Shown here one piece after another: positions 1-54,253 of a stretch of 54,253 nucleotides of DNA. The notes under the pieces are model-generated. The model made no database searches and was not told the DNA's origin. It was given only the letters and a program-made list of their open reading frames with translations. The DNA lies in contig DUFC01000003.1 of the NCBI GenBank assembly GCA_011191875.1, positions 1-54,253 on the forward strand. Reading direction: 5' to 3'. The stretch comes from Dehalococcoidia bacterium (GTDB taxonomy: Bacteria > Chloroflexota > Dehalococcoidia > Dehalococcoidales > W498). Position 1 is the first letter of the stretch. Each line of letters starts with the position of its first letter. The translations under genes were made by a program, and so were the position numbers.

Positions 1-374
1 AGGTGAATTCCGGGGCGGTTAGAGACATAAACATTTTTTATAGCCAGAGTATCAAAGATTTCAGTAGTGGTAGCCCTGCCTATAGCATTAGGCAGGTCGT
101 GGTTACCGATAAGGAGGAAGATAGGGACACCACTGGTGGATAGACGGTTAATGCGTCTGGCAAATTCCCTCTGCTGAGTTTGACTGGGCTCACGACTCTT
201 ATAAGCATCACCGCAAAAGAGGACAAGGTCTACGCTATTTTCCAGGGCATAGTCTACAACCTGGTCAAGGGCAGATAAAAAATCAAGAAGCCGTGAGGAT
301 ATACCGGTGACGGGGTCAATGCGACCGTAGCTTTCAACACCGAGGTGCAAATCGGCGAAATGGAGGATTTTCAT
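1..374 (-). CDS. SbcD/Mre11-family metallophosphoesterase (DNA repair exonuclease), partial
   Basis: The reverse strand from the ATG at 374 encodes an N-terminus MKILHFADLHLG, followed by LFCGDAYKS and LIGNHD. These are the first metal-binding motifs (DxH, GDxx, GNHD) of the calcineurin-like phosphoesterase fold in SbcD/Mre11 nucleases. About 124 residues are visible; the rest, including the remaining histidine motifs and the capping domain, lies beyond the window's left edge. Proteins of this type process DNA ends, usually with an SbcC/Rad50 ATPase partner, which is not visible here. It is 212 bases downstream of glyS on the same strand, separated by hairpin repeats, so it probably has its own transcript. 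Confidence 0.85.
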   Translation of the reverse strand, partial: MKILHFADLHLGVESYGRIDPVTGISSRLLDFLSALDQVVDYALENSVDLVLFCGDAYKSREPSQTQQREFARRINRLSTSGVPIFLLIGNHDLPNAIGRATTTEIFDTLAIKNVYVSNRPGIH

Positions 375-586
375 TAGGTAACCCTATTCCCCTTTACCCC
401 GTTAGGAAATTTAAAGGGGTTTCCCCCCTTCCCCTTATCCAGGGGAAGGGGGAATGATATTTAAAAGAGGGGGCTTCGTCCTCTCTTTTACTCTCTTTTA
501 GGACATGCTAGTTTGAAGGAGACGGGGAGGATTATTTATAAGAAGGGGCTTCATCCTCTCTTAAACTCACTGTATTCGCTGAAGAG
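375..586. repeat. Hairpin-rich intergenic repeat cluster
   Basis: Four inverted repeats are packed between glyS and the SbcD-like gene. CCCCTTTA (389-396) pairs with TAAAGGGG (412-419). CCCCCTTCCCCT (424-435) pairs perfectly with AGGGGAAGGGGG (441-452). TAAAAGAG (462-469) pairs with CTCTTTTA (483-490), with further inner pairing around a TTC loop. A degenerate copy of that last unit lies at 540-562. The 462-490 unit, with core GGGGCTTCGTCC, resembles the reverse complement of a hairpin at 33932-33963, so this is a dispersed family. On the minus strand some of these could also end the glyS transcript. Confidence 0.75.
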
Positions 587-1963
587 CTACCTTTCCTCTC
601 TTTCAACTTTCCATATACTACCGCCAGGCGGTAAAATGAACAGCGATTCACCCTCTAGCTTTGCTTGTAGCGTTGTCTTCAGGTCAACAATGGGGACTCG
701 TATCTGGTTCATAGTATCACGCTCTCGGATGGTGGCTTGCTCATCTTCAAGCGATTGAAAGTCAACAGTAACACAAAAGGGAGTGCCAATCTCATCCTGG
801 CGCCGATAGCGACGACCGATTGATTGGGCATCGTCATAGCTTACCATCCATTGCTGACGCAGGTCAGTATATATCTGTTTAGCTACCGTCACCGGTTTCT
901 CCTGTCGGCTTAGAGGCAATACGGCTACCTTAATCGGAGCCAGAGTGGGGTGGAAGTGAAGTAGCACCCTTGTTTCTCCATCCTCCAATTCTTCGTCGTA
1001 GGCATCGCACAGGAAAGCCAATGTTGAGCGGTCTACCCCTGCCGATGGCTCAATGATATATGGAAGAAAATGTTCTTTGGATTCCTCATCAAAATAATCC
1101 AGACTCTTACCGCTAACACTAGCATGCTGAACCAGGTCAAAGTCACCACGATTAGCAATTCCTTCAAGTTCAGACCACCCCATCGGGAACAGGTAGTCAA
1201 TGTCATAGCACTCACGGGCGTAGTGAGCCAGTTCCTCTTTAGTATGCTGGCGTAGCCGAAGGTTTTCTCTTTTAATACCTAATTTTACATACCAATTAAG
1301 GCGCTCCTCAAGCCAGTAGTTAAACCATTCCTTATCGGTTACCGGTTTAATAAAGAACTCGATTTCCATTTGCTCAAATTCCCGACTGCGGAAGATAAAG
1401 TTACCAGTGGTAATCTCGTTTCGGAAGGCCTTACCGATTTGAGCGATGCCGAAGGGAAGTCTCTTTCTGGTGGTGTTAACCACATTTTGGAAGTTAACGA
1501 ATATACCCTGTGCTGTCTCCGGGCGCAGATAAACGACACTGGCTTCATCCTCAACAGGACCTATAAAGGTCTTGAACATCAGGTTGAACAGGCGGGACTC
1601 AGTTAGTTCACCCCCGCAAGAGGGACAATTACTGTTCTCTAACTCATCACTGCGCCACCTCAGGTGACAACTCTTACATTCTACCAATGGGTCAGCAAAC
1701 CCCTTAAGGTGTCCACTTGCTTCCCATATCTGGGGGTGCATCAGGATGCTGGCATCCAGACCGACCATGTCATCGCGCTCCTGAACCACAGTTCGCCACC
1801 AGGCTTCCTTTATATTGCGCTTCAGCTCTACTCCCAGAGGTCCATAATCCCAGCAACTGGACAGTCCACCATAGATTTCACTACTAGGAAAAATGAAACC
1901 ACGCCGTCGGCAAAGGGAAACAATCTTTTCCATATCAACCTTTATTGGTGCTTGCTCAGTCAC
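587..1963 (-). CDS. glyS: Glycyl-tRNA synthetase, homodimeric class II
   Basis: Charges tRNA-Gly with glycine in the cytoplasm. The protein (458 aa from the GTG at 1963) has the GlyRS N-terminus with SSEIYGG, two Cys pairs CKSC and CPSC (about residues 96-116), class II motif 2 FRNEITTG near residue 181, and motif 3 EPSAGVDRS, followed by the anticodon-binding domain. Length fits the single-chain alpha2 type, not the GlyQ/GlyS heterotetramer. An upstream ATG at 2011 exists, but the GTG at 1963 has a well-placed GAGGAGG and the upstream start would run deep into the preceding gene. The chosen start overlaps the DUF1648 gene by 8 bases, so the two are probably translationally coupled. Confidence 0.95.
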   Translation of the reverse strand: MTEQAPIKVDMEKIVSLCRRRGFIFPSSEIYGGLSSCWDYGPLGVELKRNIKEAWWRTVVQERDDMVGLDASILMHPQIWEASGHLKGFADPLVECKSCHLRWRSDELENSNCPSCGGELTESRLFNLMFKTFIGPVEDEASVVYLRPETAQGIFVNFQNVVNTTRKRLPFGIAQIGKAFRNEITTGNFIFRSREFEQMEIEFFIKPVTDKEWFNYWLEERLNWYVKLGIKRENLRLRQHTKEELAHYARECYDIDYLFPMGWSELEGIANRGDFDLVQHASVSGKSLDYFDEESKEHFLPYIIEPSAGVDRSTLAFLCDAYDEELEDGETRVLLHFHPTLAPIKVAVLPLSRQEKPVTVAKQIYTDLRQQWMVSYDDAQSIGRRYRRQDEIGTPFCVTVDFQSLEDEQATIRERDTMNQIRVPIVDLKTTLQAKLEGESLFILPPGGSIWKVEREER

Positions 1964-2591
1964 TACTAGTCCTCCTCGGATGCTGCATTTTTCTGGAAAC
2001 AATAAAGGCAAGGAACACTACTAAAGCAATGGTGGCTAGCCCCAGAACAATTAGTAGAAATATCCACATAGGCATAAGGTGTATTTGATATGAATTGTAG
2101 CTGAAAATATCGAGCATTGCAAAAAAGACTATAAGCTGCGGCAGAGCAAGAAGGTTGCCCATAAATGATATAACCTTCTCCAGTTTTATCCAAGTGGTTT
2201 CTATTTGCCCGAAGAACTTACCCAGTTTTGTTATCCCCCATATGAGGGCTCCTGCCATTATAGTAAAGAGTAGGTGTGGTATTAATACCCAGACAATAAT
2301 CATTTCACGGCTAAGCCACTTATCAGGCGTACCGTCAAGCTTGAAATGATAGGCAACCTCGGTAGGAAGTAGATGGTAGAAGTAGGCTGATAGAATTATA
2401 GATAAGAAGAGAAAAACCAGTGGCAGGATAATATAGTACCAGCGGAAAGGCAGAGTATGTACTCTACTGGTTTCTATAGCTGGCTTTTTACTTATAGCTT
2501 CACGCCTTCGCCTGAAAATAAGCCAAATGATTACTCCGCAAATTAAACCAACTAAGAAAATTGCACTTATTATCAGGATAGCTATAACCAT
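1956..2591 (-). CDS. DUF1648 (SdpI-like) membrane protein
   Basis: A 211-residue polytopic membrane protein. Hydrophobic segments lie near residues 3-25, 53-73, 100-120, 145-165 and 172-195. Between the second and third is LPTEVAYHFKLDGTPDKW, the P-x-H-x-x-x-x-G-x-x-D signature of the DUF1648 domain found in SdpI-type immunity and related membrane proteins. The function in this family is mostly unknown, and nothing nearby suggests a bacteriocin. It follows hppA by 21 bases and overlaps the glyS start by 8, so it sits in the middle of the minus-strand operon. No strong ribosome site precedes the ATG. Confidence 0.75.
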   Translation of the reverse strand: MVIAILIISAIFLVGLICGVIIWLIFRRRREAISKKPAIETSRVHTLPFRWYYIILPLVFLFLSIILSAYFYHLLPTEVAYHFKLDGTPDKWLSREMIIVWVLIPHLLFTIMAGALIWGITKLGKFFGQIETTWIKLEKVISFMGNLLALPQLIVFFAMLDIFSYNSYQIHLMPMWIFLLIVLGLATIALVVFLAFIVSRKMQHPRRTSSD

Positions 2592-2612
2592 CTATTTACT
2601 CGCTTAAAACTT

Positions 2613-4655
2613 CTAGATAAGTCCAGTGAACCCAGCTAAGACTGGTGCTAGAACCAGGGCAATTATTGACATTAGTTTAATCATAATATTTAGAGATGGA
2701 CCCGAGGTATCCTTCATCGGGTCACCAACGGTATCACCGACCACACCGGCTTTATGGGCATCCGAGCCCTTGCCACCAAAATTCCCCTTCTCTATCCACT
2801 TTTTAGCGTTATCCCAGGAGCCACCAGCATTGGCGAAGGTTACGGCTAGTATGAAGCCACTAGCAATAGCTCCCAGCAAGAAACCACCAAGAGCAAGCGG
2901 TCCCAGTATAAAGCCTATGATAATAGGCGCAGCTACCGTTATTAAGCCAGGGGCAAGCATTTCCTTTAATGCTGCTTTAGTGCAAATATCAACGCATTTA
3001 CCATACTCGGGTCTGGCTTCTCCTTCCATCAGACCTTTTATCTCACGAAATTGCCGACGAACCTCGTTAACTATAGAAAAGCTAGTTTTACCTACAGCAT
3101 TCAAGGTCATGGCACAGAAAATAGCTGGTAGCATAGCTCCAAGGAATAATCCAACAACAACATGGACATCGAGCAGACTGATTTCAGCGAATTTAATGCC
3201 CACTGCCTGGGTATAGGATAACATCAATGCTAGGGCGGTAAGAGCAGCTGAGCCAATAGCAAAGCCCTTGCCGGTAGCGGCTGTGGTATTACCCAAAGAA
3301 TCCAAGGCATCTGTTCGCTCTCTAATCTCAGGTGGCAGTCCTGACATCTCAACAATACCACCGGCATTATCAGCTACTGGTCCATAGGCATCGGTGGCAT
3401 CTTGTATACCCAGGGTGGACAGCATACCAACCCCGGCAATAGCTACACCGTAGATATCAGCGAAGTGATGAGCAACAATAAGAGCGGTTACCACCAGAAT
3501 AATAGGGGGTAAGGTGCTCATTAGACCATTAGCAAATCCTTTGGTTATAATTGTTCCAGCTCCAGTTTGAGATGCTTCTGAGATACGGAGGGTCGGAGAA
3601 TAGGCATAAGAGGTAAAATAATTGGTGCTCTCCCCAATTAAGACACCACCAATTAGACCAGCCAGGATTGCCCAGAATATGCCAATATCAGCTTTAAGTA
3701 AATAGACCGCTACGAAAGCGAAAATAGCGGTAAATATAGATGCTGAGAATGTGCCCCGGCGGAGGGCATTGAGTAGCGCTCCCATCTCAGGTTTTTCACC
3801 AACCCTTACCAGGAATATTCCAATAATGGAAGCTATAATACCCCCAGCAGCTACCATCATAGGCAGAAACCAGGCCGTAGCTTCATTGGGAACCAGAGGC
3901 TTACCCACGGTAGTCGAGAAAACAGCTATCATCCCCAGAGTCATAGTGGCAATAATTGAGTCAACATAGGATTCAAAAAGGTCGGCACCCATACCAGCCA
4001 CATCGCCAACATTGTCACCCACAAAGTCAGCGACAACAGCCGCATTCCTGGGGTCATCCTCGGGGATTCCCTTCTCAACCTTACCTACTATATCAGCCCC
4101 GGTGTCGGCTGCCTTGGTGAATATGCCACCACCAACCCTGGCGAATATAGCTACTAAAGAAGCGCCAAAACCATAACCGGGGATAATGAATAGAAAGTTA
4201 GGATGGTTATGAAAGGCGAAGTAGAGGATGCTTAGACCAAGGATACCAATGCCGACGACACACATTCCCATTACGGCTCCACTACGGAAGGAGACTCTTA
4301 AGCCTTGATTCAGGCTCTTTTGGGCAGCAGCGGCCGTCCTACTGTTAGCTCTAATCGCCATATTCATCCCGATATAGCCGGCTAGTCCAGAGCAGATAGC
4401 ACCAAAAACAAAGGAGAGGGCTACCCACCAACCGAGGTTAGGCACTACACCTAGAATGACGCTAACTGCCACTACGAATATAGCTAATATACGGTACTCC
4501 CTACCCAGGAAAGCTAAAGCACCTTCCTTGATAGCGGCTGATATTTCTCTTATCCTCTCCGAGCCTTGCCGTTGCCTCAACACATAGGATGCCATAAAGC
4601 CAGCAACACCTAGACCTAGGACACTAGATATTACTGCGATTAGTATTGGATCCAT
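2613..4655 (-). CDS. hppA: Membrane-bound ion-translocating pyrophosphatase, K+-dependent type
   Basis: Couples hydrolysis of pyrophosphate to pumping of H+ or Na+ across the cytoplasmic membrane. The 680-residue, roughly 16-helix protein carries the catalytic loop DTGADIVGKVEKG...DDPRN, GDNVGDVAGMGADLFESY, and a C-terminal SDAHKAGVVGDTVGDPMKDTSGPS. The diagnostic stretch GNTTAATGKG (about residue 455) has Ala where K+-independent enzymes have Lys, so it belongs to the K+-requiring group, which includes Na+ pumps. AAGGAG lies 6 bases before the ATG. It is 15 bases downstream of the translin gene in the housekeeping operon. The pump can recover energy from biosynthetic pyrophosphate, including that released by aminoacylation. 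Ion specificity cannot be decided here. Confidence 0.95.
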   Translation of the reverse strand: MDPILIAVISSVLGLGVAGFMASYVLRQRQGSERIREISAAIKEGALAFLGREYRILAIFVVAVSVILGVVPNLGWWVALSFVFGAICSGLAGYIGMNMAIRANSRTAAAAQKSLNQGLRVSFRSGAVMGMCVVGIGILGLSILYFAFHNHPNFLFIIPGYGFGASLVAIFARVGGGIFTKAADTGADIVGKVEKGIPEDDPRNAAVVADFVGDNVGDVAGMGADLFESYVDSIIATMTLGMIAVFSTTVGKPLVPNEATAWFLPMMVAAGGIIASIIGIFLVRVGEKPEMGALLNALRRGTFSASIFTAIFAFVAVYLLKADIGIFWAILAGLIGGVLIGESTNYFTSYAYSPTLRISEASQTGAGTIITKGFANGLMSTLPPIILVVTALIVAHHFADIYGVAIAGVGMLSTLGIQDATDAYGPVADNAGGIVEMSGLPPEIRERTDALDSLGNTTAATGKGFAIGSAALTALALMLSYTQAVGIKFAEISLLDVHVVVGLFLGAMLPAIFCAMTLNAVGKTSFSIVNEVRRQFREIKGLMEGEARPEYGKCVDICTKAALKEMLAPGLITVAAPIIIGFILGPLALGGFLLGAIASGFILAVTFANAGGSWDNAKKWIEKGNFGGKGSDAHKAGVVGDTVGDPMKDTSGPSLNIMIKLMSIIALVLAPVLAGFTGLI

Positions 4656-4670
4656 TATTCAGTCTCCTTT

Positions 4671-5309
4671 CTATCTATCACTCTCAAATTTCCCCAACCT
4701 ATCCTCCAAATCTTTTTGGCTTATAACTAATGTCAGGTCACTACGTGTCTTTTCCAGTACGCCACGAACCATATCGGTAGTGCGGCGTAGTCCGCCAGTA
4801 ATAGCGTCAGGGAAGTCCATGGTAACTAAAATGCTGTAGATATCGTCCATAGCTTCCAGTAATTCTTCGCCTCTCGATAGGTCACCCCGTCTCATACTAT
4901 CCAGGAGGTAACGCCTTAGCTCGCCTACAGCTTCACCTAATCCGTTCAGGTAAGCTGCAGAGTCAATGTTTAATTCATCAGGGTCGGGAAATCTGCTCCC
5001 GGTAACCAGGGCGAGAGTGAAACTGCCTTCGGCAAACTCCTTCTGAGCATCTCTGATAAAGCCGGTATTACTGAGCTCGTTGTAAGCAGCTACAGCTTGA
5101 TTAGCCTCGTCAAGTAGGTTACGGGCTTGTCGGAGTAACCCCTCAGCCCGGTCGAACTCCTGGCGGTGAATAGCACGAATAGCATTGCTACAGTGGCGAA
5201 TTGTTTCACGACATAGAGGCAGTGCCTTTTCTCTAGCCGCATCTTTGGCTGAGAAGCTTAGCCGAATACGGTCAGTAATTGAATCTAAATTATCGGTTAA
5301 TCTATTCAC
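4671..5309 (-). CDS. Translin-family protein
   Basis: A 212-residue all-helical protein. The N-terminal half contains AREKALPLCRETIRHCSNAIRAIHR and EFDRAEGLLRQAR, and the C-terminal half FPDAITGGLRRTTDMVRGVLEKTRSDLT, both characteristic of the translin/TRAX fold of archaea and some bacteria. Eukaryotic translin binds RNA and single-stranded DNA and, with TRAX, acts as a ribonuclease. The bacterial role is not settled. The acidic catalytic residues of TRAX cannot be checked reliably by eye. The start is GTG, 2 bases after the thiE stop, so the genes are probably coupled. Confidence 0.8.
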   Translation of the reverse strand: MNRLTDNLDSITDRIRLSFSAKDAAREKALPLCRETIRHCSNAIRAIHRQEFDRAEGLLRQARNLLDEANQAVAAYNELSNTGFIRDAQKEFAEGSFTLALVTGSRFPDPDELNIDSAAYLNGLGEAVGELRRYLLDSMRRGDLSRGEELLEAMDDIYSILVTMDFPDAITGGLRRTTDMVRGVLEKTRSDLTLVISQKDLEDRLGKFESDR

Positions 5310-5311
5310 TT

Positions 5312-6373
5312 CTACGCTTCAAGTGTCTCTGCTATTTCCCGGGTTGCTTCTTCTATATCCTCAGCCTGGACTACAGCACTAATCACAGCTACAGAGTCAG
5401 CTCCGACAGCCATAACCTCAGCTGCATTGTCCTTAGTAATGCCACCAATAGCAATCAGGGGTAAGGTTACTGCCTGTCTGATTTGACGCAGCCCGTCTAA
5501 GCCGACTACCTCCGCCATTTCTTTAGATGCAGTTGGATATATTGAGCCGACAGCAATATAATCAGCCCCCTCAGATTCAGCAGTAATTGCTTGGTTTACA
5601 GTAGTTGTTGAGCAGCCCAGGATTTTATTTATTGGCATCAGCTTACGAGCTACTCCTACAGGCAGGTCATTCTGTCCTAAGTGCAGTCCATCAGCATCAG
5701 TGGCTAGAGCTAAGTCAAGGTAGTCATTTACTATAAAAAGTACACCGTGCTCAGCACATAGATTTCTTAGCTGTTGAGCTATAGGCAGCAGCTCCTTTTT
5801 GCTTCGGAGTTTATCACGCAACTGAATTGTTCTAGCTCCTCCCCGAATTACCTGACTGGCTACATCAATGTGGCTACGCCCCTTTACTAGAGCTTGGGTG
5901 TCTATAATGATATAAAGTCCAGGTAAGCACTTTATCTTGTCCTGACGCAATAATTTGGAAAGTAGGGCTTGCTCTATTGTGTAGATATTAAACCTGGCTT
6001 GCTTGAACTTCTCTGAGTCTAATTTAACCTCTGGAATTTTAGCCATCTCCTCCAAGACTCTCAGCGATTCCTGAACCCTTCTGGAATTAGCCATCACCAT
6101 TATAGGTAGCTCCCTCTGCTTCTCCTCACCAGGTGCTTCAATACTGATACCAACATCACCTCCTGCGTTTCGGGCATTTAAAAGTTGCTGCTGGAATGAC
6201 GGGTCAACTTTCAGCATCTCATGTCGCATAATTCTAAATTGCTGAGTTAGAGTAGCATCGTTAAGCAGTAAGCGGGCTAGGTCTTCAAGAAAACGAAGCC
6301 CCTCACCGAAACGATTCAAATTGGCATCAATAATGCGTAGTGCTTCTCTTGGTATTGATTCTGGTGAAGACAT
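5312..6373 (-). CDS. thiE: Thiamine phosphate synthase with N-terminal extension domain
   Basis: Joins HMP pyrophosphate and thiazole phosphate to give thiamine phosphate. Residues about 145-353 are the ThiE TIM barrel, with QLRDK, FIVNDYLDLALATDADGLHLGQ (metal and substrate binding) and GCSTTTVNQA. Residues 1-140 are a helical domain beginning RIIDANLNRFGEGLRFLEDLAR, the extension known from cyanobacterial and some other ThiE proteins, whose role is not established. The protein is 353 aa against about 210 for a stand-alone ThiE. It is 1 base from the upstream small membrane gene and 2 from translin. Its partner genes thiC and thi4 lie 41 kb away under a TPP riboswitch; no riboswitch is evident here. 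Confidence 0.92.
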   Translation of the reverse strand: MSSPESIPREALRIIDANLNRFGEGLRFLEDLARLLLNDATLTQQFRIMRHEMLKVDPSFQQQLLNARNAGGDVGISIEAPGEEKQRELPIMVMANSRRVQESLRVLEEMAKIPEVKLDSEKFKQARFNIYTIEQALLSKLLRQDKIKCLPGLYIIIDTQALVKGRSHIDVASQVIRGGARTIQLRDKLRSKKELLPIAQQLRNLCAEHGVLFIVNDYLDLALATDADGLHLGQNDLPVGVARKLMPINKILGCSTTTVNQAITAESEGADYIAVGSIYPTASKEMAEVVGLDGLRQIRQAVTLPLIAIGGITKDNAAEVMAVGADSVAVISAVVQAEDIEEATREIAETLEA

Positions 6374-6374
6374 A

Positions 6375-6575
6375 TTAAAGACGATTCCCCTTTATCACTA
6401 AAGGGATGATAAATATTACACAGCCAATGAGGAAGATGACACTACCGACAAGGCTCAGCATGCTACCTTTCTCGACGCTCGAGGCTATGAAAAAAACAGC
6501 ACAAACCAGAAAAAGAATCCAACCCCAAAGGGAAAACTTCCTTTCCCGGTTACTTTCATCAGGCATAACAATCAC
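6375..6575 (-). CDS. Small two-helix membrane protein, unknown function
   Basis: A 66-residue protein with a charged N-terminus (MPDESNRERK), then two hydrophobic helices near residues 16-33 and 38-60 separated by a short loop with EKGS, ending KGNRL. No recognisable family. The start is either GTG at 6575 or ATG at 6566; GGAAAG lies just upstream and fits the ATG slightly better. It is 61 bases after yraN and its stop is 1 base from the thiE start, so it is cotranscribed. Evidence is its position in the operon and membrane-like composition. Confidence 0.6.
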   Translation of the reverse strand: MIVMPDESNRERKFSLWGWILFLVCAVFFIASSVEKGSMLSLVGSVIFLIGCVIFIIPLVIKGNRL

Positions 6576-6636
6576 TTTCCAACCTTAGTGGTTAATTCTA
6601 GCACAGCCAGATTGGCGGGTAAAGCCGAATAATTCA

Positions 6637-7002
6637 CTATGCACCGCTTACTGCATTTTCAATAAGTTTGATTCGTGATAGCTTCCCCTCTTGGTTCAGC
6701 TCTACGGCTACTACATCAATGCGCCACAGTGGTGGTAAATTATCGTGCGTCTGCCGGTAGCGAGAGGCGACAGTCACTAATTTTCCCATTTTAGATGGTG
6801 TGATTGATTCTTCAGGGCTACCGAACTCCAGGCTCTTTTTAGTTCTTACCTCAATAAAGACTAGGAAATCTTTATCCTTAGCTACAATATCAATCTCGCC
6901 CTCAGGGCAGCGGTAATTAGTTTCCCAAATGTGGTAGCCCCGCTTCTTAAGAAAGTTCTTAGCTAACTTTTCACCCAGGATACCAGTATCCCTGCGATTC
7001 AT
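6637..7002 (-). CDS. YraN/UPF0102 family putative endonuclease
   Basis: A 121-residue protein with the UPF0102 pattern: N-terminal [21 protein letters not shown], then [12 protein letters not shown] and FIEVRTK. The D of EIDIVA and E-x-R of FIEVRTK match the D...ExK-like core of restriction-endonuclease-fold nucleases. The family is widespread beside rnhB; its cellular role is not established. The ATG overlaps the rnhB stop by 4 bases (ATGA), as expected for coupled translation. Confidence 0.88.
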
Positions 7003-7640
7003 TTCTCTATTATATCCTTAACTGGTTTAAATGACTGGCGGTGTATAGGGGATGGTCCCAGTTGATATAGGCAGGTGAAATGCTTCTTTGTGCCGTAGCC
7101 TTTGTGTTGGGCTAATCCATAGCCAGGATAAATTCTATCAAGCTCTATCATTAGCTGGTCACGAGACACTTTAGCCATGATAGAGGCACAGGCAATTGAG
7201 AAGCACAAGCTATCCCCGTTAGTTATCCCTTTCTGAGGTAGTGGCACGTCAGGAAGCAGCATGTAGTCTATGAGAAGGGATTGAGGTGGTGGCGAAAGCT
7301 GGTCTACAGCTAGTTTCATCGCCAGTCGTGTTGCTTCAACTATACCCTGACTATCTATTACTTCATTGGTAGCCATACCGATACCTACTGATACGGCTAT
7401 TTCGTGGATGTTATGAAACAAATGTTCTCTGACGACTGGGCTCAACTGTTTGCTATCTTTCACCTGGATGAGCCAGGGGGCATCTATACGGCAGGGTAGA
7501 ATGACAGCAGCGGCTACCACTGGACCAGCTAAGGCACCACGTCCAGCCTCATCAATGCCAGCGATATGCTGGTATCCTTGTGCCTCAAGTATTTTTTCTT
7601 CAGCAAAGGAGGGTGTCTGTAGATTGTTAATTAACCTCAC
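6999..7640 (-). CDS. rnhB: Ribonuclease HII
   Basis: Removes RNA from RNA-DNA hybrids and excises single ribonucleotides from DNA. The 213-residue sequence has [20 protein letters not shown] (the DEG metal site, about residues 29-31), KDSKQLS, and [14 protein letters not shown], with further conserved [15 protein letters not shown]. It is the first gene of the minus-strand operon running to glyS, with a promoter-like sequence about 115 bases upstream. The pairing rnhB-yraN is common in bacteria. Confidence 0.95.
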
Positions 7641-8260
7641 CCCCTATATTTGCCCCAAAAATCAAAAATATTTAGATACCTTTATCCCCTCTCTCAACCG
7701 AGGTTTACGAAAGGTAAAATGCCTAATGTTTCCTCAGAGACGCTATACGGAGGATAGACATAGTATAATATACCTTTACTTCCGTGTCATCTACTTCAAT
7801 CCTTTATATAAAGGACTTAAAGAAGCTTTTTACTCGGTTATGAAAGATTTCACCATCAACTTTCTCAGGTCATTAGCCTAGTCCTATACCAATTGAGGAT
7901 TTGCCATGTCCGTACTCTCGTAGTGCAAATTCTCCTCTTCCCTAAAAAGCTAGGTTGAAAGAAATACTTTATATAGAAATATCCCGCTTTACCAGAATAG
8001 ATAACAGTTCTTTACCCTGCCTCATGGTAACCATGAGATGGTCACTGTGGTAAGATAGAGAAGACAGATTGTAGGAATTATTGCCGGGAGCTACCCTTAA
8101 TTCTTTGAAAGGCTACAGTGTTATCGGATTTGGACAACCGGATTAACATGCTAGTTCAATGGATGTTGGAGGTAAAACACTTATGGACTCACCAGGCACG
8201 ATGGCTTCCCCAAAACCCCATTGCAAACGATATAATTAGACAGGCAGATGAGGCGCCTTG
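7641..8260. other. Gene-poor gap between rnhB and the RND exporter
   Basis: About 620 bases between divergent genes. The only element I can support is the minus-strand promoter at 7762-7790. An open frame on the plus strand (7450-7881) is mostly antisense to rnhB and has no ribosome site or protein-like composition. Sequence before the exporter has a TATAAT (8231-8236) but no convincing -35 box. Confidence 0.5.
7762..7790 (-). promoter_or_regulatory. Sigma-70-type promoter for the rnhB operon
   Basis: Read on the minus strand: -35 ATGACA (7790-7785), a 17-base spacer, then -10 TATACT (7767-7762). Both boxes are 5 of 6 to consensus and the spacing is ideal. Transcription would start near 7755 and leave a leader of about 115 bases before rnhB. 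Confidence 0.5.
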
Positions 8261-10450
8261 ATGGAAAGAATTGCCAAATTCATTTATACCAGGTCCAGAC
8301 TAATTATTGTTCTGGTAGCCATCTTGAATATTGTCGCCTTGGTTTCATTCTTCCACTTCAAAATTGATACAGACTTCCTGAGTTTTTTCACTTCGGGAAA
8401 TCCCAAGGCAGAAGAATTCGACAGACTGAATGAAAAATATCAAAGTGGAGAAACTGTCTCGGTTCTCATCGAGCAGGATAATTCTCTCTTGGACAAAGAG
8501 AGTTTTCAGAAGGTCTTCAGGCTACAGGAAGAGATAGAAGAACTGGATGGTATCTCTCAGGTGCAGAGCTTTATTCCGTCTGAAATCTACATGCAGGGCC
8601 ATATTATTCAAGTTGACGAGAAGTTTATAGAGCGGCACTCTGATCTCCTTGAAGATTTCATTGAGGAAAAGTATTTTCTCACAGAGCAGTTCCTCTCCTC
8701 CGACAATAGTAAGGGAGTTCTTATTGTTAATCTGGAATTGGATGGTACGGCTGGAGAGGTAGTACAGTCGCTGGAGGAAATAGCTCAGAAGCAAGAAGGC
8801 ATGACGCTTTCCCTGGCCGGTAATGAAATCATTGAGGATACCGTCCGTGATTACTTGTTAAGGATACTATTTATTCTGCCGCCCTGTGCCATTGGCCTGG
8901 TATTGCTAGTTTTCTACTTGATTCTCAGGAGCCGTAGGTTCACCATCATGGCAATAATTCCCGCAGGGTTTGCTGCCTTGTGGACCATCGGCACAATATT
9001 TTGGAGCGGGCAAGAACTGAATCTAGTGACCGTTCTCAGCCCGATATTCGTTATAGTGATGGGTGCCGCTGATGGTCTTCACTATACAAGTCATTTTATG
9101 GATAACATGAGTAGATATTCTGACAGCCGTCAACTTACCGTAGAGACCCTGCGTATGGTTGGTATGCCGATATTTCTGACAACCATAACTACTATGGCGG
9201 GGTTTGCTTCCCTGACCTGGACGGAAGTGCTGCCCATGAGGCAGATGGGAATATTCGTCTCTTTGGGTATTGGCTATGCGGGCGTACTCTCTCTCTTTTT
9301 TCTGCCTGCAGTTATGTCTAAAATGAAGTTACCTCCGAGACCGCCACATACCCAAGAAAGCCGTCTCGCTAAACTTATCCTAGTCGCATCGAAGCACAGG
9401 GCTATGATTATTGTTATCTTTCTGGCTATTGTTGTCGTTTCTGCCTTGAACATACCCAGACTTGAGGTTGTGTCCAATCAACTCATGTTCTTTAAAGAAG
9501 ATTCTCAAATTAGGCAGACCTTTAATAAGGTTGAAAAGCATTTCGGCGGGGCATTACCGCTTACCGCCGAGATAGTCTCCAATAGAGGCACAGACACTTT
9601 GAGGGATTACAAGCTTGCTGAGGACATTTTAGATATTGAGAGGGAACTAGAAAGGTTGCCGGGGATACAGAGTGCTGCCTCACTTTTTGATATGGTAGCC
9701 AGTATCAATGAGATGACTACTGGTAGGGGTGATTATCCGGAAAACCCACAGTTGGTTCAAAGAATATTGATGCAGATAGATGATGACGACTTGGAAACCT
9801 GGGTTTCAGATGACGGCTTACGGATGATGATTAGAACTGAAGACCTTGATTCTATAGATATTGGCAGGCTAGAGGATTTTGTTGCCGAGAATCCTCAGAT
9901 TCGGGTGGTTAGCGGTATGCCAGTACTTTTTGATGAGATGAACAAACTAGTTGTACAAAGTCAGATTCGGAGCCTGGGTTTAGCACTTGCGTTAATTTTT
10001 ATCATGCTTTTGGTAACCATAAGAAAACTTAGAGCGGCTCTTGTTGCCATGTTGCCAATAGTCATTACTATCGCCGCTATACTGGGTATGTTGTCTATGA
10101 CTGAATTCCATCTCAATATAATGACCGCCAACCTGTCGGCTATAGCTATCGGTGTGGGTGTGGATTACTCTATCCATCTTATCTCTGGCATCTATTACTT
10201 CCGAAAGCGGGGATTGGGTAGTATAGAGTCGGTAGATTCAGCTCTGTCAAGTCTTTCCAGACCGATTCTGGCTAATGCCTTTGGACTGGCTATCGGTCTT
10301 TCTATTCTCTTTTTCTCTCCGTTGAGAATCCACATGCAGGCAGCGTCTGTAATGTGGGTAGCAATGGTCGTTTCTTCGATGGGAGCCCTTCTCTTAATTC
10401 CTATTTTCTACTCAAGAAGAACCGAACAGCCGGAGAAGAGGGCTATATGA
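8261..10450 (+). CDS. RND-superfamily exporter, MMPL/HAE3 type
   Basis: A 729-residue membrane protein with a duplicated layout: one N-terminal helix (about 12-34), an extracytoplasmic domain (35-200), a block of helices (about 200-360), a second helix near 385-405, a second extracytoplasmic domain (405-565) and a second block of helices (568-725). Helix motifs VMGAADGLHYTSH and GVGVDYSIHLISG hold the charged residues that pair in RND transport. The family (hydrophobe/amphiphile efflux 3, including hopanoid and lipid transporters) moves lipids or hydrophobic compounds using the proton gradient. A TTG at 8258 directly precedes the ATG; GAGG 7 bases before the ATG favours 8261. The substrate is unknown. 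Confidence 0.88.
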   Translation: MERIAKFIYTRSRLIIVLVAILNIVALVSFFHFKIDTDFLSFFTSGNPKAEEFDRLNEKYQSGETVSVLIEQDNSLLDKESFQKVFRLQEEIEELDGISQVQSFIPSEIYMQGHIIQVDEKFIERHSDLLEDFIEEKYFLTEQFLSSDNSKGVLIVNLELDGTAGEVVQSLEEIAQKQEGMTLSLAGNEIIEDTVRDYLLRILFILPPCAIGLVLLVFYLILRSRRFTIMAIIPAGFAALWTIGTIFWSGQELNLVTVLSPIFVIVMGAADGLHYTSHFMDNMSRYSDSRQLTVETLRMVGMPIFLTTITTMAGFASLTWTEVLPMRQMGIFVSLGIGYAGVLSLFFLPAVMSKMKLPPRPPHTQESRLAKLILVASKHRAMIIVIFLAIVVVSALNIPRLEVVSNQLMFFKEDSQIRQTFNKVEKHFGGALPLTAEIVSNRGTDTLRDYKLAEDILDIERELERLPGIQSAASLFDMVASINEMTTGRGDYPENPQLVQRILMQIDDDDLETWVSDDGLRMMIRTEDLDSIDIGRLEDFVAENPQIRVVSGMPVLFDEMNKLVVQSQIRSLGLALALIFIMLLVTIRKLRAALVAMLPIVITIAAILGMLSMTEFHLNIMTANLSAIAIGVGVDYSIHLISGIYYFRKRGLGSIESVDSALSSLSRPILANAFGLAIGLSILFFSPLRIHMQAASVMWVAMVVSSMGALLLIPIFYSRRTEQPEKRAI

Positions 10451-10733
10451 ATAGTTAAGAATATATTGAGCGAAAAGGCTTAATAATAAGGCGTTTCGTA
10501 TAATAGTGGCATGTAATTGCAGCTCATCAGTTAATAATAAGATGATTTATTACGAAGTGCTATAGCGAATTTATATAACAGTCTTAAGGTGTGCTATAGT
10601 AACTGAAGAATACCAATATAAATACTACTGGTATCTATCTAAGCAGTTAACCATTTTGTAGCAATTTTACCAGGTAGCTAGAATGATATAATAATCAATC
10701 AGTTAGTTAGCCTGTTAGGAATGGCAAACAAAG

Positions 10734-11702
10734 ATGAACATGATAGAAGTTGACGACCTGCTAAGAAAATTTGGTCAAATTACTGCCGTCGACCATATAT
10801 CTTTTAATGTGAATAAAGGTGAGATATTTGGTTTTCTCGGACCAAACGGGGCAGGTAAAACGACCACAATCAATATACTCTGTACTCTGCTTCTACCCAC
10901 CAGTGGTAGGGCATCGGTCAAAGGATATGATGTACTTAAGCAGCGCAGCCAGGTGCGGCGCTCCATCGGACTTGTCTTTCAGGATCCTACTCTTGATGAC
11001 TATCTGACAGCGGAACAAAACTTGCACTTTCACGCCTATGCCTATGGCGTCCCCCAAAACGTGAGAGAGAAGCGCATTGGTGAACTTTTAGGACTGGTTG
11101 AGTTGTGGGATCGTCGTAAGAACAAGGTTCGCGCCTATTCAGGAGGCATGAAACGGCGGTTGGAGCTTGCTCGAGGTCTCTTGCATCATCCCCAAGTCCT
11201 TTTTTTAGATGAACCTACTCTGGGACTTGACCCCCAGTCACGTCGTCATATCTGGGATTACATCTTGACCCTGCGGGAGCAGGAAGAACTAACCATATTT
11301 ATGACCACCCACTATATGGACGAAGCTGAGAACTGCAACCGTATTGCTATCATTGATAATGGGCAGATTGTTGCCCTGGATACACCGGACAAACTCAAGG
11401 ATAGTTTAGGTGGTGATGTAGTAACCTTAAAGGCTGAGGATAGCCAGGCCGCAGCTCTTGAGTTAAAAGAAAGGTACGATTTATCATCCGAGATACAGAA
11501 TGGCATGGTCACTTTTAGCGTTCCTAATGGTGGCACATTTCTTCCCGATTTCATGCGTGGCTTTCACAGTCGTCTGCTTTCCGTTGAGGTGCGTAGACCT
11601 ACCTTGGATGATGTGTTCCTGAAACTGACCGGCCACGCCATTCGTGACCAGGAGGTAGACTCACGGGAACAGATGAGACGAATGAGGAGATGGCGAAGGT
11701 AG
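10734..11702 (+). CDS. ABC exporter ATP-binding protein, DrrA-like
   Basis: The 322-residue nucleotide-binding subunit of an ABC-2 exporter. Walker A is GPNGAGKTT (about residues 36-44), the Q-loop lies in VFQDPTLDDYLT, the signature is YSGGMKRRLELARGL, Walker B is VLFLDEPTLGLDP, and the switch His is in TTHYMDEAE. The C-terminal 90 residues match the extension of DrrA/daunorubicin-resistance-type ATPases (LEVRRPTLDDVFLKLTG-like). The permease starts 3 bases after its stop. Substrate is not predictable; relatives export drugs, lipids or polysaccharides. Confidence 0.93.
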   Translation: MNMIEVDDLLRKFGQITAVDHISFNVNKGEIFGFLGPNGAGKTTTINILCTLLLPTSGRASVKGYDVLKQRSQVRRSIGLVFQDPTLDDYLTAEQNLHFHAYAYGVPQNVREKRIGELLGLVELWDRRKNKVRAYSGGMKRRLELARGLLHHPQVLFLDEPTLGLDPQSRRHIWDYILTLREQEELTIFMTTHYMDEAENCNRIAIIDNGQIVALDTPDKLKDSLGGDVVTLKAEDSQAAALELKERYDLSSEIQNGMVTFSVPNGGTFLPDFMRGFHSRLLSVEVRRPTLDDVFLKLTGHAIRDQEVDSREQMRRMRRWRR

Positions 11703-11705
11703 CCT

Positions 11706-12527
11706 ATGGAAGAGCTGTTTCGTGGAATATGGGTCATCGCCTACCGGGAACTACTACGTTTTATCCAAGAACGCTCTCGGATGATATCTTCCTTTGCCAT
11801 GCCCCTGCTATTTTTAATTGTCTTTGGTGCTGGTTTCAATCGAGTCATTGGAAACCTCACGCCGGGGGTCGATTTTATCAAATTCATATATCCGGGCATC
11901 ATCGCTATGACTGTGCTGATGAGCTCCGTATTTTCAGGCTTATCCGTGGTTTGGGATCGTGAGTTCGGCTTCTTGAAAGAGGTACTGGTGGCTCCTCTGA
12001 GCCGTAGCGGAATCGTACTTGGTAAGGCAATAGGTAGCGCTGTAATATCCCTTGGACAGGGATTTGTTATGCTTGCCCTGGCACCAATACTTGGCGTTAC
12101 ACTCAGTCTCATATTGGTAGTTGAGTTGATACCGCTACTGATTGTTTTATCTCTATCTCTGTCTGGCTTAGGTATCCTGGTGGCTTCACGCATGCGCTCT
12201 CAGCAGGGATTTCAGGTGGTAGTACAACTAATTATCTTCCCTCTGATTTTTCTGTCTGGTGTATTCTTCCCGGTGAACAATGTGCCGACATGGCTTGAGG
12301 TTGTTTCCAAGATCAACCCACTAACCTATGGCGTCGACGCCATCCGTCAACTCTTTCTGGGTGGAGACCTGGCAGCCACTAGTGCTGCTACAGGGAATGG
12401 TAGCTACCTCGTTGGCGTCACGGTCTTCGGACATACCATGAGCATTCTTGAGGACGTAATAGTCGTGGCAGTCCTGGGCGCTGTGCTGATGTTAGCTGCG
12501 GTATGGTCATTTTATAGGCAGGAATAG
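11706..12527 (+). CDS. ABC-2 type permease, DrrB-like
   Basis: A 273-residue permease with about six membrane segments (near 24-45, 57-77, 102-125, 135-160, 172-192 and 243-265). Conserved features are the N-terminal RELLRFIQERSRM amphipathic stretch, DREFGFLKEVLVAPLSR in the cytoplasmic loop, and PLIFLSGVFFPVNNVPTWL before KINPLTYGVDAIR, all typical of the ABC-2/DrrB family. It is the partner of the ATPase 3 bases upstream and completes the exporter. Confidence 0.92.
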   Translation: MEELFRGIWVIAYRELLRFIQERSRMISSFAMPLLFLIVFGAGFNRVIGNLTPGVDFIKFIYPGIIAMTVLMSSVFSGLSVVWDREFGFLKEVLVAPLSRSGIVLGKAIGSAVISLGQGFVMLALAPILGVTLSLILVVELIPLLIVLSLSLSGLGILVASRMRSQQGFQVVVQLIIFPLIFLSGVFFPVNNVPTWLEVVSKINPLTYGVDAIRQLFLGGDLAATSAATGNGSYLVGVTVFGHTMSILEDVIVVAVLGAVLMLAAVWSFYRQE

Positions 12528-12653
12528 CCTATACTTAGGGCTTGCTTCTTTGCAGGCTGTGTAAATATTGAGGTCAATTGGAAACAAATCAGGCTACTTC
12601 TCTCTCGTGGTATTCTCGTAGTGAATCTGGGTAATCCCTTATTTGAAACAAGC

Positions 12654-13025
12654 TCATCGCATGGAGGCAAAGAATCCAGTATAGTAGGGAACCAACCAGA
12701 CTGCCCATACAAAAACGCTGAAATGGTGAAATTTGGTGATAGCCTTCTCATCCTTACGAATCAGAACGACAGTCGCCCAAACAGCGTGAACAAACATCAG
12801 AATTATTGCGAGCACCCCTGTCAAGCCATGAACGTCAAACACGATTCCTCCGGCCATCTCCATCATAATAGCCGTCCCCGTTGTATCAAAAACTAGCCCG
12901 CCCCAGAAAAAGACTAAGTGCCATCCTTTCAACCTTCCAGCAAGCCTTTCGCTCCAAACACCGATAGAGTAAAAAACTAGTGCCAGACTTATTAAGATCG
13001 TCGAAATGACTACTTCATTTGCCAT
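12654..13025 (-). CDS. HsmA-like (TIGR03987 type) small membrane protein
   Basis: A 123-residue protein with four predicted membrane helices (about 6-24, 38-60, 68-90 and 100-118). Histidines in or near helices occur in GWHLVFFWGG, DVHGLTGVLA, MFVHAVWA and KFHHFSVFVW. The arrangement agrees with a family annotated HsmA or TIGR03987, whose function is unclear; the histidines would allow haem or metal binding but that is inference. It is a single gene, convergent with the ABC exporter. Confidence 0.65.
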   Translation of the reverse strand: MANEVVISTILISLALVFYSIGVWSERLAGRLKGWHLVFFWGGLVFDTTGTAIMMEMAGGIVFDVHGLTGVLAIILMFVHAVWATVVLIRKDEKAITKFHHFSVFVWAVWLVPYYTGFFASMR

Positions 13026-13342
13026 AGCATATCCTTATTGTCCTAATTATATACAAATCATCCACCACTAGATAGTACCGTACATCTATTGGAGTGGATT
13101 CTCCAAACAGATATTTAGATAATGTCACAATATGGCTGAATGTTTGGTGAAAGTAGGAGGTTAGAATCCATTTTGGTAGAGGTATACCATATCCGTTAAG
13201 TTACAAAATAGTCTAAGGTTCTATAAAGCACCGCTATCTGGCAAACTTAACTTTGATAAATCGTTACTGCTAAGATAGTAACTTGATGTGGGAGAGGCAT
13301 TAGCTTATAATTTTGCACACAACTACAACGGGAGGGAGTATC
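13026..13342. other. Intergenic region with promoter for the collagen-like gene
   Basis: About 317 bases upstream of the interrupted lipoprotein gene. The last 60 bases hold a good promoter (13283-13311) and the ribosome site GGGAGGG just before the ATG at 13343. Nothing else is recognisable. Confidence 0.5.
13283..13311 (+). promoter_or_regulatory. Sigma-70-type promoter for the collagen-like lipoprotein
   Basis: TTGATG (13283-13288), a 17-base spacer, and a perfect TATAAT (13306-13311). The start point would be near 13318, about 25 bases before the ATG at 13343. This is one of the best promoter matches in the window, notable because the gene it serves carries a premature stop. Confidence 0.6.
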
Positions 13343-13816
13343 ATGATTAGAAGAAGAGTATTTATGGCGCTGGTGGTAGCACTGATTCTCATGACTAGCT
13401 TTACTGGGTTATCCTGTACCGGCCCGCAAGGTATACAAGGCGTAGCGGGTCCACAGGGTGAAACGGGGACAGCGGGACCAACAGGTCCACAGGGTGAGCC
13501 GGGACCGCCAGGTCCAAACATGATTGTAGCCATGGGCACGGTATATTGGACGGAGGATTTATATAAGGCATATAATGTTACCTAAATAACCTGGAATCCC
13601 GATTTTCAACAGTGGGAGATAGAACTCACAGATATTGAGTATTATGTCACCGATTATGTAACAATCGTTACAGCCATGGGAGCCGCATACGCCAGATTTG
13701 CTAATCGAGGCGACTTACTGGCTGTAACACTGTTTAATTCAAATGGAACTAAAATCAAGCAAGGCTTTTCTTTCGTCGTTCTCGATGTACCAACTGAATA
13801 TGCCTTCATCGCCTAG
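13343..13816 (+). pseudogene. Collagen-like lipoprotein interrupted by an in-frame TAA
   Basis: From the ATG at 13343 (ribosome site GGGAGGG) the frame gives a signal peptide (RRRVFMALVVALILMTSF) ending GLSC, a possible lipobox, then eleven Gly-X-Y triplets from GPQ to GPN, then VAMGTVYWTEDLYKAYNVT. A TAA at 13583-13585 ends it at 80 residues. The same frame stays open for 76 more codons to a TAG at 13816 and reads like the natural continuation: ITWNPDFQQWEIELTDIEY, later VTAMGAAYARF and FSFVVLDVPTEYAFIA. The full protein of about 156 residues was probably an exported lipoprotein with a collagen-like stalk and a C-terminal beta-rich domain. A single substitution (for example TCA to TAA) explains the break; sequencing error or stop suppression are alternatives. 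Confidence 0.75.
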
Positions 13817-14018
13817 CCATTCTGAATAACTAAACGATCTAACGGAATGTTACTTTAACATTTGGCCACTTAACAAACGAGGCTTTTATCATATTTGTAA
13901 ACCTAGCTAGATTTTCCTCTCCTCCTTGGGTACGGTATAATTGGACAACATAAATATTGAAAGATGGTTCATGCTACCAAGGGAAGATAAGATAATGATA
14001 ATTCTATTAAAGCATTAG

Positions 14019-14774
14019 GTGTCACAGGTCATGGTTTCCGAGTTTATGTATGAGCTTTTCAGCGATATGCCCCGGCAGGGTCCAGGCAGCAACAAATGTA
14101 CCCGAAAGGCATATAAGCTCTTGGCAAATTTGCCACCACAACCGAATATCCTGGATGTGGGTTGTGGTTCAGGTATGCAGACTTTAGAACTGGCTCGGAT
14201 TTCCAAAGGGCAAATTACTGCTTTGGACAATTATCAGCCCTATTTGGATGATCTAAAAAGACGTGCTAAAGCTGACGGGTTTAGCAATAGAATTAAGACT
14301 ATAAATAGTTCAATGTTTGATCTTCCGTTTGCCAAGGGCTCCTTTGATATTATATGGTCAGAAGGTGCAATATTCATCATTGGCTTCCAAAAAGGGCTTC
14401 GGGAATGGAAGCCATTAATAAAGCGAGGCGGTTATCTGGTAGTCTCTGAACTTACCTGGCTTAAGACAGATATACCGGAAGAGATACGTGCCTACTTAGA
14501 AAATGAATACCCGGGAATAAATACCATAGTAGAAAATATAGAAATAATCGGACAAGAGGATTATGATTTAACAGGTAGTTTTACGCTGCACGAATCTGGG
14601 TGGTGGGATGACTTCTATAAACCGTTGCAGAAGCGAATAAACCTGCTTGGGCATAAGTATGCTGAAAATCTAGAGGCATTAGCGGTGCTAGATGCTAGCA
14701 AGGAAGAGATAGACATGTATAGAAAATACTCACTTTACTATGGTTATGTTTTTTATATGATGCAATCAAAATAG
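14019..14774 (+). CDS. Class I SAM-dependent methyltransferase
   Basis: A 251-residue Rossmann-fold methyltransferase. Motif I is ILDVGCGSGMQTLEL (about residues 44-58), motif II ITALDNYQPYL, motif III DLPFAKGSFDIIWSEGAIF, and then LREWKPLIKRGGYLVVSE. The C-terminal 90 residues are helical and probably form the substrate lid. The substrate is not predictable. The start is GTG at 14019 or ATG at 14031 (MVSEFMYEL); neither has a clear ribosome site. It lies 81 bases upstream of a second, distinct methyltransferase. Confidence 0.85.
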   Translation: MSQVMVSEFMYELFSDMPRQGPGSNKCTRKAYKLLANLPPQPNILDVGCGSGMQTLELARISKGQITALDNYQPYLDDLKRRAKADGFSNRIKTINSSMFDLPFAKGSFDIIWSEGAIFIIGFQKGLREWKPLIKRGGYLVVSELTWLKTDIPEEIRAYLENEYPGINTIVENIEIIGQEDYDLTGSFTLHESGWWDDFYKPLQKRINLLGHKYAENLEALAVLDASKEEIDMYRKYSLYYGYVFYMMQSK

Positions 14775-14855
14775 GGATATGCCCTAACAAATTGACAGAT
14801 TGTGTAATACAGAGCATGTTATAATTAGACCATCTCATTATAAAAGGAGGGTATC

Positions 14856-15482
14856 GTGAACAGTAAAAACAGAGTTCAGTGGGTTTATTCCTCACATAAT
14901 AACCAGGAGTTGGAAGAGAGATATAACCAGTGGGCTAAAGATTATGATAGCGACCTTAAAAAGGATTTTGCCTATAGAGCACCTATAGTTGCCGCAGAGT
15001 ATTTTATAAGATATGTGCCGAAAGAAGCCAGGATATTAGATGCCGGAGCTGGAACAGGCTTGGTAGGTAGGGTTCTAACAGAAATGGGATACGATAATCT
15101 TATAGCCATGGATATGTCGCCGGGTATGTTAGAGGAAGCTCGGAAGAAGAACGTATATCGGCAATTATATCGGATGGTAATGGGCGAAAAACTGGATTTC
15201 GATACCGATTCGTTCGATGCGGTGATTTGCGTGGGTACACTTACACTGGGTCACGCGCCTGCCAGCTCTTTAAATGAACTTGTCCGAATTACTAAGCCCA
15301 CCGGTCACATAGTCTACACCCTTAGACCTGATATTTATGAGGAAAAGGGATTTAAGGAAATACACAACGAGCTTGAATCGGCCGGAAAGTGGAAATTGGC
15401 AGAGGTTAGTGAGGAGATACAGGTCCTACCCAAAGGTGAGCCTGATATTTTCCACCAGGTATGGGTATATCAAGTCACATAA
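14856..15482 (+). CDS. Class I SAM-dependent methyltransferase, WBSCR27-like
   Basis: A 208-residue methyltransferase with motif I ARILDAGAGTGLVGRVL (about residues 59-75), acidic motif II IAMDMSPGMLEEAR, and DAVICVGTLTLGHAP in place of motif IV, followed by ELVRITKPTGHIVYTLR. The overall pattern matches Williams-Beuren-region-27-like methyltransferases. Start is a GTG at 14856 with a strong AGGAGGG 4 bases upstream. Not an obvious duplicate of the neighbouring methyltransferase. Substrate unknown. Confidence 0.87.
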   Translation: MNSKNRVQWVYSSHNNQELEERYNQWAKDYDSDLKKDFAYRAPIVAAEYFIRYVPKEARILDAGAGTGLVGRVLTEMGYDNLIAMDMSPGMLEEARKKNVYRQLYRMVMGEKLDFDTDSFDAVICVGTLTLGHAPASSLNELVRITKPTGHIVYTLRPDIYEEKGFKEIHNELESAGKWKLAEVSEEIQVLPKGEPDIFHQVWVYQVT

Positions 15483-15551
15483 TGAAGATAGGCCGCGGTT
15501 AGCGCTCCCTTTCTCCAGGTTTAGTGCTTTAAATTGATAGGAGTTGAACTC

Positions 15552-16127
15552 TTACTTCTTTTTAAGTTTCTTGCCAATTCGAAAAGCTTTACCTATATTT
15601 TCCCCCATACAGTAATAGTCACCGAGTTGTCCTTCTATGTAAGCAATAGGTTGAATCTTAGTCACATCGGGCTCCCCATCTGTTAAGCAATCCTTGGAAA
15701 CATGGGTTTCTATAACCTCACCGATAACCAAGTAATGGCTACCAAGGTCAAGGATATGAACCACTTTGCACTCCATATTCACCGGGTACTGCTCTATCAT
15801 CGGAGTACCTTTTAAATCGCCATAGAATACCCTGAATCCGCAATCCATCACTTTATCGGTTCTTGAGCCCGATATAATACCGCAATAATCCGTTTCCACG
15901 GCGTAATTCTTTGATGTAACGTTTAGCGAGAATGCCATATTTTGCTTTATACCGTTTAGAGTATATCGGTTATGCCGGATAGCCACCGAAACCATTGGTG
16001 GGCTACCACAGGCTACTCCTCCCCAGGCAACTGCTAAGAAATTTGGTTTTTTATTGACATCGGCCCCGATAAGAAAAGCCGGCTGGGGATAAACCATTGT
16101 CTGTGGACCAAGTTTTACTTTACTCAT
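15552..16127 (-). CDS. Flavin reductase family protein (FMN-binding split barrel)
   Basis: A 191-residue protein with the flavin-reductase-like pattern: N-terminal YPQPAFLIGADVNKKPNFLAVAWGGVACGSPPMVSVAIR (the FMN-contacting strand and loop), then FSLNV, ETDYCGIISGSRTDK, and HYLVIGEVIETHVSKDCL. Members bind FMN and reduce flavins or carry electrons in anaerobes. It ends in a lysine-rich tail KLKKK. Single gene, convergent with the methyltransferase pair. Confidence 0.87.
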   Translation of the reverse strand: MSKVKLGPQTMVYPQPAFLIGADVNKKPNFLAVAWGGVACGSPPMVSVAIRHNRYTLNGIKQNMAFSLNVTSKNYAVETDYCGIISGSRTDKVMDCGFRVFYGDLKGTPMIEQYPVNMECKVVHILDLGSHYLVIGEVIETHVSKDCLTDGEPDVTKIQPIAYIEGQLGDYYCMGENIGKAFRIGKKLKKK

Positions 16128-16190
16128 GTAATAAATACCTCCTTGACATCTCCGAAAATTAAAATCACGTCACTTGCATTTTCAGCTTCT

Positions 16191-16673
16191 TTAAAACAAA
16201 GAAGCAATGAAGAACCCGGCCATAGTGAGAATGACAATTATCTTAAACAAAGTGCTGGCTATAAAACCTAGAAAGGCACCGAGTGCCGACCGGATTGCTT
16301 GTTTTGGTTTCCTTCCTGCTATCAATTCTCCTAGAAGGGCACCAATGAAGGGACCCAGAATGATTCCCCAAAAACCAATTACAAAGATTCCTATTGTGAA
16401 CCCAAGAAAAGCACCAAAGATGCCGAGTTTGCTCGCCTGGTATTTCTTAGCTCCCAACATAGGAGCTGCAAAATCCAGAATCAACGTAAGTACGGTTAAT
16501 ATAGTGAATATAACGACGGTTACGATTGATATTCTCTCAAAACCTGTACCCAGTGCATAAATAAAAAAGCCCAGCCAGGATAGCGGAATCCCGGGTAGGA
16601 TAGGTAAAACCACACCAAGTAAACCAATCACCATGAGGATAGAGCAAAGAATGGTTACTGCTACGGTTTCCAT
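16191..16673 (-). CDS. DUF456 small membrane protein
   Basis: A 160-residue protein of nearly continuous hydrophobic segments, with the family's VVLPILPGIPLSWLGFFIYAL near residues 22-42 and two glycine-rich stretches GAFLGFTIGIFVIGFWGIILGPFIGALLGEL and ALGAFLGFIAS. These match DUF456, whose glycine-zipper repeats resemble those of Gly-zipper membrane proteins. Function unknown. Single gene; the flavin reductase gene lies downstream. Confidence 0.85.
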   Translation of the reverse strand: METVAVTILCSILMVIGLLGVVLPILPGIPLSWLGFFIYALGTGFERISIVTVVIFTILTVLTLILDFAAPMLGAKKYQASKLGIFGAFLGFTIGIFVIGFWGIILGPFIGALLGELIAGRKPKQAIRSALGAFLGFIASTLFKIIVILTMAGFFIASLF

Positions 16674-17238
16674 TATAACGTTCTCATTTTATCAGAAGAC
16701 CAACTTCCTGGCGAGATTAGTCACTCCGTTTATAAAAGGGCTTATATTGTATTGGAAAACCTATTTAATAGATAGCTTCTCCTCTCCCTCTAGGTGATGC
16801 CAAATCTGTAACTGCCCGGTTCTTCACGAAGAAGAATAAGCATAGAACCATTGCCAGATAGGAAACCTCCGTCTTGCCCTTGGTGTCATGGTAAAATGGA
16901 TTGAAGAATAGTCATAGTTTACACTATTATTAATAGTTACTCATTTTATGACATTTATTTTAAATGAAAAGAGGGTTTATTATATCGTTTTCTCGATATT
17001 TGAAAAATATGTATTTTATTTCTACTAAGTATTTCAATACAAGAATCATAAACTATACATAATATATTAATGACTTTAAAGTCCTGTTTCGTTTCCTGCT
17101 ATCTATCTCACCACTTATCCCTATAAAAACTGCATATACGTCAGATGTGTAACTATCCCAGATAATTCGTTAGTTCCAATAAATAGGAATGTCAACACTC
17201 ATCTGTTTCCAAGCATTAAAAATATAATAAATTTGCCT
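16674..17238. other. AT-rich intergenic gap
   Basis: About 565 bases between DUF456 and the FKBP gene, both on the minus strand. The section 16910-17240 is strongly AT-rich. No reading frame, RNA gene or strong hairpin stood out. Confidence 0.45.
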
Positions 17239-17754
17239 TTATTTTATTTCTAAAAGCTCGATATCAAAAATGAGGTCTTTCCCGGCGAGGGAGTGGTTGG
17301 CATCTACCGTTATCGTTGTTTCAGAAATATCAGTAACGAGAACAACAATCACTCTACCATCCTGCTGCTGCATCTGCAACTGCTGTCCAACTGCAGGATT
17401 GAGTTCTGGCGGCAACTGTTCTCGTTCTATTACCAATACCATTTCATCAAGGTACGGGCCGTAGGCTTCTTCCGGGGGAATGGTCACGGTCTTCGACTGT
17501 CCGACGTGCATACCCCTGACTGCTTCTTCAAAGCCGGGGATTAGCGTGCCTTCACCCAGGGTAAACTCCAGAGGTTCACGTTCTAAAGATGAATCGAACA
17601 CGGTGCCATCTTCCAGCTTGCCCGTGTAATGGACACTGACAGAATCGCCATCATTTGCCATTTTCAAACCTTCTCTTCCGGCACACCCGGTAACCAGCAT
17701 GTTTGCCATTAGCAGGATTACCAGCAATATCGTGCATTTTTTTACTACATTCAT
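17239..17754 (-). CDS. FKBP-type peptidyl-prolyl isomerase, SlyD-like, lipoprotein
   Basis: A 171-residue exported isomerase. Residues 1-24 are a lipoprotein signal ([16 protein letters not shown], lipobox VTGC). The mature part has the FKBP core [37 protein letters not shown] and [14 protein letters not shown], a SlyD-type insert, and [21 protein letters not shown] at the end. It would assist folding of secreted proteins at the outer face of the cytoplasmic membrane. GGGAGG directly abuts the ATG, closer than usual, but no alternative start fits the signal peptide. Confidence 0.93.
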
Positions 17755-17892
17755 CCTCCCTTAGCTATTAAGTAATCCTTGATACAGGTATCCGATTTGT
17801 ACCATTACCGGCACTGTGGTAACGCAACCTTTGTATCATACCATACTATCTAAATATTAATCTAACCTCCACGGTGATAGTATTTAAGATTC

Positions 17893-18057
17893 ATGGAAGA
17901 AAAGAGTCGGTGGTGGATTCTTTTTGGACTATTGTTTGGGGGATTAGCTGGAGCAATACCTGGTGCTGTTACTGGTGGAGCGGTTGGTCTTACAACTAGT
18001 CTCGTATTTGCAGAAAATCGTGGCAAATCCAACAATAAGAAGGGCAGACTCGCATGA
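17893..18057 (+). CDS. Small glycine-zipper membrane protein (54 aa), putative
   Basis: A short frame from ATG 17893 to TGA 18057. It reads MEEKSRWW, a hydrophobic stretch with glycines spaced GLLFGGLAGAIPGAVTGGAV, then a basic tail (NRGKSNNKKGRLA). The GxxxG-type repeats across about 25 residues are what a glycine-zipper membrane segment looks like, and charge distribution is sensible. No clear ribosome site is visible, so it may not be translated. It sits alone between the FKBP and caspase-like genes. Confidence 0.4.
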   Translation: MEEKSRWWILFGLLFGGLAGAIPGAVTGGAVGLTTSLVFAENRGKSNNKKGRLA

Positions 18058-18214
18058 CTTTCACATATGACATAAGTCCAATGTGTCACCTAATTGCACG
18101 AAATGACGGTATAACTTTTAAGGAAAAAACAGGCTCAGGTAATCTTGGCTGTAGAGGGAAAGATAGTTATTTTAAAATGACAGCCAGCGGATTTGGAGGG
18201 ACATGGTAAAAATA

Positions 18215-18243
18215 TTGACATGCCTCTAAAAAAGTAATAGAGT
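18215..18243 (+). promoter_or_regulatory. Sigma-70-type promoter for the caspase-like lipoprotein
   Basis: Perfect -35 TTGACA (18215-18220), 17-base spacer, -10-like TAGAGT (18238-18243, 4 of 6). A second TATAAT at 18253-18258 lacks a -35 at the right distance. The start codon is at 18290, preceded by AAAGGAGG. Confidence 0.45.
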
Positions 18244-18289
18244 ATTTGCCACTATAATAAAGGGGATTAGACTCCCTAAAGGAGGGTCA

Positions 18290-19789
18290 ATGATAAAGAA
18301 AGTAGTCGCTATTTTTCTGTTGTTCCTCTTGGTACCTGTCGCTTGCTTGCCCGTGGCAAATCAACCTCCCACCGCATATATAGATTCCATCACCCCCACT
18401 CCGTCAGAAGTAGGGGAAGTTGTAACCTTCAAAGGCCACGGCACCGATACCGATGGCAGCGTGGTTGCCTATGCTTGGAAATCGAGCATCGATGGTCAGG
18501 TAGGTACTACTGCTCTTTTTACCACTTCAGCGCTCTCTGTGGGAACTCACATCATATCATTTGAGGTTCAGGACAACAATGACGCTTGGTCTGCTGCAGT
18601 TACGGCTCAAATCATTGTTGAGGAAGAGGTGGACGATGAAGAGATGGAAATGGAGGATGCTATAGATGTTGTGGTGGAAAACATCCTTCCAGAAATCCAT
18701 GAGATTATCACAGGAGATCCATATTGGTGCCTCAAGTTGGACTCACCCCTTCCTGAAGGAACGGTTATCGAGGAGGATTCAGGTTCTACGTTGAGGATTA
18801 CACTGGGGGATGAAATGTTCTTTTTCTACCTTGACCTTGCCCCAGGTCACTACTATGAACACGACGTCAAATACATCCTAGTGGATAAGGATGGCAGCCA
18901 TGAGGAATACGATGCCAAATGGTGGCCGCGAATCGATGGCGTTGTCCCCGAGGGATTAGTTCAGTTCCCTCCCGATGAAGACGACGTGGTTGACGGTAAT
19001 GTCCAGCTAGCTCAGCCTACTGGCGTACATATGTCATTTAAATTCCCCTTCTTAAGGTTGCAATGGTGTGAGGGTTTTATCGTGGTGCAGGGGCTGATGA
19101 CTAGTGAGGCACTCTATAGTGACGCTGTGGATACCTACTTAAATGGGATAAACTTTTTTAATGGGTACAAGAATGAGTGTTCTGTGGTCGAGGGCCTGGT
19201 CCAGAGCCAAGCTGCAGATGTACTCGATGAAATCGATGATATGTTGGAGGCCGGTCTGAACCCGATCACCATCTACATCATCGCCCACGGAGGCACTGAT
19301 TCGGTAAAGCTTGGTGGCCAGTGGTTCACAGCAAACCAGTTCCACAACAAGATGGCGGCGCACCCTGATACTATTTTTAACTTCATCCTCGGGTCATGCC
19401 ACAGCGGAAGCTTTATTAACAACCTAAACACCCTCGATAATGTATGCGTAGTGGTGACGGCTTGTGATCCAGACCAAGGGGCTACTCCAGACTGGGATAC
19501 AGCAGGAGGCTTGACTGATTTCAATTCAGCCGATTCAGGCAGTGAATGGACAAGCTCCCTCCTGGAGGCAATGTCGGAAATAGTTGGTGATTCGACTAAA
19601 TTTAATGCTATAAGGGAAATAGCCTGGTCATATGGTGTCCCGGAAACCTGTGTGCTGATCTGCCAAGGGCAATGGGGAGCATTAGGGGCCAATCCCGAAT
19701 TCGGCCTGAATCAAGACCTGGACCTTTCCCACCGCTGGGGGGGACATGACCCTTGTGGCTATTGCTCCTATTATCTCACTATCGAGTGA
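18290..19789 (+). CDS. Exported PKD-domain protein with caspase-like (clan CD) peptidase domain
   Basis: A 499-residue exported protein. Residues 1-19 are a signal peptide ending VPVAC, a weak lipobox. Residues 25-110 form a PKD/Ig-like domain (PPTAYIDSITPTPSEVGEVV, HGTDTDGSVVAYAW, HIISFEVQDNND). A strongly acidic linker follows (EEEVDDEEMEMED, 111-123), then a region with no recognised domain. Residues 315-460 resemble the caspase/metacaspase fold: ITIYIIAHGG supplies the His (H333) and FNFILGSCHSGSF the Cys (C370), followed by VVVTACDPDQGA. These match the HG and xCxSG dyad context of clan CD peptidases. A cysteine pair lies near the C-terminus (CGYC). Substrate is unknown; a role in surface-protein cleavage is inference. 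It is monocistronic with its own promoter. Confidence 0.75.
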   Translation: MIKKVVAIFLLFLLVPVACLPVANQPPTAYIDSITPTPSEVGEVVTFKGHGTDTDGSVVAYAWKSSIDGQVGTTALFTTSALSVGTHIISFEVQDNNDAWSAAVTAQIIVEEEVDDEEMEMEDAIDVVVENILPEIHEIITGDPYWCLKLDSPLPEGTVIEEDSGSTLRITLGDEMFFFYLDLAPGHYYEHDVKYILVDKDGSHEEYDAKWWPRIDGVVPEGLVQFPPDEDDVVDGNVQLAQPTGVHMSFKFPFLRLQWCEGFIVVQGLMTSEALYSDAVDTYLNGINFFNGYKNECSVVEGLVQSQAADVLDEIDDMLEAGLNPITIYIIAHGGTDSVKLGGQWFTANQFHNKMAAHPDTIFNFILGSCHSGSFINNLNTLDNVCVVVTACDPDQGATPDWDTAGGLTDFNSADSGSEWTSSLLEAMSEIVGDSTKFNAIREIAWSYGVPETCVLICQGQWGALGANPEFGLNQDLDLSHRWGGHDPCGYCSYYLTIE

Positions 19790-20191
19790 TGGTAGTGCAG
19801 ACAAGACGAAAAAGTGGATAGTGCCATTCGAGGATGACGGGTTCGCTCCTGCCGCCACTCTTCGTGACTAGGAGGACCCCCTCGATGCAAATATGTCGTT
19901 AGACTGCCTTGCACATATCATAGATGGAGGCGTTCACGGCCGTGGTGATGAGCGCCTCCATTTCTAGCCCTTCGTTCCCTAAACATCAAGTGAAATCAAA
20001 TAACCGTACAGACCGTTTACTCATTGCACTTTATAGCAGATTATTGTCCAAACGTAGCATGCTTCTTTGATACATTATCTGCCTAATCTATATGATATTT
20101 CACATAATTTGTCTTTCAACTTTGATGCGTTTTCTATGAACTACATATGGGGAAGTCTAGGGGAACTATAGCTTGACAGTAATGTGGCCAG
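19790..20191. other. Intergenic gap with one hairpin
   Basis: About 400 bases after the caspase-like gene. It contains the hairpin at 19924-19961. The rest shows no supported gene. A TTGACA near 20173 is too close to the next start to serve it. Confidence 0.45.
19924..19961 (+). terminator. Possible hairpin terminator after the caspase-like gene
   Basis: ATGGAGGCG (19924-19932) pairs perfectly with CGCCTCCAT (19953-19961). The loop itself contains the palindrome CACGGCCGTG. Only a short TTCT follows, so it is a weak candidate for an intrinsic terminator and might instead be a protein-binding or repeat site. Confidence 0.3.
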
Positions 20192-21091
20192 ATGGCAGAA
20201 TGCCTTAATATGGAATCTAACACACTAAACCGTGATAATAAACGAAGATTACTGGCTTCTCAGAGGAGTGAAATCACTGAGCACCTTATCTACGAGAAGC
20301 TGTCACACTGCACAAAAGACCCCCATAACAGGGAGGTACTTGAACGTATCTCTGCCGATGAGTTAAGGCACTACAAGCTGTGGGAGACTCACACAACAAC
20401 AGAGGTGAAACCAAGCAAGCTAAAAGTATGGATTTACTATGTTATTGCTCGAGTATTAGGACTCACCTTCGGTCTCAGGCTAATGGAAAAAGGTGAATCA
20501 CGAGCCCAAGTAGATTATTGTAAGATGGTTGATTTTATACCCGCAGCTGAAGATATATCCAAAGAGGAATACGAACATGAAAAGCAGTTACTCGACCTAA
20601 TAGACGAAGAACGACTCAAATACACAAGCGAAATAGTAAGGGGTCTCAATGTAGCACTGGTGGAACTTACTGGGACTATAGCCGGCTTCACTCTTGCTTT
20701 CAAGAACGCTGGTATTATCGCCATGGCTGCCATTATTGCCGGAGTAGCAATGACCCTCTCCGTGGCTAGTACAGAGTACCTGGCCACTAAGACAGGTGAG
20801 GGAGTCCGTAGCCCACTCAAAGCGGTAATCTATGGAGGAATCGCCAATCTACTCACCGTTCTCTTCTTGATATTTCCTTATTGGGTATTCACCGACATAT
20901 ACTATTCTCTAGGGTTTATGGCATTCAATGCAATTGTGGTGATTGCTGCATTCAGCTTCTATATCTCGGTGGCTAAAGAGATATCGTTTAAAATCAGATT
21001 TATAGAGATGACGCTTATAAGCCTTGGAATAGCAGGACTAACATTCGCCATTGGAATTCTTGTTAGGATGTACTTGCATATTGAGATCTAA
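20192..21091 (+). CDS. Ferritin-like/rubrerythrin domain fused to a VIT1/CCC1-type metal transporter
   Basis: A 299-residue fusion. Residues about 10-145 are helical with spaced acidic/His metal ligands (ITEHLIYEKL, ISADELRHYKLWE, EEYEHEKQLLDLIDEE), fitting a ferritin-like diiron domain. Residues about 150-299 are five membrane helices with VELTGTIAGFTLAF, VASTEYLATKTGEG and SPLKAVIYGGIANLL, matching the VIT1/CCC1 family that moves Fe2+ or Mn2+. Rubrerythrin-VIT fusions such as MbfA export iron. ATG 20192 is used; ATG 20210 is an alternative. Standing alone, it is probably a metal detoxification exporter. Confidence 0.88.
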   Translation: MAECLNMESNTLNRDNKRRLLASQRSEITEHLIYEKLSHCTKDPHNREVLERISADELRHYKLWETHTTTEVKPSKLKVWIYYVIARVLGLTFGLRLMEKGESRAQVDYCKMVDFIPAAEDISKEEYEHEKQLLDLIDEERLKYTSEIVRGLNVALVELTGTIAGFTLAFKNAGIIAMAAIIAGVAMTLSVASTEYLATKTGEGVRSPLKAVIYGGIANLLTVLFLIFPYWVFTDIYYSLGFMAFNAIVVIAAFSFYISVAKEISFKIRFIEMTLISLGIAGLTFAIGILVRMYLHIEI

Positions 21092-21698
21092 ATAGCCTAT
21101 CCACTACATAAAAGATTGAATCGTTACTTGGTTACAGTTACTAGCGAAACAACACAACTACACAGAATTTACATGTGATAATATTGCAGTTTGTTACCTC
21201 AATCCTCCAAGGTCTTCGATATTAGATAGACCTTAGGGACATTGAACTTTATAGCGGAATGTTAGATAATTGATAAAGCGGTTCTTTTCTTTATTTTTCA
21301 TTACCTCCTATTGTTACAGGAATAGAAACATGATGTTAACCGTAGGTTCTACTTGATGAACGGAGAGTGTCGGGATTTACAGGAAAACCGCCCATGTAGT
21401 GTGTAACACAAGCTCATTGAGATATTTGCCAGCAAAGGCTGGCTCAATAAGTAACTCGGGATAATGCATCAGCGCAAGAGATACCGGATTTCTTGTAATG
21501 TGGAGAGATCTATTGTCTATCAAATAAATGAAATCTGTGTCCTCAGCTCAGGTGTGCCGGGCTGACCTGTATTTACAATCAGAAAAGACTCTATTTATAA
21601 CGATTCAGGAATTACTGACCTCACATCCACAAAATTAAACATGCAAGATTGGTCGAGTATCATAGCTAATTAATAATTTGGAGTTTATTTAATCTATC
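21092..21698. other. Gene-poor gap before the PfkB kinase
   Basis: About 600 bases without a supported gene. The 17-base sequence ATATTGCAGTTTGTTAC (21181-21197) recurs with one difference at 22683-22699, on the other side of the kinase gene. No clear promoter was identified. Confidence 0.4.
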
Positions 21699-22610
21699 AT
21701 GAACATTATAGTTTACGGCTCAATGGCATATGACAGGATTATGGACTATCCAGGGTATTTCTCTGATCATATCCTACCGGAGAAAATACACGTTCTAAAT
21801 GTCTGCTTCACCGTTAACAGTATGATAGAGAAATTTGGTGGCACGGCTGGTAATATTGCCTATGCACTCTCTCTTTTAGGTGAAAAGCCGATAATCTTGG
21901 CTACCATTGGTCGAGATTATCATAGATATTTCGAATGGCTAACGAAAAATAAAATAGCTTACGAAGACATCGCAATTATCGAAGAGGAATTAACTGCTTG
22001 CGCCTATATCATAACTGATCGAGCCGACAACCAGATAACAGGGTTCAACCCCGGTGCGATGAAATACCATTCCTACTTCAACTTTGATAAGCTCAACCCC
22101 AAAGAAAGCATCGCTATCATTGCCCCGGGGAACCTTGGAGAGATGATGAAATACTCTACTATATGTAAGACCAGGAGCATCGACTATATTTTTGACCCCG
22201 GTCAATCACTACCAATGTGGGATAGCCAAGACCTTATCCAATGTATAGAAGGCTCTAAGATTATGATTTCCAACGACTATGAGCTGGAATTGATCATTAG
22301 CAAGACGGGACTAGATAGAAAGAAACTACTTCAGAGGACAAACACTATCATTACTACATTGGGGGAACTGGGTTCCCGTGTCTATACCCAAGATTGTGAA
22401 ATAGACATTCCCGCTATCAAACCAAAGGAAGTTGTTGATCCGACTGGTGCTGGTGACGCCTACAGAGCGGGATTAATTAAGGGTTTGATCCAAAGCAGAA
22501 ACATTGAACAGAGTGCACAAATGGGAAGCGTGTGTGCATCTTTCGCCATCGAATGCAATGGCACGCAGGAATATCATTTTAGCCAGATAGAATTTGAGGA
22601 GAGGCTTTAA
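21699..22610 (+). CDS. PfkB/ribokinase-family kinase, adenosine-kinase-like
   Basis: A 303-residue sugar/nucleoside kinase. The N-terminal PfkB motif is FGGTAGNIAYALSLLG (about residues 47-62), and the C-terminal motif VVDPTGAGDAYRAGLIKG (about 247-264) carries the catalytic Asp and anion hole. ISNDYELELI is the usual mid-protein motif. The Gly-rich start and YGSMAYDRIMDYP resemble bacterial and archaeal adenosine or nucleoside kinases more than ribokinase, but substrate is not certain. It phosphorylates a hydroxymethyl group using ATP. Isolated gene flanked by long gaps. Confidence 0.85.
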   Translation: MNIIVYGSMAYDRIMDYPGYFSDHILPEKIHVLNVCFTVNSMIEKFGGTAGNIAYALSLLGEKPIILATIGRDYHRYFEWLTKNKIAYEDIAIIEEELTACAYIITDRADNQITGFNPGAMKYHSYFNFDKLNPKESIAIIAPGNLGEMMKYSTICKTRSIDYIFDPGQSLPMWDSQDLIQCIEGSKIMISNDYELELIISKTGLDRKKLLQRTNTIITTLGELGSRVYTQDCEIDIPAIKPKEVVDPTGAGDAYRAGLIKGLIQSRNIEQSAQMGSVCASFAIECNGTQEYHFSQIEFEERL

Positions 22611-22928
22611 ACTGCACCCCCCGGAGTATTACCCGTGCATGTTGAGTTGAATCTCGGATAAGCTAGCGGAGCACACTACATGATATTGCGGTTTGTTACT
22701 CTAGCCCGTAGTTGGTATCACCTCCATGTTCAATGTTATAACTACATTCCATGGGCATTATAAATACAATGCCCACCAGGTTTGAAGCATTGGAATCAGG
22801 GAATATCCTTTATTTTTACAGATAAACCCATTCCCAGCACATTCATCTCTATTATTAAGGTATTGACACCTCCTATAGTCCCAGCTCTGTATTGTGTTAA
22901 CATAGGGCATCGATTAGCGACGGTCAGC
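22611..22928. other. Gap between PfkB kinase and MFS gene
   Basis: About 318 bases. A TTGACA at 22863-22868 with a weak TGTATT 19 bases further could drive the MFS gene, but the spacing is poor. The direct repeat copy at 22683-22699 lies here. An in-frame extension of the MFS frame back to 22782 has no ribosome site and is not protein-like. Confidence 0.4.
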
Positions 22929-24218
22929 ATGGAGAAAAAGTACAGTTCTAAGAAGCCCAAGGTCTTTTACGGCTACTGGATAGTGGCAGTTGCTTTTTTA
23001 TGCCTTTTCATTATGTCAGGATCTACGTTTTATGCCTTTAGTCTATTCGTTAAGCCCCTTCAAGCAGACTTCGGCTGGAGCCGAGGTGAGATAATGACTG
23101 CCTTTACTATCTTCTGCCTGGTCCAGGGTGTAACTGCACCTTTTATTGGCAGAGTGGTTGACCAATATGGAGCAAGAAAGGTTATCCCCACAGGTGCTCT
23201 TATAACCGGTCTTGGCTTTGTCTTTCTAGCTCTGATGTACAACCTTTGGTATTTTTACGCTGGCTGGACTGTGGTCGGTATCGGGATGGCAGCGATGGGT
23301 CCCGTTCCGACAACTGCTGTAGTTTCAAATTGGTTTCAAAAAAAGAGGGGTCTGGCTATTGGCATAATGTCAGCAGCGGTCGGTGCAGGTGGGTTTGCTC
23401 TATCTCCGCTCTTTGGCGGTTATCTTATCCCTAATTTTGGCTGGGGAACATCCTATTTAGTCCTAGCTCTACTTACCTGGGTGCTCATTATCCCTTTAGC
23501 ACTAATAGTGATGAAGACAAAGCCATCGGACATAGGGCTTTACCCTGACGGTATAGAAAATCCTGAGTCAGTGGCGGTAACTGAAGCCTTGCCCTCAGTC
23601 TCCAGCGGATTAACTCTAAGAATGGCATTAGCTACTTCGACCTTCTGGTTGATTGCTATCTCTTTCTTGTCAAATGGTTTTAGTCAACTCGGTATTACCC
23701 TGAGTCAAGTTCCCCATCTAGAGGATATTGGTTTCCCTGTAGCCACAGCGGCTGCTGCCCTTGGCATTGTAGGTCTCGGAAGCACTATAGGCAAATTCGG
23801 TTTTGGCTGGCTTTGTGACTTGATACCAGCAAAATATGCCTTCGCTATCGGCCTCGGTCTTCAGCTAGTAGGCATAATATTACTTATCAATGTTGAGCCG
23901 ACATGTCCTCCGGCAACAATATGGCTATATGCTATCATATTGGGGTTGGGTATAGGCAGTTGGTTGCCATCCATGTCAATGCTCATAAGTACTAACTTTG
24001 GACTAGCCGCTTATGGTGCTATCTTTGGCATAATAACCCTTGTTCAGAGTATTGGTGGTGCTACTGGCCCTCTTATGGCGGGGCATATGTATGATGCTAT
24101 GAATACCTATCACTGGGCATTCATTGTCTTCCTTGCTTTATGCGCAGTATCTATATTTACCATATTGGCAGTACGTCGCCCTAAATCACTTGAAATTCCA
24201 AAGGTGAATTTTAAATAG
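22929..24218 (+). CDS. MFS transporter, monocarboxylate/oxalate-formate antiporter type
   Basis: A 429-residue permease with 12 predicted helices. Loop 2-3 carries GRVVDQYGARKVIPTG, the MFS motif A region, and its repeat in the second half is GKFGFGWLCDLIPAKYAF. The N-terminal FYGYWIVAVAFLCLFIMSG and FGWSRGEIMTAF are typical of the OFA/monocarboxylate porter group. The start at ATG 22929 (MEKKYSSKKPKVFYGYW) removes an unlikely 49-residue extension. It precedes the TRAP operon by about 315 bases and might move a related organic acid, but this is only suggested by position. Confidence 0.88.
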   Translation: MEKKYSSKKPKVFYGYWIVAVAFLCLFIMSGSTFYAFSLFVKPLQADFGWSRGEIMTAFTIFCLVQGVTAPFIGRVVDQYGARKVIPTGALITGLGFVFLALMYNLWYFYAGWTVVGIGMAAMGPVPTTAVVSNWFQKKRGLAIGIMSAAVGAGGFALSPLFGGYLIPNFGWGTSYLVLALLTWVLIIPLALIVMKTKPSDIGLYPDGIENPESVAVTEALPSVSSGLTLRMALATSTFWLIAISFLSNGFSQLGITLSQVPHLEDIGFPVATAAAALGIVGLGSTIGKFGFGWLCDLIPAKYAFAIGLGLQLVGIILLINVEPTCPPATIWLYAIILGLGIGSWLPSMSMLISTNFGLAAYGAIFGIITLVQSIGGATGPLMAGHMYDAMNTYHWAFIVFLALCAVSIFTILAVRRPKSLEIPKVNFK

Positions 24219-24533
24219 GAGATACACAAAGGCCTTTTTTTATTTAGCATTGTAGGCTAATAAAAGGGCTAATACAACTAGAACCCTTTTAATTGTTGTG
24301 CATTACACTATAAGCTGCTGTTGAGACAAACACGATTGACGAACGTTTACTCGTATGATACAGTGAACCAGATATAATTCTTGTCCTGCATAATGAGAAT
24401 CCGCCGTTTAGGGGATTCCTGATTTATGATGGGCGGATAATGTAATCGAGGTGATGCTGATATGTGAGCTGTTTTCTGCACTTTCGAGGGAAATTACTAA
24501 TAATATTGAAGTTTAACACGGAGGTTACAAATA
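24219..24533. other. Gap between the MFS gene and TRAP operon
   Basis: About 315 bases. AAAGGCCTTTTTTTATTT just after the MFS stop is a palindrome plus T-run but lacks a loop, so it is not a convincing terminator. The last 25 bases hold the ribosome site CGGAGG for the TRAP substrate-binding gene. Confidence 0.4.
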
Positions 24534-25640
24534 GTGAAAACGAAACTACCCTTTATTTTGCTAGCAGTTATTGTAATGACGTTACCAATATTCAATGCCT
24601 GTACTACTCCCCCAGCGTCGACCGAAGTTATCGAACTTACCTATAGTAACTTCTTCCCACCGACGCATTTACATTCCGTATTGGCTGAGGAGTGGATAAA
24701 GGAAATCGAATTGCGCACCGATGGGGCGATAAAAATTACTTATTACCCCGGAGGTTCTCTCGTTACTGCACCCCAGACCTATGATGGGGTTGTTCAGGGA
24801 ATTGCCGATATCGGCATGTCATTATTTGCCTATACTCCAGGTCGTTTTCCGGCTTGTGAAATAGTTGACCTGCCCCATGCCTATCCCAATGGCTGGGTAG
24901 CAACTAAGGTAGCCAACGACTTTTATAATAATTTCAAACCAGTCGAACTTGATGATACTCATCCCCTTTATTTCCATGCCCATGGTCCCGGTGTTGTTTT
25001 TACCACCGATAAACCAGTACGAGAAATGGAGGACCTTAATGGGCTGGTGATAAGATCAACCGGGGTTGGTGCTACGATAATGAATGCCCTTGGTGCCGAA
25101 GGCTATGGTGCTTCGCAGGGGGAAGCTTATGAAATGATGCAAAAAGATGTGGTGCAGGGTAGTTTTACTCCACGTGAGGTACTCAAAGGCTGGAATCAGG
25201 CAGAAGTGGTGAAATATGTTACTGGCTGCTACGATGTAGGTAATACCACGATGATGTTTGTCATTATGAACGAGGACAAATGGAACGCTTTACCGGCAAA
25301 CATCCAAGAGGTTTTCACTGAGGTCAGCCAGGAGTGGATAGAAAAGCACGGCAAGGTCTGGGATTACTACGATAAGGTTGGTATTGATTATTTCCTCAGC
25401 CTGGGCGAGGGTAGAGAAGTGATTGAGCTTTCAGCAGTGGAAATGAGTAGATGGGTAGAGACGGCTGTAGAGCCACTAATCAATCAATACATAGAGGAAA
25501 AAACAAGCGCCGGCCTTCAAGCAGATGAATTCCAGGCATACCTGACTGAGAGGGTGGCTTACTGGTCGGATATAGCTCCAACTGCTGAGCAAAGCCAGGC
25601 ATACGTGGAGAGTGAATTAATAGATATCGTTCCAGAATAA
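24534..25640 (+). CDS. dctP: TRAP transporter solute-binding lipoprotein (DctP family)
   Basis: A 368-residue extracellular solute receptor. The signal peptide (KLPFILLAVIVMTLPIFNAC) ends in a lipobox-like FNAC, so the protein is probably tethered outside the cytoplasmic membrane. The mature part has the DctP pattern: LTYSNFFPPTHLHSVLAEEWIKEIE, ITYYPGGSLV, GIADIGMSLFAYTPGRFP, and REMEDLNGLVIRSTG, which places the Arg that binds the substrate carboxylate. The start is GTG with GGAGG upstream. It is the first of three TRAP genes in order P-Q-M. Ligand is a carboxylate of unknown identity. Confidence 0.93.
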   Translation: MKTKLPFILLAVIVMTLPIFNACTTPPASTEVIELTYSNFFPPTHLHSVLAEEWIKEIELRTDGAIKITYYPGGSLVTAPQTYDGVVQGIADIGMSLFAYTPGRFPACEIVDLPHAYPNGWVATKVANDFYNNFKPVELDDTHPLYFHAHGPGVVFTTDKPVREMEDLNGLVIRSTGVGATIMNALGAEGYGASQGEAYEMMQKDVVQGSFTPREVLKGWNQAEVVKYVTGCYDVGNTTMMFVIMNEDKWNALPANIQEVFTEVSQEWIEKHGKVWDYYDKVGIDYFLSLGEGREVIELSAVEMSRWVETAVEPLINQYIEEKTSAGLQADEFQAYLTERVAYWSDIAPTAEQSQAYVESELIDIVPE

Positions 25641-25775
25641 TATATGGAAGTCAGCTTGTTATTCGTGGGGTGCCTGTGGGTAAGCTATTTATGTTTCACG
25701 GCACCCCAAGTTACTATACTGGTTTATCGTTCCAACTGAATAATACCGTAGTCATGCTTAGAATTTGGCAGGCTC

Positions 25776-26327
25776 ATGAGTCAGATTACTTCAGACATAG
25801 ACGTTTCAGAGGAGCAAGTAAGCTATCCCTCAGTAATAATTGTTCGTTTGGGGAAGTTAGCCACCTCTATTAGTAGATGGGTTAGCTGGATAGCGGGAGC
25901 TGGCGTGGTGGCTATGCTGGCTCTCACTATTGCCGATATAATTGGAATCAAGCTCTTTAAATCACCGGTTCCTGGAGCTATTGAAATCGTCGGTTTTTTA
26001 GGTATAGTCGTAACCGCTTTTGCTATTGCTTACACTTATATTCTACGCGGGCATATTCGGGTTGAGTTCTTCGTAACACAGTTGCCTCTCCGCTGGCGGG
26101 CAGGCATCAATGCTCTTGTCTCACTTGTTGGAATCGTTTTATTTGTTTTACTGGCCTGGCAAAGCTACTTATACGGGCATATTCTCCAGACCACTGGTGA
26201 GGTCTCAATGACCCAGAGAATACCCTTTTATCCTTTTGTCTATGCCATAGCCTTCAGCTGTATCCCCATCTGTTTAGTGCTGTTGCTCGAGTTTATCCAA
26301 TCGGCACTGAGAGTAGTGCAAAAGTGA
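25776..26327 (+). CDS. dctQ: TRAP transporter small permease (DctQ family)
   Basis: A 183-residue four-helix membrane protein (helices about 37-58, 72-95, 108-130 and 148-172). It has the DctQ features VPGAIEIVGFLGIVVTAFAIAYTYILRGHIRVEFF and TQRIPFYPFVYAIAFSCIPI. It forms the membrane complex with the large permease, whose GTG start overlaps its stop by 4 bases (GTGA). It lies 135 bases after the receptor gene. Confidence 0.9.
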   Translation: MSQITSDIDVSEEQVSYPSVIIVRLGKLATSISRWVSWIAGAGVVAMLALTIADIIGIKLFKSPVPGAIEIVGFLGIVVTAFAIAYTYILRGHIRVEFFVTQLPLRWRAGINALVSLVGIVLFVLLAWQSYLYGHILQTTGEVSMTQRIPFYPFVYAIAFSCIPICLVLLLEFIQSALRVVQK

Positions 26328-27628
26328 GCCCGGTTGCTGTCGGTATCATCGGTATAATCATTCTGCTTTTTACTTTCCTGCTCAGTATGCCCGTTGGATT
26401 TGCCATGACCTTTGTCGGGCTCATCGGTTTCTGCTATCTGGTTTCGCCTGAAGCGGGTCTTAGCCTCCTGGCACGGGATGTTTTCACCATATTTTCCTCT
26501 TATTCCCTCACCGTTATTCCCATGTTTATACTAATGGGTTCTCTTGCCTTTGCTTCAGGGATGAGTCGGCGGGTCTATGATACCAGTTACAATATTTTCG
26601 GTCAGTTGCGGGGTGGTCTGGTTATGTCTACCATTGCCGGCTGTGCCGGATTTGCGGCTATCTGTGGTTCGACCAGCGCCACCGCCGCTGCCATGGGGAG
26701 GGTGGCTCTTCCAGAGATGAAGCGCTATCACTACGACGATTCACTGGCTACTGGTAGTGTGGCAGCTGCCGGGAGTCTAGGAATACTGATTCCACCCAGT
26801 ACAATTTTTATTGTTTACGGGATATTAACCCAGCAGTCTATCGGTAAACTCTTCTTATCCGGGGTTCTGCCCGGCTTGCTCCTTGCCAGCCTTTTCATAC
26901 TGGTGGTCGTCTTTCTCTGCTGGCGCCGCCCCAGTCTGGCTCCACGTGGAGAGGCAACAAGCTGGAAGAACAAGATGAAGGGACTTGCTGGTATACTTGA
27001 GATGGTAGTCTTATTCACCCTGGTGATGGGTGGACTGTTTCTCGGTTGGTTCAGTCCGATGCAGGCTGGAGCGGTGGGTGCTGCTGGTGCTCTGCTCATC
27101 GGCGTGGTGCGGCGACAGCTTAACTGGTCGGGATTTACCTTCGCCGTTACCGATACCGTCAAGGTAACCTGCCAGGTAATAATCATTGTTACCGGGGCAG
27201 TGATTTTTGGTCATTTTATTGCAGTAACCGAGATTCCACTGATACTGGCTGATTGGGTATCCGGACTTCCTTTGCCGTCTATGGCTATCATGGGCTTGAT
27301 AGTCCTTATGTACCTTATAGGTGGCTTTTTCATGGATGCCCTGGCGATGATTACCCTAACCATTCCCATTATTTATCCCGTGGTTCTCACTTTAGGGTTT
27401 GACCCAATATGGTTTGGAGTTATAGTAGTATTGGTGACTGAGATGGGGGTAATCACGCCCCCGGTGGGGATAAATGTCTATGTCATCAAAGGAATTGCCG
27501 AAGATGTGCCTCTGGAAACTATTTTTAAAGGAATATTTCCCTTTCTTGGCGCTCTGATTGTTGCCGTAGTGATACTGATATTCTTTCCCCAGATTGCGAC
27601 TTTTTTACCCGATATCGCTGGACCTTAA
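26324..27628 (+). CDS. dctM: TRAP transporter large permease (DctM family)
   Basis: A 434-residue, roughly 12-helix permease that uses the sodium gradient to take up the solute delivered by the binding protein. Typical stretches are LLSMPVGFAMTFVG, FILMGSLAFASGMSRRVYD, GCAGFAAICGSTSATAAAMG, GSLGILIPPSTIFIVYGI, FMDALAMITLTIPIIYPV and EMGVITPPVGINVYVIKG, the last holding the re-entrant GV-x-TPPVG loop. It overlaps dctQ by 4 bases and is followed 31 bases later by an acyl-CoA ligase. Confidence 0.94.
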   Translation: MSPVAVGIIGIIILLFTFLLSMPVGFAMTFVGLIGFCYLVSPEAGLSLLARDVFTIFSSYSLTVIPMFILMGSLAFASGMSRRVYDTSYNIFGQLRGGLVMSTIAGCAGFAAICGSTSATAAAMGRVALPEMKRYHYDDSLATGSVAAAGSLGILIPPSTIFIVYGILTQQSIGKLFLSGVLPGLLLASLFILVVVFLCWRRPSLAPRGEATSWKNKMKGLAGILEMVVLFTLVMGGLFLGWFSPMQAGAVGAAGALLIGVVRRQLNWSGFTFAVTDTVKVTCQVIIIVTGAVIFGHFIAVTEIPLILADWVSGLPLPSMAIMGLIVLMYLIGGFFMDALAMITLTIPIIYPVVLTLGFDPIWFGVIVVLVTEMGVITPPVGINVYVIKGIAEDVPLETIFKGIFPFLGALIVAVVILIFFPQIATFLPDIAGP

Positions 27629-27659
27629 CCGGATAAAACTGGTGTCTTTGAAGGATTGA

Positions 27660-29222
27660 TTGAAAACAATGACCATATCTGAGATGTTAACCAGGAATGC
27701 TATTTTATACCCAAATGATACGGTACTTATTGAATTAAGACCTAGTAAGCAGCTAAGGAAAGAAATCATCTGGCGGGAATTTAATGAAAGGGCCAATCGG
27801 GTAGCCAACGCCCTCATGGATAGGGGCATTGGCAAAGGTGACAAGGTTATTCATTTGATGATGAATTCCATTAACTGGCTTGAAGCCTATTTCGGCATCA
27901 TCAGAACCGGCGCCTGGGCAGTCCCGCTCAGCTTCAGGTTTACCAGTCAGGATATTAAGTACTGTGCTGACATAGCTGAAGCTAAATCAATGATTCTGGG
28001 TGAGGAGTTTACCGAAAAGGTGGAGGTGATTCGTTCCCAGTTAACGACGATAAAGAACTATATCTTTGTTGGCAAGAACCTGCCTGAAGATATGGAGGAT
28101 TTTGAAGATGCAATTGATAACACATCTTCCAGACCGGCGGAGATAGAAATCAGTGCTCATGACGAATGTGGACTCTATTTTACCTCAGGTACCACGGGAG
28201 AACCAAAGCCGATACTTCTTACTCACCAGAATATGGAGAGCGCAGCTATTGTCGAACAGAGCCATCACTATCAAACTCACGAGGATAACTTCGTGCTGCT
28301 GCCGCCACTCTACCATACCGGAGCTAAGATGCACTGGTTTGGCAGCCTGATTGTTGGGGGTAGAGCCACGATACTAACTGAAATAAGTCCTCAGAATATC
28401 TTTAAAGCCGTGCATAATGAGAGAGGGACAATAGTTTGGCTGCTCGTACCCTGGGCACAGGATATCCTCGGGGCGATGGACAGGGGAGAGTTGAAAAAAG
28501 AGGAATACGACCTGAGCTGCTGGCGACTGATGCACATCGGAGCCCAACCGGTGCCTCCCAGTCTGATCAAACGCTGGAAAGGATATTTCCCAGAGATGCA
28601 GTATGACACTAACTATGGGCTGAGTGAATCTACCGGTCCCGGGTGCGTTCACTTAGGCATAGAGAACGAGAATAAGGTTGGGGCTATCGGTAAAGCTGGT
28701 TTTGGCTGGGAGACACGCATCGTAAATGACAGTGGTGAGGATGTGGCTCAAGGAGAGGTAGGTGAGCTTGTCGTCAGGGGAAATGGGATGATGAAGGAAT
28801 ACTACAAGAACCCGCAGAAAACAGCAGAAACCATCAAAAATGGCTGGCTATATACTGGTGATATGGCACGGATGGACAGCGAGGGCTTTATCTACCTTGT
28901 TGATAGAAAGAAGGATGTGGTTATTACCGGAGGCGAGAATATCTACCCCGTTGAAGTTGAAGATGTTCTCCAGAGTCATCCCAAGATTTATGATGTGGCA
29001 GTCATCGGAATCCCAGATGAAAGACTGGGCGAAATAGCCGTGGCGGTTATTGACCAGCATCCGGGTGAAACCCTTACCAAAGAAGAGATAAACCTGTTCT
29101 GCGAGCAAAGCTTACCCTGCCACAAGAGACCACGCCGTATCATTTTTGATAAGGTGCCTCGAAATCCAACCGGTAAGATAGAAAAGCCAAAGCTGAGGCA
29201 GAAGTATAGTGGCGCTAGCTAG
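27660..29222 (+). CDS. Acyl-CoA synthetase (AMP-forming), ANL superfamily
   Basis: A 520-residue adenylate-forming ligase. Core motif LYFTSGTTGEPKPILLTHQN (A3, about residues 173-192) binds ATP phosphates. NYGLSESTG (A5), YTGDMARMDSEGFIYLVDR (A7/A8 hinge) and GGENIYPVEVEDVL follow, with the catalytic Lys in NPTGKIEKPKLR near the end. It activates a carboxylic acid to an acyl-CoA with ATP. The start is TTG 27660 (AAGGA 4 bases before) or ATG 27669. Its place 31 bases after the TRAP permease suggests it activates the imported acid; the substrate class (fatty, aromatic or short-chain) is open. Confidence 0.9.
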   Translation: MKTMTISEMLTRNAILYPNDTVLIELRPSKQLRKEIIWREFNERANRVANALMDRGIGKGDKVIHLMMNSINWLEAYFGIIRTGAWAVPLSFRFTSQDIKYCADIAEAKSMILGEEFTEKVEVIRSQLTTIKNYIFVGKNLPEDMEDFEDAIDNTSSRPAEIEISAHDECGLYFTSGTTGEPKPILLTHQNMESAAIVEQSHHYQTHEDNFVLLPPLYHTGAKMHWFGSLIVGGRATILTEISPQNIFKAVHNERGTIVWLLVPWAQDILGAMDRGELKKEEYDLSCWRLMHIGAQPVPPSLIKRWKGYFPEMQYDTNYGLSESTGPGCVHLGIENENKVGAIGKAGFGWETRIVNDSGEDVAQGEVGELVVRGNGMMKEYYKNPQKTAETIKNGWLYTGDMARMDSEGFIYLVDRKKDVVITGGENIYPVEVEDVLQSHPKIYDVAVIGIPDERLGEIAVAVIDQHPGETLTKEEINLFCEQSLPCHKRPRRIIFDKVPRNPTGKIEKPKLRQKYSGAS

Positions 29223-29701
29223 CTATTTCGTTACTTACACACGTGCTAATTATTAATCTGAGACTATTTTAAAGAACTAGGTTGCCATGAGCTAATAGTA
29301 TGCTTTCGACCATTGCCCTGAGTAGCATAAGGTAGGATATGCCGGTTCCTTTTATCCACCGCTTCCGGTATACTACCGCTTTTTAAAAGATAGCCAGTGA
29401 CAGAGTAAAATAGCACCATGAAATTAAGCTTGGTCTTCATTTTTATAGCACTGGTATTGGTGGTTGGATGCGGCCACTTGGAGGTCATACAAATAAAAGC
29501 CCAGTCGGTTGGCTCACTGAAAATCGCTTAACAGATTGAACATAAAATCACAGAATAATCCCCTTGTGAAAAGCGTGTTAGCCAAAGTTGCTACTCAACA
29601 AGGTGTTGTCCCAGGCTTCAATGGGCACTGCAGGAACAAATTTACTTTTTCCGCTCGTAAAAGTACCCAACATAAGCTTGCCTTGCTGCAATCTTTTACC
29701 C
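29223..29701. other. Gap downstream of the acyl-CoA ligase
   Basis: About 480 bases between convergent genes. It contains the tiny lipoprotein-like frame at 29418-29531 and an imperfect hairpin, ATGCCGG...CCGGTAT with one G-U pair, near 29338-29371. Nothing else is supported. Confidence 0.4.
29418..29531 (+). CDS. Tiny lipoprotein-like peptide (37 aa), putative
   Basis: A short frame from ATG 29418 to TAA 29531. It begins MKLSLVFIFIALVLVVGC, a compact lipoprotein signal with lipobox VVGC at residue 18, followed by only 19 residues. It may be a real small lipoprotein, the truncated head of a lost one, or chance. No ribosome site is evident. Confidence 0.25.
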   Translation: MKLSLVFIFIALVLVVGCGHLEVIQIKAQSVGSLKIA

Positions 29702-30580
29702 TTACGGTTCACCTTTCGATAATCCATACTTGTTAACCAAGAAAACGCCTAGAATGGTAACAACGCCACCGACCATAGAAATTAATGCAGGTATTTCATT
29801 CAACCATATCCAGGCAATAATAACAGCCAATACTGGTTGAAGATACAGGAAGCTTGCTACTATTGTTGCTGGTGCCCTTGATAAGGCATAACTCCAGGTA
29901 ACATAGGCAACTGCAGATGGAAATATTCCTAAATATATTGTAGCAATAGTAGCCTCAATCGGAGCATTCGCAACCTCCTCAATTAAACCAGGCGTAAAAA
30001 CTAACAACAATAATGTTCCAGCCCATATCATGTATGTAACTAATTGCAGTGCGGTGTATTTCATTAAGTAGGGTTTTTGTAATACAAAGTATATTGCGGC
30101 TACTATAGCTGCCATAAGTAGATAAATTACACCAAAATCAAATTCTACTCCTTCTCTTTCTCCTAAAGAGATAAGGGAAACCCCTAAAAAGCTAATAAAT
30201 ATGCTAAGCCAGCCCCACAGTTTAAGCTTCTCTCCTAAAAATATCGTAGCTAATATAGCCGTAAATATCGGGACTGAACTAATAATCATTCCGGCTGACC
30301 CAGCAGTAACTGTAACCTGACCGTAGTTCTGCGCCGTGTGAAATGCAAATACTCCTAAGAATCCCAATAAAAAGACCACTGGGATATCTTTCAATGCTGG
30401 CAATTTAGTATGGGTTACGAGCGCAGATACCGCCAGTATAATAGAAGCAATAAAAAAGCGAAATAAAGCAATATGACCTGGGGTAAACGCTTGAAGACTA
30501 GCTCTAACAGCGGCAAATGAGGAAGCCCATAATAAAATTGTAATTCCTATAGCAATAATAATTCGACTATCTATCTTCAT
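29702..30580 (-). CDS. EamA/DMT-family transporter
   Basis: A 292-residue permease with ten predicted helices in two EamA repeats. Repeat 1 runs from LLWASSFAAVRASLQAFTPGHIALFRFF to TAGSAGMIISSVPIFTAILATIFLGEKL. Repeat 2 runs from VIYLLMAAIVAAIYFVLQKPYL to RAPATIVASFLYLQPVLAVIIAWIWLNE. The family exports metabolites such as amino acids. Single gene with a plausible promoter at 30597-30626. Confidence 0.9.
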   Translation of the reverse strand: MKIDSRIIIAIGITILLWASSFAAVRASLQAFTPGHIALFRFFIASIILAVSALVTHTKLPALKDIPVVFLLGFLGVFAFHTAQNYGQVTVTAGSAGMIISSVPIFTAILATIFLGEKLKLWGWLSIFISFLGVSLISLGEREGVEFDFGVIYLLMAAIVAAIYFVLQKPYLMKYTALQLVTYMIWAGTLLLLVFTPGLIEEVANAPIEATIATIYLGIFPSAVAYVTWSYALSRAPATIVASFLYLQPVLAVIIAWIWLNEIPALISMVGGVVTILGVFLVNKYGLSKGEP

Positions 30581-30999
30581 TTAATTATTGCTCATATTTA
30601 TACACTGTTTTGCTTACTTGAATCAAACTCCACAAGCAATCATTCCTTTTCTAAGGTAATCCTTTTACTTTGACGATTTAGCCCTGGGAGCTGGCGATAT
30701 CGTATACCCAAAAAACAACCTGAACCTATCGGAAGGCTCGGAAGACATGCAGAGTATCAGAGCCTTAGAGGATAGGAGAGTGGAAGTTCATTACAGAGGT
30801 CCCTAAGCAGTAGGTTAAAGGGTAAGGTAAGCTGTTAGAAGACCTACGTGCTGGTGGTCTCTACTAATTACACGAATTGACGTTGTGTATAATTTGATAA
30901 TCTCGCAAGACTCTATATTGCCGAGAACGAATCATTGTAATAGAATGTAATACGTAGACATATTTATAAAACAGATTAAATAGAAGGAGATCAGTAAAC
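30581..30999. other. Gap between divergent EamA and orphan lipoprotein genes
   Basis: About 420 bases. It holds the EamA promoter (30597-30626) and, at the right end, the AAGGAG ribosome site of the 31000 gene. A TATAAT at 30888-30893 has no usable -35. Nothing else was recognised. Confidence 0.4.
30597..30626 (-). promoter_or_regulatory. Sigma-70-type promoter for the EamA transporter gene
   Basis: Read on the minus strand: -35 TTGATT (30626-30621), 18-base spacer, -10 TATAAA (30602-30597). The gene starts at 30580, giving a very short leader. Confidence 0.4.
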
Positions 31000-31440
31000 A
31001 TGGTTAAAGCAAAATTGCACTTCGGTGTGGTGGTTTTAATTATGGTAGCGCTGATGTTTGGGGCGTGTTCTGATACTGTCGGTGGTCCATGCGAATATAT
31101 GGATATTCCAGGCATCGCCAGAGTTGTATCGGCAAATGAAGCTAACCCGGCTGACTTCAATTGTAAGAATGCAGTTGAGGTTATCTTCGATTTTATTCCA
31201 GACGATCCGGCTGCTATCGATGACTACCTCTTCCCTACCTCGAAGGATACAGGTAAACGCCTGACAGTTGGTAGCGGGATGAATCCACCCAAAACATGGG
31301 TTTTGGAGCAGGGTTTAACGGAAGGTAGCGAACACAGTTGCATTAGAAGGGAAATCACCAAGGGAACATGTACGCCGGTCATATTCCACTTCCCAGATAT
31401 CGACATGAATAAATGGGAAGAAACTTGCTTTGAAGAATGA
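31000..31440 (+). CDS. Orphan cysteine-containing lipoprotein, unknown function
   Basis: A 146-residue protein with a clear lipoprotein signal (LHFGVVVLIMVALMFGAC, lipobox FGAC, Cys23). The mature part has five further Cys (in GGPCEY, FNCKN, HSCIRR, GTCTP and ETCFEE), enough for disulfides outside the cell. The stretch NAVEVIFDFIPDDPAA looks like a beta strand followed by a proline turn. AAGGAG lies 10 bases before the ATG. I do not recognise the family. Monocistronic. Confidence 0.7.
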   Translation: MVKAKLHFGVVVLIMVALMFGACSDTVGGPCEYMDIPGIARVVSANEANPADFNCKNAVEVIFDFIPDDPAAIDDYLFPTSKDTGKRLTVGSGMNPPKTWVLEQGLTEGSEHSCIRREITKGTCTPVIFHFPDIDMNKWEETCFEE

Positions 31441-31767
31441 TTAGATAGCGAATCCAGGAGCAGCAGTGCTACCGCTTATCTCACATTGGTTATATGAAAA
31501 TACGGAAAGACAAAGAGAATGGCCAAAACCGGGTAGAAACCTCAGCTTAGAATTAACATCAGGAGGACTCCTCCACAATCTTCCGGGTTTTAAGAGTGTT
31601 TAAGCTTATTCCTTAACTGCTAATTACCTAGTGTTAATTGGTGCATACTCTATGACTAACTTTAAGAGAACTTTACCAAGCATAAGAAACACTGAGGGTA
31701 TTGTTCTAGATACATTTTCTATTGTTGTGGGGAGAATTGATGACTTCGATTTAGTTTAAACAAGTCA
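31441..31767. other. Intergenic gap, nothing recognised
   Basis: About 327 bases between the orphan lipoprotein and the GerW-like gene, which end towards each other. No convincing terminator hairpin or gene was seen. Confidence 0.4.
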
Positions 31768-32022
31768 CTACATACCTTGTAGCATCTCTTTGAGTTCCAC
31801 AACCTGTTCCGTATACTGGTCAATCGGAACCTCTTCACCAGCTACGTTTAATGCACGCTTCCATTTCGGGGAAATTATCACAGTGCCAACAACATTCTTC
31901 GAGCCGGAACAAACGATGCCACTGTTAACGTTTCGGCAACTTATAGAGGTGCGTACAATTGGGAGTAGCATTATTTCCCCTACAGTGATAGGTTGTCCGG
32001 CACTCACTTCTTCTATTTCCAA
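31768..32022 (-). CDS. Degenerate GerW-like protein, putative
   Basis: A short protein ending the GerW-DUF2953 run. The frame is open from an ATG at 32121, but that start lies 109 bases inside the DUF2953 gene. Internal starts at TTG 32022 or GTG 32007 give 84 or 79 residues and a small overlap, so I use 32022. The sequence LEIEEVSAGQPITVGEIMLLPIVRTSI matches the GerW pattern seen in the upstream gene (VVGEPITVEGNTIIPLVSIG). It lacks the glycine-rich stretch and has KNVVGTVIISPKWKRAL and EEVPIDQYTEQVVELKEML instead. This suggests a divergent duplicate. Start uncertain. Confidence 0.5.
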   Translation of the reverse strand: MEIEEVSAGQPITVGEIMLLPIVRTSISCRNVNSGIVCSGSKNVVGTVIISPKWKRALNVAGEEVPIDQYTEQVVELKEMLQGM

Positions 32023-32576
32023 CGTGATACCACCATCAACTTTAATAGTCGTAAGCCCGTCAGTGATAGAACAAAAGAAACAATAGGCCAGACCAACTGT
32101 ATGGGGAATAATCTTACCCATCCTTGCAGACTAGCCTCAAAGGCGAATTGGTAAAAAACAGGCTCCAGCCTGAACCTCACTGTGCCAGATGGGCTGGGAG
32201 GAATGAGGGCGGGCCAGAGTACAGAGCACAGCATACCAGTATCGAAAGGGTCATCTAACCCCACCCTGAGAGCGACATCTAGTTGTTTTATCCTGAGGCA
32301 GCCAAAGATTTGCCTAACTAACTTGAGAATCTTTCCTGGCAAGCCCTTGATTCTTAGTAATGTAAGGAAAGACTTTATACCCCGTTTTCTACTCTCTTCA
32401 GGCTTCTTCCTTTTCCGAGCACGTATATCCTTCCCTACCAGCCCAAAGAGCCAACCTATTCTTATCTTCGCTTTAACATGCTCGTGAGTCGCTAGGTTAA
32501 ATGTCATATCGGCAGGGATGGAGAGCATAAGGATGATAAACAGGATTACGCCTGCTATAATATAAAGGGCCAGCAC
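32013..32576 (-). CDS. DUF2953 membrane-anchored protein (YtfI-like)
   Basis: A 187-residue protein with an N-terminal membrane helix (LYIIAGVILFIILMLSIP), then a basic region VKAKIRIGWLFGLVGKDIRARKRKKPEES and a helical middle. Towards the C-terminus is CLRIKQLDVALRVGLDDPFDTGMLCSVLWPAL, the DUF2953 signature, and a final amphipathic helix. The family usually sits beside GerW/YtfJ, as here. GTG start, 6 bases after the GerW stop. Function unknown. Confidence 0.8.
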   Translation of the reverse strand: MLALYIIAGVILFIILMLSIPADMTFNLATHEHVKAKIRIGWLFGLVGKDIRARKRKKPEESRKRGIKSFLTLLRIKGLPGKILKLVRQIFGCLRIKQLDVALRVGLDDPFDTGMLCSVLWPALIPPSPSGTVRFRLEPVFYQFAFEASLQGWVRLFPIQLVWPIVSFVLSLTGLRLLKLMVVSRWK

Positions 32577-32582
32577 GCTCTT

Positions 32583-32957
32583 TTACCCTTCTGTCTTCTC
32601 TGCCTTCTTAGCTTCTGCTCGCTTATCCATAACCTTGCCGACGATGTCGGCGACCTTCTCGACAAAGGTAGCTGCCCCTCCCTTAACCGGCTCCATCCTC
32701 ACACCCTCTTTGTTAACCACAATTACAGCAACAGGCTTAACACCACCTCCGCCTCCAGTGCCACCCCCGACATTCCCGGCTGTTTCCTTAGGACCTTTGC
32801 CGCTACCGCCTCCACCACCAAAGCCAAAGCCAATGCTGACAAGAGGAATGATGGTATTACCTTCCACAGTTATTGGCTCACCCACCACAGTCTTAGTCGT
32901 GAGCATCCGCTCGATTTCGCCGAGACATATCTTGATTAGATTCTCTACCTCTTCCAT
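32583..32957 (-). CDS. GerW/YtfJ family protein
   Basis: A 124-residue protein with the GerW layout. The N-terminal helix is VENLIKICLGEIERML, then TVVGEPITVEGNTIIPLVSIGFGFGGGGGSG with a glycine-rich stretch, GGGTGGGGGVKPVAVIVVNKEGVRM, and a C-terminal helix with KVADIVGKVMDKRAEAKK. In Bacillus the homologue is needed for spore germination, but the family is common outside spore-formers, where its role is unknown. It has a near-perfect ribosome site AAGGAGGTG 8 bases before the ATG and a good promoter at 32987-33015. First gene of a three-gene run. Confidence 0.9.
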   Translation of the reverse strand: MEEVENLIKICLGEIERMLTTKTVVGEPITVEGNTIIPLVSIGFGFGGGGGSGKGPKETAGNVGGGTGGGGGVKPVAVIVVNKEGVRMEPVKGGAATFVEKVADIVGKVMDKRAEAKKAEKTEG

Positions 32958-32986
32958 TTCCTTTTCACCTCCTTGAAGTATAACCC

Positions 32987-33015
32987 ATTATAGTCTTCAG
33001 ATTTATTGAAAGCAA
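32987..33015 (-). promoter_or_regulatory. Sigma-70-type promoter for the gerW run
   Basis: Minus strand: -35 TTGCTT (33015-33010), 17-base spacer, -10 TATAAT (32992-32987, perfect). It is 30 bases upstream of the gerW-like start, followed by a strong ribosome site. Confidence 0.5.
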
Positions 33016-33122
33016 TACGCTTCTACGAAATAGTAACATAGTTTCAAGATAGCTTACCCAATGGCATTGTATATAGTGGCTTATATTGCGTATCCAAAAT
33101 CACACCTTCCTTATTTTGTGCT

Positions 33123-33329
33123 TCAGCCAAAATCGTGGTTTTTCTTTTCCATATGTATTAACCACTCATCAATTGCTTCCTTCCTGAAGCGTAGATGCCT
33201 GCCAATTCGGCTCACCGGTATCTTATTTCTCTTTACCAAGCGGTAAACACTCGCCCGGCAGATACGTAGATACTCAGCAACCTCACTGACAGTCATTAAC
33301 TCTAGGTTTTTGGGGGTATTATAGGTCAA
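33123..33329 (-). CDS. Small HTH_17/excisionase-like DNA-binding protein
   Basis: A 68-residue MerR-type winged helix: LMTVSEVAEYLRICRASVYRLVKRNKIPVSRIGRHLRFRKEAIDEWL. This is the standard excisionase/AlpA-like domain pattern with recognition helix ASVYRLVKRNKI. It starts at TTG 33329 with AGAGGT upstream; an internal ATG exists at 33296. Such proteins regulate or assist excision of mobile elements, but no integrase is adjacent; the MITE-like element is about 340 bases away. Confidence 0.85.
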   Translation of the reverse strand: MTYNTPKNLELMTVSEVAEYLRICRASVYRLVKRNKIPVSRIGRHLRFRKEAIDEWLIHMEKKNHDFG

Positions 33330-33672
33330 AGATACCTCTTTCCTGTCGCATAAACTGAAGAGCCAGTGTTAGTGACAGGTGACAATAATGTAGCATATAT
33401 AATGTCTAATGTCAATATATGTTAATTGCTCTATTTTAGTCTACTTCTTTTTTACCTGAGCGCAGTGTTTGGCCATCCTAAAGGTTATCAGGAGTAATAT
33501 TACATAATAAAGTACAATTAAAGGATTCCTTTATTAAGTTGGCCATATCAAGTCTTACAATAAGTCTTCCTTTTCGCTCCTATGAGCTAGTTCAGATAGC
33601 TGGGTGACACTATGTTACTTAGAATGGGGTACACCTTAGCCTAGCAATAACGAGAGGGGGAAGTAGGGTGAT
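33330..33672. other. Intergenic gap left of the MITE-like element
   Basis: About 340 bases. No gene or promoter was recognised. Its right edge holds TAGGGTG (33664-33670), the left copy of the direct repeat flanking the element that follows. Confidence 0.4.
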
Positions 33673-34011
33673 GTCATTGCGAGTCCTTCTGTGGAAGGAC
33701 GTGGCAATCTCGGTGGTGGGGCATTACTCCTTTCGTGAAATCCTAAATACTATCCTTCATCCTTCGAAGAAGGAGTAAAGAAGGACTAAGCTCTAAACAA
33801 ATCTAAATGACTAAAATCCAAATGAGATAAATGATTTTGAATTTCCAATTTTGTTATTGGAATTTGTTTACCCCGTAAGATAATTTCGTATCTAATAGGG
33901 TTTAGGATTTAGTGTTTAGGACTTAGTATTTTATTAGAGCGGGGCGAAGCCCCCTCTCTAATAATACCCCCTCCTCCGGTTTTGCTTCGGGGCTCTGCCC
34001 CTCGCAATGAC
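33673..34011. repeat. Hairpin-rich, MITE-like element with 11-bp inverted ends
   Basis: The 339-base stretch starts GTCATTGCGAG (33673-33683) and ends CTCGCAATGAC (34001-34011), a perfect 11-base terminal inverted repeat. It is flanked two bases out on each side by TAGGGTG (33664-33670 and 34014-34020). Inside are hairpins: GTCCTTC/GAAGGAC (33683-33700), TCCTTC/GAAGGA (33760-33774), TTCCAAT/ATTGGAA (33843-33862), an imperfect ACCCCGTAAGATA/TATCTAATAGGGT (33870-33901), TATTAGAG plus GGGGC/GCCCC plus CTCTAATA (33932-33963), and GGGGC/GCCCC (33989-34001). No open frame of note. It could be a non-autonomous mobile element or nested REP-like palindromes. Confidence 0.6.
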
Positions 34012-34231
34012 GATAGGGTGGGTGATTCGCAATAATGAGACCATCCTATTGACAATCGTGCCTTTAACAGGTATTCTGCTAATTGGTGTTCCATTTGCTG
34101 ATACTTGAGCGCATTGTTTTTGGCTACACTATAACTGAAAGGGGACACCTCAACTACGATTTAAAAGGACTACTGCCTCTTTGTCCATTATCTTGGACAA
34201 TAATTGCACGAATCTTTTGGAGGATTATCTG

Positions 34232-34765
34232 ATGTCAAAAAAGCTAATGGTAATTCCGGAGCAGTGTTCTGGTTGCAGGATATGTGAACTTGTGTGTGCA
34301 ATCAAACATTTCGGAGTGAATAATCCGAAGAAGTCGGCGATAAAAGTATTAACCATATACCCTCATCCGGTGGTGAGAATGCCGATTGTGTGCAGTCAAT
34401 GTAAGGTGCCCACATGTGCGCAAGTATGTCCCGTTGACGCCTTACAACGGAGCGACGGCGTCTTGCAACTGGACAAGGAGAACTGCATTTCGTGTTATAA
34501 ATGTGTGGATGCTTGCCCTTTCGGAGCGATATACGTACATGAAGATTATGACCTGCCTATCATATGTGATATGTGTGGAGGAGACCCGGAGTGCGTTAAA
34601 AAATGTCCTACGGGAGCACTCAGGCTTATACCGGAGTCTACCCTAGGTGAATTCAAACGTCTTAACAATGTTTTAAGTTATACTCAGATGAAAGAAATTG
34701 AGTTCTATGAGAAGGGTGAAAGGAAGGTCATCCACTACGCGGAAGTGGGGAAGGAAGAGCTATGA
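34232..34765 (+). CDS. Polyferredoxin, four [4Fe-4S] clusters, AOR partner
   Basis: A 177-residue iron-sulfur protein of the HycB/DmsB-like group. It has four cysteine clusters: CSGCRICELVC, CSQCKVPTCAQVCP, CISCYKCVDACP and CDMCGGDPECVKKCP, enough for four [4Fe-4S] centres. It most likely shuttles electrons for the aldehyde oxidoreductase encoded next, whose ATG overlaps its stop by 4 bases. The start at ATG 34232 (MSKKLMVIPEQC) is preceded by GGAGG 8 bases away and is preferred over the in-frame ATG at 34181. Confidence 0.92.
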   Translation: MSKKLMVIPEQCSGCRICELVCAIKHFGVNNPKKSAIKVLTIYPHPVVRMPIVCSQCKVPTCAQVCPVDALQRSDGVLQLDKENCISCYKCVDACPFGAIYVHEDYDLPIICDMCGGDPECVKKCPTGALRLIPESTLGEFKRLNNVLSYTQMKEIEFYEKGERKVIHYAEVGKEEL

Positions 34766-36591
34766 GTATAAAGAGCGGATATTTTAACAAACACCTGCAT
34801 GTGGACCTTACCAAGGGCACTGCCGAGCACCAGGACATATCGGATGCCTTCCTCGAAAAGTATATAGGGGGGCGCGGCTTTGGTGCCAAACTGGTCTGGG
34901 ACAATCTGAAGAAGCATGATTTCAGGGTAGACCCCCTCGGTCCGGAGAATCTCCTGGTTATCGCCCCGGGACCTCTAACCGGGGTTTACCTACCCTCGTC
35001 GGGAAAGACCTCCTTTGCTGCCATTTCACCAGCAACTGGACTCTATGGTGATTCCTCTATGGGCGGTGGCTTCGGTGTCGAACTGCGGCAGACGGGAGTA
35101 GATGTTCTGTCTATTACCGGCAGGGCGCCAGAATTATCAGTACTATTCATCGACAACGGTGAAACTACTGTACTTCCCACGCCTGAACTGAAGGAGAAAA
35201 GCTGTCTGGAAGCTGAAGGAATTATCAAAGAACGACTGGGCACCTATGCTATCCATGTTGCTACCATTGGTGTGGCTGGAGAGAACATGGTGAACTTTGC
35301 CTGTGTCAACGCTGACTGGAGCCGCAATGCGGGGAGAACGGGAATTGGCACAATCATGGGAGCGAAGAACCTCAAGGCGATTGTGGTACGGGGACACAAA
35401 GACCTCCCAGCCCATGATGTTAGCGGGCTAATGGAGGAAGCTGACAAAGCTTACAAATACTTAAAGGAACATAAATATTTCAGTATGTGGCAACAGGAAG
35501 GCTTGATGAATATCATAGAGTACGCCAACGAGAAGGGGATACTGCCGGTATGCAATTTCAAGGATACCGTTTTTGCCAAGCATAACCAGATTAACGGGGC
35601 GACAATGCTGGCTCACTATAAGATAGGTGATAGTGCATGTTTTTCATGTTCCATGTGTTGCGGTAATATTTGTCTAGTGAAGAATGGTAAATATACAGGG
35701 ACGATAATTGAGGGTCCAGAATATGAATCATGCGCCATGCTAGGACCCAACTTAGGAATTGACAATTTCGCAGCTATACTTTCCGCAATCCGACTTTGTG
35801 ATGAACTGGGGGTAGATACAATTTCTACAGGTAACATTGTGGGAGCCGTGATAGAAGGGTACGAGAGGGGAATATTATCGCTCTCCGACCTCGATGGCAG
35901 TGAGATCACCTGGGGAGATGAAGATGCGATATTAGAACTGATACAAAAAATAGCTGACCGGCAGGGCATCGGTAACATTCTTGCCGATGGGTCTCGCCGT
36001 ATTATCGAGAAGTGGCCTGAAATGGATAAAATCATCCTTCAAGTCAAGGGTCTTGAGCAGTCGGCTTACGATAGCCGCGCTGGCATTACCATGGGACTGG
36101 GATATGCTACCTCAGACATAGGGGCACATCACACACGGGCATGGACAGTTGCCAAGGAAATAGAAGAGGGTCAGAACTGGTCTGATGATGAGAAGGTTGG
36201 CATCGTAATTTATCACCAGAAAGTGCGCCCATTATTTGACATGCTCGGTGTTTGCCGCTTGCCTTGGATAGAACTGGGGTTGAACGAACGGCACTATGAG
36301 AATTTCTACAAATGCGTGACGGGAAAGGAAGCATCCCTCGAGCAGCTTCTGGAGCTCTCTAATGACATCTATAACCTAACACGCTTGATAAATACCCGCC
36401 TTGGCACGACTCGCAAAGACGATAGCCTTCCCTACAAGGTTTGGGCTAATCCTCCTCTCACGGGTCCGAATGTGGGCAAGGTGATTGACCAGGAAGACTT
36501 CCAGAAGCTTCTTTCTTTGTATTATCAAAAGCGTGGCTGGGACGAAGACGGCATTCCCCCCACTGGACTAGAAAGCAAGTTTGAAGATTAA
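34762..36591 (+). CDS. Aldehyde ferredoxin oxidoreductase family protein (tungsten/molybdenum)
   Basis: A 609-residue oxidoreductase of the AOR family. It oxidises aldehydes to acids, or the reverse, with a W-bis-pyranopterin centre and a [4Fe-4S] cluster. The N-terminal domain has GGRGFGAKLVWD and TGLYGDSSMGGGFGVELRQTG. The cluster ligands are C293, C296 and C300 (SACFSCSMCCG) with C498 in GVCRLPW. GITMGLGYATSDIGAHHTRAW is the pterin/substrate region. The ferredoxin upstream overlaps it by 4 bases and is its probable electron partner. Which aldehyde it uses is unknown. Confidence 0.93.
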   Translation: MSIKSGYFNKHLHVDLTKGTAEHQDISDAFLEKYIGGRGFGAKLVWDNLKKHDFRVDPLGPENLLVIAPGPLTGVYLPSSGKTSFAAISPATGLYGDSSMGGGFGVELRQTGVDVLSITGRAPELSVLFIDNGETTVLPTPELKEKSCLEAEGIIKERLGTYAIHVATIGVAGENMVNFACVNADWSRNAGRTGIGTIMGAKNLKAIVVRGHKDLPAHDVSGLMEEADKAYKYLKEHKYFSMWQQEGLMNIIEYANEKGILPVCNFKDTVFAKHNQINGATMLAHYKIGDSACFSCSMCCGNICLVKNGKYTGTIIEGPEYESCAMLGPNLGIDNFAAILSAIRLCDELGVDTISTGNIVGAVIEGYERGILSLSDLDGSEITWGDEDAILELIQKIADRQGIGNILADGSRRIIEKWPEMDKIILQVKGLEQSAYDSRAGITMGLGYATSDIGAHHTRAWTVAKEIEEGQNWSDDEKVGIVIYHQKVRPLFDMLGVCRLPWIELGLNERHYENFYKCVTGKEASLEQLLELSNDIYNLTRLINTRLGTTRKDDSLPYKVWANPPLTGPNVGKVIDQEDFQKLLSLYYQKRGWDEDGIPPTGLESKFED

Positions 36592-36862
36592 CCTTTACAA
36601 TGCTGGTAGAGAAGGAGAACAAGTTTTTACACTTCCATGCTGTACATTTGATTTATGCTTTGGTGCCCTTACAATTTCCAGTATCATCATTAGCTGGATA
36701 GCTTCTATTGGCTTTGTTCTTGGTTAGCTCATCTCAGAGCTTGGGCTTATACTGTGGATGCTCATGCGCAGAATGATAACGGCACCTCATCCAGAAAGCC
36801 TTTCCCTATTGCTTCATCTTAGTCTAGATATTTAGCTCTGATAGTGGTCAACTACCACTAGT
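36592..36862. other. Gap after AOR, nothing recognised
   Basis: About 270 bases between the AOR stop and the end of the interrupted pseudopilin frame. No gene or convincing terminator was seen. Confidence 0.4.
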
Positions 36863-37228
36863 TCATAACCCATCTTCATCCTGATAAATTGTTCCCTCAC
36901 TATCCCACTTATAGTAGAATTCAGTCTTAGCCGAAAGTAGATAGTCTGCAAAGTCAAACTCTCCAGGCTTACCTGACAGGTCATTCGTCCAACAATCTCA
37001 GTAGTGCGCCACCGTAGTTAGGTTATTGTCAGCCATCCCCGCAGTCATTGCCAGATTCACATTGTGTAGCTCAGTTTGCATTGCCTCAGTCTTACCCGCA
37101 CCAATGAATTTGCCAATACTGGGCACCGCGACTGCTGATAGAACACCAAGGATGGCTACCACTACCAGCAGCTCAATCAGCGTGAAGCCTTTTTGACCGC
37201 AACGAAAGCTCTTTAAAAAGCTTCTCAC
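36863..37228 (-). pseudogene. Type IV pilin-like protein interrupted by an in-frame TGA
   Basis: Begins at GTG 37228 (GGAGGTG 9 bases upstream) with a prepilin leader ending QKG, then FTLIELLVVVAILGVLSAVAVPSIGKFIG, the class III/IV pilin N-terminal helix with Glu5. The frame hits TGA at 36998-37000 after TTVAHY, leaving 76 residues. It then stays open to a TGA at 36863, encoding DCWTNDLSGKPGEFDFADYLL followed by KTEFYYKWDSEGTIYQDEDG, the usual pilin C-terminal beta region. The full protein would be about 121 residues. One base change explains the break. No other pilus genes are in the window, so it may have been a lone pseudopilin. Confidence 0.75.
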
Positions 37229-37646
37229 TTCTATTATCACCTCCACTTCTTACTGTCTAGCTAACCTTTAGCTATGTGAGTCTATACTATGTGATAGCTT
37301 GTTACTATATCAATGGTCTATTAGTACTGGCGAAAATGGTACTTTATTGCTGACCTCTCGGTTGCCTTGTGTCCCTAAAAAATAGTTTCAGGATGGCAAG
37401 TTAAAGAAAGAAAAGATAGTAGTAATCATCTTGACCCTTACAATTTAGCCAATTACTCTTTTGTTAGTTGGAGTGTGTATGGTGTGGTGGGTTAATAACA
37501 GGGAGCTAATCAAGATGCGAGCGGCAATCTTCACCCTCCCCCAAGCACTTTTTCATACAAATAATGTAGAACCATTGGTATGCTTCCCTTGACATAGCTT
37601 CGTCCTTTATCTACACTTAGAAAAACGGCTTTTGGAGATTACTTCA
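37229..37646. other. Gap between divergent pseudopilin and zinc-ribbon genes
   Basis: About 418 bases. It carries the ribosome site of the pseudopilin (GGAGGTG near 37238-37244) and TTGGAG for the zinc-ribbon gene (37633-37638). No promoter with good spacing was found. Confidence 0.4.
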
Positions 37647-38066
37647 GTGAAGTGTCCTACCTGCAACAATTTAATGATAGTTGTTGAGCATAACGAGATT
37701 GAACTTGATTACTGTACTAACTGCCAGGGGGTATGGTTCGATTCTGAAGAGCTTGAGCTACTGCTGGAGTCCATAAGCCTAGAGAGCCTAAACCTGTTCC
37801 TCAATAATATCATCAACTTTCCGGAAGCCAAGTCATCAGAGAAGAAGCGAAGGTGCCCCATCTGCGGTCAAAAAATGAGGAAAACAACCATAGGTCAACA
37901 ACCTGATATACTAATCGATGTTTGCCAACAGGGACATGGTATGTGGTTTGACAGTGGGGAGGTTGGTCAGTTGATAACACAGTTGCTTGATAAACCATCT
38001 GAGAGGGCAGATACCCAAGGACGCGTTATTACCTTCTTGGGAGAAGTATTCAGAGCCCGTGACTAA
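37647..38066 (+). CDS. Double zinc-ribbon (TFIIB-type) protein
   Basis: A 139-residue protein with two zf-TFIIB modules. The first is CPTCNNLMIVVEHNEIELDYC with TNCQGVWFDSEELELLLE. The second is CPICGQKMRKTTI with DVCQQGHGMWFDSGEVGQLI. Each binds a zinc with CxxC...CxxC/H ligands. The function is unknown. Start is GTG 37647 with TTGGAG 8 bases before; the TTG at 37632 would overlap that ribosome site. It lies upstream of the LemA-HtpX pair and may belong to the same stress/quality-control cluster. Confidence 0.85.
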   Translation: MKCPTCNNLMIVVEHNEIELDYCTNCQGVWFDSEELELLLESISLESLNLFLNNIINFPEAKSSEKKRRCPICGQKMRKTTIGQQPDILIDVCQQGHGMWFDSGEVGQLITQLLDKPSERADTQGRVITFLGEVFRARD

Positions 38067-38184
38067 GCCAGTCCAGGAAGAGACAGTCGGAATAGGGCAT
38101 TTATCTATTTACCAGTAGTCCGGGGGACCCTAGTTATGGGAATCCCCGACAGCTATAAAAAGGAAATTGTTTTGGAGGTGTTTC

Positions 38185-38748
38185 ATGATTGCGGTCTATA
38201 TCATCATTGGCATCGTAGTGATTCTTCTTTTCTTCTTCTTCGGAACCTACAACAGCCTGGTAAGGCTGCGCAACCGGGTAAAGAACGCCTGGGCACAGAT
38301 CGATGTTCAGCTCAAGAGGAGGCATGACCTTATCCCCAACCTTGTAGAGACAGCTAAGGGTTACATGAGGCATGAGCGAGAGACATTAGAAGCAGTTACC
38401 AATGCCCGAAACCTGGCACAGAAGGCAATCGGCACCGGTGTTGGTGCCCAGTCCCAAGCTGAGGCTGGACTCAGTGGTGCCTTGTCCAGACTGTTGGCCG
38501 TGGTTGAGAATTACCCTGACCTGAAAGCCAGCCAGAACTTCCTCGCTCTCCAGGAAGAGTTGACTTCAACTGAGAACAAGATAAGCTTTTCACGCCAGTT
38601 CTATAACGATTCAGTACTGAATTATAACAATAAGACTCACATGTTTCCTTCTAACATAATAGCCGGCATGACTGGTTTCAAGGCAAGCGAATTCTTCGAG
38701 GTTACTGTAGCCGAGGAGAGAATTGCGCCCAAGGTTAGTTTCACTTAA
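38185..38748 (+). CDS. lemA: LemA family membrane protein
   Basis: A 187-residue protein with an N-terminal helix (VYIIIGIVVILLFFFFGTYNSL) and the LemA signature NRVKNAWAQIDVQLKRRHDLIPNLVETAKGYM, then ALSRLLAVVENYPDLKASQNFLALQEELTSTENKISFSRQFYNDSV. Function poorly known; in several bacteria it is a membrane scaffold. Start ATG 38185 (GGAGG 6 bases upstream) is preferred over TTG 38167. It is paired with HtpX 17 bases downstream, a common arrangement. Confidence 0.93.
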   Translation: MIAVYIIIGIVVILLFFFFGTYNSLVRLRNRVKNAWAQIDVQLKRRHDLIPNLVETAKGYMRHERETLEAVTNARNLAQKAIGTGVGAQSQAEAGLSGALSRLLAVVENYPDLKASQNFLALQEELTSTENKISFSRQFYNDSVLNYNNKTHMFPSNIIAGMTGFKASEFFEVTVAEERIAPKVSFT

Positions 38749-38765
38749 CCCGGAGATGCTCAACT

Positions 38766-39980
38766 ATGTGGGAACAGATTAGGTCTAACCAGATAAGGTC
38801 GGTAATACTGGTAGCAGCGATGGCAGTGTTGCTGCTTTTAATTGGCTATTTCCTGGGAGTAGCCTTCATGGATAACGGTATTGGCGGCCTGGTCATAGCC
38901 TTCGTGATATGGGCAGTGATGAATTTGATTGCCTTTTTCCAGGGTGACAGTATATTACTAGCATTATCCAGAGCCAGGAAAATAAAGCGCGATGACCATC
39001 CCCGCCTCTATAACATAGTCGAGGAAATGAAGATTGCCTCGGGCCTGGAGAAAATGCCCGATATCTACATTATCGACGACCCAGCGCTGAATGCATTCGC
39101 CACCGGACGGGGTCCCAAGCGGGCTGCTGTTGCTGTAACCTCAGGTCTTCTGCAAAAGCTCAACCGTGATGAACTGCAGGGGGTCATCGCCCACGAAGTA
39201 TCTCATATCAAGAACCGGGATGTGCTACTGATGGCATTGTGCGGTGTTCTTCTTGGGACTATTGTTATTCTAGCCTGGTACGCAACGCACTTGCTCTTCT
39301 TCGGCTCCATGTTTGGTGGCAGGAGAAGCTCCTCATCGGGAGGCGGCCAAGCGCAGTTGATAATCCTTGCCGTAGGAATCGTCTTGATGATACTGGCGCC
39401 AATTATTGCTCAATTGATATACTTTGCCATTTCCAGGAAGAGGGAATACCTGGCCGATGCCTCCTCTGCTCTGTATACCAGATACCCGGATGGACTGGCC
39501 TCGGCACTGGAAAAGATTGCCGGTTCAACCACACAACTAAAATCGGCTAACAAGGCTTCAGCCCCAATGTACATCATTAATCCCTTCCGTAAGAAAGGAA
39601 GAGCGGCTACCGATCTCACCAGCACCCACCCCCCTATTTCAGAGCGTGTACGTATACTACGCTCCATGGCCGGCGGCGCCTCCTTTGCCGACTACAACAA
39701 TGCTTTCCGCGGTGTTCACAAGGGTGGCAAGGGGATTATTTCAGCCTCTGCCATCGCCAGTGCTGGTGCCGTCGGGCTACGGGCAGCAGAGCAAGAAGAT
39801 GCGATGAGAGAAACCGAACCAGGTAAAGTAGAACGCTCTCGCCAAGTCTCAGACCTGATGTGGCAGCTTAACAACTATAGAACTATCACCTGCGATTGTG
39901 GCACGAAGTTAAAGGTGCCCCCCAAACTCAAAAAGTCTAGTGTTAAATGTCCACACTGCGGCAGAATCAATAATATCTAA
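38766..39980 (+). CDS. HtpX-like M48 zinc metalloprotease with C-terminal zinc ribbon
   Basis: A 404-residue membrane protease. Two N-terminal helices (about 13-65) lead to the catalytic domain with HEVSH in GVIAHEVSHIKNRD (about residues 138-151), two more helices (158-180, 195-220), then KREYLADASSALYTRYPDG with the third zinc ligand. Near the end is CDCGTKLKVPPKLKKSSVKCPHCGR, a zinc ribbon that is not part of classic HtpX and may bind targets or regulate it. The family degrades damaged membrane proteins. LemA is the adjacent partner. Confidence 0.9.
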   Translation: MWEQIRSNQIRSVILVAAMAVLLLLIGYFLGVAFMDNGIGGLVIAFVIWAVMNLIAFFQGDSILLALSRARKIKRDDHPRLYNIVEEMKIASGLEKMPDIYIIDDPALNAFATGRGPKRAAVAVTSGLLQKLNRDELQGVIAHEVSHIKNRDVLLMALCGVLLGTIVILAWYATHLLFFGSMFGGRRSSSSGGGQAQLIILAVGIVLMILAPIIAQLIYFAISRKREYLADASSALYTRYPDGLASALEKIAGSTTQLKSANKASAPMYIINPFRKKGRAATDLTSTHPPISERVRILRSMAGGASFADYNNAFRGVHKGGKGIISASAIASAGAVGLRAAEQEDAMRETEPGKVERSRQVSDLMWQLNNYRTITCDCGTKLKVPPKLKKSSVKCPHCGRINNI

Positions 39981-40334
39981 GACGGAGTGGGGTAATAGTA
40001 ATCAGCCCGATGAAGACTTAGACCGTTCAGTGTTTGAACTCTTATCTACGCGATTTCTAAAAACAAAACCCATCGGTAATACAATATATCACAGGATTAT
40101 CCGTGCTACTGCAAATAGCAATAAACTCCAATACTTCTCACAACACCTACACTAGTAGTAGCCAAACTATTCCCCCAGTACTATTTACTAGTTAAATTAA
40201 GTACTTTTGGATGATTCACTATATAGCCTATATTGTCTACAATATTTATAAACGGACTTTTCTTCTCGAATTTACGGAAATGTCGCCATCGCATCGATAA
40301 GCAAGCCGATTATGAAACTAGTGGGATTTTTTAT
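39981..40334. other. Gap between HtpX and the HD-GYP gene
   Basis: About 354 bases. No gene or well-spaced promoter was found. An in-frame ATG at 40233 extends the HD-GYP frame backwards but adds basic, unconserved sequence, so ATG 40335 is used. Confidence 0.4.
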
Positions 40335-41282
40335 ATGTCAGACATAACTGAGATAGTTCAGACTGCAACTAAACCGCTGACTGTCCATAAAGTCAAAGAA
40401 CGAACCAAATCGGCACGGTGGAACGTAAACACCGTAATAATCGCCTTCACAGTTTTAGCGGTGGTTATTTTCATGCAATTCCAAGGTATTGCAATTGAGA
40501 TTGTGGGATCGGTTGCTATTTTTGGATTATCAATGATTTGGCTGACTAGCTGGATACAGGCTAAGAAAACATATAAAGTTTTTTACGAACAAGAGTTACA
40601 ACAACTTCAAAATCTTGTTCTGTTAGCGCAAGAGAAGCAGAATAACGGTAACAACATACTGGGTACAATCCATGCTTTAGCAGCTACTGTCGACGCAAAG
40701 GATCATTATACTTATGGTCACTCGGAGAAGGTGGCTAAATATGCCACAGCAATTGCGCAAGAACTCGGATATTCCTAGGATAGTCTTGAGTCAGTCCGTG
40801 TTGCTGCATTACTACACGATATCGGGAAGATCGGAATCCCCGACCACCTGCTGGGTAAGTCTAGACCTTTAAGTCCTAAGGAATGGGAAGTAATGCGTAG
40901 CCACCCAGATTTAGGAGTAGCTATCCTCAAACACATCGACGCCATTAAGGACTGCTTGGTAGCTGTACTACACCACCACGAATGCTATGATGGCAGTGGC
41001 TACCCCGCAGTTTTGAGGGGTGAAGATATTCCACTCAACGCACGCATCCTGACTGTGGCCGATGCCTACGACGCTATGACCTCAGAACGACCTTACCGAT
41101 GTGGTATAATGACATGTGAGCAAGCCTTGGCAGAACTGACGCGCTGCGCTGGCAAACAATTTGACCCCAGAGTTGTTGAGGTCCTTGCTAGCCTCTTTGA
41201 GGAGCCCAAGCTAGTAGAAATGAGATTCGAACGAAGCCCAGCTACTGCGATTGATCGATCGAAGGTCGCTTTACTACATTAG
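40335..41282 (+). pseudogene. Membrane HD-GYP domain protein interrupted by an in-frame TAG
   Basis: From ATG 40335 the frame encodes two membrane helices (about residues 35-80) and HALAATVDAKDHYTYGHSEKVAKYATAIAQELGYS, then TAG at 40776-40778. The same frame continues with DSLESVRVAALLHDIGKIGIPDHLLGK, VMRSHPDLG, HHHECYDGSGYP and ILTVADAYDAMTSERPY to a TAA at 41282, holding all remaining HD-GYP motifs. HD-GYP enzymes hydrolyse cyclic di-GMP. In the family the position of the stop is usually Glu or Gln (LGxSEDxLE), so GAG or CAG to TAG is likely. The 148-residue head alone lacks the catalytic HD. It might be a recent pseudogene or suppressed. Confidence 0.8.
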
Positions 41283-41422
41283 AGGGAACTAGAAGGTAAA
41301 TTTCAAACACATGAGATAGAGGCGGTGCTTTATAGAAAGCCTGCCGGTTATTTTAAAGAATAAATCCAGCCCAGCGTAACCACTGTTGATGCCTATTAGC
41401 TAGACTCATTTTATTTACCCGT

Positions 41423-42457
41423 TTAATTTACCCTATCTTCAATTATTCCTCCGCCCAAGACAATATCACCCTGATAGAAGACTATGGCTTGCCCGGGAGT
41501 AATTGCCCTTTGAGGCTGATTAAAGTTTATCTCCACCACCCCGTCTCTGGAGTGAAGTGTGGCTTCTACTTCAGACGACTTATAGCGAATTTTAGCCATT
41601 ATATTTATAGGCTCTTTAGGAATCTCCCCCGATACCCAGCTTAGCTTACCGGCAATAAGGTTATCACTTAATAGCTGGTCTTGAGTGCCTACTATCAATC
41701 GGTTAGTGACAGTATCAAGCTTTATTACAAATAGGCGCTCATCGGAAGCAAGCCCTAGACCTTGGTGTTGCCCTACCGTATATTGGGCTAAACCTTTGTG
41801 CCTGCCTAAAACCTTGCCCTTAGTATCAACAATGTCCCCTGGTTCAAGGGGGATATGCTTGGCTATGAATAACCGATAGTTGTTATCAGGGATAAAGCAA
41901 ACATCCTGGCTGTCATGCCTTGAACTGGTAGGCAAGCCCTGTTGGCTAGCCAGCCTCCTTACTTCCACCTTGTGGAGGTTACCTAATGGCAGGATCAAGT
42001 GCTCAAGCTCACTCTGTCCCAGAGTGTAGAGGAAGTAAGACTGGTCCTTAGTCAGGTCAACTGCTTTCAGCAGGCGATAACCATTCTGGGAGGGCTCAAT
42101 TCTGGCATAGTGACCAGTGGCCAAGTAGTCTGCCCCCATTTCAAGCGCCTTGTTCATGAGGAGACCAAATTTGATATGCTGGTTGCAAACAATACATGGG
42201 TTTGGGGTGCGTCCCAGGCTATACTCCTGACAGAAGTAGTTAATAACGAGGCTCTGAAATTCTGACTCAAGGATGAGTTTGTGGAGGGGGATGTCCAGTA
42301 GCTGACAAGTGCGCTCCAAATCTGGGCTAGGGTTGTGGTCAGACCATAGCTGCATATAGACACCGCTAACCCCATAGCCAGCTTCTTTCAATAATGCCGC
42401 CGCCAGTGATGAATCCACCCCACCACTCATAGCTACAAAAACTCGCCCCTTACTCAC
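41423..42457 (-). CDS. mnmA: tRNA-specific 2-thiouridylase
   Basis: Adds sulfur to U34 of tRNA-Lys, -Glu and -Gln. The 344-residue protein has the PP-loop VFVAMSGGVDSSLAAALLKEAGY at its N-terminus, the catalytic Cys in TPNPCIVCNQHIKFG (about residue 90) and the second in HDSQDVCFIPD (about residue 187), GHYARIE, and C-terminal beta domain ending in AITPGQAIVFYQGDIVLGGGII. GTG start overlaps the tmk stop by 8 bases. Last gene of the pdxS operon. Confidence 0.95.
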   Translation of the reverse strand: MSKGRVFVAMSGGVDSSLAAALLKEAGYGVSGVYMQLWSDHNPSPDLERTCQLLDIPLHKLILESEFQSLVINYFCQEYSLGRTPNPCIVCNQHIKFGLLMNKALEMGADYLATGHYARIEPSQNGYRLLKAVDLTKDQSYFLYTLGQSELEHLILPLGNLHKVEVRRLASQQGLPTSSRHDSQDVCFIPDNNYRLFIAKHIPLEPGDIVDTKGKVLGRHKGLAQYTVGQHQGLGLASDERLFVIKLDTVTNRLIVGTQDQLLSDNLIAGKLSWVSGEIPKEPINIMAKIRYKSSEVEATLHSRDGVVEINFNQPQRAITPGQAIVFYQGDIVLGGGIIEDRVN

Positions 42458-43085
42458 GCTTCAAACCCCACTCGGAAAGCAGTTGGCTTACCCTTTGCCA
42501 GATAATCTGAGCTATTTTCGTTTTTGATTGGCTGGCATCCACCACCAGCCAGCGTTGTGGGTCATTAGTGGCCATTTTTAAATAACCCTCCCGCACCCTC
42601 TGGTGAAAGGCTATATCCTCCTGCTCAAAGCGGTCTTGCTTTCTGGCTCCTTTACGGGCCAGCCCTGCCTCTGCCGGCATATCCAGCAGAACGGTCAGGT
42701 CAGGCTTTAATCCCAGAGTGGCACTATTGTTGATAGCCGTGACCACTTCTAAATCTAATCCCCGCCCATAGCCTTGATAGGCAGTAGTAGAATCGGCATA
42801 GCGGTCACAGATAACTACCTTCCCATTTTCCAGATTGGGCTGGATTATCCAAGTTACTGATTGGGCACGTGAGGCGTTGAATAGAAGTAGCTCGGTTAGT
42901 GGTGATATATCTGTACCTTCAGTCCACTTTAGCCAGCGAGCTATCCTCATACCAAGGGGAGTGCCACCCGGTTCGTGAGTTAGAACTACCGGAATAGCCA
43001 ACTGTGATAGCCTCCTATACAATGCCTTAGCCTGGACACTCTTGCCGCACCCTTCCACACCCTCAAAGGTTATGAATAAAGACAT
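42450..43085 (-). CDS. tmk: Thymidylate kinase
   Basis: Phosphorylates dTMP to dTDP. The 211-residue protein begins FITFEGVEGCGKSVQAKALYRRL, a P-loop with Gly-Cys-Gly-Lys-Ser. It continues with THEPGGTPLG (dTMP contacts) and KVVICDRYADSTTAYQGYGRGLD (the DRY motif). The LID region is PAEAGLARKGARKQDRFE. Nearby genes mnmA and the R3H ATPase are on the same strand. Confidence 0.94.
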   Translation of the reverse strand: MSLFITFEGVEGCGKSVQAKALYRRLSQLAIPVVLTHEPGGTPLGMRIARWLKWTEGTDISPLTELLLFNASRAQSVTWIIQPNLENGKVVICDRYADSTTAYQGYGRGLDLEVVTAINNSATLGLKPDLTVLLDMPAEAGLARKGARKQDRFEQEDIAFHQRVREGYLKMATNDPQRWLVVDASQSKTKIAQIIWQRVSQLLSEWGLKRE

Positions 43086-43148
43086 GATTACCTACTTGGT
43101 TTTGTACAGTGTTAGTATATATGAGATTATTTACTAACCCCTCACCCT

Positions 43149-44672
43149 TTACTCTTTGTAAATCCTCACCCGTCTATTGGGGTCTTTGCCCAGGCTGTGT
43201 GAGGAAAGGTCATTTCTTTCGGCTATCAGGTGCTGCAGGCGCCGAATATAGGCGCTCTGGGCGCTGAGTTCTACTGTTTCCAGACCATTCTTTACCTGGC
43301 TAACGGCTTCTTCTGCCTCACCAAGAGCAAGCTTGAGGTAGTCTGTTTTATCTGTGCTATTGGTGGGGTAGATAGTATTTAAAAGCTGCCTGATTTGAGG
43401 CGGGGTGTTGCTTTTAAGGACATAGATGGGTAGGTTAGCCGCTTCGGCATCCTTAACCTTTTGTGGTCTTCGCCGATAGTAGCTTTTAGTGGTTACAAAC
43501 AGGTTGGCATGACTTGGATTATTAACTATATCCAGGCTCAATTGCATCTCTTTTACTCCCTGTTCCAGCCGCCCCCGATTTACACCGAAGAGATAGAGCT
43601 TGGGTAGATTATTCTCTCGGGTCAGTGGCTTAGCTCTAGCAGTTTTCTTAGCAGTAGTAACTGGCTCTTGTTTTTCTATTCTGACCTCTCCTGCCTCATC
43701 TAACCAGCGAATCTCAGTAGCTGCAGGTCGCCCACGCAGGATAGCATTAACCGCCTCTCCGACATCGGGATGAATGGCTACTTTATCCCAGTCCTGAATT
43801 TCAACGACAATATTAAAGGTCGGTAGTGACATACGCTCTAGCACCGATTTCTGGGTGCCCCTTCGCTTTGCCTCTTCATCGCCTAGGGTTACTGTCTGGA
43901 TACCACCAATGAGGTCAGCCAGGGTAGGGTTCATCATCAAGTTGTCTAATGTATTACCGTGAGCAGTGCCTACCAGTTGAACCCCACGTTCAGCAATGGT
44001 TCTAGCCGCCTGAGCCTCAAGCTCGGTACCAATCTCATCAATAACGATCACCTCAGGCATATGGTTTTCCACAGCTTCAATCATTACTGCGTGCTGCATG
44101 GTAGGGGTGGTTACCTGCATCCGACGGGCGTGCCCAATAGCCGGGTGGGGAATATCACCATCACCAGCAATCTCATTTGAAGTATCAACAATAATAACCC
44201 GTTTATTGAGGTCATCAGCTAGCACCCGGGCTACCTCACGAAGCATCGTTGTTTTACCTACCCCGGGACGACCTAGCAGTAAGACACTTTTACCTGACTC
44301 AACAAGGTCTTCTATAACTTTTATGGTGCCAAAGACAGCTCTTCCCACGCGGCAGGTCAGCCCAACAATGCGCCCCTTGCGATTACGGATAGCCGATATG
44401 CGATGTAAAGTGCGCTCGATTCCAGCCCGGTTGTCGTCTCCGAAGCTAGCAATACGTGAGACTACATACTCTATTTCCTCTTCGCCGACTTCTTTAGGGT
44501 TAAGAACTACTTCCTGATGAGGGAATCGAGCTTCAGGTAGGCGACCTAAGTCTAAAACTACTTCTAGTAGTTCACTAATGTTCTCTTGCTGGCATAATGG
44601 CTGGTGAATATGTGGTGGTAAAATGTCAAGTAAAGCATCCAAGTCATCTGTAATTACTTTCTGCAAAAACAT
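43149..44672 (-). CDS. R3H domain-containing AAA ATPase (Ycf45/SpoIIIAA-like)
   Basis: A 507-residue protein. The N-terminal region has GRLPEARFP; the middle is an AAA-type ATPase with [21 protein letters not shown] (Walker A), [18 protein letters not shown] and [35 protein letters not shown] (Walker B and following motif). The C-terminus [30 protein letters not shown] is an R3H nucleic-acid-binding domain. It resembles cyanobacterial/plastid Ycf45 and SpoIIIAA. GGGAGG abuts the ATG 44672; the TTG two codons later (44666) has better spacing and may be the true start. Probable RNA or single-stranded DNA partner. Confidence 0.9.
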
Positions 44673-44694
44673 CCTCCCAAGTATGCTTTATTTA

Positions 44695-45270
44695 CTAGTA
44701 TCCTCTCCCAATATCTAAGAAATATTCGTGGAACCTCAAGTCGTTAGTCAACTCAGGATGAAAGGCAGAGACTAGTAGCCTGCCCTGTCTGGCAGCCACG
44801 CCAGTGCCATCAGCTAACCTAGCTAGTACCTCTACCTCGCTACTTGTCCACTCAATTACTGGGGCTCGAATGAATATACCAAGAAAGGGCTTCTCTCCCA
44901 GCACTGGCATTGACAACTCGTTCTCAAAGCTATCCTTCTGCCTACCAAAGGCATTGCGTCTGACTGTCATATTCATAACTCCTATAGAATCCATATCCAA
45001 GCCGGAAACTTTATTGGCCAGGAGTATCATGCCAGCGCAGGTTCCAAATATGGGTAAGCCATTTTTGGCTAGATTCCTTATTTCGCACATCAAATTATAA
45101 TCCAGCATCAACTTGTTGATGGTAGTGCTTTCACCGCCAGGAATGACTAGCCCGTCCAATCCCACAAGTTCTTGGGGCAAGCGGACGGGCAAAGCCTCTA
45201 CTTTCAGTTGGTTTAATATAGCTATATGCTCAACAAAGGCTCCCTGCAAGGCAAGGACACCTATTCTCAT
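44695..45270 (-). CDS. pdxT: Pyridoxal 5'-phosphate synthase glutaminase subunit
   Basis: A 191-residue class I glutamine amidotransferase that feeds ammonia to PdxS. It has the family start MRIGVLALQGAFVEHI and GLVIPGGESTTI, the nucleophile Cys in PIFGTCAGMILLANKV (about residue 79), RNAFGRQKDSFE, FIRAP and the catalytic His/Glu near AFHPELTNDLRFHEYFL. It begins 1 base after the pdxS stop. Confidence 0.97.
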   Translation of the reverse strand: MRIGVLALQGAFVEHIAILNQLKVEALPVRLPQELVGLDGLVIPGGESTTINKLMLDYNLMCEIRNLAKNGLPIFGTCAGMILLANKVSGLDMDSIGVMNMTVRRNAFGRQKDSFENELSMPVLGEKPFLGIFIRAPVIEWTSSEVEVLARLADGTGVAARQGRLLVSAFHPELTNDLRFHEYFLDIGRGY

Positions 45271-45271
45271 C

Positions 45272-46153
45272 CTACCATCCTCTAGGTGCTAGCAGTTCTT
45301 CGACCGGGATTTGCTTTATATCTAATCCAGGCATGGCTTGTCCTAAGTTCTTGGAGACCTCAGCGATGATTTTGGGGTCTTGAAAGTGAGTAGTTGCCTT
45401 AACGATAGCCCTGGCTCTAACCTCCGGGTTGCTGGACTTAAATATACCCGAGCCAACAAAGACACCATCGGCACCCAGTTGCATCATCAGAGCGGCATCG
45501 GTTGGAGTAGCTACTCCACCAGCAGCAAAGTTAACCACCGGTAATTTCCCTGTTTTATGTATCTCCTCTACCAGCTCAAAGGGGGCTCCCATCTCTTTAG
45601 CCTGTGTCATCAACTCATCCTGGGGCATGTTTACCAGCTTGCGGATGCCATCCATCACCGCTCGCATGTGCCTTACCGCTTCTACAATATTACCGGTGCC
45701 AGCTTCACCCTTGGTTCTAATCATAGCCGCTCCCTCACCGATACGACGCACGGCTTCCCCCAAGTCACGACAACCGCAGACAAAGGGAACCTTAAAATCA
45801 TGCTTCCAGATATGGTGTGATTCATCAGCCGGGGTAAGCACCTCAGACTCATCTATAAAGTCTATATCAAGAGCCTCAAGGGCTTGAGCTTCTACGAAGT
45901 GACCTATACGGCACTTAGCCATCACCGGTATAGAGACTGCTTTCGTAATAGCTTCAATAATGGTGGGGTCAGCCATACGAGCCACACCTCCGTCAGCTCG
46001 AATATCGGCTGGAACCCTCTCCAGTGCCATCACTGCGCAAGCGCCTGCCTCCTGGGCAATCTTGGCTTGCTCAGCGTTGATTACATCCATAATCACCCCG
46101 CCCTTTAGCATTTGAGCCAGCCCAGTTTTAACCTTCCAAGTGCCAGTTTCCAT
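45272..46153 (-). CDS. pdxS: Pyridoxal 5'-phosphate synthase, lyase subunit
   Basis: Makes PLP from ribose 5-phosphate, glyceraldehyde 3-phosphate and ammonia. The 293-residue TIM barrel has [23 protein letters not shown] with the first catalytic Lys, [44 protein letters not shown] with the second Lys, [33 protein letters not shown] and [35 protein letters not shown] 46153 has GGAGAGG close by; an upstream GTG at 46174 is less likely. First gene of a five-gene minus operon with a strong promoter at 46198-46226. Confidence 0.97.
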
Positions 46154-46197
46154 ATCCTCTCCTTGCTCTCTCACAAGCTCGTAACCCTGTTAACTAT

Positions 46198-46226
46198 ATT
46201 TTACTATTGTCTAACTTGTTTATCAA
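46198..46226 (-). promoter_or_regulatory. Sigma-70-type promoter for pdxST operon
   Basis: Minus strand: -35 TTGATA (46226-46221), 17-base spacer, -10 TAAAAT (46203-46198). Both boxes are 5 of 6. It lies 45 bases upstream of the pdxS ATG and overlaps the tail-to-promoter space after the interrupted thermonuclease gene. Confidence 0.55.
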
Positions 46227-46232
46227 CCTAGT

Positions 46233-47051
46233 CTAGTATCTCTTCCGGGAAACCTCTTTACCTTGATTATCGCAAAGCACAGCTACATCAGGTTCAGTGT
46301 TATTCCAAATAGCTTGGCTATATTCAAAACTAAATCCTCCCCATTCGGTATGATATTCGTTAGTATAAACTCGGATGCTTTTGCCCGGAGCCAAAATATA
46401 AGATGGGAAAATAAACGATGGATACCCATCTGATATATCCATTAGCACGCAACCAGCTAAATCTTGAGGTTATCCTCCGAGATTGGTGATTTCTACATAT
46501 TCATCAGACTCTACATTAGGCACCAGACCATTATAATAAATGTAAGTAATTTGTACATTTTCAACTATTATAGGTGGTAATATGATAGGTGGAGCCCAAA
46601 TTCCCCGACCAGCCTGTCTAGCTTCCGCCTCTAGCTCCTCCAAGTAACCCTGGTATTTAGTGTCAGGAGGATAAGATATGGCCCAGGCAAGCCCCTGTCT
46701 TACCAGCTCAGCATTAACGAAGGTATCATCAACATAAACATAGTGTAGAAGCCGTCCATATTGGTCAGTTTCGGTGATGTCTTTCTCTAATCGGACGGTT
46801 TCCCCTTCCACTAGCTGTCTGTTATATCTAGTTGCCTCCTGAGCTAGGGCACAAAATTCAGGTCGTTTATCGTCTAGCTCAGGCGTATCTATGCCAATAT
46901 AGCGAACCTTATATGTTGTGCCAGCAATGTTAACTTCTATGGTGTCACCGTCAATCACCCTGGTAACTAGAGGAGTAGTGGGAGCCGTACAACCAGTGGC
47001 TAAAATTAGAAGAAGCAAGCCCAAGATACTGGTGATATATTTCGTTTTCAT
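46233..47051 (-). pseudogene. Thermonuclease/lamin-tail lipoprotein interrupted by an in-frame TAA
   Basis: From ATG 47051 the frame encodes a lipoprotein signal (LLLLILATGC, lipobox ATGC). Then comes a staphylococcal-nuclease-like domain with VIDGDTIEVNI, RYIGIDTPELDD and DQYGRLLHYVYVDD (the Arg/Asp/Glu catalytic set), and GLAWAISYPPDTKYQ. After a Pro-Ile linker a lamin-tail-like (LTD) domain starts: VESDEYVEITNLGG. A TAA at 46470-46472 ends it there at 193 residues, but the frame continues PQDLAGCVLMDISDGYPSF and LAPGKSIRVYTNEYHTEWGG to the end at 46233, completing the LTD domain. The nuclease domain itself is whole, so a truncated but active nuclease is possible. Confidence 0.8.
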
Positions 47052-47118
47052 ATTCAGCCAGCACTATACTTTTATATAATTGTCATCATTATATCATAAG
47101 CTGTCTCCATATATTTAT

Positions 47119-47147
47119 TTGCATTTCAGGTTATTTTATGTTAATAT
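47119..47147 (+). promoter_or_regulatory. Possible promoter for the thiC leader
   Basis: TTGCAT (47119-47124), 17-base spacer, TAATAT (47142-47147). Match is only moderate, but the predicted start near 47154 sits just ahead of the aptamer at 47173, as expected for a riboswitch-controlled transcript. Confidence 0.4.
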
Positions 47148-47172
47148 TTCAAGGTAAAGTTTGATATTTTAA

Positions 47173-47254
47173 CCGCTAGGGGTGCATAAGCTGAGAGGCG
47201 GTTTGATGCCAACCCTTGGAACCTGATCTCGATAGTGCGAGCGTAGGGAAGCGG
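47173..47254 (+). promoter_or_regulatory. TPP riboswitch aptamer
   Basis: Contains the conserved THI-element core: GGGGTGC (47179-47185), CTGAGA (47191-47196), ACCTGATC (47221-47228) and GCGTAGGGAAG (47241-47251). The closing helix P1 is CCGCT (47173-47177) with AGCGG (47250-47254). It binds thiamine pyrophosphate and controls thiC and probably the genes behind it. It is followed by an intrinsic terminator and an alternative pairing, so control is by transcription termination. Confidence 0.95.
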
Positions 47255-47263
47255 CTGTCTTAG

Positions 47264-47310
47264 ACCAAGGGTCTATTATTACCAGCCGAAGCCCTTGGTT
47301 TTATTTATTT
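47264..47310 (+). terminator. Riboswitch-controlled intrinsic terminator
   Basis: ACCAAGGG (47264-47271) pairs with CCCTTGGT (47292-47299) across a 20-base loop, followed by TTTATTTATTT. The shared sequence CCAAGGGT (47265-47272) can instead pair perfectly with ACCCTTGG (47212-47219) inside the aptamer, which would be the antiterminator when no TPP is bound. The thiC ATG is at 47321. Confidence 0.8.
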
Positions 47311-47320
47311 AGAGGCGAAC

Positions 47321-48622
47321 ATGACTCAACTGGAATTAGCTAGAGACGGTACTATTTCACCCCAAATGGAACTGGTAGCACAGTATGAAGGGGTGGAGGC
47401 TGAGTTTATTCGGCAGGGTGTAGCCTTAGGGACAATTGTAATTCCGGCTAATACTAGGCATACAAATCTTGCTCCCTGTGGCATAGGACAAGGACTTAAA
47501 ACCAAGGTCAATGCCAATATCGGGACTTCTTCCGACTTTGGCAATATTGATACCGAGTTGGAAAAGGTGCGAGTAGCTATTGACTCCGGAGCAGATACAA
47601 TTATGGATCTAAGCACTGGCGGTGACATATCGTCTATTCGGCGGAACATTATCACATCTAGCTCGTTACCAGTAGGAACAGTACCCATCTACCAGGCGGG
47701 GATTAAGGCAATAGCTAAACACGGCGCCATAGTTAAGATGACCGTCGATGAACTGTTTACCGTGATTGAAGAGCATGCCCGGGATGGTGTTGATTTCATA
47801 ACGGTGCATTGTGGCGTAACCCAGTCAGCCATTTCCCGGCTTAAACAGCAGGGGAGGGTAGCTGATGTTGTATCTCGAGGCGGTGCTTTCCTGATAGGCT
47901 GGATGCTCTACAATGAGCGCGAGAATCCTCTTTATGAATACTTTGACCGCTTACTGGAGATAGCTAAACAGTTTGACATAACATTGAGTCTCGGTGATGG
48001 TATGCGTCCCGGTAGCATAGCTGATGCTACCGACCGTCCCCAAATAGAGGAGTTGCTTACTTTAGGGGAGTTAGTAAACCAGGCTCAGCAAGCCGGAGTT
48101 CAGGTAATGGTTGAGGGTCCGGGGCACCTACCACTGAATCAAATTGAGACCAATGTTCGTTTACAGAAGGCTATTTGTAAGGGGGCTCCTTTCTATGTGC
48201 TGGGTCCGCTAGTAACTGATGTTGCCGCTGGTTATGACCATATCACTGGAGCTATAGGTGGTGCTATTGCTGCTGCTGCCGGCACTGATTTTTTATGCTA
48301 CGTAACGCCAGCCGAACATCTTTCCCTGCCTGACCCTGAGGATGTGAGTCAAGGAGTAATTGCCTCACGCATTGCCGCTCATGCCGCTGATATAGTTAAG
48401 GAAGTAAAAGGTGCCCAGGAGTGGGATAGAAAGATGTCTATGGCTCGAAAGAAGCTTGACTGGGAAGAACAAGCCAGGTTGTCCTTAGACCCTAAGCGGT
48501 CTCGCCAAGTTCATAGTAAGCACGATTCCGCCGGATCGGCTTGCAGTATGTGTGGGGAGTTCTGCGCTATGGCACTAATGGAAAAGTATCTAGGCATCTC
48601 AGCCCCAAGGTCTGGCTTTTAG
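47321..48622 (+). CDS. thiC: Phosphomethylpyrimidine synthase ThiC
   Basis: A radical SAM enzyme that rearranges aminoimidazole ribotide to HMP phosphate for thiamine. The 433-residue form lacks the long N-terminal domain of the Escherichia coli enzyme, as in many anaerobes. Signature parts are [71 protein letters not shown] and [24 protein letters not shown]. The C-terminal iron-sulfur motif reads CSMCGEFC, spacing CX2CX3C rather than the CX2CX4C I recall for the longer form. Directly under the TPP riboswitch. Confidence 0.97.
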
Positions 48623-48645
48623 CATAATAAAGAAGAGAGGTTAAA

Positions 48646-49458
48646 ATGACATTATTTCACCAGGTCAGGGAAGGAGAAGTTACTAAGGCTATCGTGGGTA
48701 GCTTTTTACGCCAGTTTGAGGAATATGTTTACAGTGATGTCATTATTGTTGGTGGCGGACCCAGCGGACTTATAGCCGGGAGAGAACTGGGTAAGGCTGG
48801 ATACAAAGTCCTGATTATAGAGAGGAATAACTATCTGGGTGGTGGCTTCTGGGTGGGTGGTTATTTTATGAATAAGGTTACTCTAAGAGCCCCATCCCAG
48901 GAGATTCTTGATGAGGTGAATGTTCCCTACTCTGAGGCTAGCGAAGGTCTTTATGTAGCTGATGCCCCTCATGCCTGTTCTAAGCTCATTGGTGCTACCT
49001 GTGATGCCGGGGTTAAGATTTTCAACTTAACTCTTATGGAAGACTTGATAGTGCGTGAAGATAATATGGTAGCCGGGTTAGTGGTTAATTGGAGTCCTAT
49101 TGCCTATCTGCCTAAGGAGGTCTCAGCCCTTGACCCGATACCCCTGGAAACAAGGGTGGTAATTGATGCCACCGGTCATGATGCCTGTGTGGCTAGAAAA
49201 CTGGAGCATCGTAGTGCGCTCAAGCTGACCGGAGAAGGAGCCATGTGGATTGAGAAATCGGAGGAGGCTGTGGTGGAGCACACTGGTGAGGTCTATCCCG
49301 GGTTAATTGTAACTGGTATGGCAGTAGCCACTGTTTACGGGTTACCACGCATGGGACCTACCTTTGGCGCTATGCTTCTCTCAGGGAAGCGAGCGGCTGA
49401 AGTTGCTATAGGGATTCTGCAACAAATTGAGGAAAGCTCAGTAACTGAAAATGGGTAG
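48646..49458 (+). CDS. thi4: Thi4-family thiazole synthase (probably sulfide-dependent)
   Basis: A 270-residue FAD/NAD-fold protein of the Thi4 family, which makes the thiamine thiazole from NAD and glycine. It has YSDVIIVGGGPSGLIAGRELGKAGYKV (dinucleotide fold), NNYLGGGFWVGGYFMNKVTL, DAPHACSKLIGAT, VAGLVVNWSPIAYL, and VIDATGHDA. In yeast Thi4 a suicidal Cys donates sulfur just before MDP. Here the aligned stretch is SALDP (residues 160-164), with no Cys, so it should use free sulfide as archaeal enzymes do, though those usually carry His there. It starts 23 bases after thiC and overlaps the next gene by 8 bases. Confidence 0.88.
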   Translation: MTLFHQVREGEVTKAIVGSFLRQFEEYVYSDVIIVGGGPSGLIAGRELGKAGYKVLIIERNNYLGGGFWVGGYFMNKVTLRAPSQEILDEVNVPYSEASEGLYVADAPHACSKLIGATCDAGVKIFNLTLMEDLIVREDNMVAGLVVNWSPIAYLPKEVSALDPIPLETRVVIDATGHDACVARKLEHRSALKLTGEGAMWIEKSEEAVVEHTGEVYPGLIVTGMAVATVYGLPRMGPTFGAMLLSGKRAAEVAIGILQQIEESSVTENG

Positions 49459-50563
49459 CGCACTTAATATAGGCAAGCTGTTTGGTATACAACTCAGGCT
49501 GCACTACAGCTGGTTTATTATATTTGTTTTCTTTACTATCTTATTAGTTTCACCTCACTGGTTATCACCGTCTTGGTGGATTATAGGTATAATTACCTGC
49601 CTGCTATTTTTTGCCTCAGTAGTTGCTCACGAGCTTGCTCACAGCCTTGTGGGTAGAGCCAATGGTATCCCGATAAAAAGCATAACCCTTTTTATCTTTG
49701 GTGGCGTCGCCCAGATGACTAAGGAGGCAACGCGCCCAGGGGCTGAGTTCAAGATGGCAGCCGCTGGTCCCGCCTGTAGCCTGGCAATTGGTGGCTTGTT
49801 TTTTGGCCTGTTCTGGCTCTTTCCCCCAGACATAGCCGAGCCTATAGCTACTATGGTTTATTGGCTAGCCTATATAAATGTGGCACTGGCAATTTTCAAT
49901 CTAATTCCGGGCTTCCCTTTAGATGGTGGGCGTGTTTTACGTTCCTTTCTTTGGCAAGTTACCGGTGACTATCAGCGCTCCACCCGAATTGCCACCCAAG
50001 TGGGGCGGGGCGTAGGCTATCTCTTCATACTAGGTGGCATTTTAATAGCCTTCCTGCGTCCATTTGGTCTGGATTGGTTTAGCGGTTTGTGGCTAGTCTT
50101 TATCGGCTGGTTCCTGGAAAACGCTGCCTCAGCTAGCTATCGTCAAGCTAAATGGCGGGAAGCATTATTTAAGTTTACTGCTTCACAGGTGATGACTTCT
50201 AACTGCCCGGTAGTTCCTTCAAGTGCTACAGTTAATCAGTTGGTTCAAGGATACATCTTTACCGGTGGGCATCACCTCTTTCTGGTAGCTGACGAAGGCA
50301 AGCTAGAGGGCATTTTAACCTTACAGAATATTACATCTGTTTCTAATCAAAATCGGGATGTAACTCAAGTAAAAGAGATAATGACCCCAATTAATAAGCT
50401 AAAGGCAGTTCGTCCTGACCAGGATGCTCTAAGTATACTGGAGCAGATGGATGAGAATGATATGAACCAGATGCCGGTAGTGAGTGAGGGTAGGGTTATC
50501 GGGTTGATTGCCCGTGATAACCTGCTAAGGTTCCTCCGCATCCGTTCTGTATTGGGGATATAA
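49451..50563 (+). CDS. M50-family intramembrane (site-2) protease with CBS pair
   Basis: A 370-residue membrane protease. HELAH in SVVAHELAHSLVGRANG (about residues 58-72) and NLIPGFPLDGGRVLRS (about 150-165) supply the zinc site. The membrane part is residues 15-225. The C-terminal 130 residues are a CBS pair (ASQVMTSNCPVVPSSATVNQLV, VKEIMTPINKLKAVRPDQDALSILEQMD), which bind adenine nucleotides. Family members cleave anti-sigma factors or other membrane proteins. It overlaps thi4 by 8 bases, an unusual place for a protease; function in thiamine metabolism is not implied. Confidence 0.9.
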   Translation: MGSALNIGKLFGIQLRLHYSWFIIFVFFTILLVSPHWLSPSWWIIGIITCLLFFASVVAHELAHSLVGRANGIPIKSITLFIFGGVAQMTKEATRPGAEFKMAAAGPACSLAIGGLFFGLFWLFPPDIAEPIATMVYWLAYINVALAIFNLIPGFPLDGGRVLRSFLWQVTGDYQRSTRIATQVGRGVGYLFILGGILIAFLRPFGLDWFSGLWLVFIGWFLENAASASYRQAKWREALFKFTASQVMTSNCPVVPSSATVNQLVQGYIFTGGHHLFLVADEGKLEGILTLQNITSVSNQNRDVTQVKEIMTPINKLKAVRPDQDALSILEQMDENDMNQMPVVSEGRVIGLIARDNLLRFLRIRSVLGI

Positions 50564-50587
50564 TTATTTATCAACAGGGGCTGCAAT

Positions 50588-51772
50588 TTGTATGATGTAT
50601 TAGTTGTAGGTGGTGGACCGATAGGGAGCCACGTGGCCTATAAGCTCGCTGGGATGGGCTATGGTGTAGTTGTGCTGGAGCGAAAGGAAAAGCTGGGAGA
50701 ACAGGTTTGCTGTACCGGCATTATAAGCCAGGAGTGCGTTGATTCTTTTGCTATTGATAACAATGTTATTTTGAGGCAGGTAAATAGTGCCAGATTATTT
50801 CCACCTTCAGGGAGATTGCTTAGGCTGTGGCGGCAAGAAACCCAGGCTTGTATCGTAGACCGAGCTGCTTTTGATGTAGCTGTAGCTAATAGGGCTCAAG
50901 ATAAAGGGGCAGAATATATACTAAACAGCCTCGTCAGGGATATAGAGAGGAAGGATGACACAGTTAATGTTGAGGCAATTCGTCTTGGAGAAACGTTAAA
51001 CTTTGAAGCCAGAGCAGTAGTCGTTGCCACTGGCTTTGGCTCAAAACTTACTAAACGGCTGGGGTTAGGTAAGTCTAGAGATTTTGTCATGGGAGCTCAA
51101 GCTGAGGTAGTAACGAACGGGGTAGATGAGGTAGAGGTCTTTTTCGGTCAGGAGACAGCTCCTGGTTTTTTTGCCTGGCTGGTGCCAACCTCACCGCAGA
51201 GAGCCCTGGTAGGGTTGCTGTCGCGCCGCAGTCCAGAGCTTTACTTAAAAAAGTTTATGTCAGCCTTGCTGGCTGAAAAAAAGATAGCCTCAACTGAGGC
51301 TGAGCTAAGCTATGGTGGAATTCCGCTGAAGCCACTGGCCAAAACTTACAGCCAGAGGTTAATAGTAGTAGGAGACGCCGCTGGTCAAGTGAAGCCAACC
51401 ACCGGCGGTGGCATCTATTATGGTTTATTGTGTGCTGACATAGCTGCTAATACTCTGAACCGAGCGTTACAAAACGATGACCTATCAGCTAAAGGTCTGG
51501 CTAGCTATGAGCGACAGTGGAGGAGAAAGCTCCGGCAAGAGCTGAAAACAGGCTATTACGCCCGAAAATTTTACGAGCGCCTGAGTGACAAGCACATTAA
51601 TAGGATATTTGACATAATAATATCTAATGGCATTCATGATACTCTACTTAAAGCCGAGGAGCTATCCTTTGACTGGCAGGGTAAGGCTGTGTTGAGGTTG
51701 ATGGGGCACAGGGCAATTTCTAAAGCTCTTGAGATGATGAAGATACCGTTTCATTTAGGAGAGGGCAGATGA
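50588..51772 (+). CDS. Geranylgeranyl-reductase-family FAD oxidoreductase
   Basis: A 394-residue flavoprotein of the digeranylgeranyl/geranylgeranyl reductase group. It has YDVLVVGGGPIGSHVAYKLAGMGYGVVVLERKEKLGEQVCCTGIIS (FAD motif), a Cys pair CC, IVDRAAFDVAVANRA, and LIVVGDAAGQVKPTTGGGIYYGL. It probably saturates isoprenoid chains; candidates are menaquinone side chains or lipids. Start is a TTG at 50588 with AGGGG upstream, which places the flavin motif at the normal position near the N-terminus. It overlaps the next gene by 4 bases. Confidence 0.87.
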   Translation: MYDVLVVGGGPIGSHVAYKLAGMGYGVVVLERKEKLGEQVCCTGIISQECVDSFAIDNNVILRQVNSARLFPPSGRLLRLWRQETQACIVDRAAFDVAVANRAQDKGAEYILNSLVRDIERKDDTVNVEAIRLGETLNFEARAVVVATGFGSKLTKRLGLGKSRDFVMGAQAEVVTNGVDEVEVFFGQETAPGFFAWLVPTSPQRALVGLLSRRSPELYLKKFMSALLAEKKIASTEAELSYGGIPLKPLAKTYSQRLIVVGDAAGQVKPTTGGGIYYGLLCADIAANTLNRALQNDDLSAKGLASYERQWRRKLRQELKTGYYARKFYERLSDKHINRIFDIIISNGIHDTLLKAEELSFDWQGKAVLRLMGHRAISKALEMMKIPFHLGEGR

Positions 51773-52575
51773 ATAGCAGCAGCCAGAGTCCAAGATTGGG
51801 TGAGGCAGCCAACAGTTTTCTAGCTAGTTTGTCACTGGAAGAATGGAAAACAAGCCAGCAAGAAGTATATAAGTTCGTTCGCTGGTATGGCTGGGAGCAA
51901 CCGTTTTCTGGGCTTTCTGCCCCCGAAGTAGCTAACTATGCTGAGCGGTTATCATTATCTGATACCGATTATATAAAAAGGCTTGAACTTATAAAAGCCT
52001 TTCTGGTTTATGCTAGGAAGGAAGGGTGGAGTAAGAGCAATCTAGCCACTCACCTTAAGATTAAGAAGAGGAAAACCCCGCTTCAGTCTTCAATCAGGCA
52101 GGATTTGCCTGAGATTATTTCTTTAACTCGGCAAGGGTATACTGAACTGGATGCTGAGCTGGCAGCCCTCAAGAGTCGGCGTCTTCAGGCTATTGATGAA
52201 GTGCGTAGAGCAAGGGCAGACAAGGACTTCCGCGAGAATGCACCTCTGGAGACAGCTAGAGAACAGTACGCTCAGTTGGAAGGACGGATTAGACAGCTAG
52301 AAGAAACTCTAAAGTCAGCGATTATTATTGATGAGAAACAAGAGGTAACATTCAAGGCAAGTATTGGTGATAATGTTATCCTGAGCGATTTGATTTCTGG
52401 CGAAGAACTACACTATACATTAGTCAGTACCAGAGAGGCAGACCCAACCAGAGGGAAGATTTCCAAGGCTTCACCTATAGGTAAAGCGCTGTTGGGTCGA
52501 GTTCAGGGAGAGGTAATAGAAGTAACGGCACCAGCCGGCAAGTTACGCTATCAAATTAAGCAGATTAAACGTTAA
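51769..52575 (+). CDS. GreA/GreB-like transcription factor with N-terminal recombinase SAM-like domain
   Basis: A 268-residue fusion. Residues about 10-95 resemble the SAM-like core-binding domain of tyrosine recombinases (SLEEWKTSQQEVYKFVRWYG, SAPEVANYAERL, YIKRLELIKAFLVYARKEGW). After a linker, residues about 120-195 are a coiled coil with DKDFREN, where D153 and E156 match the tip acidic residues of GreA used to rescue stalled polymerase. Residues 200-268 are the FKBP-like C-domain (SIGDNVILSDLISGEE, ISKASPIGKALLGRVQGEVIEVTAPAGKLRYQIKQI). It would cleave backtracked RNA in polymerase; the first domain's role is unknown. Overlaps the flavoprotein gene by 4 bases. Confidence 0.85.
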   Translation: MNSSSQSPRLGEAANSFLASLSLEEWKTSQQEVYKFVRWYGWEQPFSGLSAPEVANYAERLSLSDTDYIKRLELIKAFLVYARKEGWSKSNLATHLKIKKRKTPLQSSIRQDLPEIISLTRQGYTELDAELAALKSRRLQAIDEVRRARADKDFRENAPLETAREQYAQLEGRIRQLEETLKSAIIIDEKQEVTFKASIGDNVILSDLISGEELHYTLVSTREADPTRGKISKASPIGKALLGRVQGEVIEVTAPAGKLRYQIKQIKR

Positions 52576-52595
52576 CAAGGCAAACGGTTGGACTA

Positions 52596-53687
52596 ATGAG
52601 TGTTAACATTGGCATCATAGGGCTAGCCAAAAGCGGCAAGACAACCATTTTCGATGCTTTGACCAGGGGTAAAGCACATACAGAAAGTCCCGCGGCGCAT
52701 ATCGGGATAGCTAAGGTGCCAGATGCCCGCCTTAAAGTATTAGACGGTATGCTTCAGCCGAAGAGGGTAGTCCCAGCCGAGGCAAGTTACATTGATATAG
52801 ATGCTTCAATCAAGGGTTTGGATAAGGAGAAAGTTATCAGTGGTGAACTCCTAACTCAACTTAGCAATGTAGATGCTCTAATTAATGTTGCCCGATCCTT
52901 TACCGATGAAAGTATACCCCATATTGAAGGTAGCCTGGATGTAGAGCGGGATATTGCCACTATAGATTTAGAACTTGCCTTTTCCGACCTGGCCATTATT
53001 GAGAGAAGACTGGAGAGGATAGAAGTATCATTAAAAGGGGCTAAGCAACCTGAGCGCCAGGGTTTTCTCCACGAGCAAGAGAGGCTGATGAAGATTAAAA
53101 ATAATTTGGAAAAAGATATTCCCGTCCGAGAATTAAGGCTGACTACTGACGAAGCTAAAACTATTGCCAATTACCAGTTTCTCACTGCCAAGCCAGTACT
53201 AGTAGTGGTCAATATTGGAGAAGAGCAGTTACCTCAGGCAGCATCTCTAGAAACAGAACTGAATCTACATTATTCACGACCAAAGTGTCGCCTTATTACC
53301 CTCTGTGGAAAATTAGAAATGGAGCTGGCTCAATTAGATAATGAGGCTGCTGAGACATTCCGTGCTGAGTTTGGTATAGCTGAATCCGGGCTTGACCGTA
53401 CTATAAAACTATCCTACGAACTATTAGGACTAATCTCATTTTTCACTATAGTTTCGGGAGAGGTTAAAGCTTGGTCTATTCAAAATGGCACTAGCGCTTT
53501 AAAAGCCGCTGGTAAAATCCACTCTGATATGGAAAGGGGCTTCATTCGAGCAGAGGTAATTAGTTACGATGACCTGATGAAGTGTGGTAATCTATCTGAA
53601 GCACGCAAGAAAGGACTTTTACGACTGGAGGGCAAGGATTACATAGTCCAGGATGGCGATTTAATCACCTTCCTGTTCAATGTCTAG
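52596..53687 (+). CDS. YchF-like OBG GTPase/ATPase, divergent P-loop
   Basis: A 363-residue P-loop protein. The N-terminal IGIIGLAKSGKTTIFDALT is a variant of the YchF G1 motif (usually GLPNVGKST). VVVNIGEE stands in the G4 position with the NxxE that lets YchF bind ATP. Middle residues 130-200 are the helical domain. The C-terminal 80 residues are the TGS/DUF933 region: EVKAWSIQNGTSALKAAGKIHSDMERGFIRAEVISYDDL to GKDYIVQDGDLITFLFNV. YchF proteins associate with ribosomes. Because of the altered G1 it may be a paralogue of the canonical enzyme. Confidence 0.85.
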   Translation: MSVNIGIIGLAKSGKTTIFDALTRGKAHTESPAAHIGIAKVPDARLKVLDGMLQPKRVVPAEASYIDIDASIKGLDKEKVISGELLTQLSNVDALINVARSFTDESIPHIEGSLDVERDIATIDLELAFSDLAIIERRLERIEVSLKGAKQPERQGFLHEQERLMKIKNNLEKDIPVRELRLTTDEAKTIANYQFLTAKPVLVVVNIGEEQLPQAASLETELNLHYSRPKCRLITLCGKLEMELAQLDNEAAETFRAEFGIAESGLDRTIKLSYELLGLISFFTIVSGEVKAWSIQNGTSALKAAGKIHSDMERGFIRAEVISYDDLMKCGNLSEARKKGLLRLEGKDYIVQDGDLITFLFNV

Positions 53688-53755
53688 AAAGCCTCTCAGT
53701 GTCCTATAATCCTGTCTTGACAGGAAATTAGCCTCAGGGCATAATAAATTTAACA

Positions 53756-53831
<76 letters not shown>

Positions 53832-53862
53832 TGAAGCTAAGAGGGGTACCTGCTTCCATAAA

Positions 53863-54253
53863 ATGAGCATCGAAAACCTGCTTGCGAGATACGAGCTAGC
53901 CGCCAGGGCCGAAGGAAAGAGCCCCAAGACAGTGGACCATGTCAAACTCCCGGTAAAACTCTTCGCCGGTTCCATCGGTGGTATCCAGGATGTAAGCAAG
54001 GTTAGGGCCGATGACTTACGGCACTTCATCCTGGATCTGGGGCAGAGGCCAAAGTGGGCGGGTACATCACACGAGAAAGAAGAGAAAATAAGCCGCACCA
54101 CGCTCAATACATACGTAAGAGGCATCAAGGCATTCTGGGCCTGGTTAAGCCGGGAAGGGATAATCAAGCACAATCCGTTCGCCGGCGTTCGTACCCCCAG
54201 GTTACCCAAGCGGCGGCTGCCCAAGGTAATGAGCGAGGAGGAGATGGTGGCCG
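53863..54253 (+). CDS. Tyrosine recombinase/integrase, partial (N-terminal domain)
   Basis: Starts at ATG 53863 and runs off the window end, about 130 residues visible. The N-terminal SAM-like core-binding domain includes LLARYELAARAEGKSPKTVDHV, RADDLRHFILDL and TLNTYVRGIKAFWAWLSREGII, ending HNPFAGVRTPRLPKRRLPKVMSEEEM, which leads into the catalytic domain of phage-type integrases. The catalytic R-H-R-Y residues lie beyond the window. By eye it is more GC-rich than the preceding genes, consistent with acquisition. Its position directly after tRNA-Gly points to site-specific integration. Confidence 0.88.
   Translation, partial: MSIENLLARYELAARAEGKSPKTVDHVKLPVKLFAGSIGGIQDVSKVRADDLRHFILDLGQRPKWAGTSHEKEEKISRTTLNTYVRGIKAFWAWLSREGIIKHNPFAGVRTPRLPKRRLPKVMSEEEMVA

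Follow-up and report, generated by a model that had tools for sequence, protein, structure and literature searches.

The window, the whole 54,253-nucleotide stretch of Dehalococcoidia DNA analysed here (contig DUFC01000003.1), carries a gene at 18290..19789 (+) that opens with ATG and encodes an exported protein of 499 amino acids, composed of a PKD-like domain, a second domain that we call the N-domain, and a caspase-like domain. A strong Shine-Dalgarno sequence, AGGAGG (18280..18285, +), lies four bases ahead of the start codon. The signal peptide is clear: residues 1-18 with Cys19 (18290..18346, +) end in VPVA-C19, and the protein is probably lipidated at Cys19, judging from the sequence. 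The VPVAC segment, with proline at -3, does not match the PS51257 lipobox pattern, which four relatives (in L048, L049, L055 and L056) do match. The gene differs mildly in composition from its surroundings (GC 0.489 vs 0.451 for the window; GC3 0.518 vs 0.40-0.51 in neighbours); this offset is too small to indicate horizontal transfer by itself, although the gene is patchily distributed. Elsewhere in the window, a short exported ORF (13313-13585, +) contains a collagen-like GPQGxxGxxGPxG run, and collagen-like exported ORFs of similar type occur near a caspase-like gene at another locus (L053).

The PKD-like domain (residues 25-110; 18362..18619, +) matches PF00801 over residues 36-106 (E 3.4e-4), at 21.0 bits against a gathering cut-off of 23.5. 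A PKD-like part is also present in the orthologue, which comes from a Dehalococcoidia MAG (JAGMCC010000114.1; loci L004, L038 and L056) and is 63% identical from the N-domain through near the C-terminus. Two other relatives (L005 and L007) have Pro/Thr-rich linkers in its place, and in a paralogue from the same genome the equivalent position matches PF18911 at 71.7 bits. This paralogue (contig 8 of G000, L047:2044-5028, -) is a lipoprotein-like ORF of 994 amino acids that combines PKD, N-domain, a GEVED-like segment, a caspase-like domain and a DUF11-like tail. Downstream of the PKD-like domain lies an acidic hinge (residues 111-123; 18620..18658, +) in which 10 of 13 residues are Asp or Glu. 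The preliminary description had proposed that this hinge could be a cleavage or calcium-binding segment. The hinge exists, but the orthologue lacks it; for want of conservation a calcium site was rejected, and a functional role of either kind is not supported.

The caspase-like catalytic domain

The catalytic domain occupies approximately residues 255-445 (19052..19624, +), as delimited by profiles, alignment and predicted fold. Its catalytic residues are His333 (codon 19286..19288, +), followed by Gly334, and Cys370 (codon 19397..19399, +), each assigned from the orthologue, the alignment and the profile; the numbering given earlier for H333 in YIIAHGG and C370 in ILGSCHSGSF is correct. Of all segments in the six frames of the window, this one alone contains a loose HG...C-x-[SA]-G pattern; since 39 of 20,000 shuffled versions of the protein contain it too, the motif by itself is only suggestive and the case rests on homology. 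Both residues are kept in the orthologue and are invariant across 11 diverse caspase-like relatives (alignment A4), in which just four columns are invariant, namely the His with the Gly that follows it, the Cys and one further Gly. This conservation rules out a dyad motif arising by chance alone. The initial assignment, an exported protein that combines a PKD domain with a caspase-like His/Cys dyad, is backed by sequence profiles, conservation and predicted fold.

Profile searches place the protein close to two peptidase families. The best Pfam match is to C13 (PF01650; residues 326-395, E 2e-4), which scores 21.3 bits for the whole protein and 22.6 for the catalytic part against a cut-off of 22.8. 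Relatives at L048 (30.8 bits) and L050 (34.3 bits) exceed this cut-off; among them, a relative of 24% identity that aligns over both the N-domain and the catalytic domain passes at 30.8 vs 22.8 bits. The metacaspase family C14B (PF00656) does not match the window protein at E 1 and matches 6 of the 11 members of A4. In the PDB, a three-member profile (window protein, orthologue and L007) finds legumains (E 6e-6) with the His and Cys aligned, and an 11-member profile finds metacaspase-4 (E 4e-12); because the latter includes clear C14 members, it supports the family more than the window protein itself.

AlphaFold was run template-free on residues 250-478 with a two-sequence alignment, giving pTM 0.62 and mean pLDDT 54, with most core blocks at 53-88 (the best above 80) and values below 40 past about residue 440. 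The model runs in the order strand 262-267, helix 273-292, strand 299-303, helix 305-320, strand 326-331, H333 and a hairpin, followed by helix 348-356, strand 363-367, C370, helix 373-379, strand 385-389 and helix 416-432. Clan CD is defined by a His at the end of strand 3 followed by Gly, and a Cys at the end of strand 4 (PMC4357240); in the model, H333-G334 follow strand 3 (326-331) and C370 follows strand 4 (363-367). The best Foldseek rows are caspases (E ~1e-3), then CHAT and legumain, none of them below E 1e-3. VIA-align gives Z 10.3 to metacaspase-4 (rmsd 3.9 A, 166 residues), Z 10.3 to legumain (rmsd 3.5 A, 158 residues) and Z 10.2 to GPI transamidase. Since unrelated Rossmann-like folds (receiver domains) reach Z 9.4, the caspase fold is supported, short of proven, and we assign a predicted caspase-like alpha/beta/alpha fold with moderate confidence. 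A longer model (residues 117-499, two sequences) had pLDDT 36, was ordered only around the dyad, and was left out of the fold search. Structure prediction and fold comparison returned a caspase/haemoglobinase core, and a non-caspase outcome was not seen. Motif and predicted fold together place the window protein in clan CD.

The residue two before the catalytic cysteine (C-2) sets the protein apart. In known clan CD enzymes this residue lines the S1 pocket, as do Gln184 of caspase-7 (Cys186), Asp211 of TbMCA2 and Val138 of the C80 processing domain (Cys140) (PMC4357240). Most relatives carry Asp or Glu here, and most relatives and known enzymes together have Asp, Glu or Gln (alignment; PMC4357240). 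The window protein has Gly368 (19391..19393, +) and its orthologue Asn; neither the Glu of legumain (EACESG) nor the metacaspase Asp (Asp211 in TbMCA2) is found. With Gly at this position, the protein can be given neither a P1 specificity nor a formal place in C13 or C14, and the Gly, together with the Asn of the orthologue, leads us to predict that the enzyme would prefer neither Arg/Lys nor Asp at P1. Because the protein lies under the curated cut-off and lacks the expected S1 residues, we do not file it under C13 or C14B.

The companion N-domain and its distribution

Residues 121-218 (18650..18943, +), which contain FFFYLDLAPGHYYEHDVKYILVD...WWPRI, form a previously undescribed domain that is conserved among relatives. 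Its consensus there is WFxFIDDAPxAxxAHxTRYVFxD...WxPxI; positions 63, 66, 72, 80 and 94 of the aligned segment, occupied by D, P, H, D and P, do not vary. The domain has no match in Pfam-A (E 1) or the PDB; PDB matches to colicin E5 and AFV3-109 had E ~1 and were taken as chance, and identity with PepSY (PF03413) found no support in sequence, with no match in the bacterium's own genome (E 1e-4) or in Pfam-A (E 1), though the two may still be related in structure. A linker separates the N-domain from the start of the catalytic fold at residue 255, and in the model residues 255-315 make up the first two strands of that fold, its first helix and part of its second. The preliminary description had treated residues 130-315 as matching nothing recognisable, which holds for Pfam but not as one block, since two regions are joined there.

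Starting from the window protein, we surveyed the N-domain through relatives, order, class and phylum, in 1,981 genome look-ups covering about 850 distinct Chloroflexota genomes. It was found in 17 ORFs, 16 of which also contain a caspase-like domain, one of these degenerate. Searches with the N-domain only, which are blind to the catalytic domain, returned caspase-linked proteins only; one of them covered 400 genomes of the phylum. An almost exclusive association of this sort with caspase-like domains would be expected of a dedicated regulator. The seventeenth ORF is a stand-alone copy of 122 amino acids (L050, 7049-7417) directly upstream of a gene for an N-domain plus C13-like protein. In the degenerate member (L032, from genome G529, outside the class) the dyad is lost, with SADGG and DVSQSAG in its place, so the N-domain need not be paired with an active enzyme. 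This ORF encodes 1064 amino acids, a multi-helix membrane protein with a zinc-ribbon, the N-domain and the caspase-like domain. The N-domain and the catalytic domain lie from ~40 to >250 residues apart, some relatives having a GEVED-like insert of ~250 residues between the two, and this variability is a poorer fit to a tight inhibitory prodomain.

The subfamily of the window protein is rare, occurring in 2 of 393 genomes of the class and not in the sole other genome of the same genus. The orthologue was the sole relative in the search of genome contigs, and plasmids yielded no relatives, nor did viral contigs when scanned with five proteins and one DNA pattern as queries. The genome to which the window belongs encodes, besides the 994-residue paralogue, a third caspase-like protein, of C14 type, on contig 11. 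Four Dehalococcoidia loci (L018, L020, L025 and L026) encode exported caspase-like proteins with C-terminal repeats and a terminal membrane helix, and this type is a separate surface-caspase architecture. No conserved operon partner lies beside the homologues, and the neighbours differ in every genome compared; they include moaA/moaC, CTP synthase, transaldolase, a fumarase-like gene and methyltransferases (unscanned ones named from sequence). Without conserved neighbours, the gene appears to act singly. In G144, the N-domain plus C13-like gene of L050 (7500-9764) lacks a signal and is followed by MoxR-type AAA and VWA genes, again named from sequence; 7049-7417 and 7500-12896 may together form a conflict or regulated-protease cassette. 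With the PKD part exchangeable, the spacing variable and the neighbours different, what stays constant is the N-domain together with the catalytic domain, mostly with an export signal.

Proposed function and its alternatives

We consider it somewhat probable that the gene encodes a self-contained, envelope-anchored cysteine peptidase of clan CD, in which the N-domain serves as a folding or inhibitory pro- or regulatory domain. The protein would be exported by Sec and, if lipidated on Cys19 as is probable, the PKD-like spacer would keep the enzyme off the membrane. The N-domain would work with the catalytic domain in cis, in a zymogen-like manner, such that the enzyme matures outside the cytoplasm, where H333 and C370 may cut cell-surface proteins, in the maturation of surface proteins or in the use of external protein. 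For the N-domain itself, folding or inhibition of an envelope protease is the most likely role that we infer from its distribution. A broader proposal is that the N-domain founds a new pro- or regulatory domain family dedicated to caspase-like enzymes in Chloroflexota, acting in cis where fused, mostly in exported proteins, and in trans through the stand-alone copy in G144, and controlling, in the window protein, an enzyme whose S1 position is neutral, unlike that of caspases, metacaspases and legumain; we put this forward only tentatively.

Other functions can be envisaged for the same architecture. The closest folds (Z 9.1-10.2) and profile matches include GPI transamidase and the peptide asparaginyl ligases, and the protein is probably surface-anchored; it might accordingly be a legumain-like enzyme that works as a transpeptidase or ligase and attaches proteins to acceptors on the surface, as GPI transamidase and plant asparaginyl ligases do. 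Similarity across a whole superfamily carries no ligase-specific signal, however; no partner subunit was found beside the homologues and the legumain Glu at C-2 is absent, which leaves such an activity improbable. We also think it unlikely that the protein is catalytically dead and mediates adhesion or binds proteins through a caspase scaffold together with the PKD domain. Repeats that have the caspase fold but lack the catalytic residues exist (PMC3482391), the distant member L032 has lost both the His and the Cys, and the window protein has lost the S1 residue at C-2, but the His, its adjacent Gly and the Cys are kept in the window protein, the orthologue and the other A4 relatives, where selection would not maintain them in a dead scaffold.

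Fratricide has been suggested as a possible role of extracellular bacterial caspases (PMC3501461), and the relative in G144 adjoins MoxR-type AAA and VWA genes, a pairing discussed for conflict systems (PMC7159879). An exported metacaspase-like enzyme that kills its own cell or its neighbours is nonetheless a doubtful reading of this gene, around which the window holds no immunity-like partner, sensor ATPase or mobile-element context; the metacaspase-type Asp at C-2 is absent, and the neighbourhoods consist of housekeeping genes. There is similarly little probability that the domain acts solely in auto-processing, freeing part of a surface protein by a self-cut near the N-domain or linker. Family C80 of clan CD, whose members process themselves, likewise has a neutral C-2 residue (PMC4357240), and the protein is a single chain without a partner gene, yet the catalytic domain is C-terminal, with nothing after it for release, and no conserved cut site was seen in the linker.

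Comparison with known systems

If the N-domain is an inhibitor or chaperone, as the favoured reading of a regulated envelope peptidase would have it, it would represent a new way of controlling enzymes of clan CD; the unusual S1 position, for its part, points to an altered preference in cleavage. More generally, these proteins make up a family of caspase-like enzymes in uncultured bacteria that mostly serve the cell exterior, with an unnamed dedicated partner domain. The preliminary description regarded an exported caspase-like protein as unusual in an anaerobe, a view not borne out by published reports or by the host's relatives, which carry several exported caspase-like proteins. Many prokaryotic caspase homologues are reported with N-terminal helices or extracellular domains, exported ones being a minority class (PMC3501461). 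In anaerobic microbes of sediments, exported clan CD peptidases are common; archaea from such habitats have genes for peptidases of families C11, C25 and C13, of which some are exported and some bear a PKD domain, and they express exported C25 peptidases, one of them annotated as a PKD protein (PMC6461988). These enzymes are of the same general kind, so that export, a PKD domain and an anaerobic host are all ordinary; in the relevant passages of these two papers the conserved N-domain is not named, and the window subfamily is rare. The protease itself is thus of an ordinary kind, and the novelty lies in the companion domain and in the neutral residue at S1.

Legumain (C13, PF01650) resembles the window protein as its best Pfam match and the best PDB profile match for the close family, with the dyad and Gly aligned and Z ~10. 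It differs in its Glu at C-2 (EACESGS), where the window protein, which scores 1.5 bits under the Pfam cut-off, has Gly, and in its C-terminal prodomain, of which there is no sign here; the window protein instead has an N-terminal PKD-like domain and the new N-domain. Metacaspases and orthocaspases (C14B, PF00656) have in common with it the H-G ... S-C-H-S-G context and are the joint top structural match; the broad family profile finds metacaspase-4, yet the window protein itself does not match PF00656, lacks the S1 Asp, is exported and has its own N-domain. In gingipain R (C25), an exported clan CD member, an inhibitory N-terminal prodomain blocks the active site (PMC4357240). This prodomain is our working analogy for the N-domain, which has no sequence match in Pfam or the PDB and may play a comparable prodomain role.
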